From: Vicinamibacteria bacterium
GTDB taxonomy: Bacteria; Acidobacteriota; Vicinamibacteria; Fen-336
Direction of reading: 5' to 3'
Length of the DNA stretch: 37,639 nt
NCBI GenBank assembly: GCA_023701125.1
Contig: JAMPXO010000039.1
Span: 1-37,639 of the forward strand
How positions within the stretch are numbered: position 1 is the stretch's first letter; each line of letters starts with the position of its first letter. Shown piece after piece: positions 1-37,639 of this stretch. Made by a program: the position numbers and the translations under genes. A model generated the notes under the pieces. It was not told the origin of the DNA, ran no database searches, and was given only the letters and a program-made list of their open reading frames with translations.

Positions 1-203
1 CAGGCTCTGCCTGGCGCGAGCCGCCCGACGGGGGTTCGGGGGCGGAGGAGCGTCCGTTCGCGACGGAGCCCCCGAGGGCCCGAGCGTCAGGCTCTGCCTG
101 GCGCGAGCCGCCCGACGGGGGTTCGGGGGCGGAGGAGCGTCCGTTCGCGACGGAGCCCCCGAGGGCCCGAGCGCCAGGCTCTGCCTGGCGCGAGCCGCCC
201 GTG
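1..203 (-). repeat. In-frame tandem 87-bp structured repeat array (family member 1)
   Basis: The array has a period of exactly 87 bp. A 29-bp partial unit (1-29) is followed by a full unit (30-116) and a final unit (117-203) whose last two bases differ. Units are nearly identical; the one difference seen is T versus C at 87/174. Each unit begins GGGGGTTCGGGGG and ends GCCGCCCGAC, boundaries defined by the single copy at 5444-5530. Hairpin 1 is TCCGT-TCGCG-ACGGA. Hairpin 2 is GCGCCAGG-CTCTG-CCTGGCGC, perfect 8 bp in the copy at 171-191 and with one G-T pair in the other. 87 bp is 29 codons, and the minus-strand frame of the GNAT-like gene runs through the array with no stop. The array may continue past the left edge. 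Confidence 0.9.
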
Positions 204-577
204 ATCCTCGCGCCCAGCTCGTTCTCGAAGCCCTGCGGCACGAAGCCGCGGCGGATCAGGCGCTCCGGCAGGTCCAGCGCGGCGAGCGGGCACAACTCGA
301 CCTGGGCGGGCTCGCCGCGCCCCTCGTAGAACGCGACGAGCTGGTCGAGATCGGCGTCGGAGACCGGGCCGTGCAGGCCGAGCCCCAGCACCTTGTTGAG
401 CGGCGAGCCGGGAGCGCTGTAGAGCGCGGTGCCGCCTGCGACCACGAGGCGTTCGAGCCGTGCGGCTGCGCCAGCGCCCAGCGCGCAGAAGTCGATCTCG
501 GCGCGCTCGACACGACGGGCCAGTGTCAGGTCGGCATGAAGGACGACGGGGCGGTTGGACATGGAGAGGTCGAGCAT
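1..577 (-). CDS. GNAT-like acetyltransferase, N-terminal part, interrupted by in-frame repeats (partial at edge)
   Basis: The minus-strand frame opens at ATG 577 (alternative ATG 562) and stays open to the window edge. Its first ~125 residues look like the N-terminal half of a two-lobed GNAT-family protein: LARRVERAE near the start, a central SPLNKVLGLGL, then AQVELCPLA and a closing RRGFVPQGFENELGARIT. From about residue 126 the reading frame enters the 87-bp repeat array and encodes tandem 29-residue units (GGSRQAEP, ARALGGSVANG, SSAPEPPS). The insertion falls where this type of protein would have its inter-lobe linker, so a functional enzyme is possible, but the second lobe lies outside the window. 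It starts 18 bp after the stop of the upstream membrane-protein gene, which suggests one operon. Family assignment is by remembered motif resemblance and the acetyl acceptor is unknown. Confidence 0.6.
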   Translation of the reverse strand, partial: MLDLSMSNRPVVLHADLTLARRVERAEIDFCALGAGAAARLERLVVAGGTALYSAPGSPLNKVLGLGLHGPVSDADLDQLVAFYEGRGEPAQVELCPLAALDLPERLIRRGFVPQGFENELGARITGGSRQAEPGARALGGSVANGRSSAPEPPSGGSRQAEPDARALGGSVANGRSSAPEPPSGGSRQAEP

Positions 578-595
578 CTCACGGCGCCACCGCGG

Positions 596-1348
596 TCAGT
601 CGATCGCTTCGCTCGGGGCGCGGTGCCGCCGGGGGCGCGGCCAGCCGGCCGCCGCCCACGTCGCGAGCGCCAGGTAGGTGCCCCACAGGAAGAACGGGGC
701 GCTGAAAAAGTCGCCGACCCAGGCCGAGGCGAACAGCGCCACCGCCGACAGCCCGGCGACCGGCAGCAACAGCCCGCTCGCCAGCGCGCCGCGCAGGCCG
801 CGGCGGCGGTAGAAGACCGGCACCGGCAGCCACAGGCCGCGGGTCGCCAGCCACACGGCCAGGTTGGCGAGCGGCAGCGCGGCCCACAACACGATCCGCA
901 GCGCGAAGCGGGTGTCGTCCGGCGGCGCAGCGTCGTCGCGCCACGACGTGTACGCCCACCAGCCGCGCTCGGCCCCGGCGAGGGCGAGCCAGTTCAGGTT
1001 GGCGGCGACGAAGAAGGTGGTCCGCGACGCCGGTGTCTGCCAGCCCCGCGCCCGGGAGGAACGCGAGACGAAGCGGCGCAGGGCCGCGGCGGCCAGCCCC
1101 GTCGTGAAGATCGCCAGCCCGATCTCGCGGTTCTTGACGGCGGGATTCAACACCCGGCCCTGCGGCGCGAAGAGCACCGGGGCGCGCGGCTCCACGACCT
1201 GCCCGGTCTCGTCGTAGACCACGGTCTGCAGCGCAGCGGGGTCGACGTAACGGTCCTCGCCGAGCGTGCGGGCGAACAGCGCGAGCCCGATCACGACCAG
1301 CAGCGAGGGAAGCCCGGGCCCGGGCCGGTCTTTGCGCTTGCGCTTCAC
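596..1348 (-). CDS. Hypothetical polytopic membrane protein
   Basis: This is a 250-residue protein. The start is taken as GTG 1348 because the next codons give a short basic stretch (KRKRKD) directly before the first hydrophobic segment, and longer versions of the frame run antisense to the amidohydrolase gene. About six membrane segments are visible: SLLVVIGLALFA, IGLAIFTTGLAAAAL, FFVAANLNWLALA, IVLWAALPLANLAVWLA, ASGLLLPVAGLSAVALFA and FFLWGTYLALATWAA. Between segments 1 and 2 is an extracytoplasmic-looking loop with several acidic residues (DRYVDP, YDETGQVVE). I do not recognise the family and no catalytic motif is evident. It is divergent from the amidohydrolase gene (74 bp apart) and lies 18 bp upstream of the GNAT-like gene. 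Confidence 0.65.
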   Translation of the reverse strand: MKRKRKDRPGPGLPSLLVVIGLALFARTLGEDRYVDPAALQTVVYDETGQVVEPRAPVLFAPQGRVLNPAVKNREIGLAIFTTGLAAAALRRFVSRSSRARGWQTPASRTTFFVAANLNWLALAGAERGWWAYTSWRDDAAPPDDTRFALRIVLWAALPLANLAVWLATRGLWLPVPVFYRRRGLRGALASGLLLPVAGLSAVALFASAWVGDFFSAPFFLWGTYLALATWAAAGWPRPRRHRAPSEAID

Positions 1349-1421
1349 CGCCGCGAGTATGGCAGCAGGCCTGACCCGGGGCCCGCTTGCGGGGCGTGGC
1401 CCTCTCGTGTTCCCCTTCGCC

Positions 1422-2717
1422 ATGCGAATGCTGCGCCCGGTCGCCGTCGCCCTGCTGCTCTCCTCCCCCGCCGCCTTCGCCGCCGACCCCGCGGCCGCCC
1501 TCCGCGCCGAGGCCGACAAGCGCACCGCCGGCCTCGACGGCAAGCTCGTCGAGTGGCGCCGCGACCTGCACCAGAACCCCGAGCTCGGCAACCGCGAGGT
1601 GCGCACCTCCGCCAAGGTGGCGGCGCACCTGAAGGCGCTGGGCATCGAGGTCACGGCGCTGGCGAAGACAGGGATCAAGGGCGTGCTGAAGGGCGGCAAG
1701 CCCGGGCCGGTCGTGGCCCTGCGCGCCGACATGGACGCGCTGCCGGTGACCGAGGAGCTGGACCTGCCGTTCAAGTCGACCGCCCGCGCGGACTGGGGCG
1801 GGCGCGAGGTCGGCGTGATGCACGCCTGCGGCCACGACGCCCACGTGTCGATGCTGATGGGCGCGGCCGAGGTGCTGGCCGGGATGCGCGCGAGCCTGCC
1901 TGGCACGGTGGTGTTCCTGTTCCAGCCCGCCGAGGAGGGCCTGCCGGCCGGCGAAGAGGGCGGCGCCGAGCTGATGGTGCGCGAGGGCGTGCTCGACAAC
2001 CCGAAGGTCGACGTGGTGTTCGGCCTGCACGTGTTCCCGATGCCGACCGGGACGCTCGGCTGGCGCGCGGGCGGCATCATGGCCTCGTCCGACATGCTCG
2101 AGATCCGCGTGCGCGGCCGCCAGACCCACGGCGCGATGCCGTGGGCGGGCGCCGACCCGATCGTGGCCGGGGCCGAGATCGTGCTCTCGCTGCAGTCGAT
2201 CGTGTCGCGCGAGATCGATCCCACGAAGTCGCCGGCGATCGTCACCATCGGCAGCTTCCAGGGCGGTAACCGCGGCAACATCGTGCCCGACGAGGTGGTG
2301 ATGGCGGGCACCGTGCGCACGTTCGACCAGGACATGCGCGAGCAGATCCAGAAGGCGATCGAGCGCCGCGTGCAGTCGGTCGCGGCGGCCACCGGCACCA
2401 CGGCGACCGTGAGCTGGTACGGCGCCAACCCGGTCACGTTCAACGACCCGGCGCTGACGGCGCGGATGTCGCCGACGTTGCAGCGGGTCGCGGGCGCGCT
2501 GGCGGTGCCGGACGTGCGCCAGACGACCACCGCGGAGGACTTCTCCTACTACCAGGCGAAGGTCCCGGGCCTGTTCGCCTTCCTCGGCGTCAACCCGCCC
2601 GGCCGCACCCCGGAGCCGAACCACTCGCCGCGGTTCTACGTGGACGAGGCGGCGCTGCCGATCGGCGTGCGCGCCCTGACCCACCTGGCCCTCGACTCGC
2701 TGCTTCCCGCCAAGTAG
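1422..2717 (+). CDS. Secreted M20 family amidohydrolase/peptidase
   Basis: This is a 431-residue zinc-dependent amidohydrolase of the M20D type (aminoacylase/hippurate hydrolase/IAA-amino-acid hydrolase-like), expected to cleave N-acyl or N-carbamoyl amino acids. ATG 1422 is chosen because it yields a clean signal peptide (basic MRMLR, hydrophobic VAVALLLSSPAAF, cleavage near AFA-ADP), so the enzyme is probably periplasmic. Visible motifs are RRDLHQNPELG near residue 45, ALRADMDALPV near 105, HACGHDAH at 134-141 carrying the Cys/His metal ligands, QPAEEG near 170 with the catalytic and metal Glu pair, GLHVFP near 202, and TTAEDFSYY near the C terminus with the last metal-site region. Length fits the family. 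The Ser/Thr kinase gene follows after 1 bp, so it probably heads a four-gene operon. The natural substrate cannot be read from sequence. Confidence 0.92.
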   Translation: MRMLRPVAVALLLSSPAAFAADPAAALRAEADKRTAGLDGKLVEWRRDLHQNPELGNREVRTSAKVAAHLKALGIEVTALAKTGIKGVLKGGKPGPVVALRADMDALPVTEELDLPFKSTARADWGGREVGVMHACGHDAHVSMLMGAAEVLAGMRASLPGTVVFLFQPAEEGLPAGEEGGAELMVREGVLDNPKVDVVFGLHVFPMPTGTLGWRAGGIMASSDMLEIRVRGRQTHGAMPWAGADPIVAGAEIVLSLQSIVSREIDPTKSPAIVTIGSFQGGNRGNIVPDEVVMAGTVRTFDQDMREQIQKAIERRVQSVAAATGTTATVSWYGANPVTFNDPALTARMSPTLQRVAGALAVPDVRQTTTAEDFSYYQAKVPGLFAFLGVNPPGRTPEPNHSPRFYVDEAALPIGVRALTHLALDSLLPAK

Positions 2718-2718
2718 G

Positions 2719-4104
2719 ATGGCGCGGCCCATGATCGGCCGCACCCTCAAGCACTACCAGATCGAAGCCGACCTCGGCAAGGGCGGCATGGGCGTCGTCT
2801 ACCGCGCCCGCGACACACGCCTCGGGCGCCCGGTGGCGCTCAAGGTGCTGCCGCGCGAGTGGAGCGAGGACGCCGAGCGCCGCCGCCGCTTCATGACCGA
2901 GGCCCGCGCCGCCTGCGCGGTCAACCACCCCGCGATCGCCTCGGTCTACGACGTCGACGAGGTCGACGACGTCGTGTTCATCGCGATGGAGCTGGTCGAG
3001 GGCAAGACCGTGCGCGCCCTGATCAAGGCTCGCGAGCTGGACCTGCTGGGCGCGCTCGAGGTCACGGCGCAGGTGGCGGAGGGGCTGGCCAAGGCCCACG
3101 AGGCCGGCATCGTCCACCGCGACATCAAGGCCGACAACATCATGGTGACGCCCGACGGGCACGCCAAGATCCTCGACTTCGGCCTCGCCAAGCTGCTCGA
3201 CACCACGGACCCGGGTACCCAGGCGCCGACGGGCGACGACCTGTCGCACATGGAGACGATCGCCAAGACCCAGGTCGGCATGGTGATGGGCACGCTGCGT
3301 TACATGAGCCCGGAGCAGGCCCGCGGCCAGGCGGTCGACCACCGCAGCGACATCTTCTCGCTCGGCGTCGTGCTGTACGAGATGGTCACCTTCCAGCTCC
3401 CGTTCGCGGGCGCGACCGCGCTCGACACGCTGCACGCGATCGCATTCGAGGAGACGCGGCCGGTCACCCAGGTCCGCGCCAACGTCCACCCCGGCGTGCA
3501 GCGGGTGATCACGCGCTGCCTGAGAAAGCGGCCCGCGGACCGCTACCCCTCGGCCCGCGACCTCGCCCACGACCTGCGCGGCGTCGCCAAGGAGATCGAG
3601 AGCGGCGTCTCGACCCAGGTCCCGCTGCGCGACCGCCTGGAGCAGGCCTTCGCGGGGCTGGGCGACCTGCCCGGCGGCTGGAAGGTGCCGATCGGCGCCG
3701 CCTTGCTGCTGATGGCCTTCGCGGGCTACGCGATCGCCACCGACCGCATCGACTTCCCGTTCCTGATCTTCATGGGTATCGCGGGTGCGTTCACCTACCG
3801 CCGCTTCCGCAACCGCGACCGCCGGCTGGTGCGCTGGTTCGCGGGCAAGGTCGGCAAGCTGCCGGAGATCCAGCTCGTCACCTGGCACGGCCGCGAGATC
3901 ACGGTCGTCGCGCACAAGACGGTCGCCCGCACCTACGTGCGGGTCCACGCCCAGGTCGACACCCTCAACTCCAAGCTGTTCTACGGCGAGCCGTTCAAGG
4001 TCTCGGTGCGCGAGGCGGTGGCCGAGGACGAGCTGAAGACGATGATGAGCCAGCCGGGCATCGTCTACGTCCGCGACGACGACGCGCCCAAGAAGAAGGC
4101 GTGA
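2719..4104 (+). CDS. Membrane-anchored Ser/Thr protein kinase (PknB/Hanks type)
   Basis: This 461-residue kinase shows the complete catalytic signature: glycine loop GKGGMGVVY near residue 20, VALKVLP with the ATP-binding Lys, catalytic loop HRDIKADN at 133, DFGLA at 153, activation-segment end GTLRYMSPEQARG and DHRSDIFSLGVVLYEM. After the kinase domain (to about residue 295) two hydrophobic segments follow (AALLLMAFAGYAIA, FLIFMGIAGAF). The C-terminal ~95 residues are a basic and beta-rich region that I do not recognise and that carries no PASTA, TPR or WD repeats. The start could be ATG 2731 (MIGRTLKHYQ), the usual beginning in this family; ATG 2719 adds four residues and sits 1 bp after the previous stop. 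The gene overlaps the deacetylase start by 4 bp. Kinase activity is strongly supported; substrates and signal are unknown. Confidence 0.95.
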   Translation: MARPMIGRTLKHYQIEADLGKGGMGVVYRARDTRLGRPVALKVLPREWSEDAERRRRFMTEARAACAVNHPAIASVYDVDEVDDVVFIAMELVEGKTVRALIKARELDLLGALEVTAQVAEGLAKAHEAGIVHRDIKADNIMVTPDGHAKILDFGLAKLLDTTDPGTQAPTGDDLSHMETIAKTQVGMVMGTLRYMSPEQARGQAVDHRSDIFSLGVVLYEMVTFQLPFAGATALDTLHAIAFEETRPVTQVRANVHPGVQRVITRCLRKRPADRYPSARDLAHDLRGVAKEIESGVSTQVPLRDRLEQAFAGLGDLPGGWKVPIGAALLLMAFAGYAIATDRIDFPFLIFMGIAGAFTYRRFRNRDRRLVRWFAGKVGKLPEIQLVTWHGREITVVAHKTVARTYVRVHAQVDTLNSKLFYGEPFKVSVREAVAEDELKTMMSQPGIVYVRDDDAPKKKA

Positions 4105-4820
4105 CCCGCGCGGCGCGGCGCGCCGTGGGGGCCGCGTTCGTCTTGCTGCTGCTGGCCATCGTCGCCGCCCACGCCGCGCGCCTGCTCGCCCGCTCGCGCA
4201 CGACGCAGCTCTTCGGCCGGCTCGTCCACCGCGTCGACACGTCGCAGCGGGTCGTCGCCCTCACCTTCGACGACGGCCCGAACGCGGCCACGGTCGAGGC
4301 GATCCTGGCCCCGCTGGCGCAACGCGGGGTGAAGGCCACGTTCTTCGTCAACGGCGTGCAACTGGAACGCCACCCCGACGCCGGGCAACGCCTGGTGGCC
4401 GCTGGCCACCAGCTCGGCAACCACTCCTTCTCGCACCGGGTGATGGTCCTCAAGTCGCCGGCCTTCATCCGCGAGGAGATCGAGTCGACCGACCGCCTGA
4501 TCCGCGCGGCCGGCTACGCGGGCCCGATCCGCTTCCGACCACCCAACGGCTACAAGCTGGTGCTGCTGCCCTGGTTCCTGCAGCGCACGGGCCGCACGTC
4601 GGTGACGTGGGACGTCGAGCCCGAGTCGTCCGATCCAGACGCGATCGTGCGCCACGCCGTCGAGCACACCCGCCCGGGCTCCATCGTCCTGCTCCACCCG
4701 TGGTACGCGCCGAACGAGCCCACCCGCGCGGCCTTGCCCGCGCTGCTCGACGGCCTCGCCCAGCGCGGCTTCCGGTTCGTCACGGTCGACGAGTTGCTGG
4801 CGCTGCGCGAGACGCAGTGA
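4101..4820 (+). CDS. NodB-type polysaccharide deacetylase, membrane anchored
   Basis: This 239-residue carbohydrate esterase of family CE4 has an N-terminal membrane anchor (GAAFVLLLLAIVAAHAA). NodB motifs are visible in order: TFDDGPN at 55-61 with catalytic base and metal Asp, HSFSH at 108-112 with the two metal His, RPPNG near 146 in place of the common RxPYG, WDVEPES, and LLHPWY in place of the usual LLHD near the C terminus. The family removes N- or O-acetyl groups from peptidoglycan, chitin oligomers or exopolysaccharide, here presumably outside the cytoplasmic membrane. GTG 4101 overlaps the kinase stop in a GTGA junction and the gene's own stop overlaps the next GTG, implying translational coupling. 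The polymer it acts on is not determinable. Confidence 0.9.
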   Translation: MTRAARRAVGAAFVLLLLAIVAAHAARLLARSRTTQLFGRLVHRVDTSQRVVALTFDDGPNAATVEAILAPLAQRGVKATFFVNGVQLERHPDAGQRLVAAGHQLGNHSFSHRVMVLKSPAFIREEIESTDRLIRAAGYAGPIRFRPPNGYKLVLLPWFLQRTGRTSVTWDVEPESSDPDAIVRHAVEHTRPGSIVLLHPWYAPNEPTRAALPALLDGLAQRGFRFVTVDELLALRETQ

Positions 4821-6460
4821 AGCGGCCGATCGTCGTCGGCGCACTGTTCGCGCTGGCAGCAACCGCGGCAGCGGGCGGGGACGGCGCGCTGGAGGCGGCC
4901 GAGCGCGCGTACGCGGTGTGGCGCACGCTCGCCGACCGAGTGGAACTGACGACCGCCCGCAACGCCGAGGCCGATCTCGACGGCACGCCGCGGCCCCGGC
5001 TCGAGCAGCGGCGCGACGCGGCGCGTGAGCGTGCGGTCGCAGAGGTCGCGCGCATTGGCGCAGGGGAGGCTCGCGACGCCGAGTCGCAGCGGGTGCTCAC
5101 CCTGGTGCGCGAGGGACTCGCGTCCGACATCATCGGAGACCCGGCGAGCGGGGACGCCGCCGCTCGCGAAGCACTGTACGCCGCGTTCGGGACCGCGGCG
5201 GCCGCCCTGCCGTTCGAGAGCGGGACGCTCGACCGCCTCACGATCCTCGGCCGGCTCGGCCGCGAGCCGGACCGCGAGCGGCGCCGGCAGTTGTTCTTCG
5301 CGCTGGCCCCGCTGTGGCGGGCCGTGAACGGCGACGGCGGAGCCGCCAGCCCCTACCGCCGGCTGCTGCCGGCCTCCGCCCGAGCCTGGCGCGAGCACGG
5401 TTCGCCCGTGGAGCGCGGGTTCCGCGCGTTGAGCGTCGCCCCTGGGGGTTCGGGGGCGGAGGAGCGTCCGTTCGCGACGGAGCCCCCGAGGGCCCGAGCG
5501 TCAGGCTCCGCCTGGCGCGAGCCGCCCGACATTGAACGCTGGCTCGTGCGGCTGCTGGAGGCGTGGCGCGATCACGCGGCGGTGGCGGGCGAGCCGTGGG
5601 ACTACTGGCACGCGGCCGGCGCCACCAGTCGCGCGCTCAACGCGGCAGTACCCCGCGAGCGCCTGCGCGCGATCAACGACGCCTACCACGCGAGCCTGGG
5701 CGCGGCGCCCGAGGCGATCGGCCTCCGTTACGACCTCGACCCGCGGCCCGGCAAGACGCCGGTCGCGTTCACGACCTACGGATCGCGCGAGCGCGCCGAG
5801 GCCTGGGTGTTCGCGACTTACGCCGAAGGCGGCTTCGACAACCTGGTCGAGTTGTTGCACGAGACCGGCCACGGCCTGCACGTCCTCGCCACGTTCGCGA
5901 TGCGGCCGGCGTTCCGCGACTGGCCCGACGCCGACCCATTCACCGAAGGCGTCGGCGACCTGCTCGCCCACGAGGCGTACGAGGTCGAGTGGCAGCAGCG
6001 CTGGCTGGGCACTGCGGTCTCGCCGCGCGACGCGTTGCGCGCGAAGTACGCGGGCGTCGCCCTCGACGTGGCGTGGGCCCTGTTCGAGATCCGCCTGCAC
6101 CGCGACCCCGAAGCCGACCCGAACGTCGTGTGGACGGCGATCACGTCGGAGTACCTGAAGATCGCCCCTCACCCGGAGCTGTCGTGGTGGGCGCTGCGCG
6201 GGCAGCTCGTGGAGTCCCCCGGCTACATGGCGAACTACGCGGCCGGCGCGTTCGTCACCGCGGCGCTGCGGGAACGCGTCCGCGCGGCGCGGGGTCCGAC
6301 GGCGATGACGGGCGGCGACGCCGGACTGCACGCCTGGCTCGCGCGAGACCTGCTCCGCTTCGGGCGCGCGCGGCCCACGGCCGAGGTGCTGGCCGGGTTC
6401 CTCGGCGGGCCGCTCGACCCCGAGCCGCTGCTGCGCGACCTGGCCCGCGCCCGCGACTGA
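4817..6460 (+). CDS. M3-like zinc metallopeptidase with an in-frame 29-residue repeat insertion
   Basis: This 547-residue secreted protein has an N-terminal signal (MKRPIVVGALFALAATAAAG; GTG start inside the preceding stop as GTGA). The catalytic half carries HETGH at 348-352 within LVELLHETGHGLHVL and EGVGDLLAHE starting near 377 with the third zinc ligand, the gluzincin arrangement of the M3 thimet oligopeptidase/carboxypeptidase clan. The N-terminal half is helical and weakly conserved. Residues 210-238 (GGSGAEERPF to SAWREPPD) are encoded exactly by one 87-bp repeat unit, phase-aligned at its first codon, so the gene appears to have gained this stretch by insertion without losing frame. 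A similar SARAWRE lies just upstream, perhaps an older partial copy. It ends the plus-strand operon. Oligopeptide cleavage is a family inference. Confidence 0.85.
   Translation: MKRPIVVGALFALAATAAAGGDGALEAAERAYAVWRTLADRVELTTARNAEADLDGTPRPRLEQRRDAARERAVAEVARIGAGEARDAESQRVLTLVREGLASDIIGDPASGDAAAREALYAAFGTAAAALPFESGTLDRLTILGRLGREPDRERRRQLFFALAPLWRAVNGDGGAASPYRRLLPASARAWREHGSPVERGFRALSVAPGGSGAEERPFATEPPRARASGSAWREPPDIERWLVRLLEAWRDHAAVAGEPWDYWHAAGATSRALNAAVPRERLRAINDAYHASLGAAPEAIGLRYDLDPRPGKTPVAFTTYGSRERAEAWVFATYAEGGFDNLVELLHETGHGLHVLATFAMRPAFRDWPDADPFTEGVGDLLAHEAYEVEWQQRWLGTAVSPRDALRAKYAGVALDVAWALFEIRLHRDPEADPNVVWTAITSEYLKIAPHPELSWWALRGQLVESPGYMANYAAGAFVTAALRERVRAARGPTAMTGGDAGLHAWLARDLLRFGRARPTAEVLAGFLGGPLDPEPLLRDLARARD
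5444..5530 (+). repeat. Single exact 87-bp repeat unit inserted in frame in a coding sequence (family member 2)
   Basis: This copy runs from GGGGGTTCGGGGG to GCCGCCCGAC. It differs from the units at 30-203 by little more than CTCCG instead of CTCTG in the loop of hairpin 2. Being solitary, it defines the unit ends. It begins on the first base of a codon of the metallopeptidase gene and spans exactly 29 codons. It is read here on the strand opposite to that used in the GNAT-like gene, so the element is open in both orientations. Confidence 0.9.
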
Positions 6461-6461
6461 C

Positions 6462-6503
6462 CGACGGAGCCCCCCTTGTGACCGGTGGCGGGCTCCGCCC
6501 GAC
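6462..6503 (+). repeat. Truncated 42-bp repeat unit between convergent genes (family member 3)
   Basis: The stretch starts CGACGGAGCCCCC and ends CCGCCCGAC. It matches the second half of the repeat unit, most closely the 17.4-kb type through GACCGGT and CGGGCTC.GCCCG, and lacks the G-rich first half. It begins 1 bp after the metallopeptidase stop and ends 15 bp before the stop of the convergent S41 gene. A weak hairpin (CGGG-CTCCG-CCCG) is possible, so it may serve as the 3' end structure for one or both transcripts. Confidence 0.65.
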
Positions 6504-6518
6504 GCCAGAACCCGATGA

Positions 6519-7820
6519 CTAGCGGAGCTGCAGCGCCGCCGCGAGCACCGGGTCGCGGCCCTCGCGATAGTCGTCGATCGTCGGCTCGACCGCCAGCTCC
6601 GGCCCCAGCCACGGCGGGTCCGAGCCGGGGATCAACTGGTACGAGCGGGTCGAGTACTGGACGCGCAGGCCGGAGTTGGCGAGGAAGAACTCCGACGCGT
6701 TGCCGTAGCTGTTGGGCTTGCCGCCCGTGGGGCTGCCGACCAGGCTCGCGCCCAGCTTGCGCAGGTCGTCGGCCGTCCACATCCCCGAGGAGAACGTGCG
6801 GCCGGAGGTCAGCACCATCACCCGCCCGCGCGTCCGCCAGGCGGCCCGCGACTCGAGCCCGGAGACGAGCGGATCGTCCACGCGGGAGTCGCCGCCGCCG
6901 TTTTCGCGCACGTCGACGACCAGGCGCGAGAAGCGGCCCGAGTCGAGCGCACCGAAGATCCGCGCAGCGAAGGCCGTGAAGGTCTCGGACGCCTGCTGGC
7001 AGCGGTTGTACTGGACGTACAGCGCGCCGGAGTCCGGCAGCTCGGCCAGCCAGTAATTCTCCTGCGGCCGCTGCCGGTGGAGCGGCAGCGCGAACCCGGC
7101 CGTCGCCGTCAGCTCCAGTTGCGACGCGGTCGTGGCCGCCGCCGGGGCGTCGACCCGGAAGCGGGCGCCGCTGGCATCCTCCAGCCACAGCGGCACGAGC
7201 GCGGGGTCGACCACCAGGCCGTGCGCGTGGAGGATCTCGCCGAAGCTCAGGAAGAACGGCAACTGCGCGTCGCGCCAGGCGTCGTTCTCGTGGGCGATTG
7301 CGCCGGCGACGCGGGCCTCGGCCTCCGCGATCGGCGTCTCCCCGATCGCGACGACGCGAGCGCCCAGCACGGACGCGAGTGCGGGCGCCGCTCGCGTCAC
7401 GTAGAGACCGCCCGCGAGCCGGCTGAGCGCGAGCGGCAGCCTGCGGAACGTCGCGGGCGGCAGGATGTTCGTGTGGGCGTCGCCCGGCAACGCCGCCAGC
7501 CGCATCAGCCCGACCACGACTTCGTGGTCCTGCAGCGAGGGCACCTTGCCCTTCAATTCCTCGAGCGCCCGATTGAAGTCGGCGGACGACGTGCGGAAGT
7601 AGAGGTTGGGGTGGAGGCGCGCGAGCTGGCTCGACAGGTACTCCGCGTCCTGGATGAAGCGGCCGTCGCGGGTCGCCGCGGGAGCCGGCGGCGCCTCCGG
7701 CGTGGGCGAGGACTTCGCGCACGCACCCAGCAGGGCCGCCGCGACCACGATCCAGGAGCAGGCCCCCGCTCGGCTGCGCTGCCGGCTCGAGGTTTGCGTC
7801 GGCACCACGCCTGTGGGCAC
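6519..7820 (-). CDS. S41 (tail-specific protease-like) peptidase lipoprotein
   Basis: This is a 433-residue protein. GTG 7820 is chosen because GGAG lies 9 bp upstream on the minus strand and because it gives a hydrophobic lead ending in lipobox LLGAC (Cys34), predicting a lipoprotein. The following ~15 residues are a Pro/Ala-rich tether. The C-terminal half has the S41 core: LVVDVRENGGGDS and MVLTSGRTFSSGMW, the latter holding the presumed nucleophilic Ser, then GSPTGGKPNSYGN. No obvious PDZ domain is present, so it resembles the IRBP/Tri1-like branch more than CtpA. Substrate is unknown. It is the last minus-strand gene of the efflux/AlkB/DinB block, 86 bp after the DinB gene, so co-transcription is possible but not shown. 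Confidence 0.82.
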   Translation of the reverse strand: MPTGVVPTQTSSRQRSRAGACSWIVVAAALLGACAKSSPTPEAPPAPAATRDGRFIQDAEYLSSQLARLHPNLYFRTSSADFNRALEELKGKVPSLQDHEVVVGLMRLAALPGDAHTNILPPATFRRLPLALSRLAGGLYVTRAAPALASVLGARVVAIGETPIAEAEARVAGAIAHENDAWRDAQLPFFLSFGEILHAHGLVVDPALVPLWLEDASGARFRVDAPAAATTASQLELTATAGFALPLHRQRPQENYWLAELPDSGALYVQYNRCQQASETFTAFAARIFGALDSGRFSRLVVDVRENGGGDSRVDDPLVSGLESRAAWRTRGRVMVLTSGRTFSSGMWTADDLRKLGASLVGSPTGGKPNSYGNASEFFLANSGLRVQYSTRSYQLIPGSDPPWLGPELAVEPTIDDYREGRDPVLAAALQLR

Positions 7821-7906
7821 TGCCGCCTCCAATCCCCGGCAGTGTACGTCCGGGTCGATCGCGCTCTTGCAAGCGCGATCAACCCGTTGGAGACGGTGCG
7901 GACCGC

Positions 7907-8416
7907 CTACATCCCCTGCTCGTCGGCCGAGGGACCGTAGGTGGCCGGCACCGGGACGTCGTGCATGCGCAGGTACACGCCGAGCTGCGCGCGGTGGTGG
8001 ATCAGGTGGCTGAACACGAAGCTGCGCAGCACGACCGCGCGCGGCAACGTGAAGTACGTCTGGCCGCCGCCCTTCAGGCTCCACGGCACGGAGTAGTCGG
8101 CGTCCGCGGCGTCCGCGATCGCCTGCCGCGCCTGCTTCACGTTCAGGTCGAAGACCTTCAACAACTCCGCGGGCTTCGCCGAGACGAGGCGCTCGACTGG
8201 CGCGCCGTCCTTGGGCGTCATGTCCAGCTCGGTGGCCCTCAGGGTCGCGGAGGCCCAGGTCGGGATCTCCGCGAGGTGGCCCGCCAGGCGGCCCAACACC
8301 ATCGACTTCGGGTGCGGCCTCCACTCGGCGTGGGCCTCGGGCACGCGCTCCAGGTACTTGCGGGTGGTGGCCATCTCCTGGTCGAACTCCGGCAGCAACG
8401 TCTCGCTGATCGTCAT
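7907..8416 (-). CDS. DinB-fold (DinB/YfiT-like) putative metalloprotein
   Basis: This 169-residue protein has the four-helix DinB layout: N-terminal FDQEMATTRKYLERVPEA, a middle HLAEIPTWAS and a C-terminal HLIHHRAQLGVYLR. The His of the middle helix and the two C-terminal His match the usual metal triad. Members include metal-dependent thiol transferases (bacillithiol or mycothiol linked) and many uncharacterised proteins, so the reaction is open. ATG 8416 has a strong AGGAG ribosome site 4-5 bp upstream and overlaps the stop of the upstream AlkB gene (ATGA), so the two are translationally coupled. Confidence 0.88.
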   Translation of the reverse strand: MTISETLLPEFDQEMATTRKYLERVPEAHAEWRPHPKSMVLGRLAGHLAEIPTWASATLRATELDMTPKDGAPVERLVSAKPAELLKVFDLNVKQARQAIADAADADYSVPWSLKGGGQTYFTLPRAVVLRSFVFSHLIHHRAQLGVYLRMHDVPVPATYGPSADEQGM

Positions 8417-9477
8417 GCTTCTCCTTGTTCTTGCCCCGAACGGTTCTGCGCGGCCACGCGCGGGTCCATCACCCGGAACCACAGCGGCGGCAACAGCGCG
8501 AGCAACAGCATCGCCGCATAGCCGTACGGCAGCGCCGGCGCCTGCGGATGCGGGCGCAGCGCGTCGTAGGGCCGGCTGGCGAGGAAGTGGTGGTCGGCGT
8601 GGCGGGCCAGGTTCAGCAAGTACGCGTTGGACACCGCGCGGTTGGAGTTCCACGAGTGGTGGGGCTGGACCCGCTCGAACTCGCCCGGGTTCACCTCGCG
8701 TCGCCGCAGGCCGTAGTGCTCCAGGTAGTTGACGGTCTCGAGCAGCAGCACCGCCACCAGGCCCTGGGCGGCGAAGGCCGCGACCCCGCTCGCGCCTCCC
8801 CAGGCGCCGATCGCGGTGACGAGGCCCGCGAGCAGCAGCGCGTGCCGCAGCCGGCGATCGGCGACGCCACGAGCTCCCGAGCGCGCCACCCGCTCGCGTT
8901 CGATCCGCCACGCCGAGACCAGGCCGCCCGCGATCGAGCGCCACCAGAAGCGGTAGAGACCCTCGCCGAGCCGCGAGGTCGCGGGGTCCTCCGGGGTCGC
9001 GACGTTGCGGTGATGGCCGTACACGTGCTCCACGCAGAAGTGCGGGTAGCCGACCGACAGCATCAGCACCTCGCCCAGGGCGCGGTGCAGGCGCGAGGCG
9101 CGGTGGATCAGCTCGTGGGCGATCGTGATCCCGCCCGAGCCGCTGACGACGCCCATCGAGAACAGCAGCGCCAGGCCCTCGCCGCGCGGCCGGCCTTCGA
9201 CGGCGACAGCGTGGATCGTCCACCCGATCAGCGCGAGCTGGACGGGCGCGAACAGCACGAGTGGCAAGTCGAAGGCCCACCGCGGGCCTGGCGCGGGCAT
9301 GTCCGGAACGTCACCCACGGCCTCGTCGAGCAGCGGCAGCAGGCCGAACACGAACAGTGCAGGCGCCAGCGCCCACGGCCCGCCCGCGACGAGCGCCACC
9401 GCCATCAGCAGCGGCCCGGCCTGGACGAGCCAGAACGGCAGCGCTCCCCTCGAGCCCATGGCCGCGGATTCTGGCAC
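8413..9477 (-). CDS. AlkB-type integral-membrane alkane 1-monooxygenase/fatty-acid hydroxylase
   Basis: This is a 354-residue non-haem di-iron membrane hydroxylase. All histidine boxes of the AlkB/XylM branch are present: HELIHR (121-126), EHVYGHH (150-156) and RHADHH (292-297), plus the AlkB-specific NYLEHYGLRR (250-259) and HSWNSN near 274. Hydrophobic segments flank them as expected (PLLMAVALVAGGPWALA, LPLVLFAPVQLALIGW, ALLLAGLVTAIGAW, FAAQGLVAVLLLE). The family inserts oxygen into terminal C-H bonds of alkanes or fatty acyl chains using rubredoxin electrons; no rubredoxin gene is visible here. It begins 10 bp after the outer-membrane channel gene and overlaps DinB by 4 bp, which ties it to the efflux operon. 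It is somewhat shorter than typical AlkB (~400). The start may instead be ATG 9459. Confidence 0.87.
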   Translation of the reverse strand: MPESAAMGSRGALPFWLVQAGPLLMAVALVAGGPWALAPALFVFGLLPLLDEAVGDVPDMPAPGPRWAFDLPLVLFAPVQLALIGWTIHAVAVEGRPRGEGLALLFSMGVVSGSGGITIAHELIHRASRLHRALGEVLMLSVGYPHFCVEHVYGHHRNVATPEDPATSRLGEGLYRFWWRSIAGGLVSAWRIERERVARSGARGVADRRLRHALLLAGLVTAIGAWGGASGVAAFAAQGLVAVLLLETVNYLEHYGLRRREVNPGEFERVQPHHSWNSNRAVSNAYLLNLARHADHHFLASRPYDALRPHPQAPALPYGYAAMLLLALLPPLWFRVMDPRVAAQNRSGQEQGEA

Positions 9478-9487
9478 GTCGCAGAGC

Positions 9488-10894
9488 CTAGAGTCCGCCC
9501 TCCGGCACAGTCCCCAGCGCCTTCAACACCGCGACCGTCGCTGCTCGATGGGCGACCAGGCCGTCGATGCGCTGCAGCTCGGCCGTCGTGGCGTCGCGGC
9601 GCGCCAGCAGCACCTCGAGATGGTCGCCGGCGCCCTCTTCGTAGCGGGCGCGGGCCGCCCCCGCCGCGAGCGCCGCCTGGGACGCCTGCTCCTGGCGGGC
9701 CCGCAACAGCTCGTGGGCGCTGCCGAACGCGAAGAAGGCGTTCTCGGCCTCCTCGAGCGCGCGCAGCACGGTGGCCTCGTACTGCGCCAGCGCGGCGCGG
9801 GCCTCCGCCTGCTCCGCGCGGACCCGCGCCTTGACCCGCCCGAGGTCGAACAGGCCCCAGCTCAACACGGGCCCGGCTGACCAGTTGCCGGTGCCCGCGT
9901 CGCCGAGCCCCACCCCGCCGCCGGCGGCCAGCCCGAAGAAGCCGCGCAGGCTGAGCTGCGGGAAGAAGCTGGCGCTGGCAGCGCCGACGTCGATCTGCTG
10001 AGCGCGCAGGCCGTGCTCCGCGGCCCGCACGTCCGGCCGCTGCCGCAGCAGCCGGGCGGGGTCACCCACCGCGATCGGCGCCAGCGTCAGCGGTCCGAGG
10101 GCGGGCGCCGGCGGCAGCTCGAAGCGGCCGGGCATCTCGGCCAGCAGCACGGCCAGCGCGTGGGTCTGGCGGACCAGCCGCTCGCGCTCGGCGACGAGGT
10201 CCGCCTCGCTCGCCGCCAGCTCTGCCCGGGCGCGCGCCAGCGTGTCGGCGGAGACCCGCCCGGCCTGGACCCGGGCCCGCACGAGCTCGGCGAGCCGGCG
10301 CAGATCGTCGCTCACCTCCCGCCGCGCAGCAATCCGCGCCTCGGCGCCGCGGGCACCGAAATAGGTGTCGACGACCTCCGCCGCGAGCACGAGTCGCGCC
10401 TGCTCGTAGAGGGCCCGGGAGGCCTCGAGCCGCTCGCCGGCCGCGCGCGACTCGTTGCGCAGGCGCCCGAAGAGATCGACCTCCCACGAGGCCTCGAGCC
10501 CGGCACTGCGGAAGTCGGTCCGCCGCGCGCCTTCGCCGGCCTCGCCGCTGGTCCGGCGGCGCTCCTCGTGAACGACGCGCGCTCCACCCGACGGCAGCCG
10601 CTCGGCCTGACGCAGGCCACGCGCGGCCCGCGCCGCCTCGACGGACTCGAGCTGCGCGCGCAGGTCGCGGTTGGCGTCGAGGGCGCGCACGACCAGTCGG
10701 GACAGCTCGGGATCGCCGAAGGGCTCCCACCACGCCGCACCAACGGCGGGCTCGGTGGACAAGCCGACAGCATTGTCGAAAGCCGTCGGAGTCACCGGAA
10801 CCGGGGCCCCGACCGTCGGCCGCAGCGAGGCGCACGCCGTCGACGTCAGGACGAACAGGGACAACGCCGCGAGACGAAACGAATCAAGCCGCAT
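9488..10894 (-). CDS. RND efflux outer-membrane channel lipoprotein (NodT/OprM family)
   Basis: This 468-residue TolC-like outer-membrane factor has a lipoprotein signal ending in LTSTAC. It shows the NodT pattern WWEPFGDPEL, LDANRDLRAQLESVEAARA, EVDLFGRLRN, the paired long coiled-coil helices rich in Ala/Glu/Arg, RPDVRAAE, FFPQLSLRGFFG and a second-half GPVLSWGLFDLGRV. Its start overlaps the end of the pump gene by 11 bp. It would form the exit duct of the tripartite pump encoded immediately upstream. Confidence 0.94.
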   Translation of the reverse strand: MRLDSFRLAALSLFVLTSTACASLRPTVGAPVPVTPTAFDNAVGLSTEPAVGAAWWEPFGDPELSRLVVRALDANRDLRAQLESVEAARAARGLRQAERLPSGGARVVHEERRRTSGEAGEGARRTDFRSAGLEASWEVDLFGRLRNESRAAGERLEASRALYEQARLVLAAEVVDTYFGARGAEARIAARREVSDDLRRLAELVRARVQAGRVSADTLARARAELAASEADLVAERERLVRQTHALAVLLAEMPGRFELPPAPALGPLTLAPIAVGDPARLLRQRPDVRAAEHGLRAQQIDVGAASASFFPQLSLRGFFGLAAGGGVGLGDAGTGNWSAGPVLSWGLFDLGRVKARVRAEQAEARAALAQYEATVLRALEEAENAFFAFGSAHELLRARQEQASQAALAAGAARARYEEGAGDHLEVLLARRDATTAELQRIDGLVAHRAATVAVLKALGTVPEGGL

Positions 10895-13800
10895 GACGCA
10901 CCTCCAGGGCGGCCGCGGCCTTGCGGGTCGCGGCCTGTCGCACGAGCACGTAGAAGACGGGGGTCAGGAACAGGCCGAAGGCGGTCACGCCCAGCATCCC
11001 GGCGAACACCGCCACGCCCATCGCGTGGCGCATCTCGGCGCCGGCTCCCGAGGCCAGCACCAGCGGCACCACGCCCATCACGAACGCGAGCGAGGTCATC
11101 AGGATCGGCCGCAGCCGCAGCCGCGCGGCTTCGACGATGGCCGCCTCGGGCGCGGCCCCGTCGCGCTCGCGCTCGCGCGCGAACTCGACCAGCAGGATCG
11201 CGTTCTTGCTGGCCAGGCCGACCAGCACCACGAAACCGATCTGGGTGAAGATGTCGTTCTCGCCGCCCGCGAGCCAGACCCCGGCGAGGGCCGAGAACAG
11301 CACGGTCGGCACGACCAGGATCACCGCCAGCGGCAGCGAGGCGCTGTCGTACTGCGCGGCCAGGATCAGGAAAGCCAGCAGCACCGCCAGCGGGAACACC
11401 CACAGCGAGGCGTCGCCGGCGCGGATCTGCTGGTAGGTCAGGTCCGTCCACTCGAAGGTGAAGCCCGCCGGCAGGTGCTTGCGCGCGAGTTCCTCCATCG
11501 CCGCCACCGCCTGACCTGAGCTGATGCCCGGGGCCGCGGCGCCCATCAGGTCCGCCGCCGGGTAGGCGTTGTGGCGCACGACGGGGTCCGGGCCCGCGGC
11601 CGGGCGCACCGCCGCCAGCGCCGACAGCGGCACGCTCTCGCCTCGCGCGTTGCGGGTGCGCAGGCGGCCGATGGCGCGCTCGTCCTGGCGGAACACGGCG
11701 TCGGCCTGGACGTTGACCGGGTAGGTGCGGCCGAGCAGGTTGAAGTCGTTGACGTACAGCGAGCCGAGGTAGACCTGCAGCGTCTCGTGCAGTTCCGCCA
11801 GCGGCACGCCCTGGATCAGCGCCTTCTCGCGGTCGACGTCGACGAAAAGCTGCGGCACGTCGACCTGGAAGCTGCTGAACACGCCGGCCAGCCGCGGGTC
11901 CGCGTTGGCCGCGGCAGCCAGCTCGCCCGTGGCCTTCGCCAGCGCCGCGTAGCCCTGGCCCGACCGGTCCTGGACCTGCAGCTTGAAGCCGCCGAGGTTG
12001 CCGAGCCCCGGCACCGGCGGCGGCGGGAAGATGCCGACGAAGCCCTCCGCGAGCGCGGCGTACTGGCCGTTCAGCGCGCCCGCGATCGCACCCGCGGCGA
12101 GGTCGTCACCGCGCCTCGCTTCGAAGGGATCGAGCATCGCGAAGAAAACCGCCGCGCTGGGGCTGGCCACGAAGCCGTTGATCGACAAGCCCGGGAAGGC
12201 GACGACGCTCTCGACGCCCGGCTGCGCGAGCGCCAGCGACGTGGCCCGCTTGACGACGGCCTCCGTGCGATCGAGCGAGGCGCCCGCGGGGAGCTGCACG
12301 ATGCCGACGAGGTAGTACTTGTCCTGCGCGGGCACGAAACCGGTCGGCACGTGCAGGAAGCCCCAGGCCGTCGCCACCAGCAGGACGGCGTAGCCAGCGA
12401 CGACCCGCCCGCGGCGCGCGAGCAGGCGCCGCACGCCCACCGCGTAGGCCGCGGCCAGCTTCTCGAAGCCGCGGTCGAACGCGCGGAGCGCGGGGCCCAG
12501 CCCGCGGTCGATCCACCGCGTGAGCCGGTCGGGCGCGGCGCCGTGCGGCGACAGCAGCAGCGCCGACAGCGCGGGCGACAGCGTCAACGAGTTGAAGGCC
12601 GAGAGGAAGGTCGAAATCGCGATCGTCAGCGCGAACTGGCGGTAGAACTCGCCGGTCAGCCCGGTCAGGAACGCGGTCGGCACGAACACGGCCAGCAGCA
12701 CCGAGGTGATCGCCAGGATCGGGCCGGTCACCTCACCCATCGCCGCGTAGGCGGCCTGGCGAGGCGCGAGACCGCGCTGCAGGTGGCGCTCGACGTTCTC
12801 GACGACCACGATCGCGTCGTCGACGACGATGCCGATCGACAGCACCAGGCCGAACAGCGACAGCGTGTTGAGCGAGAAGCCCAGCACGTGCATCACGGCC
12901 AGGGTGCCGACCAGCGACACCGGCACCGCGGCCAGCGGGATCACCGCGGCGCGCCAGCTCTTCAGGAACAGCAGGACGACGGCCAGCACCAGCAGCACGG
13001 CCTCGCCCAGGGTGGCGAGCACGTTGTCGATCGAGGCCCGCACGAACAGCGTCGGGTCGTACGCGATGCGGTACTCGATGCCCTCGGGGAAGCCCTTCGC
13101 CAGGCGCTCCATCGCCGTCCGCACGCGCTCCGCGACGGCCAGCGCGCTGGCGTCCGGCGACTGCACGATCTGGATGCCGGCGGCGGGCTGGTTGTCGAGC
13201 AGGCTGCGCATCGCATAGCTCGCGCCGCCGAGCTCGACCCGGGCCACGTCGCGCAGGCGCACGACCTCGCCGCGAGCGCCGACCTTGACCACGATCGCCT
13301 CGAAGTCCTCGAGCCGGGCCAGCCGGCCGCGAGCGTTGACCGAGACCTGGAACGGGGCCCCGGCCGTAGGCGGCTGACCGACGACGCCCGCGGCGACCTG
13401 CGCGTTCTGGGCGCGGATCGCGGCCAGCACGTCCGCCACCGTCATGTCGCGGGCCGCGACCCGGTCGGGATCGAGCCACACCCGCAGGCTGTACTCGCCG
13501 GCGCCCCAGGTCACCACGTCGCCGACGCCGTCGAGCCGCGCCAGCTCGTCCTTCACCTGCAGCACCGCGAAGTTGTAGAGGTGGAGCAGGTCGTAACGCG
13601 CGTTCGGGCTGACCAGGTGGATCACCATCAGCATGTCGGGCGAGGTCTTCTGGGTCACCACGCCGAGCCGCTGCACCTCCTGCGGCAGGCGGGGCAGCGC
13701 GCGCGCGACGCGGTTCTGGACCTCGACCTGGGCCAGCTCGGGGTCGACGCCCTGGGCGAAGGTGACGTTGATCGTCAGCCGGCCGTCGCCGGCGGCCTGC

Positions 13801-14042
13801 GACGTCATGTACTGCATGCCGTCGACGCCGTTGATCTCCTGCTCGAGCGGGGCCGCCACCGTCTCGGCGATCACCTCGGGGTTGGCGCCCGGGTACGCGG
13901 CGCGCACGGCGACCGTCGGCGGCGCGACCGCCGGGTACTCGGACAGCGGTAACTGCCCCGCCGAGAGCAGCCCCGCGATCACGATCAGGATCGACAGCAC
14001 GCCGGCCAGGATCGGCCGGTCGACGAAGAATCGCGCGTTCAT
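10884..14042 (-). CDS. RND multidrug efflux permease, HAE1 family (AcrB/MexB-like)
   Basis: This is a 1052-residue inner-membrane proton/drug antiporter. The start MNARFFVDRPILAGVLSIL is the canonical first segment. Porter-domain motifs include YPGANPEVIAETVAAPLEQ, GVDGMQYM and LPQEVQRLGV. The TM4 proton-relay motif is GIVVDDAIVVVENVERHL, with the adjacent Asp pair typical of HAE1 drug pumps rather than the single-Asp pattern of heavy-metal CzcA pumps. The C-terminal repeat has LVGLASKNAILLVEFARE and FVMGVVPLVLASGAGAE. Length is full. The start lies 2 bp after the adaptor stop, with a GGGGGAG ribosome site inside the adaptor's last codons, and the stop is overlapped by the outer-membrane channel gene. 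Substrates cannot be deduced. Confidence 0.96.
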   Translation of the reverse strand: MNARFFVDRPILAGVLSILIVIAGLLSAGQLPLSEYPAVAPPTVAVRAAYPGANPEVIAETVAAPLEQEINGVDGMQYMTSQAAGDGRLTINVTFAQGVDPELAQVEVQNRVARALPRLPQEVQRLGVVTQKTSPDMLMVIHLVSPNARYDLLHLYNFAVLQVKDELARLDGVGDVVTWGAGEYSLRVWLDPDRVAARDMTVADVLAAIRAQNAQVAAGVVGQPPTAGAPFQVSVNARGRLARLEDFEAIVVKVGARGEVVRLRDVARVELGGASYAMRSLLDNQPAAGIQIVQSPDASALAVAERVRTAMERLAKGFPEGIEYRIAYDPTLFVRASIDNVLATLGEAVLLVLAVVLLFLKSWRAAVIPLAAVPVSLVGTLAVMHVLGFSLNTLSLFGLVLSIGIVVDDAIVVVENVERHLQRGLAPRQAAYAAMGEVTGPILAITSVLLAVFVPTAFLTGLTGEFYRQFALTIAISTFLSAFNSLTLSPALSALLLSPHGAAPDRLTRWIDRGLGPALRAFDRGFEKLAAAYAVGVRRLLARRGRVVAGYAVLLVATAWGFLHVPTGFVPAQDKYYLVGIVQLPAGASLDRTEAVVKRATSLALAQPGVESVVAFPGLSINGFVASPSAAVFFAMLDPFEARRGDDLAAGAIAGALNGQYAALAEGFVGIFPPPPVPGLGNLGGFKLQVQDRSGQGYAALAKATGELAAAANADPRLAGVFSSFQVDVPQLFVDVDREKALIQGVPLAELHETLQVYLGSLYVNDFNLLGRTYPVNVQADAVFRQDERAIGRLRTRNARGESVPLSALAAVRPAAGPDPVVRHNAYPAADLMGAAAPGISSGQAVAAMEELARKHLPAGFTFEWTDLTYQQIRAGDASLWVFPLAVLLAFLILAAQYDSASLPLAVILVVPTVLFSALAGVWLAGGENDIFTQIGFVVLVGLASKNAILLVEFARERERDGAAPEAAIVEAARLRLRPILMTSLAFVMGVVPLVLASGAGAEMRHAMGVAVFAGMLGVTAFGLFLTPVFYVLVRQAATRKAAAALEVRHAA

Positions 14043-14044
14043 GA

Positions 14045-15166
14045 CTACTCCCCCTTCGCCGGGTCCATCGCGACCTCGGCCGGTTCGACGACGAGTCCCG
14101 GGCGCACGCGGGCGAGGCCGTCGAGCACGACCCGGTCCTCCGCCGCGAGCCCCTGCTCGATCACGCGCAGCGCGCCGTGGCGGGCGCCCGTGCGCACCGG
14201 CCGGTAGGCGAGCTGGTTGTGCGCTCCCACCGTGAGCACGTAGCGCTGGCCCTGGTCGGTGCCGATCGCCCGCTCGTCCACCAGCAGCGCGGGCGCAGGC
14301 GCACCCAGCGCGAGGCGCACGCCGCCGAACATGCCCGGCATCAGCGCGCCGCGCGGGTTGGCGAAGGTGGCGCGGACGCGCACGGTGCCCGTGCCGTGGC
14401 CGACCTCGTTGTCGACGAAGGCGATCCGGCCGCGCGCCTCCCCCGCAGCACCGCCCGCTGCGAAGCGGACCTGCCAGGAGGCGGGCGCCGCGCCACCCGC
14501 GAGTCGCGACTCCTCGACGTCGAAGCGCACGTAGACGGGGTCGAGCGAGACCAGCACGGCCAGCTCGCTGTCGGTGTCGACCAGGTTGCCCGGCGTCAGC
14601 AGGGCGCGGCCGATGCGGCCCGCGATCGGCGCCCGCAGCTCCGTGAACCCGAGGTCGAGCCGAGCGCGGGCGACCGCGGCCTCCGCCGCGGCCAGTTGCG
14701 ATTCCGCGATCGTGCGGTTGGCGGCGCGCCGCTCCGCGTCCTCCTGCGAGGTGGCCTGGCGGGTGAGCAGGCGCTGCGCCCTTTCGGCCTCGCTGCGCGC
14801 CGCCTCCGCTTCCGCCCGCGCCCGCTGCAGGTGGGCCTCGGCTTCGGCCACCGCGACCCGGTAGGGCCGAGCGTCGATCCGGGCCAGCAACTGGCCGCGG
14901 GCCACTCGCGCGCCTTCTTCGAACAGCACGGCCTCCAGGTAGCCGCCGACCTTCGGCTGCAGGACGACGCGTTCGACCGCCTCCACGTGGCCGGGGTACT
15001 CGTGGACGTCCTCGACCGCGGCGACGATCGGGGTGGCGACGCGGACGCGCGGGGCCGGCGGCGGTGCGGCGGGCTCCGCCGAGCGCGCGCGGCGGGCGAG
15101 CGGCACGGTCGCCGCGAGCCCGAGCGCGACCAGGGCGGCGGCACGAACGAGGGTGCTGCGGGTCAT
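14045..15166 (-). CDS. RND efflux periplasmic adaptor (membrane fusion protein, HlyD/AcrA type)
   Basis: This 373-residue adaptor has an N-terminal signal or anchor (ALVALGLAATVPLA). It shows the first lipoyl half PKVGGYLEAVLFEEGARVARGQ, a coiled-coil hairpin rich in Ala/Glu/Arg, the second lipoyl half LGFTELRAPIAGRIGR, then beta-barrel and membrane-proximal domains ending in DRVVLDGLARVRPG. It links the inner-membrane pump to the outer channel. The ribosome site GGAGGA is 4 bp from ATG 15166. It is the first gene of the minus-strand efflux operon and lies behind a candidate ECF-type promoter. Confidence 0.95.
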   Translation of the reverse strand: MTRSTLVRAAALVALGLAATVPLARRARSAEPAAPPPAPRVRVATPIVAAVEDVHEYPGHVEAVERVVLQPKVGGYLEAVLFEEGARVARGQLLARIDARPYRVAVAEAEAHLQRARAEAEAARSEAERAQRLLTRQATSQEDAERRAANRTIAESQLAAAEAAVARARLDLGFTELRAPIAGRIGRALLTPGNLVDTDSELAVLVSLDPVYVRFDVEESRLAGGAAPASWQVRFAAGGAAGEARGRIAFVDNEVGHGTGTVRVRATFANPRGALMPGMFGGVRLALGAPAPALLVDERAIGTDQGQRYVLTVGAHNQLAYRPVRTGARHGALRVIEQGLAAEDRVVLDGLARVRPGLVVEPAEVAMDPAKGE

Positions 15167-15199
15167 CGTTTCCTCCAGGACAGGTGCGTCTCACCACAG

Positions 15200-15227
15200 C
15201 AGACGGTCGACCCGCCTCGCGCTTACA
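15200..15227 (-). promoter_or_regulatory. Candidate ECF-sigma promoter of the RND efflux operon
   Basis: On the minus strand TGTAAG (15227-15222) and CGTCTG (15205-15200) are separated by 16 bp, the common -35/-10 layout of ECF-dependent promoters (TGTAAC-like and CGTC-like). It lies about 34 bp upstream of the adaptor ATG and in the intergenic space shared with the divergent ECF sigma gene, which makes that sigma factor the obvious candidate regulator. This is motif reading only. Confidence 0.5.
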
Positions 15228-15272
15228 CCCCGCCTGTCGGAATCCCGAGAACGCGTAACATCCCCGAATCCC

Positions 15273-15839
15273 ATGGAACCGCTGGCGCAAGCCCCGGAGA
15301 GCGAGCCGGCCGTGGTCCGCGCGCTGGTCGACAACCACCGCCGCTTCCTCGCCTTCCTGCAGCGGCGGGTGGGCAGCCGGGCCGAGGCCGAGGACATCCT
15401 GCAGGCGGCGTTCGTGCGCGGGCTGGAGAAGGCCGACTCGGTGCGCGACGCCGAGAGCGCCGTGGCCTGGTTCTACCGCCTGTTGCGCAACGCGCTCGTC
15501 GATCACTACCGTCGCGCGAGCAGGGAGACGCGGATCTTCGCGGCCGGCTCCGACGCCGAGGCGGCCACGTACGAGGCGGAGCTGCGCGGCGAGGTGTGCG
15601 CCTGCGTGCGCGACCTGCTGCCCGCGCTGAAGCCCGAGTACGGCGAGCTGCTGCGCCGTGTCGACCTCGAGGAGCAACCGGTCGCGGCGGTCGCCGAGGA
15701 ACTCGGCATCTCGCGCAACAACGCGAACGTGCGCCTGCACCGCGCCCGGGCCGGCCTGCGCAAGCAGCTCGAACGCAGTTGCGGCACGTGCGCCACCCAC
15801 GGCTGCCTCGACTGCCGGTGTGGCTCGCGCCGGGCCTGA
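15273..15839 (+). CDS. ECF sigma factor with C-terminal Cys/His-rich tail
   Basis: This 188-residue sigma-70 family ECF factor starts at ATG 15273. Region 2 is visible as DNHRRFLAFLQRRVGSRAEAEDILQAAF and WFYRLLRNALVDHYRR, and region 4 as LEEQPVAAVAEELGISRNNANVRLHRARAGL. The last ~20 residues hold CGTCATHGCLDCRC, with five Cys and one His spaced like a small metal-binding knuckle. Cys-rich C-terminal tails occur in CorE-type ECF factors, which respond directly to metal ions without an anti-sigma protein. No anti-sigma gene is adjacent here, which fits such autonomous control. It is divergent from the RND operon, so it probably regulates that pump and possibly itself. The inducer is unknown and the metal-sensing role is inference. 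Confidence 0.9.
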   Translation: MEPLAQAPESEPAVVRALVDNHRRFLAFLQRRVGSRAEAEDILQAAFVRGLEKADSVRDAESAVAWFYRLLRNALVDHYRRASRETRIFAAGSDAEAATYEAELRGEVCACVRDLLPALKPEYGELLRRVDLEEQPVAAVAEELGISRNNANVRLHRARAGLRKQLERSCGTCATHGCLDCRCGSRRA

Positions 15840-16005
15840 GCGCTCGCGGCGGGGGCGTGGGGCGGACGTGATCTCCCTCACACGGGCGAGGCGAGGTGCA
15901 CCCACGCACCGCGCGCGAGGGGCCGCGCAGGCGTACTCTGAACGTGGCGGGGGCCGCGCGCGCCTGGCGCCTTGGATGAAGAGGAGGAACCGAGGAGAAA
16001 TCCGA

Positions 16006-16539
16006 ATGCGCCGAATGCTGGGCACGTTGATGCTGATGCCGCTGCTGGTGGCAGGCAGCGCCCACGCGGGGGACAAGGTGGACTTCAAGTACACCCTGGG
16101 CACCGAGACGACGAGTGAGCCGGACCTGATCCCCGGCTTCGACCTGAGCGGCGAGTCGCTCAAGGTCGAGCTGCGGAGGCCGAGCCACCTGTACCTGATC
16201 ACCGAGGCGAAGGACGGCAGCTTCCGGCTGGTGTGGCCCGACGTGAGGGCCGCGCGCGACGCAGGCGCCAGCCTCCCGCGCACCACGCTGCTGCGGCTCG
16301 ACCAGGGCGGCGCCAACGGACGCACCTGGATCGTGGTTTCCGCGACCGGCGTGCCCGAGCTCGACACGCTGATCAGCGAGCGGCGCAGCGCGGTGCCGGC
16401 CTCGATCGCGCGCGGGTTGCGCGAACGTTACCCCGTCGTCGGTCTGCTCGAGCGCGACGTGCAGGAGCACGGCGCCTCGGTCAAGCTGGCGACCCGCGGT
16501 GGCAAGCCCGCCGTCGTGATCGAGGAGGTCGTTCGCTAG
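16006..16539 (+). CDS. Secreted DUF4384-like protein
   Basis: This is a 177-residue protein. ATG 16006 has GGAGA about 7-8 bp upstream and gives a signal peptide MRRMLGTLMLMPLLVAGSAHA with cleavage before GDK. The mature part contains SLKVELRRPSHLYLITEAKDG, RLVWPD, then SLPRTTLLRLDQGG and RTWIVVSATGVPELDTL. This resembles the DUF4384 beta-sandwich often attached to bacterial Ser/Thr kinases and caspase-like proteins, in which a surface-display or ligand-binding role is presumed but unproven. It stands alone between the ECF sigma gene (166 bp upstream) and a strong terminator 24 bp downstream, so it is probably its own transcript. Confidence 0.7.
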   Translation: MRRMLGTLMLMPLLVAGSAHAGDKVDFKYTLGTETTSEPDLIPGFDLSGESLKVELRRPSHLYLITEAKDGSFRLVWPDVRAARDAGASLPRTTLLRLDQGGANGRTWIVVSATGVPELDTLISERRSAVPASIARGLRERYPVVGLLERDVQEHGASVKLATRGGKPAVVIEEVVR

Positions 16540-16562
16540 CGCGTCGGCTGATCTCGCAAGGG

Positions 16563-16598
16563 ACGCGCGGCCGCCTTCCGGCCGCGCGTTCTTTTTTT
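16563..16598 (+). terminator. Strong Rho-independent terminator
   Basis: A perfect 11-bp stem (ACGCGCGGCCG / CGGCCGCGCGT) closes a CCTTC loop and is followed by TTC and seven T residues. It lies 24 bp after the stop of the DUF4384-like gene. It is the only classical hairpin-plus-T-tract that I found in the window. Confidence 0.93.
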
Positions 16599-16832
16599 GC
16601 ACGCGCACGTGCGGCCGCTCACACCTGTCGCGGTGCGACCACACGCTGTCCTCGCCACGCCACGCTCGCCTCCCACCCGTGGCCCGCGGACCTGTACCCG
16701 CCAAGCTGCTGGAGCGGCGCGTCTTGGCGCGCCCGCGTGAGGGGGGTCACCGCCGGCTGCGAGGCGGAACCGGACTTGCCACCTGGGACCGGCGTCGGAC
16801 GCTTGCTGGTCCGGCAGAAACGGAGTCCCTCC
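16599..16832. other. Intergenic region without a supported gene
   Basis: This 234-bp stretch separates the terminator from the glycine-zipper protein gene. Open frames across it are stray high-GC frames with no recognisable protein. It must hold the promoter of the downstream gene, but I could not assign convincing -35/-10 boxes. CCCTCC directly before ATG 16833 is not a good ribosome site; GGAG at 16822-16825 is the better candidate. Confidence 0.5.
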
Positions 16833-17432
16833 ATGACCCGAATCGCGAAGATGTCGCTGCTGGCGGCCGCGGGAGCGGCCACCCTCTCCGTGCTGGCCCT
16901 GGCCCACGGCTCCGCCTCGGCCGACACCGTGATCGTGCCCGTCGGTACGGCGATCCCGATCCGGTTCGAGACCGCGATCTCCACCGCCTCGAGCCGCGCC
17001 GGCGACCTGGTCGTCGCCCGCGTGCGCGAGGACGTGCGGATCGATGAGCGAGTGGCGATCCCCGCGGGCAGCGAGGTGCGCGGGACCGTCGTCGGCGCGC
17101 GCCGCGCGGGCAAGGTCGAGGGCACCGCGCGGCTGTCGGTGCGCTTCGACTCCGTGGAGATCGGCGGGCGCCGCCACTCGCTCGACTCCCCCGCGCTGAC
17201 GCTGGTCGGCCGCAAGACCACGGGCCGCGACGCAGCGACGGTCGGCGTCGGCACCGGCGCCGGCGTCGTGGTCGGCGCCCTGCTCGACGGCGGTGACGGG
17301 GCGAAGAAGGGAGCGCTGATCGGCGCGGCAGCGGGTGGTGGCACCGTGCTCGCGACGCGCGGACCCGACGTCGCGTTCCCGGCCGGCGCCCGTTACCGCC
17401 TGCGGTTGGCCTCCCCGCTGCCCGTGCGCTGA
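16833..17432 (+). CDS. Secreted glycine-zipper protein of unknown function
   Basis: This is a 199-residue protein. The N-terminal signal is SLLAAAGAATLSVLALA with cleavage near ASA-DTV. The central part (VPVGTAIPIRFETAISTASS, RAGDLVVARVREDV, VAIPAGSEVRGTVV) resembles a beta-barrel segment found in conjugal-transfer TrbI-like and DUF5666-like secreted proteins, where a polar cargo strand is followed by ARLSVRFDSVEIGG. Near residues 137-175 a glycine-rich stretch (VGVGTGAGVVVGALLDGG, KKGALIGAAAGGGT) has the GxxxG spacing of YMGG-like glycine zippers, suggesting membrane insertion or oligomerisation in the envelope. The stop at 17432 is followed after 2 bp by the 84-bp repeat array. Confidence 0.75.
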   Translation: MTRIAKMSLLAAAGAATLSVLALAHGSASADTVIVPVGTAIPIRFETAISTASSRAGDLVVARVREDVRIDERVAIPAGSEVRGTVVGARRAGKVEGTARLSVRFDSVEIGGRRHSLDSPALTLVGRKTTGRDAATVGVGTGAGVVVGALLDGGDGAKKGALIGAAAGGGTVLATRGPDVAFPAGARYRLRLASPLPVR

Positions 17433-17434
17433 CC

Positions 17435-17737
17435 GTCGGGTTCCGGTGCCGGGCAGAGCCCGGAACCGGTCCCATGCGGGCTCCGTCGCGTACGGAGCTC
17501 CTCCGCCCCCAAACCCCCGTCGGGTTCCGGTGCCGGGCAGAGCCCGGAACCGGTCCCATCGCGGCTCCGTCGCGTACGGAGCTCCTCCGCCCCCAAACCC
17601 CCGTCGGGTTCCGGTGCCGGGCAGAGCCCGGAACCGGTCCCATGCGGGCTCCGTCGCGTACGGAGCTCCTCCGCCCCCAAACCCCCGTCGGGTTCCGGTG
17701 CCGGGCAGAGCCCGGAACCGGTCCCATCGCGGCTCCG
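17435..17737 (-). repeat. Tandem 84-bp structured repeat array, alternating variants (family member 4)
   Basis: Three full 84-bp units (17435-17518, 17519-17602, 17603-17686) and a 51-bp partial unit (17687-17737) are arranged head to tail. Units 1 and 3 carry CATGCGGG where units 2 and 4 carry CATCGCGG, so the array is really a 168-bp dimer repeated. On the minus strand each unit starts GGGGGTTTGGGGGCGGAGGA and ends GGAACCCGAC, clearly homologous to the 87-bp units elsewhere. Hairpin 1 is GCTCCGT-ACGCG-ACGGAGC, perfect 7 bp. Hairpin 2 is CCGGG-CTCTG-CCCGG inside GGTTCCGG and CCGGAACC arms. It fills the gap between two plus-strand genes and starts 2 bp after a stop codon. Confidence 0.93.
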
Positions 17738-17768
17738 GGCGCTGCCCGCGGCCGGCTATGCTCGCCGC

Positions 17769-18821
17769 GTGACGGACCTCCTCCTGTTCACCCTCGGCGC
17801 CGCGCTGCTGATCGCCGGCGCCGACTTGCTCGTGCGCGGGGCCTCGCGGCTCGCGATCGGCTTCGGCGTCTCCCCGCTCGTGATCGGGCTGACCGTGGTG
17901 GCCTGGGGCACCAGCTCGCCCGAGATCGCGGTGACGCTGCTGTCCGCCGCCGAAGGTCGCGCGGACCTCGCCGTCGGCAACGTCGTCGGCAGCAACATCT
18001 TCAACGTCCTGGTGGTGCTGGGGCTGGCGGCGACGTTCGCGCCGCTGGTCGTATCGCGGCAGCTCGTCGAGTTCGATGCCCGGGTCATGGTCGGCGCTTC
18101 CCTGCTGGTGCTGGTGATGGCCTCGGACGGCGCCTTCGGCCGCCTCGACGGCGCGCTGCTGGTGGCGGGCGCCATCGGCTACACGGTGCTCGCGATCCGC
18201 AAGGGCCGTTCGACGCGCCTCGAGACACCAGCCGGGCCTGACGCCCCGGGGGCCAGCCCGTTCTGGCGCAACGCCGTGTTCATCGCGCTTGGTCTCGCGC
18301 TTCTGCTGCTCGGTTCGCGCTGGCTGGTCGCGGCCGCCATCAGCTTCGCCCGCGCGCTCGGCGTCAGCGAGCTGGTGATCGGCCTGACGATCGTGGCGGC
18401 GGGCACATCGCTGCCCGAGGTCGCCACCTCGTCGCTGGCGGCGATGCGCGGCGAGCGCGACATCGCGGCCGGCAACGCGGTCGGCTCCAACATCGCCAAC
18501 CTGCTCGGCGTGCTCGGCCTGGCCGCGCTCGTCTCGTCCGCCCCCGTCGTCGTGGCGCCCGGCCTGCTCGACCTCGACCTGCCCGTGATGGCGCTGGTCG
18601 CGGTCGCCTGCATCCCCGTGTTCAGCTCGGGCCTGGAGATCGCGCGCGCCGAGGGCGTGCTGTTCCTGCTCGTCTACGGGATCTACGCCGGCCACCTGGT
18701 GCTGCTCGCGCAGGAGCACCCGGCCCTGCTGCCGCCGGGCATCGCCGTCGTGGCCTACGCGCTGGTGCTGATCGGCCTCCCGCTCGCGCTCGAAGCGCAG
18801 CGGCGCGCGCCGAAGCCATGA
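17769..18821 (+). CDS. CaCA family sodium/calcium (cation) exchanger, YrbG-like
   Basis: This is a 350-residue inner-membrane exchanger with about ten membrane segments and the two inverted alpha repeats of the family. Alpha-1 holds VIGLTVVAWGTSSPEIAV and GNVVGSNIFN; alpha-2 holds VIGLTIVAAGTSLPEVATS and GNAVGSNIAN. The paired Glu in SPE and LPE and the Asn residues are the ion-binding positions. The hydrophilic loop between halves is short (RKGRSTRLETPAGPD), as in prokaryotic YrbG/NCX_Mj. GTG 17769 is used because the nearby ATG at 17758 stops after four codons. The upstream gap is filled by the repeat array, so its promoter either lies in the 31 bp after the array or within it. Confidence 0.94.
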   Translation: MTDLLLFTLGAALLIAGADLLVRGASRLAIGFGVSPLVIGLTVVAWGTSSPEIAVTLLSAAEGRADLAVGNVVGSNIFNVLVVLGLAATFAPLVVSRQLVEFDARVMVGASLLVLVMASDGAFGRLDGALLVAGAIGYTVLAIRKGRSTRLETPAGPDAPGASPFWRNAVFIALGLALLLLGSRWLVAAAISFARALGVSELVIGLTIVAAGTSLPEVATSSLAAMRGERDIAAGNAVGSNIANLLGVLGLAALVSSAPVVVAPGLLDLDLPVMALVAVACIPVFSSGLEIARAEGVLFLLVYGIYAGHLVLLAQEHPALLPPGIAVVAYALVLIGLPLALEAQRRAPKP

Positions 18822-18831
18822 CCGCGGCCGC

Positions 18832-20004
18832 CTAGGGGCGGCCGGGCGCCTCCGCGGCGTCCGAGGCAGCGGCTTCCATCGTGGCCCCGACCCGCGGCAG
18901 CAGCCGCGGCGGGATCACCACGGGCGTCTCCTGCACCGACACGCGCTGCATCGGGATGCGCAGCGAGTTCCCGGCGCGCAGGAAGGAACCGCGCATGCCG
19001 TTCGCCTTCTTGATCGAGGTGGTCGACACGCCGTAGCGGCGCGCGACGGTCGAGATCGTGTCGCCCTTCCGAATGCGGTACCGGATGGAAGGCGGGGGCA
19101 GCACGCCCTGGTCGACCAGTTGCTTGTGGTTGGCGCGCGCGCAGTCCTGGGCGACCGGGTTGAAGAAGCGGACGTGGAGGTGGTTCTGGTGCCGGCGCTC
19201 GTGCTGCAGGATCGCGTCCATGCCGTTGCGGTGGCGACCGATCAGCTCGTCGAGCCAGTCCGGGTCTTCGCCGATCTCGCGGGCGTGAGCCAGCAGCGCC
19301 CGGATCAGGATGCGGTCGAGGAAGATGCGCTCGACGTCCGTCTCGGTGACCAGCGCCCGCACCAGCGCCCACGTGCGCGGCACGTCGAGCGTCTTCGCGG
19401 TCGCGTTGCGGAAGTCGCCCGCTTCGCCCACCGCGTAGTAGAGGCCGAGGTCGACGTCGCGCCCGCTCTGGTGCGACTTGTGGCGATTGAGGCGGCCGCC
19501 GTCGCGGCGGCTGATGTCGCCGACGACCAGCCGCGGCGAGTCCGGGAACTGGCGCTGCACGGACTCGATCGCGCGCTGCAGGTAGTCGACGGTCTCCTGG
19601 GTCCCATAGGTCTCGACGGGGTTGCGGATGGTCCAGAACGCGCTTTCGGGCATCGCCACGGGGTTCAACAGCAGCCCGGCGTCCGGGGTGCCGATCGAGA
19701 GCGAGACCGGAACCGGCGCCGCCGGTTCGTGTGGGGCATCCAGCTCGGGCTCGGAGCCGATCTCGTCGCCGACGGGTTCCGACGCCGGGATGAACCCGGC
19801 GCCGGTCGCTTGGGGGTCGCCGGGTTGTGCCGGTTCTGCGCCGGCCGCCGGGGCGGGGGCCGCAACCTGCGACGCCGCGGGCAGGGCCACGGCACAGGTC
19901 ACGGGCACCGGCGCGGGCAGATCGCGGGCGGCGACTGGCAGCGCGAACGCGCACAGCAGCCCGCTCAGGAGCGGACGAGAGCGGAGCGGCAGGCGCAGAC
20001 GCAT
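18832..20004 (-). CDS. Murein endopeptidase MepA-like (M74) fused to a LysM domain
   Basis: This is a 390-residue periplasmic or secreted protein. ATG 20004 gives a signal sequence (PLLSGLLCAFALPVAA); ATG 20025 is an alternative. A Pro/Ala-rich linker spans roughly 28-110. The catalytic domain then shows HKSHQSGRDVDLGL (175-188), supplying the HxxxxxxD zinc pattern, and HLHVRF (275-280) with the second His pair, as in penicillin-insensitive murein endopeptidases that cut D-Ala-mDAP cross-links. A single LysM (YRIRKGDTISTVARRYGVS to LRIPM, about 309-351) should tether it to glycan. E. coli MepA has no LysM, but such fusions are common in other phyla. It converges on the exchanger gene with 10 bp between stops. 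Cell-wall remodelling is a confident family inference. Confidence 0.9.
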   Translation of the reverse strand: MRLRLPLRSRPLLSGLLCAFALPVAARDLPAPVPVTCAVALPAASQVAAPAPAAGAEPAQPGDPQATGAGFIPASEPVGDEIGSEPELDAPHEPAAPVPVSLSIGTPDAGLLLNPVAMPESAFWTIRNPVETYGTQETVDYLQRAIESVQRQFPDSPRLVVGDISRRDGGRLNRHKSHQSGRDVDLGLYYAVGEAGDFRNATAKTLDVPRTWALVRALVTETDVERIFLDRILIRALLAHAREIGEDPDWLDELIGRHRNGMDAILQHERRHQNHLHVRFFNPVAQDCARANHKQLVDQGVLPPPSIRYRIRKGDTISTVARRYGVSTTSIKKANGMRGSFLRAGNSLRIPMQRVSVQETPVVIPPRLLPRVGATMEAAASDAAEAPGRP

Positions 20005-20071
20005 GAAGTCCTGATTGTGACCCATCCCTGGGTGAGTTTGGGGCGGGACGCCGATTTTCCCTGAGTGGGGA

Positions 20072-20104
20072 GTGCGCCACCGCCCTAGTGCGGCGGCGGC
20101 GCAC
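20072..20104 (-). terminator. Possible hairpin terminator after the Asp-box protein gene
   Basis: A 13-position stem with a single A-C mismatch (arms 20072-20084 and 20092-20104, loop of seven) lies 17 bp downstream of the minus-strand stop at 20121. No T-tract follows, so intrinsic termination is uncertain. It could instead be an RNA end-stabilising structure. Confidence 0.4.
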
Positions 20105-20120
20105 GTCAGGACGGAGGGGG

Positions 20121-23100
20121 CTACTTGGCCGTCTTGCGCCACTCCTCTTCGGTCAGCCGGGTCAGCGGCTCGAGCTGCTTCGCCTGCAGCTCCTTCGACA
20201 ACGCCGCGAAGGCCTTCGCCTCGGCCTCGAACTTCGCGCGCGCCACGTCCAGCTCGGCGAGCAACGCCTCGCGGCGGTCGAGCTGGCTCTGCGTCGGCCG
20301 GCCCTCGTTGCCGTTGACGTTGCCGTAGAGCACGCCCAGCTCCTCGCGCAGCTTCTCTTCGCCCGAGATGCCCTCGCCTTCCTGGGTGGCCACCAGCGCC
20401 ACCCGCTGCTTCTCGAGGGCCGCCTCGAGCGTCTCCAGCTTGCGCCGCAGCGCGTCACCCTTCGCCAGCTTCTCGGCCCGCGCCCTGGCCTGGTCGCGGC
20501 CGTGGGTGATCTCGGCGACGAGGTGGCTGAAGCGCTCGACGTCCGCGTAGAGCTTCCACGCCGTCTCCTGCTGCAGCTTGCGATCGGTCTCGCTGTAGGT
20601 GACCCGGGGGTCGGCGACCAGCCTGACCTGGCCCGTGTGCGTCTGCTTGCCCTGGATCAGCTTGACCGTGTACTCGCCCTCCGGCGCGCGCGGCCCGAAG
20701 AAGGCGCCGCCCGAGAAGATGATGCCGGCGCCGGGCGCGTACTTCGGCATCGGCTGCCGCATCGCCCACTCGACGCGGTTGAGGCCGCGTCGCTTGTTGC
20801 CGGGGATCGTCGACAGCAACTTGCCGGCAGGGTCGTAGATCTCGACCTTGAGGTCGCCGATGACGTGGCGCTTCTTCAGGTAATAGGTGATCCAGGCGAC
20901 CTCGCCGACGGACCGGCCGGAGAACTCGTTGTCGCCATTGCCGTCACCGCCTGCGAGCAGCGAGCCCGGGATCAGCCGCACGCCCGGCCGCGACGGCAAG
21001 AGCGCCGCGTCAGCGTTCAGCACCGCGGGCGTCAGCGCGCGCAACGGGGTCAGGTCGTCGAGGATGTACAGGCCGCGGCCGTGGGTGGCGATGATCAGGT
21101 CGCCCTCGCGCGGGTGGATCTGCAGGTCGTGGACCGGCGCCGCGGGCATGCCCGACGTGAACGCCGCCCACACCTTGCCGCCGTCCAGGCTCGCGAACAG
21201 GCCGGACTCGGTGCCGACGAAGAGCAGCTCGGGGTTGACGAGGTCCTGGCGCACGACGTGGGCGTAGCCCTTGAGGTCCAAGGTGACCAGCGACGTCCAG
21301 GTCTTGCCGTGGTCGGTGGTCTTGAACACCCACGGCTTGAAGTCGCCGGTCCAGTGCCCGTCGAACGTCGCGAACGCGGTGGCCGCGTCGTGCGGCGAGG
21401 CCTCGACCTCGGACACCCAGGTGCCCTTCGGCAGGCCGGGGATGTTGGCCGTGACGTTCGTCCAGGTCTGGCCGCCGTCGCGGGTGACCTGCACGTAGCC
21501 GTCGTCGGTGCCGACCCAGATCACGTTCGCGTCCTTCGGCGACTCCGCGATCGTGTAGATCGTCGTGTTGTTCTCCGCCGTCGAGTTGTCGAGGGTCAGG
21601 CCGCCCGACTGCTTCTGGCGCTGCCGCTTCGGGTCGTTGGTGGTCAGGTCGCCCGACAACCGCTCCCAGCTCTCGCCGCGGTCCTTGGTGCGGAACAGCA
21701 TCTGGGCGCCGAAGTAGAGCGCGCCCGTCGTCGGCGAGACGTGCATCGGCGTGTTCCAGTTGAAGCGGAACTTCGGCTCGCCCTTGCGCGGCGAAGGCTT
21801 GATGTCCTTCATCTCGCCCGTCGTCTTGTCGATGCGGAAGATGTTGCCGCCCTGGAACTCGGCGTAGACGAGGTTTTCGTCCTTGGGATCGACCAGCACC
21901 CAGAAGCCGTCGCCGCCGACCAGCGAGTCCCAGTGCTTGTTGAGGATGCCGCCGCCCTTGCGCGACGGGCCCCACCACGAGCTGTTGTCCTGCAGGCCGC
22001 CGTACACGTTGTACGGGAACGCCCTGTCGTAGCTCACGTGGTAGAACTGCGACAGCGGCAGGGTGCCGACGAACAACCAGCGCGCGCCGCGGCTCCACGA
22101 CTGGTAGAGCCCGCCGTCGGTGCCGATCAGCAGCGTCTCCGGGTTGTGCGGGTGGACCCAGATCGCGTGCACGTCGGGGTGGTAGCTGCCGCCCAGCGAC
22201 GACCAGGTCTTGCCGGCGTCGTCGGACACCGCCATCAGCGTGCCGCCCTTGTAGACGCGGTCCAGGTTCTTCGGGTCCGCGACCAGGTGCGAGAAGTAGA
22301 AGGGACGGTTGCCCGTGACCGCGGCCTGCGACTGCAGCGTCCAGCTCTCGCCCAGGTCGTCGGACCGATAGAAACCCGACTTCTTCGATTCCACCGTCGC
22401 GAACACGACGGCCGGGCGCACGGGCGAGATCGCGATTGCGATGCGGCCGAGGTCGCCCTCGGGCAGGCCCTTCGTGATCTCGCGCCAGGTCGAGCCGCCG
22501 TCGGTCGACTTGTAGAGGCCGCTCTTGGGCCCACCCGACGTGAAGAAGTCGGGCTGTCGGCGGAACTGCCACATCGCCGCGTAGACGATGCGGCCGTCCT
22601 GCGGGTCGACGGCGAGGTCCGCGCAGCCGGTGTCGTTCGCTACCGACAGCGTCTTCTCCCACGTCTTGCCGCCGTCCTTCGTGCGATACACGCCGCGGTC
22701 CGGGTGGTCGTCGAACAGGTGGCCCAGGGCGCACACGAAGACGGTGTCGGAGGACTGCGGCGAGACCTCGATCTTGGCGATCCGCTCGGTGTTCTCGAGG
22801 CCGACCTTCGTCCAGTTGTCGCCTGCGTCGGTCGACTTGTAGACGCCGTCGCCGCCCGAGACCGAGTTGCGCACCCACGGCTCGCCGGTGCCGATCCACA
22901 GCGTCTTCGGGTTCTTCGGGTCGACGCGCAGGGCGCCGATCGCCATCGCGTGCTTGTCGGAGACGGGCTTGAAGGTGAGCCCGCCGTCCGTCGACTTGAA
23001 CACGCCGCCGGCCGCCGCGCCGACGTAGACCGTGAGCCGGTCTCCGGGCACGGCGTCGAGCGACGAGATGCGGCCGCTCATCGCGGCCGGCCCGATCGAG

Positions 23101-23207
23101 CGGGCTTCGAGGCCGCCGAACGTGTCGGCGTCCACCTTGACGTCCTGCGCCCCCGCCGTGAAGGCGAAGGCGCAGGCGGCGGCGAGTGCGATCGCGCGCG
23201 GGCTCAT
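20121..23207 (-). CDS. Large secreted Asp-box/sortilin-like beta-propeller protein
   Basis: This is a 1028-residue protein with signal peptide MSPRAIALAAACAFAFTAGA and mature start near QDVKVD. The body is built of repeated BNR/Asp-box motifs (S-x-D-x-G-x-T-W): STDGGLTF, STDAGDNW, TKDGGKTW, STDGGSTW, SDDLGESW, SDDAGKTW, TKDRGESW, TRDGGQTW and TTDHGKTW, typical of one or two VPS10/sortilin-like or glycosyl-hydrolase-type propellers. Lines such as GTGEPWVRNSVSGGDGVY and ATHGRGLYILDDLTPLR are hallmarks of the large exported proteins annotated as VPS10-domain or glycosyl hydrolase in Acidobacteria and Bacteroidetes. The last ~150 residues form a charged helical tail (KLAKGDALRRKLETLEAAL). Peptidase or glycosidase activity is not evident from residues. 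It starts 10 bp after the lipoprotein-sorting-like gene and is probably co-expressed. Confidence 0.88.
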   Translation of the reverse strand: MSPRAIALAAACAFAFTAGAQDVKVDADTFGGLEARSIGPAAMSGRISSLDAVPGDRLTVYVGAAAGGVFKSTDGGLTFKPVSDKHAMAIGALRVDPKNPKTLWIGTGEPWVRNSVSGGDGVYKSTDAGDNWTKVGLENTERIAKIEVSPQSSDTVFVCALGHLFDDHPDRGVYRTKDGGKTWEKTLSVANDTGCADLAVDPQDGRIVYAAMWQFRRQPDFFTSGGPKSGLYKSTDGGSTWREITKGLPEGDLGRIAIAISPVRPAVVFATVESKKSGFYRSDDLGESWTLQSQAAVTGNRPFYFSHLVADPKNLDRVYKGGTLMAVSDDAGKTWSSLGGSYHPDVHAIWVHPHNPETLLIGTDGGLYQSWSRGARWLFVGTLPLSQFYHVSYDRAFPYNVYGGLQDNSSWWGPSRKGGGILNKHWDSLVGGDGFWVLVDPKDENLVYAEFQGGNIFRIDKTTGEMKDIKPSPRKGEPKFRFNWNTPMHVSPTTGALYFGAQMLFRTKDRGESWERLSGDLTTNDPKRQRQKQSGGLTLDNSTAENNTTIYTIAESPKDANVIWVGTDDGYVQVTRDGGQTWTNVTANIPGLPKGTWVSEVEASPHDAATAFATFDGHWTGDFKPWVFKTTDHGKTWTSLVTLDLKGYAHVVRQDLVNPELLFVGTESGLFASLDGGKVWAAFTSGMPAAPVHDLQIHPREGDLIIATHGRGLYILDDLTPLRALTPAVLNADAALLPSRPGVRLIPGSLLAGGDGNGDNEFSGRSVGEVAWITYYLKKRHVIGDLKVEIYDPAGKLLSTIPGNKRRGLNRVEWAMRQPMPKYAPGAGIIFSGGAFFGPRAPEGEYTVKLIQGKQTHTGQVRLVADPRVTYSETDRKLQQETAWKLYADVERFSHLVAEITHGRDQARARAEKLAKGDALRRKLETLEAALEKQRVALVATQEGEGISGEEKLREELGVLYGNVNGNEGRPTQSQLDRREALLAELDVARAKFEAEAKAFAALSKELQAKQLEPLTRLTEEEWRKTAK

Positions 23208-23217
23208 GACTTTCGAC

Positions 23218-24036
23218 CTACTTGCCCGTCGGGCGGCTGGCGTCGGGAGTGAATCCCGTCCCCAGGCCCGCGGGGGGCTCCGCCCCCCGACCCGTCGGCG
23301 CCGGGGCGTCCTTCTTCGCGGGCATCGCGAAGCGCGCGTCGTCGAGCGCGACGTCGATCTCGATCTTCTCGATCGTGATCTTCTGGCGCATCGGGCTGCC
23401 CTTGGGACCGCCCTCCAGCGAGTGCGGCATCAGCATGCCGCCGACTTCCTTGTAGTCGCCGATCGTCTGCTCGGTCTCCATCTCGGTGCCGCGGATGTTG
23501 CGCTTGGCCTCGCCCTTGATCTCGAGCCAGCTCTCGGCGTCGATGAAGGAGTAGCGCACGTCGCCGCTCTTGAGCGTGATCTTCAGCTTGAACACGTCCG
23601 TGCCCTCGAGCTTCTCCTTGCCGACCAGCTCGACCGTGTGCCCCTTGGCCTTCCAGTCCACCAGCGAGCCGTCGATGTCGGCCTGCTCCTCGGCGTCCTT
23701 CGTGTCGTCCGGCGACATCGGCTCGGGGTTGGGGTTGCCCTGGAACGGGTTGATCACCCAGCCGTTCTTGCCGTCGAACGCCTGGACCAGGGTCATGCCC
23801 TGGAAGGAGATCTCCAGCCGTGTCATCTGCGGGCGCTTGATCTCGATCACCGCCGGCGCCTCCATGCCGGGGCCGATCGTCATCTTGCCCGTCATGCGCA
23901 GGGTCTTGACGGCCTTGATCTTGTCGAGCCCGCCGCGGGCCTCGATGTTCTTGGCGACGATCTCGTCGAGGGTCTGGGCGGAGGCGGGCGAAAGCAGCGC
24001 GACGCCGGCGAGGGCCAGCAGGGCCTTGCGGAACAT
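23218..24036 (-). CDS. Periplasmic outer-membrane lipoprotein-sorting-like protein with repeat-derived tail
   Basis: This is a 272-residue protein. ATG 24036 has AAGGAGA 7 bp upstream and a signal peptide (FRKALLALAGVALLSPASA, mature at QTLDEI). The sequence TLDEIVAKNIEARGGLDKIKAVKTLRMTGKM is the standard opening of LolA/LolB-fold proteins related to outer-membrane lipoprotein-sorting proteins, followed by EIKRPQMTRLEI, GKNGWVINPF and a long beta-sheet body. These bind acylated or hydrophobic ligands in a half-barrel; the exact cargo is unknown. The natural end appears to be near PAPTG. The final RGAEPPAGLG...SRPTG stretch of 22 residues is encoded by a diverged 66-bp repeat unit, and its removal would leave PAPTGK and the stop in frame. 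It lies upstream of the Asp-box gene. Confidence 0.82.
   Translation of the reverse strand: MFRKALLALAGVALLSPASAQTLDEIVAKNIEARGGLDKIKAVKTLRMTGKMTIGPGMEAPAVIEIKRPQMTRLEISFQGMTLVQAFDGKNGWVINPFQGNPNPEPMSPDDTKDAEEQADIDGSLVDWKAKGHTVELVGKEKLEGTDVFKLKITLKSGDVRYSFIDAESWLEIKGEAKRNIRGTEMETEQTIGDYKEVGGMLMPHSLEGGPKGSPMRQKITIEKIEIDVALDDARFAMPAKKDAPAPTGRGAEPPAGLGTGFTPDASRPTGK
23228..23293 (-). repeat. Diverged 66-bp repeat unit forming a protein C-terminal tail (family member 5)
   Basis: On the minus strand the unit starts GGGTCGGGGGGCGGAG, lacks the internal hairpin 1 of the 87-bp unit, continues CCCCCCGCGGG and ends CCAGCCGCCCGAC, the family end. Both flanks read CGACGGG, as in tandem junctions of the complete arrays. 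It contains a perfect 8-bp palindrome CGGGGGGC-GGA-GCCCCCCG (23271-23289). 66 bp is 22 codons, read in frame at the end of the lipoprotein-sorting-like gene. Confidence 0.6.
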
Positions 24037-24167
24037 GGACGGTCTCCTTGTGTCGGGGGAAACGGCGGGGAAGGGGCGATGCAAGCGGGTGAACCCGTCG
24101 GAAGATACGACGAATCGCACGGAAAGTTGCGTCCAGTGGAACGCGCGAGGTGGTCCCAGGAGCCGAA

Positions 24168-24938
24168 TCAGGGCGTCCAGGAAGAGGTGTCACCTGGCGC
24201 CGGGCCGAGCGGCGCCTCGCGCGCGCCCCAGCTCTCCTGGGCGTGGAGGATCATCAGCTTCTGCCAGATCGTGCGCGACAGGCCGTTGGTGAGCTGCTCC
24301 ACCTCGTTGACCGCGGCCAGCGCGACGTCGTCGTCGAAGCGCTGGACGTACAGCGCCGCCACCTTGCCGACCAGCGACAACATCTCCGAGCAGTAGTCGA
24401 GGTAACGGCCCAGCTCGAAGCGGGTCATCGTGCGCGGCGGCAGCAACCCGCTCTCCCGACCGCGTCCGAGCAGCCACTCGGGGTCCTTGGTGAGCTGGTG
24501 CATGTCGATCACGTGGGCGATCGACCGCATCTCGCGGATCGCCTCCAGCGCACGGCCGCGCTTGACGCGGGTCTCGACCGTCAGCAGGAAGAAGCAGGCG
24601 GCTCCGATCAGCACCACGTCGTTGATGCCGGACTCCAGCACCTGCACGAACTCGACCACGTGCACGTGCTCGCGGGGCAACGGCAGCGAAGCGAGCGTGA
24701 TCAGCAGGCCGGCGACGATCAGCGCCAGCAGCGCCGCCACGGCGAGGCGCAGCAACAGGATCGGCCGCGCGATCCAGGTGGAGCGCTCGCGTGCCTTCTC
24801 GGCGATGCGGTCCAGCTCGCGCGCGACGCCGGCCAGGCCGGATGCGGGAAAACGGTGCTCGACGCGGCGCCGCAGCAGGTCGATGGTGGCGGCGATCTGC
24901 TCCGGGTCCAGCGTGTGGTACGACGGCGCGCCGGGCAT
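24168..24938 (-). CDS. Conserved-looking two-TM membrane protein of unknown function
   Basis: This is a 256-residue protein without a signal peptide. It has a cytoplasmic-looking N-terminal helix region (TLDPEQIAATIDLLRRRVEHRFP), then two hydrophobic segments, LLLRLAVAALLALIVAGLLITLA and INDVVLIGAACFFLLTVE, followed by a helical cytoplasmic domain (RALEAIREMRSIAHVIDMHQLTKDPEW, RYLDYCSEMLSLVGKVAALYVQ, VEQLTNGLSRTIWQKLMIL). The tail is Pro-rich. I do not recognise a named family, but the clean composition and wobble-GC pattern make it a genuine gene. It is 38 bp downstream of the permease gene and 131 bp upstream of the lipoprotein-sorting-like gene on the same strand. Confidence 0.8.
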   Translation of the reverse strand: MPGAPSYHTLDPEQIAATIDLLRRRVEHRFPASGLAGVARELDRIAEKARERSTWIARPILLLRLAVAALLALIVAGLLITLASLPLPREHVHVVEFVQVLESGINDVVLIGAACFFLLTVETRVKRGRALEAIREMRSIAHVIDMHQLTKDPEWLLGRGRESGLLPPRTMTRFELGRYLDYCSEMLSLVGKVAALYVQRFDDDVALAAVNEVEQLTNGLSRTIWQKLMILHAQESWGAREAPLGPAPGDTSSWTP

Positions 24939-24976
24939 GGCGGGGTCTCCCGCCGGCGATTCTAGGCCCGCGGCGG

Positions 24977-27394
24977 CTAGTCGGCCCGCAGCGCCACCAC
25001 CGGGTCCACCCGCGACGCGCGATGCGCCGGCACCGCGGCGGCCAGGCCGGCGACCGCGAACAGGCTGACGGCGGCGAAGGCCAGACTGCCCGGATCGCCC
25101 GGGCCGAGCGCGAAGAGCTGCGCCCGCAACACCTGCGACAGCGCGATGGTCCCGAGCAGGCCCAGCGCGATGCCGCCCGCGACCAGCCCGAGCGCCTCGT
25201 GGATCACCCGTCGCCGCACGGCGGACGGCTCCGCCCCCAGTGCCAGCCGCACGCCGATCTCGCGGGTGCGCTGGGCGACGTGGTGGGCGAGCACGCCGAA
25301 CAGGCCGAGCGCCGCCAGCGCGAGGGCGAGCTGGGCGAACAGCAGCACGAGCAGCATGGTGAAGCGCTGGCCCGAGATCGAGCGGCCGACGATCTCGTCG
25401 AGCGTGCGCGGGCGGCCGACGGCCAGCGCGGGGTCCAGCGCCTTGACCGCCTCGCGCACGCCGGCGAAGAGCGTCGCCGGCGGCACCGACGCGCGCACCA
25501 CGACCTCCATGCTGCCGAGCGGGACCTGGGCGTACGGCAGGTAGACCTCGGGGTCCTCCTCTTCGTTCAGCCCCTTCAGCTTCACGTCGCGGACGACGCC
25601 GACGATCTCGCCGCCGGCCTTGCGGCCGTCGCCGAGGCCGAGCCCGAGCTGGATCCGCTGGCCCAGGGGGTTCTCGCCCGGGAAGTGGCGGCGCGCGGCC
25701 GAGTCCGAGATCACCACCACCTGCGGACTCTGTGGCGTGTCGTCGTCGCGGAACAGCCGCCCGCTCACGAGCGGGATGCCGAGCGCGCGGAAGTACGACG
25801 CGGTCACGATCCGCGTCTCCAGTTCGGGCTGCTGCGCCGGGTTGAGCTCGGGGCGGCCCGCGACGCTCATCGAGAAGCTCCAGCGGAAGCCGGTCATCGG
25901 CATCGCGATCGAGGCGGCCGAGCCGGTTGCGCCCGGCAGCGCGTCGAGCCGGGCGAGCAGGTCGCGGTAGAACGTGAGCCGCCGGCTCTTGTCGCCCTCG
26001 CCGTAGGCCGGCGGCAACTCGACGCGCACGGCCAGCGCGCTCTCGCTGCGGAAACCCGGGTCCACCGCCCGCAGGTTCAGGAAGCTGCGCACGAGCAGCC
26101 CGGCACTGGCGACCAGCACGACGGCCAGCGCGGTCTCGGCGACGACGAGGCCGCGCTGCAGCCGCCCGCCGCGGCCGCTGAGCAGGCCGCGGCCGCCCTC
26201 GCGCAACGCGGGCGAGAGGTCGGAGCGGGTCGCGTGCAGCGCCGGCACCAGTCCCACGAGCACGCTGGACGCGAGGCCCAGGGCCAGGCCTGCGCCGAGC
26301 ACGAAGCCGTCGAGTCCCACCTCGCCGCTCCGCGGCAGGTCGGCCGGCTGCAGCGCGAGCAGCGCAGGCAGCAGTTGCGAGGCGAGCACCAGGCCGAGGC
26401 CCGTGCCGAGCAGGCCGAGCACCGCGCTCTCGGCCACCATCTGCCGCACGAGCCGGCCGCGGGCCGCGCCCAGCGCGCCGCGCACCGCCAGCTCGGACCC
26501 GCGCGACACGGCGCGCGCGAGCTGCAGGTTGGCGAGGTTGGCGCAGACGATCAGCAGCACGGCGGCGACCGCCCCCATCAGCAGCAGCAGCGCCGGCCGC
26601 GAGCGCCGCACCGTGCGCTCGTGGAGCGAGATCACGCCCATGCCCACGCCCTCGTTGTTGCGCGGGTACTCCTTCGCGAGCTGCTCGCCGGTGGTGCGCG
26701 CCAGCGCCGCGGCCTGCTCGAGGCTGGCTCCGTCGCGCAGGCGCCCGATCGCGTCGATGTACCAGGCGCCGCGCTGCTCCTTACGGAAGTCGGCGTCGTA
26801 GACCAGCGGGACGAATGCCTCCGCGCTCTCGGGCAGGGTGGGCCCAGGCGGCAGCACACCGACGACCTCGTAGGCCTGCTCGTCCAGAATCGCCTTCTGG
26901 CCGACGACGCCGGGGTCGGCGCCGAAACGCGAGCGCCACAGGCCGTCGGTGAGCACGACCACCATCTCGCTTCCCGGCTCGTTCTCCTCCGGGGCGAAGC
27001 CGCGGCCCAGGGCCATGCGTTGGCGCAGCACGGCGAAGAAAGAGGCGCTGACGGAGACCGTCGTCACGTGCACGGCGTCGCCCCGCCCGGTCAGCGTGCT
27101 GTTGCCGCCCGTGTAGGCGGCGGTGCTCTCCACCAGCGGCTGGAGCGCGGCCGAAAGGTCCAGGAAATTGGGCGGCGACATCACGGCGTGCTGCCCCTCC
27201 GTGACGTGGGTCAACGCCACGAGCTGCTCGGCGCGGTCGAAGGGCAGCGGGCGCAGCAGCACGGCGTGGACGACGCTATAGATGGCCGTCGTGGCGCCGA
27301 TGCCGAGGCCGAGGGTCAGGACGACCACGGCGGAGAAGCCGGGGTCGCGCCGCGCACGCCTCAGGCCGAAGAACAGGTCACCCAGCAGTCCCAT
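24977..27394 (-). CDS. ADOP-type MacB/FtsX duplicated ABC permease (no ATPase)
   Basis: This is an 805-residue membrane protein. It starts at ATG 27394 with the typical MGLLGDLFFGLRRARRDP and first TM FSAVVVLTLGLGIGATTA. A MacB periplasmic domain follows (PLPFDRAEQLVALTH, MSPPNFLDL, FFAVLRQRMALGRGF), then an FtsX TM cluster (LLLMGAVAAVLLIVCANLAN, ELAVRGALGAARGRLVRQ). A second copy has FRALGIPLVSGRLF, VVVISDSAARRHFPGENPLG and a C-terminal cluster with REIGVRLALGAEPSAVRR ending HRASRVDPVVALRAD. This duplicated layout without a Walker ATPase is the acidobacterial duplicated orphan permease type; its transported substrate is unknown. No ABC ATPase is visible nearby. It starts the 27.4 to 24.2 kb minus-strand block. 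Confidence 0.92.
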   Translation of the reverse strand: MGLLGDLFFGLRRARRDPGFSAVVVLTLGLGIGATTAIYSVVHAVLLRPLPFDRAEQLVALTHVTEGQHAVMSPPNFLDLSAALQPLVESTAAYTGGNSTLTGRGDAVHVTTVSVSASFFAVLRQRMALGRGFAPEENEPGSEMVVVLTDGLWRSRFGADPGVVGQKAILDEQAYEVVGVLPPGPTLPESAEAFVPLVYDADFRKEQRGAWYIDAIGRLRDGASLEQAAALARTTGEQLAKEYPRNNEGVGMGVISLHERTVRRSRPALLLLMGAVAAVLLIVCANLANLQLARAVSRGSELAVRGALGAARGRLVRQMVAESAVLGLLGTGLGLVLASQLLPALLALQPADLPRSGEVGLDGFVLGAGLALGLASSVLVGLVPALHATRSDLSPALREGGRGLLSGRGGRLQRGLVVAETALAVVLVASAGLLVRSFLNLRAVDPGFRSESALAVRVELPPAYGEGDKSRRLTFYRDLLARLDALPGATGSAASIAMPMTGFRWSFSMSVAGRPELNPAQQPELETRIVTASYFRALGIPLVSGRLFRDDDTPQSPQVVVISDSAARRHFPGENPLGQRIQLGLGLGDGRKAGGEIVGVVRDVKLKGLNEEEDPEVYLPYAQVPLGSMEVVVRASVPPATLFAGVREAVKALDPALAVGRPRTLDEIVGRSISGQRFTMLLVLLFAQLALALAALGLFGVLAHHVAQRTREIGVRLALGAEPSAVRRRVIHEALGLVAGGIALGLLGTIALSQVLRAQLFALGPGDPGSLAFAAVSLFAVAGLAAAVPAHRASRVDPVVALRAD

Positions 27395-27464
27395 GCAACG
27401 CCTCCATAGCGATTCCCGTGCCAGCGCCCGACCCGAGAGATGGCGCGGGGTTGCGCGGTGGCAA

Positions 27465-27487
27465 GGGCGCGGGCGCTGTCCGCGCCC
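27465..27487. other. Inverted repeat in a divergent promoter region
   Basis: GGGCGCGG (27465-27472) and CCGCGCCC (27480-27487) flank a 7-bp spacer in the 160-bp gap between the divergent permease and phosphotransferase-like genes. It could be an operator for a dimeric regulator, but simple GC composition is an adequate explanation. No -35/-10 pair was convincing. Confidence 0.25.
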
Positions 27488-27554
27488 GGCACCGGCCGTC
27501 CCGGCAGCGGACGCCCCGCTGAACGGGCCGGGGGTACGATGGCGGCCGTCCGCC

Positions 27555-30086
27555 ATGCCCCTCGTGCTGCCGCTCGCCCGTGTCGGGCTGGCCGACGCTC
27601 CTCGCGTCGGGGCCAAGGCCGCGCGGCTCGGTGAGCTGCGGGCCGCCGGCTTCCCCGTCCCGGACGGCCTGTGCGTGACGGCGGACGCCTGCCGCGCCCA
27701 GCTCAAGGCCAGCGGCCTCGATCTCGGCGACGCGCCGGCGCTGCGGGCGCACCTCGCGCGGGCCCCGCTCGACCCGGGGCTCGCCGCGGCCCTGCGCACG
27801 GCGCTGCAGCCATACGAGGGCCGGCGACTGGCCGTGCGCTCGTCGGCGCTGGCCGAGGACCTCGCCGGCGCGAGCTTCGCCGGCCAGCACGACACCTTCC
27901 TCGACGTCGCCGGCGCCGACGCGGTGATCGACGCGTTGCGCGGCTGCTGGGCCTCGCTGTTCGAGGAACGTGCGGTGTCGTACCGGCGCCGGAACCCGGT
28001 GGCCGCGGCCGACCTCGCGCTGGCCTGCCTGATCCAGGAGATGGTGCCCGCGCGCCACGCGGGTGTCGCGTTCACGGCGGACCCGCGCACCGGCCGCCGC
28101 GACCGCGCGGTGGTGGAGGCGGTCGCGGGCCTCGGCGAGTCGCTCGTCTCCGGCGCCGCGAGCGCCGACGGCTTCACGTTCGACACGGCCACCGGTGCGC
28201 TGCTCGAGGCGCGCGTCGTCAGCGCGGACCCGCCGCCGGAAGCCGTCGTCCGCGAGGCGTACGCGTTGGCGGCCCGGGTCGCGGCCCTGTTCGCGACGCC
28301 GCAGGACGTCGAGTGGGCCGCGGTCGACGGCGCGGTCCACTTGCTGCAGTCGCGGCCGATCACGGCCCTGCCGCCGCAACCGATTTCACTCGCCCAGGCG
28401 CGGCGGCCGATCCTGCTCTACCCGGTGCGGGTGCGGGAGATGATCACCAGCCCGCTGACGCCGCTGACCGAGGACGTCGCGCTGCGCGTGATCGTGCCGC
28501 GCGTCGCTCGTCAGCTGCAACACCATGGGCTCGCCCCGGAGTTGGCCGACAGGGACGTCGAGACGATGCTGCGCCGCAACGCGGGGCGGTTCTACCTCGA
28601 CCTGACGCGGGTTCGCGACCTGCTGCTACCGGGGCTCGACGAACTGGGCGTCGCCGCGGTGCTGGAGCACGGCGCTCATCCGCCGCTGCGCGCGCTGAGC
28701 CTCGCCCCGCTGTGGGCGCTGGGTTGGCGGGCGTTCACGATCCCGGTGCGCCTGCTGCGCTCGCTGGGCCAGCTCGCGGCGTTGTCGCAGCGCAGCGAGG
28801 CCGAGCTCGACCGGCTGCTCTCGCCGCTGGAGGCCGAGGCGATCGACGGCTGGGCCGACGCACGGCTGGCCCGGCTGGTCGCCGAGCTCGAGCCGGTGCC
28901 CGGTTTCACCGCGGCGCTGGTCGCCTCCGCGCCTGCCAACGCGATCGCCCGCGGCGCCGGCGCGCCGCTCGTCACCGCGCTGGGCAAGCTGCTCGAGCGC
29001 TGGTGCGGCCAGCCGCGGGACGCGGTCGCCACGCTGATCGCGGGCGGCGCGGAGCTCAGCGAGGTGCAGTGCGCCGAGGCGCTGTGGGTCCTGTCGCGCG
29101 AGGCGCGCGCGGTGCCCGAGCTCGAGTCGGCGCTGCGGGCGGGCGCGGCCTGGCCCGTGATCCGGGCGCTGCCCGCGGCCGGCGCCTGGTGCCGAAACTT
29201 CGAGGCATTCCTGCGCCGCTTCGGACATCGCGCGATCGAAGAAGTCGAGCTGGCCCGGCCCCGCTTCCGCGAGTGGCCCGAGTACCCGCTGTCGATCGTG
29301 GCCAACTACCTCGACGCCGACCCGGAGCGCGAGCCGCGGCGGATCGCGGCGCGCCGGATCGAGGCCCGCGACGCGCTCGCGGCCCGGGTGCGGGCGCGCC
29401 TGCGCTTCCACCCGCTGCGCCGACTCGTCTTCGGCTTCCTGTGGCGCGCGGGCCGCGCCGTCGGCCAGGCCAGCGAGAACACCAAGTTCCACATCGTGCG
29501 CGTGCTCGACCTGATGCGGCGCGCCGCGCTGGAGTGGGGCGCACGCCGGGTCGCGGAAGGACGGCTCGGGCATGCCGCCGACGTGTTCTTCCTGCGCCTC
29601 GACGAGTTGCGGCCCGGCGACGGCGACCTGAGCGACGTGGCCGCGAAGCGGCGCGCGCTCCACGAAGAGGCGCGGCGCACGCCGGCGCCCGACGTGGTCG
29701 ACGCCGACGGCCGCCCGATCGCCGAGTGGGGCGAGCGGCTGCACGTCGCGGACGACGGCGCGCTGCGCGGGATCGGCTCGAGCCCCGGCCTGGCCCGCGG
29801 GCCGGTCGTGATCGTCCACGACCCCTCGGGCGGCCAGCGCCTGGCGCCGGGCAGCGTGCTGGTCGCCCCCTACACGGACCCGGCCTGGACGCCACTGTTC
29901 CTCAGCGCTGGTGCGATCGTGGTCGAGGTCGGCAGCGTGCTGTCGCACGCATCGATCGTGGCCCGCGAGCTGGGCGTGCCCTCGGTCGTCGCGCTGGCCG
30001 GCGCGACCCACCTGCTGCGGCCCGGCGACTGGGTCGAGGTCGACGGCACCGCGGGCACGGTGCGCAAGGTCGCGCCGGGCGACTGA
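27555..30086 (+). CDS. Rifampicin-phosphotransferase-like PEP/pyruvate-binding phosphohistidine enzyme
   Basis: This is an 843-residue protein with three-part layout. The N-terminal ATP-grasp PPDK-type domain (about 1-310) has GAKAARLGELRAAGFPVPDG, AVRSSALAEDLAGASFAGQHDT, IQEMVPARHAGVAFTADP and DVEWAAVDGAVHLLQSRPI. A middle helical domain (about 330-730) begins MITSPLTPLTED, the place of the drug-binding domain in rifampicin phosphotransferase. The C-terminal swivelling domain has GSVLVAPYTDPAWTPLF and GSVLSHASIVARELG, with presumed phosphoryl-carrying His near residue 798. It lacks the PEP-synthase TIM barrel, which matches rifampicin phosphotransferase (about 860 residues) rather than PpsA or PPDK. 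Such enzymes transfer beta-phosphate of ATP via the His to an acceptor. Whether rifamycins or another molecule is the acceptor cannot be judged. No sensory or regulatory gene sits beside it. Confidence 0.85.
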   Translation: MPLVLPLARVGLADAPRVGAKAARLGELRAAGFPVPDGLCVTADACRAQLKASGLDLGDAPALRAHLARAPLDPGLAAALRTALQPYEGRRLAVRSSALAEDLAGASFAGQHDTFLDVAGADAVIDALRGCWASLFEERAVSYRRRNPVAAADLALACLIQEMVPARHAGVAFTADPRTGRRDRAVVEAVAGLGESLVSGAASADGFTFDTATGALLEARVVSADPPPEAVVREAYALAARVAALFATPQDVEWAAVDGAVHLLQSRPITALPPQPISLAQARRPILLYPVRVREMITSPLTPLTEDVALRVIVPRVARQLQHHGLAPELADRDVETMLRRNAGRFYLDLTRVRDLLLPGLDELGVAAVLEHGAHPPLRALSLAPLWALGWRAFTIPVRLLRSLGQLAALSQRSEAELDRLLSPLEAEAIDGWADARLARLVAELEPVPGFTAALVASAPANAIARGAGAPLVTALGKLLERWCGQPRDAVATLIAGGAELSEVQCAEALWVLSREARAVPELESALRAGAAWPVIRALPAAGAWCRNFEAFLRRFGHRAIEEVELARPRFREWPEYPLSIVANYLDADPEREPRRIAARRIEARDALAARVRARLRFHPLRRLVFGFLWRAGRAVGQASENTKFHIVRVLDLMRRAALEWGARRVAEGRLGHAADVFFLRLDELRPGDGDLSDVAAKRRALHEEARRTPAPDVVDADGRPIAEWGERLHVADDGALRGIGSSPGLARGPVVIVHDPSGGQRLAPGSVLVAPYTDPAWTPLFLSAGAIVVEVGSVLSHASIVARELGVPSVVALAGATHLLRPGDWVEVDGTAGTVRKVAPGD

Positions 30087-30094
30087 GAAGCGGG

Positions 30095-30409
30095 TCAGCT
30101 CGAGCGCAGGGCCCAGCCCAGCAGCGGCAGCCCGCTCGCCGCAATCCAGCTTCCCGCGACGCGGATCGCGATCCGCGTCCAGGCCGCGTGCAGCGACAGC
30201 AGCGCGAGTCGCCCGGCGCGTGGCCCGCGCTGGCCGGCCAGCAGGGCGAAGGCGAGCGCCGGCACGAAGTCCTCCGGCGTCAACACGAAGTGCGACATCC
30301 CGTCGTACAGCGGCCCGAGGCCGGTGTTGACCAGGTGGGCGTGCGCGGTCGACGGCATCAGCAGGCCGGCCCCCGCCAGCCGCCAGCCACGGCCACGGCG
30401 CGCGGTCAC
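30095..30409 (-). CDS. Short HupE/UreJ-like membrane protein, apparently internally shortened
   Basis: This is a 104-residue protein. GTG 30409 overlaps the stop of the preceding small gene (GTGA). It opens with a signal or first TM segment (WRLAGAGLLMPSTAHA), then HLVNTGLGPLYDGMSHFVLTPEDFVPALAFALLAG, which resembles the N-terminal half of HupE/UreJ-type metal transport or hydrogenase accessory proteins. The end, RIAIRVAGSWIAASGLPLLGWALR, resembles their last TM helix. Known HupE proteins are about 190 residues, so roughly 80 central residues seem missing. Both ends and the frame are intact, so this may be a working minimal form or a decayed paralogue. Its stop is 8 bp from the stop of the convergent phosphotransferase-like gene. 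Family is from recalled resemblance, without a search. Confidence 0.55.
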   Translation of the reverse strand: MTARRGRGWRLAGAGLLMPSTAHAHLVNTGLGPLYDGMSHFVLTPEDFVPALAFALLAGQRGPRAGRLALLSLHAAWTRIAIRVAGSWIAASGLPLLGWALRSS

Positions 30410-30582
30410 ACCAGCGCCTTCCACAGGAAGACCAGCGCGGCGGCCGCGACGACGGCGCCGCAGGCCCGCAGCGCGACCCGTCCCCAGTCCCAGCGGTGGA
30501 TCAGCCCGAGCGCGATACCGACCGCGTGCATCAGCGGCCGGTGGTGCCGAAACTCGGTCAGTCGGTGCCAGCCCGTGGGCAT
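30406..30582 (-). CDS. 58-residue single-TM small protein
   Basis: This small gene starts at ATG 30582, 16 bp after the stop of the GT39-like gene, and ends in a 4-bp overlap with the HupE-like start. The protein begins MPTGWHRLTEFRHHRPLMHA, contains two short hydrophobic stretches (AVGIALGLIH and ALRACGAVVAAAALVFLW), and is very basic at the front with five His. I do not recognise it. The tight spacing on both sides and shared strand argue that it is translated as part of the same operon. Confidence 0.5.
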   Translation of the reverse strand: MPTGWHRLTEFRHHRPLMHAVGIALGLIHRWDWGRVALRACGAVVAAAALVFLWKALV

Positions 30583-30598
30583 CTGGCGCCGCGGGGTG

Positions 30599-32239
30599 TC
30601 AGGGCCAGCGCGTGCTGCTGCCGTCGGTGGCCCGCACGTCGAAGACGTAGGTGAGCGGCACGCCCATCCGCTCGACCACGTGCAGCAGCTGGCCCTTGAC
30701 CCGCTTGTGGCAGTCGTAGCGCGTCGTGGCCAGCATGATGTCGCGCGGCTCGTTGATGAAGACCGAGACGAAGCGGTCGTCGTGGGCGCGCTCCACGAAG
30801 TAGCCGCTCAGGAACGTGTTGCTGCAGTTGGCAACGCGCAGCGGGCGATCCGCGGCGGGCGGGTGCGCGAGCAGCCACTCGACCCCTTCGCGGTACGACA
30901 GGCCCCAGTAGTCGGTCTCGAAGGCCTGGGCACCGCCCGCGAGCCCACCGCCGAACAGCCGGTTGAAGTGCAGGCCCTGGTACGGGTGGAGGGCGACCAT
31001 GTCCAGCGCGGTGCGGCCGACCAGGACCAGCACCAGCCCCAGCGTCGCCACCGCGAGCCCGGGTCGGCGGATGCGCTGCAACGCCGCCGCCGTGCCCCAG
31101 CCGAGGCACACCGCGAGCGGCGGCACGACGAAGAGCAGGTGGCGGATGCCGTCGTACAACACCGTCCCGCGTGTGATCACCAGCAAGAGCGGAACGGCGC
31201 CGGCCGCCACCAGCATCGCCGCCAGGATCACGGGCGGGCGAAGGACCCACTCGACGAGCGGCCGCCGACGGCCGGCCAGCGCCCAGGCGACGACGCCGGC
31301 GACCGACACGACAGCCGTGAAGAACCAGGCCTCGGGCAGCGTGACCCCGAACCAGACGGGCGCGTAGTTCCAGGGCAGGCTCTCGGAGTAGACCGTGCGG
31401 CCCATGAACTTGAGCGGGCCCATCCACTCGAGGATGCGGCTGTGCGCGAACGCGACCCGGATCGGCCCCAGCAGCGGGTCGGTCTGGGCATAGGGCCAGC
31501 ACACCAGGACCAGCAGCCAGGCGGTGGCCACGGACCACAGTGCCGGGATCTCCATCCGCCGGGCGAGTTGGACCGCGTGGGACCAGCCCTTGCCCGCGGC
31601 GGCGCAGGCGACGGCGCCGGCCCAGGCCAGGCCCATCGAGAAGAACCCGATCAGGCCTGCGACCCGCACCGACATCGCGAGCCCGATCGCGAAGCCGGGA
31701 AGCAGGCCGCTCGACCACCTCGCCCGCTGGGGGTCGGGCCAGGTGCGGACGATGACCGCGAGGGCGATCAACGACAGCACCGCGAACGGCAGGTCGCGCG
31801 GGTTGGTGAAGGCGTGGCCGTAGTACACGGGCGTCGTGGCCAGCAGCAGGGCGGAGAGGAAGCCGGCGAGCGGGCCGCCGAGGCGGGCGCCGAGCCAGCC
31901 GGCGGTGGCGACGCCCAGCCAGCCGATCAGCGCGGTGAACACCCGCAGCATCTCGAATGGACCGAGGCCGACGAGGCGATCGGCCAACAGCGCGGGCACG
32001 ACGACGAGTCCGCCGTAGAGCCAGTAGTTGCCCTGCTCGAGGATGCGGCGGTCGCTGAAGCCCGAGCTGTACCAGGTGAGGATGCGCTCGCCCTGCTCCT
32101 GGACGTGCTCCAGGTCCCAGCTCAGCCCGTAGTCACCGATCGTCGCTGCGCCGACGGCCACGAGCCCGACCAGCAGCAGGGCCGTCGCGGCGTTCCACCG
32201 CCGGTCCAGGGCCCAGTGACCTCGCTTTGCTTCGTCCAT
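30599..32239 (-). CDS. GT39/PMT-like polytopic glycosyltransferase
   Basis: This 546-residue membrane protein has about eleven hydrophobic segments and the GT-C layout. ATG 32239 gives MDEAKRGHWALDRRWNAAT followed by the first TM (LLLVGLVAVGAATIG). The first external loop carries DYGLSWDLEHVQEQG, with the acidic residues expected for lipid-phosphosugar-dependent GT-C enzymes, then a long loop with FSDRRILEQGNYWLYGGL. Further segments include AGFLSALLLATTPVYYGHAF (with TNPRDLPF after it), GLAMSVRVAGLIGFFSMGLA and RHLLFVVPPLAVCLG. The C-terminal ~120 residues form a soluble domain (HPYQGLHFNRLFGG, FVSVFINEPRDIML). Donor and acceptor are unknown. Divergent from the next plus-strand gene by 71 bp. 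Confidence 0.85.
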   Translation of the reverse strand: MDEAKRGHWALDRRWNAATALLLVGLVAVGAATIGDYGLSWDLEHVQEQGERILTWYSSGFSDRRILEQGNYWLYGGLVVVPALLADRLVGLGPFEMLRVFTALIGWLGVATAGWLGARLGGPLAGFLSALLLATTPVYYGHAFTNPRDLPFAVLSLIALAVIVRTWPDPQRARWSSGLLPGFAIGLAMSVRVAGLIGFFSMGLAWAGAVACAAAGKGWSHAVQLARRMEIPALWSVATAWLLVLVCWPYAQTDPLLGPIRVAFAHSRILEWMGPLKFMGRTVYSESLPWNYAPVWFGVTLPEAWFFTAVVSVAGVVAWALAGRRRPLVEWVLRPPVILAAMLVAAGAVPLLLVITRGTVLYDGIRHLLFVVPPLAVCLGWGTAAALQRIRRPGLAVATLGLVLVLVGRTALDMVALHPYQGLHFNRLFGGGLAGGAQAFETDYWGLSYREGVEWLLAHPPAADRPLRVANCSNTFLSGYFVERAHDDRFVSVFINEPRDIMLATTRYDCHKRVKGQLLHVVERMGVPLTYVFDVRATDGSSTRWP

Positions 32240-32310
32240 CGGGCCGGATCTTTTCACGTCCGGGCCCGACGCTGGTCGCCTCGGGCCCCGAGCCGCTACG
32301 ATCGGCGGCC

Positions 32311-32988
32311 ATGAACACCCCCGCCTCCGCCGCACTCCTGCGTCGCCTGCTGTGGATCAACATCGGCGTCCACGTCGCCGCGCTCGCCTTCGCCGCCCTC
32401 GGCATGCGGCCGGGCACACCGGCGATGCCGCTCGCCGAGCGGATGGCCTTTCTCGCCACGGCTCCGCTGGGCTGGACGCTGGGCTGGGGACTGTGGACGG
32501 GCTGCGCGATGGCGAACCTCGCCTTCATCGCCGCGCTCGCCAGCCGCGCCCCGCGCACAGCACCGCTGGCCGAGCTGGCGGTGCCGCTGGCGGTCGCCGG
32601 GGCCGCGGTGGACCTGATCTGGGACACGGTGCACATCGTCGTCCTGCCGCTGCTCGCCGCGCAGGGCCCGGACGCCGCCGGCACCTTCCTCGCCGTCGAG
32701 CGCATGGCGTGGGCCGTCGGCGCGATCGTCGCCAACGGCTTCTACTCGACGGCGACGCTGCTGGTGACGTTGTCGCTGGCCGCAGCCGGCCTGATCCCCG
32801 AGCGGGCGCGGCTGCTGGGCATCGCCACTTTCGCCCTCGGCATGCTGATGTGCGTCGCCGGCTTCACCGGCGTGCCGTTCCACCTCGAGGCGGTCTCGGG
32901 GCCCACGATCCTGGTCTTCTGCGCCTGGAACTACGCCGCGGGCGAGGCCTTCGCGCGCGGGTCGGTGGACGAAGCCGACCGCGCGTGA
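32311..32988 (+). CDS. Hypothetical membrane protein (about six TM segments)
   Basis: This is a 225-residue hydrophobic protein starting at ATG 32311, with no obvious ribosome site. Segments visible are LWINIGVHVAALAFAALGM, LGWTLGWGLWTGCAMANLAFIAAL, LAVPLAVAGAAVDLIWDTVHIVVLPLLAA, AWAVGAIVANGFYSTATLLVTLSLA, IATFALGMLMCVAGF and TILVFCAWNYAAGEAF. I cannot name a family. Polar residues inside segments (D-x-x-W-D-T-V-H) could be functional. It overlaps the dehydrogenase-like gene by 4 bp (GTGA), so the two products are probably made together. Confidence 0.72.
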   Translation: MNTPASAALLRRLLWINIGVHVAALAFAALGMRPGTPAMPLAERMAFLATAPLGWTLGWGLWTGCAMANLAFIAALASRAPRTAPLAELAVPLAVAGAAVDLIWDTVHIVVLPLLAAQGPDAAGTFLAVERMAWAVGAIVANGFYSTATLLVTLSLAAAGLIPERARLLGIATFALGMLMCVAGFTGVPFHLEAVSGPTILVFCAWNYAAGEAFARGSVDEADRA

Positions 32989-34091
32989 AGCCGAGCTCGG
33001 ACCGCGTCCTCGTTTTCGGCGGAGCCGGCGTCTTCGGTGGTCACGTCGGCCGCGAACTGGCTCGCCGCGGCGCGCGGGTGACGATCGCCGGTCGCGACGG
33101 CGCGATGGCTGCGACGGCGGCAGCGGCATTGCCCGCGGTCGCGGCCGGTCCCCACGGCTCGGTCGCGGTCGACGTCACGGACAAGGCGGCCGTGCTGCGC
33201 GCCCTCGCGGGGCACGCCGTGGTCGCCCACTGCGCGGGCCCCTTCCGCGAGCTGGGTGAAGGGCTTGTGGAGGCGGCGCTCGAGGCCCACTGCCACCTCG
33301 TGGACATCGCCGACGACCGCGGCTACCTGCGCCAGGTTCGGGCCCGCAGCGACGCCTTCGCGGCCGCCGGCCTGGTGGCGGTGACCGGGGCCTCGAGCCT
33401 GCCGGGGATCTCGGGCGCGCTCGCGCTGTTGGCGAACGAGGGTGCGCCGGGCGAGGGCCCGCCGCAGCGGGCGCGGGTCACGCTGTTCATCGGCAACGAC
33501 AACGACAAGGGCGGGGCGGCGATCCGCTCCGCGGTGGCCTCGATCGGGCGCCCGCTCGACACGCCGCAGGGCCCGGTGCGCGGCTTCGGCGATCGCGAGG
33601 TCGTGCGCCTGCCGGAACCGTTCGGCCGCCGCACGGTCTGCAACTTCGACGCTCCCGACCTCGACCTGCTGCCCGGGCTCGTCGGTGCCCGCGACGTCTC
33701 GGTCAAGGTCGGCTTCGAGCTTCGCATCGCGACCGCCGGCTTCGCGCTGCTCGCCGCCCTCGGCAGCGGTTGGGGCGAGCGCACGGCGCGACTGCTCGAA
33801 GGCATGGGCCGCCTGGGCCGCCGGCTCGGCGGCTGCTCCGGCGGCGCGGTGCTCGTGGAGTTGTTCTTCCAGAGCGGGCGCGTCGCCCGCGCGGCTCTCT
33901 CGGGTGCTCAGGACGGGCAGCGGATGGCGGCGCTCCCTTGCGCGCTCGCCGCGCGGGCCCTGCTCGATCGACCCGCATCCGACGCGACGGCGCCGCGCGG
34001 CACGCTGCTCGCCTTCGAGCTGCTCGGCGTGCGACCGATGCTCGAAAGCCTGGTCGCGGCGGGCTACACGCTCACGAGCCCGGAGGCGTGA
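32985..34091 (+). CDS. Saccharopine-dehydrogenase-like NAD(P)-binding protein
   Basis: This is a 368-residue cytoplasmic protein with an N-terminal Rossmann fold: RVLVFGGAGVFGGHVGRELA (GGxGxFG) and ARVTIAGRDGAM near residue 40, then VAVDVTDKAAVLRAL and VVAHCAGPFRELGEGLVEAAL, a close match to the NADP-binding domain of saccharopine-dehydrogenase-like proteins and their trans-acting enoyl reductase relatives. The central part has HLVDIADDRGYLRQV and ASSLPGISGALA. The second half is less conserved and ends in an LLAFELLGVRPMLESL helix. These proteins act as reductases on diverse substrates, so lysine metabolism is not implied. The GTG start overlaps the upstream membrane gene's stop, indicating coupling. 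Confidence 0.85.
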   Translation: MKPSSDRVLVFGGAGVFGGHVGRELARRGARVTIAGRDGAMAATAAAALPAVAAGPHGSVAVDVTDKAAVLRALAGHAVVAHCAGPFRELGEGLVEAALEAHCHLVDIADDRGYLRQVRARSDAFAAAGLVAVTGASSLPGISGALALLANEGAPGEGPPQRARVTLFIGNDNDKGGAAIRSAVASIGRPLDTPQGPVRGFGDREVVRLPEPFGRRTVCNFDAPDLDLLPGLVGARDVSVKVGFELRIATAGFALLAALGSGWGERTARLLEGMGRLGRRLGGCSGGAVLVELFFQSGRVARAALSGAQDGQRMAALPCALAARALLDRPASDATAPRGTLLAFELLGVRPMLESLVAAGYTLTSPEA

Positions 34092-34450
34092 GCGCTCGCG
34101 GCCGGGCCAGCAGCGCGCGGGCGCTCCGGGCCAACGCGAGGAAGCCCAGCCCAGCGCGTAGACGACGGCCGCCCCCCCTTCCCCGCTGGCGGCTGGCCGG
34201 GAGCCGCGAGCTGAACGCGAGTGGACGCTGCCGATCCGGCCCCTGGCCGCGCTTGCGCACGACACGACAGCGCTCGGCGACCAGCGCTCCGTCGGGCAGG
34301 CCGACCGCGGGGCGTCCGGCCGCGGTGCGCCCACGGGCGTGTCGTCGTGGGCCAGCGGCGCGGCCGGGGCGCGTCCTGGGCCCTCGTGAAGCCGCCCGCG
34401 CCACCTCCGCTCGGCCTGCGCTGCCGAACCTCGGCGACGCTGGCCCGCGA
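34092..34450. other. 359-bp gene-free stretch, possible decayed gene remnant
   Basis: No convincing gene is present. On the minus strand one frame (roughly 34350-34200) keeps coding-like wobble-GC use and reads AVGLPDGALVAERC and PLAFSSRLPASRQ, then continues into GAGLGFLALARSARALL. This has the feel of a degraded protein, but it lacks a credible start, domain or length. It separates the convergent ends of the dehydrogenase-like and VOC genes. A poly-C run (34172-34179) is present. No T-tract terminator was seen. Confidence 0.4.
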
Positions 34451-35359
34451 TCACTTCGCGTCGAATGCCGCCTGCAAGGTGGCAATGTCGAGCTTGCCCA
34501 TGCGCAGCAGGGCTTCGAAGGCGCGATCGCGGGCGGCGGCGTCCTCACTCGCGAACCACTGCTCGGCCTGGCGGGGCACGATCTGCCACGACACGCCGAA
34601 GCGGTCCTTCAGCCAGCCGCAGGGGCCCGGCTCGCCGCCGTCTGCGGTCAACGCGCTCCAGTAGTGGTCCACCTCGCGCTGGTCCGCGCACATCACCTGC
34701 AGCGAGACCGCCTCGTTGAACGCGAAGCCGTGGGGGAAGTGGCTGTCGGCGGCGATCATGTCCTGGCCCGCGAGCCGGAAGCGGCCGTGCTTGATCGCGC
34801 CGACCGGGCCTTCGCCCTCCTCGTAGCGCGCGAAGTCGTCGAGGGCGCTGCCGGGGAAAGCGGCGACGTACGCGCGCATCGCCTCTTCCGCGCGACCGGC
34901 CTGCGCGCCGACGAACATCAGGCTGGGCACGATCGAGGAGCCGCCGATGGCGGGCCGGTTGGTCAGCACCTGCCACGACACGCCGAAGCGGTCCTGGACC
35001 CAGCCGTAGCGCTCGCTCCACGGGTAGGCGTCGATCGGCATCAGCACGGAGCCGCCGTCGGCGAGCGCTTCGAACAGCGTGTTCGCCGCATTCGCGGTCG
35101 CCACGTGAACGAAGAAGGAGAGGCTGGGGTTGATCGTGAACGCCGGGCCGCCATTGAGGGCGGTGAAGCGCCGCCCGGCGATCTCGAACTCGACGGTGAG
35201 CACGCTGCCGCGCGGCCGGCCGACGGGGTTGTCGAACGACTCGGGGTAATGCGAGACGGCGACCACGCGCCCCGCGGGGAAGGTCCGCGTGTAGAACGCC
35301 GCAGCTTCTTCCGCATGGTGGTCGAGCCACAGGCACGGCACGATCGGATCGTGAGCCAT
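34451..35359 (-). CDS. Tandem PhnB-type VOC (glyoxalase-fold) protein
   Basis: This is a 302-residue protein of two homologous PhnB/3-demethylubiquinone-methyltransferase-like VOC domains. Domain 1 (about 1-145) has PCLWLDHHAEEAAAFYTRTF, VGRPRGSVLTVEFEIAG, TALNGGPAF and YGWVQDRFGVSWQVL. Domain 2 (about 155-300) has PSLMFVGAQAGRAEEAMRAY, FRLAGQDMIAADS, FNEAVSLQVMCAD and GWLKDRFGVSWQIVPRQ. The YxDRFGVSWQ signatures repeat 160 residues apart. Single-domain members are ~150 residues, so this is a fused duplication. Function of the family is mostly unknown (some bind metals or small ligands). ATG 35359 lies 17 bp from the hairpin after the M16 gene, so its promoter position is unclear and read-through is possible. 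Confidence 0.9.
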   Translation of the reverse strand: MAHDPIVPCLWLDHHAEEAAAFYTRTFPAGRVVAVSHYPESFDNPVGRPRGSVLTVEFEIAGRRFTALNGGPAFTINPSLSFFVHVATANAANTLFEALADGGSVLMPIDAYPWSERYGWVQDRFGVSWQVLTNRPAIGGSSIVPSLMFVGAQAGRAEEAMRAYVAAFPGSALDDFARYEEGEGPVGAIKHGRFRLAGQDMIAADSHFPHGFAFNEAVSLQVMCADQREVDHYWSALTADGGEPGPCGWLKDRFGVSWQIVPRQAEQWFASEDAAARDRAFEALLRMGKLDIATLQAAFDAK

Positions 35360-35375
35360 GCGGAAATCGTACAAC

Positions 35376-35406
35376 CCCTCCGCCCGCATCCAACGCGGGC
35401 GGAGGG
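35376..35406 (-). terminator. Perfect 12-bp hairpin after the M16 genes
   Basis: CCCTCCGCCCGC (35376-35387) and GCGGGCGGAGGG (35395-35406) pair perfectly around ATCCAAC. On the minus strand it lies 11 bp after the M16 stop and is followed by a GTTGT stretch but no clear T-tract. It could terminate, or attenuate transcription into the VOC gene only 17 bp further on. Confidence 0.55.
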
Positions 35407-35417
35407 CTTGGAGCGGA

Positions 35418-36818
35418 CTACTTCTTGCCGGGGGCGAGCTGCTCGTCGACCAGCTTCTTGTCGCCGACGATGACGATCGCCATGTCCTCGTCGCGCAGGT
35501 GCTTCTTCGCCATCTCGCTGACCTGGGCGGGCGTCACCGCCTGGACCTTGGCCACGAACTCCTTCAGGTAGCTCTCCGGCAGGCCCTGGGCCTCGAGGAA
35601 TTGGAGCTGGCCGAGCAGGCCCGCGCGCGACGAGTTCTGCAGCACGAACGTGCCCGCGATGTAGTTGCGGACGCCGGCCAGCTCCTGCTCGGACGGCGGC
35701 TCGGCCTGCAGCTTGTCGATCTCGTAGAAGATCTCCTTCAGCGAGGCGGCCGTGACGGCCGTCGTCACGTCGGCCTGCTCGACCCAGTACGCGTCGCCGC
35801 GGCGGGTCGAGAGCTGGGCGTTGGGCGAGTACGTGTAGCCCTTCTGCTCGCGGATGTTGGCGGTGATGCGCGAGCCGAAGTAGCCGCCGAGCAGGGTGTG
35901 GGTGACCAGCAGCGGCACGTAGTCGGGGTGCGACGGCGGCACCACCGGCAGGCCCATCAGGATCGTCGACTGCACGGCGCCCGGGCGGTCGAGCACGTCG
36001 ATCGTGCGGTCGCCCTTCGCCGCGGCCTTCGGCGCGACCGCCGCGCCGCCGCCCTTCCAGTCGCCGAAGGCCTTGCGCACGGCGGCCTCGACCGCCGCGG
36101 CGTCGAAGCGGCCGGAGACGTACAGCGCCGCTCGGGTCGGACCGTAGTGGGCGGCGTGGAACGCCCGGACCTGGGCCAGCGTGTAGGCCTCGACCGCGCC
36201 GTCCTTCGGCAGGATGCGGCCGTACGGGTGGTCGCCGTAGAGCAGCGTGCGGAACCGCTCCTGGGCGAGCTGCTGCGGCTGCTGCCGCGAGATCGCCAGG
36301 TTGCGGGAGAGATCGGCCTTGACCCGCGCCAGCTCCGCCTCGGGCAGCGCTGGGCTCTGGGCCAGCTCGGCGACGAGCGCCGCCATCTCCGTGGCGGACT
36401 CCGACAGCGCCTCGCCGACGATCTCGGTGTCGTCCGGGCCGACGGCGACGTTGTACGTGCCGCCCATCGCCGCGGCGGCCCCGGCCAGCGCGGTGGCGTT
36501 GCGGGTGGTGGTGCCCTCGGCGACGAGCTGGCCGACCACGTCGGCGAGCCAGATCTCGTCGGCCTTCTCGAACACGTTGCCGGCGCGGATCACCAGCTCG
36601 TAGCGGACCTTGGGCACGTCGCCCCACGGCACGAAGGTGACGCTGAGGCCGTTGGCGAGCTTGAAGGTCTTCGCAGCCGGCACCGTGAAGGCCCTGGCGG
36701 GGCCCGCGGCCGGCGGCGCCTGCTTCGGGGGCGCGTTGGGAGCCGGCGCCTGGGCGCTCGCGGGCACCGCCAGCACAGCGATCAGCAGGGAGGAGGTGAA
36801 CATTCGCATGCGGTTCAT
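35418..36818 (-). CDS. Secreted M16-family protein, non-catalytic partner (HxxEH lost)
   Basis: This is a 466-residue protein of the M16 (insulinase/processing-peptidase) fold with signal peptide MFTSSLLIAVLAVPASAQA (start ATG 36818, GAGGTGA ribosome site upstream). Fold motifs are visible: KTFKLANGLSVTFVPW, then VRYELVIRAGNVFEK, RKAFGDWKGG and a second-half LLGGYFGSRITANIREQKGYTYSP. The position where active members have HxxEH reads LADVVGQLVAEGT, with Asp and Gln in place of His, so zinc binding is lost. Such inactive halves pair with an active M16 subunit, like alpha and beta processing-peptidase subunits. The upstream gene 11 bp away on the same strand is the likely active partner. The Arg/Tyr pair at the C-terminal domain (RxxxxYTY) is retained. 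Confidence 0.92.
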   Translation of the reverse strand: MNRMRMFTSSLLIAVLAVPASAQAPAPNAPPKQAPPAAGPARAFTVPAAKTFKLANGLSVTFVPWGDVPKVRYELVIRAGNVFEKADEIWLADVVGQLVAEGTTTRNATALAGAAAAMGGTYNVAVGPDDTEIVGEALSESATEMAALVAELAQSPALPEAELARVKADLSRNLAISRQQPQQLAQERFRTLLYGDHPYGRILPKDGAVEAYTLAQVRAFHAAHYGPTRAALYVSGRFDAAAVEAAVRKAFGDWKGGGAAVAPKAAAKGDRTIDVLDRPGAVQSTILMGLPVVPPSHPDYVPLLVTHTLLGGYFGSRITANIREQKGYTYSPNAQLSTRRGDAYWVEQADVTTAVTAASLKEIFYEIDKLQAEPPSEQELAGVRNYIAGTFVLQNSSRAGLLGQLQFLEAQGLPESYLKEFVAKVQAVTPAQVSEMAKKHLRDEDMAIVIVGDKKLVDEQLAPGKK

Positions 36819-36829
36819 GGTCGTCACCT

Positions 36830-37639
36830 CTACTTCTTCTGCGCCGCCGCGGGCGCGGGCGCGGCCTTCGGTTCGAGCACCAGCACCGTGCGGTTGGTCG
36901 GCCGCAGGTACTCGCGCGCGGTCTTCTGGATCAGCTCGGGCGTCACCGCCTTGAACTCGTCCTCCAGCCGGTTGATGCGGGCGGGGTCGTCGTCGAACAG
37001 CGCCAGCGAGGCGAGCAGGTCGACCTTGCCGAAGCCGACGAACTGCTCCATCTCGTCGTACAGGCCCGAGCGGATCTTGACCATCGCGCGGTCGAGCGTC
37101 GCCTGGTCGACCGGCTTCTCCTGCAACGCCGCGATCTCCGCGTCGGCCGCCTTCAGGATCTCGTCCGCGCTCTTGCCCGGGTCGTGGATCACGAACCACG
37201 CCCACAGCGTCGGCCCGTTGATGTTGAACATGTTGCCGAGCAGCATGTTGATTCCGCCGTCGACGGAGCCGCTGAAGCCGTTCTTCTGCACCAGCGCCTG
37301 GTACAGCCGGCTGTCGCGGCCCTGGAGCAGGATCTGGTCGATCAGGCCCAGCGCCAGGTACTCGGGTGACTTGCGCGAGGGCGTCTTGTAGCCGACCGCG
37401 AGGCCGGGCCGGTTGGCCAGCGGGTCGGGCCGCGAGACGCGCTTCTCCTTCTCCTGGCGCGGCTCGGAGATGTCGGGCCGGGCCGCCAGTTCGACCCGCG
37501 GGATCGGCGCGAAGTACTTCTTCGTCCACGCCAGCGCCTGCTTCGGGTCGACGTCGCCGGCGATCACCAGCACCGCGTTGTTCGGGGCGTAGTACTGCTT
37601 GAAGAAGGCCTTCACGTCCGCGAGCGTCGCGGCGTCGAG
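36830..37639 (-). CDS. M16-family peptidase, C-terminal part (truncated by window edge)
   Basis: The minus-strand frame is open from the right edge, with the first visible residues LDAATLADVKAFFKQYYAPN, which is the standard end of the first M16 domain (KAFxxxYYAPNNAVLVIAGD). Then VDPKQALAWTKKYFAPIP and the second domain follow (GLAVGYKTPSRKSPEYLALGLID, LLQGRDSRLYQALVQKNGFS) to the stop at 36830. The HxxEH active site, if present, lies beyond the window. It is upstream of the inactive M16 partner by 11 bp, so the two probably form one operon and a heterodimer in the periplasm. Ala/Pro-rich tail (PKAAPAPAAAQKK). Confidence 0.9.
   Translation of the reverse strand, partial: LDAATLADVKAFFKQYYAPNNAVLVIAGDVDPKQALAWTKKYFAPIPRVELAARPDISEPRQEKEKRVSRPDPLANRPGLAVGYKTPSRKSPEYLALGLIDQILLQGRDSRLYQALVQKNGFSGSVDGGINMLLGNMFNINGPTLWAWFVIHDPGKSADEILKAADAEIAALQEKPVDQATLDRAMVKIRSGLYDEMEQFVGFGKVDLLASLALFDDDPARINRLEDEFKAVTPELIQKTAREYLRPTNRTVLVLEPKAAPAPAAAQKK

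Follow-up and report, generated by a model that had tools for sequence, protein, structure and literature searches.

The window, the whole 37,639-nt stretch of DNA analysed here, holds a head-to-tail array of an 84-bp unit (17433-17737, + strand) that begins immediately 3' of a stop codon (17430-17432) and comprises 3.6 units, three of them complete and one truncated at its 3' end. The left boundary of the array is the pentamer CCGTC (17433-17437, +), a tag or target-like sequence with the family consensus CC[GA][TA]C, after which unit 1 runs for 79 bp from GGGTT to AACCC (17438-17516, +) and is followed by a 5-bp spacer, CCGTC. Units 2 and 3 occupy 17522-17600 and 17606-17684 on the same strand, and of unit 4 there is the 5' part (17690-17737, +), in which hairpin 2 is retained and the 3' part is gone. 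In unit 1, hairpin 2, whose stem covaries, spans 17443-17469 (+; arms 17443-17454 and 17458-17469), and hairpin 1 spans 17480-17498 (+; arms 17480-17486 and 17492-17498) and is formed here, without covariation across the family.

Further copies lie elsewhere in the window. At its left edge, 2.3 units of an 87-bp type (1-201, - strand) are in frame within a GNAT-like acetyltransferase gene that starts near 577 on the - strand and has its C-terminal half on another contig, C194. The contig of the window (C183) and C194 both begin in one in-frame array (window 1-201; L180:1-170) and, if the two are joined by their matching array ends, as we infer, the array would run in frame from the N-terminal to the C-terminal half of the protein. 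The presence of the two halves on separate contigs indicates that the array broke the assembly; several further contigs of the same MAG likewise terminate within unit arrays. A single complete 87-type unit (5446-5527, -) is in frame within a gene for a distant M3/M32 metallopeptidase (4817-6460, +), a 3'-truncated copy (6462-6513, -) sits between convergent genes, and another 3'-truncated copy (19774-19816, +) is in frame within an M74 peptidase/LysM gene (18832-20025, -).

From GGGTT (or GGGCGG) to AACCC, units of the family span about 79-82 bp, with CC[GA][TA]C in front; they contain hairpin 2 and a second arm whose closing stem is GGGGGC/GCCCCC, and in arrays they adjoin via a constant 5-bp spacer. 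Hairpin 2 is found in every unit of the window and has a stem of about 12 pairs, the first being C-G, which differs by type as stated in a preliminary description of this DNA: CCGGG/CCCGG in the 84-bp and CCAGG/CCTGG in the 87-bp type. A first alignment of 35 units gave two-sided changes at 7 pairs of this hairpin. Pair changes were then counted on a tree of complete units, 172 distinct ones drawn from three genomes, with 40 tree-based simulations that preserve branch and column rates as the null. Covariation in hairpin 2 is well above chance, with 34 independent two-sided changes where the simulations averaged 2.7 and reached 6 at most. Few pairs reach significance individually, most single-pair covariation E-values under the tree-based null falling short, and hence it is the pooled event count that carries the covariation claim. 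Hairpin 1 (TCCGT/ACGGA), which the preliminary description had also taken to covary, showed no two-sided change in either alignment (null mean 0.6 for the 172 units); one particular pair fails to form in 22 of the 35 units first aligned, and pair 46-58 does not form in 69% of the 172, because most copies read TACGT..ACGGA. The loop of hairpin 2, described as fixed (CTCTG or CTCCG), in fact varies, the + strand showing CAGAG, CGGAG, CGAAG, CAAAG, ATGAA or GTGAA. A stem that had been missed, T/C-GGGGGC with GCCCCC-A/G, encloses hairpin 1 and does covary (5 two-sided events, null maximum 1); it is degenerate in the 84-bp units of the window (GCGGGC, CGCGGC).

As had been proposed, selection on a folded single strand, RNA or DNA, is indicated by the compensatory changes seen in hairpin 2 and this outer stem, though not for hairpin 1. 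The added claim that selection acts on the fold rather than on primary sequence was overstated, since the latter is also strongly conserved (84% mean column identity of the unit alignment). Pairs 9-29 and 12-26 of hairpin 2 retain a mismatch in 34-49% of copies. The - strand folds slightly more stably than the + strand, in 75 of 90 cases by RNA energies and in 146 of 172 by DNA energies, a difference that is not decisive, and its fold has more G-T wobbles.

Scanning genomes with a covariance model built from the units, as suggested in the preliminary description, revealed at least 150 units in the 5.4-Mb MAG that holds the window, with all scored candidates matching. Units were also present in ACD1 and ACD2, the Vicinamibacteria/Acidobacteriota MAGs that are the remaining two genomes of the genus, absent from 57 other relatives searched with the same model, and found in no other genome of a 297-genome phylum sample, for which few candidates were scored per genome; IMG/VR viral contigs had no exact unit match. 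All three genomes of the genus (G000, that of the window, G001 and G002) are fragmented MAGs. In the 1.33 Mb of G000 around the matches, 181 matches fell into 140 arrays, and the arrays of this genome were single in 109 cases, double in 24 and of 3 to 5 units in the remainder. Mean unit identity was 96% within an array versus 84% between arrays, and arrays therefore probably grow mostly by local duplication.

Mapping of flanks between genomes identified 46 arrays with an orthologous empty site in another genome of the genus, with some flanks 97-99% identical between G001 and G002. The left boundary of the unit is sharp, CC[GA][TA]C and then GGGTT, and some empty sites already contain the pentamer. 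The clearest case pairs a filled site, CCCCGAC[GGGTT...AAACCC]CCGAC, with an empty CCCCGAC. Exact 5-bp flanking repeats show a weak, modest excess (12 of 136 arrays versus 5.1 expected, p=0.0016). The 4-mers most common in front of the unit are CGTC (31/136), CATC (23) and CGAC (21), the tag being partly native target. Arrays often start 1-5 bp past a stop codon, and they are enriched where genes converge: such gaps make up 12% of intergenic bases but hold 33 of the 114 intergenic arrays. Some copies retain the 5' end and hairpin 2 without the 3' part. From these sequence comparisons, the units very probably constitute a dispersed, mobile, non-autonomous family of palindromic repeats that acts like bacterial REPs and Rickettsia palindromic elements (RPEs). 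Because the units would be mobile, their structure may persist through the spread of copies that fold, with no host function implied. At one locus (L100:2457-2537), a full unit in G001 is matched in G002 (L209, near 18380) by only its first ~20 bases, so that an internal deletion, rather than an empty site, is probable. Near the end of one gene, G000 and G002 have units in opposite orientations (L114:13250-13325 and L219:10654-10730) where G001 is empty, which suggests independent insertions at one hot spot.

Genes were called with our own codon-usage caller, by which 53 of 169 arrays (about 31% of those examined) were intragenic, a count in which some copies near gene ends may be wrongly assigned. 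The reading frame is continuous on both sides of the array in 52 of these 53. Among single copies, the unit length is 1 mod 3 for 37 of the 41 within genes versus 42 of the 79 outside (Fisher p=3.5e-5) and, among all units, for 48 of 53 versus 70 of 134 (p=2.9e-7); intragenic copies keep the frame because a copy together with the 5-bp junction lengthens the gene by 84 or 87 bp, that is, 28-29 residues. In a set with less bias, the 11 insertions whose empty counterpart lies within a gene of a relative, 9 still form one open frame (e.g. 1283 versus 1255 codons). At L220:3640-3982, four head-to-tail 87-bp units are in frame in a 6.8-kb gene of G002 and add about 116 residues. Orientation was unbiased: inside genes, 28 arrays point the same way as the gene and 25 the opposite way, and between codirectional genes the corresponding counts are 26 and 34. 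Most of the intragenic insertions (41 of 53) fall into two phases, phase 0 where the orientations agree and phase 2 where they differ; on our reading, these follow the target motif, in which the RWC (or GWY) triplet then forms a codon.

Host genes encode RecQ, CydD, MsrA, AMP-ligases, an MFS transporter, a DUF2332 protein, an M28 peptidase and a propeller kinase, with Pfam, NCBIfam and PDB homology flanking the insert on both sides. Alignment of RecQ to the solved structure 4tmu ends at residue 365 and restarts at 393 on adjacent template residues, so that the insert (366-392) corresponds exactly to the repeat. CydD scores 583 bits with its unit, the cut-off being 435, and in the MFS protein the insert lies, by comparison with NorA, in the central loop. 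In the cases examined, inserts occupy loops or linkers.

Comparison with known systems places the family near, but outside, several of them. In several species, REPs tagged with GTAG or CGTC, the Rickettsia elements among them, sit within genes, and no dedicated transposase goes with the CGTC repeats (PMC3733652). Like RPEs and intragenic REPs (Di Nocera et al. 2013, PMC3733652), the units are dispersed high-copy palindromes, many of them in frame in real protein genes, to which they add tens of residues, and they also occupy gene ends; some of those families likewise lack a dedicated transposase. In contrast to them, the units occur in another phylum, are two-armed and 84-87 bp long instead of a single 20-40 bp hairpin, form head-to-tail arrays with a fixed 5-bp spacer, and have demonstrable orthologous empty sites. 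Given the genus-restricted distribution, descent from RPE families is unlikely, and we liken the units to RPEs by behaviour, not by sequence. With the CGTC-tagged superfamily (PMC3733652) they share 5-nt loops and the lack of an associated transposase, and may share an unpaired tag at one end (CGTC being the commonest 4-mer, 31/136), whereas the CGTC REP stem is of 8-9 bp and starts with A-T, not C-G with about 12 pairs, and those REPs occur mainly as head-to-head dimers and not, as here, head to tail with an 84-87 bp period and a second arm. RAYTs recognise REP hairpins in single-stranded form that carry a conserved tag and, in E. coli, mismatched stem positions (PMC8266576). The units also have a hairpin beside a short conserved flank and retain stem mismatches, making recognition as single-stranded DNA possible, but their flank is CC[GA][TA]C and not GTAG, and the three genomes have no Y1 transposase. 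As in bacterial MITEs, the units are small, non-autonomous, often beside genes and possibly bounded by a 5-bp duplication; unlike in MITEs, whose terminal inverted repeats are of 15-30 bp, the inverted ends are of only about 5 bp (GGGTT/AACCC), there is an internal covarying hairpin, and no parent transposon was found. A CRISPR array was discarded because the units abut with a constant 5-bp spacer, not unique spacers. The family thus behaves like known intragenic REPs/RPEs but fails defining features of each, and we regard it as a new two-hairpin family with head-to-tail arrays.

The search for a mover gave mostly negative results. No Y1 (RAYT/TnpA_REP) transposase was detected in G000, G001 or G002 even at E<=1, the control search in E. 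coli being positive, and no DDE_Tnp_1 was detected in the three genomes; reverse transcriptase was absent from G000 and G002 and present in G001 only as a broken copy. Tyrosine recombinases were set aside, the Xer-like pairs and a few others found not consistently adjoining units. The IS110-like gene present in all three genomes is only a weak lead, since relatives that lack the repeat have IS110 genes too. In G000 it is a single DEDD recombinase gene (L108:1168-2247, -) about 3 kb from a two-unit array, with similar single genes in G001 and G002. An autonomous parent element was also sought, but the 5' partial copies are truncations and none was seen flanking a transposase gene.

Copies occupy CCRWC-like sites both between and inside genes. 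We propose that the stem would be selected since a trans-acting mobilising enzyme recognises the folded single strand, DNA or RNA; the fold is most likely kept through such recognition. Surviving insertions would be those at the least harmful spots: past stop codons, in gaps where genes converge, and in protein loops with the frame kept. Tentatively, then, this could be a genus-specific element whose spread needs a folded single strand and a mover other than the known Y1/RAYT, with a length of 84/87 bp shaped by survival in reading frames, and it would amount to genome-scale ORF invasion in Acidobacteriota. An ordinary MITE, that is, a cut-and-paste deletion derivative moved by a DDE transposase with 5-bp duplications and a fold without a role, would be a narrower form of the same explanation and is a possibility of similarly limited weight: the excess of 5-bp repeats at the flanks, weak but significant, the one clean empty site with CCGAC duplicated and the GGGTT/AACCC ends as inverted repeats would all suit it, but these ends are of only about 5 bp, neither DDE_Tnp_1 nor an autonomous relative was seen, and internal hairpin covariation is unexpected if only ends are needed.

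Strong covariation in hairpin 2, together with the frequent position 1-5 bp past stop codons and the enrichment between convergent genes, could instead reflect a structured cis-acting or small RNA family kept for a host function (at transcript ends, in mRNA stability or as protein-binding RNA), as the preliminary description had implied. We consider this improbable given that one third of the arrays are intragenic and in both orientations, that insertions are polymorphic among close relatives, that the lack of orientation bias relative to flanking genes counts against a directional cis-RNA, and that neither a terminator-like site, looked for in the window array, nor any Rfam match, in a covariance-model scan of the window at gathering thresholds, was found. 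Covariation may also arise without selection if template switching at quasi-palindromes rewrites one arm to match the other, and perfect-stem variants do occur, such as GAGTGACGGGA-GTGAA-TCCCGTCACTC at L185:11463-11544; yet such arm correction should erase the mismatches that so many copies keep at pairs 9-29 and 12-26, and the loop and tag are conserved too, which leaves this an unlikely source. A host-derived arm at L185, examined as a test of template switching, was rejected: the gene in the sister genome ends just before the unit, and hence the arm belongs to the element. That the inserts are protein-level repeats kept for a useful 28-29 residue peptide is scarcely credible, despite the preserved frame and the in-frame tandem copies (the four at L220), since most copies lie outside genes and those inside, read in both orientations and several frames, give unrelated peptides, so that no particular peptide is selected.

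On the preferred reading, of a mobile palindromic family, covariation, commonly taken as a sign of functional RNA, can stem from a mobile element. Rickettsia palindromic elements and CGTC REPs are old puzzles, mobile palindromes in protein genes whose mover is not known, and this genus offers a large fresh set in which orthologous empty sites, well-defined left ends, truncated copies and closely related genomes make target, duplication and mover testable. Practical effects include short-read assemblies broken at arrays and 28-residue inserts in proteins including RecQ and CydD. A second, related repeat with a long perfect stem and a GTGAA loop, GGCGGCTCGCGCCGGGAGTGAATCCCGGCGC...GGCTCCGTCGC..GCTCCTCCGCCCA, has copies at L126:2882-2941 (-), L206:1623-1682 (-), L096:11527-11586 (+) and L108:8043-8096 (+). 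It at times adjoins or nests with the main family. At L122:14333-14408 (-), a unit-like repeat is followed directly by an inverted GTGAA-loop hairpin (CTCGCCGGATTCACTCCGGCGAG).
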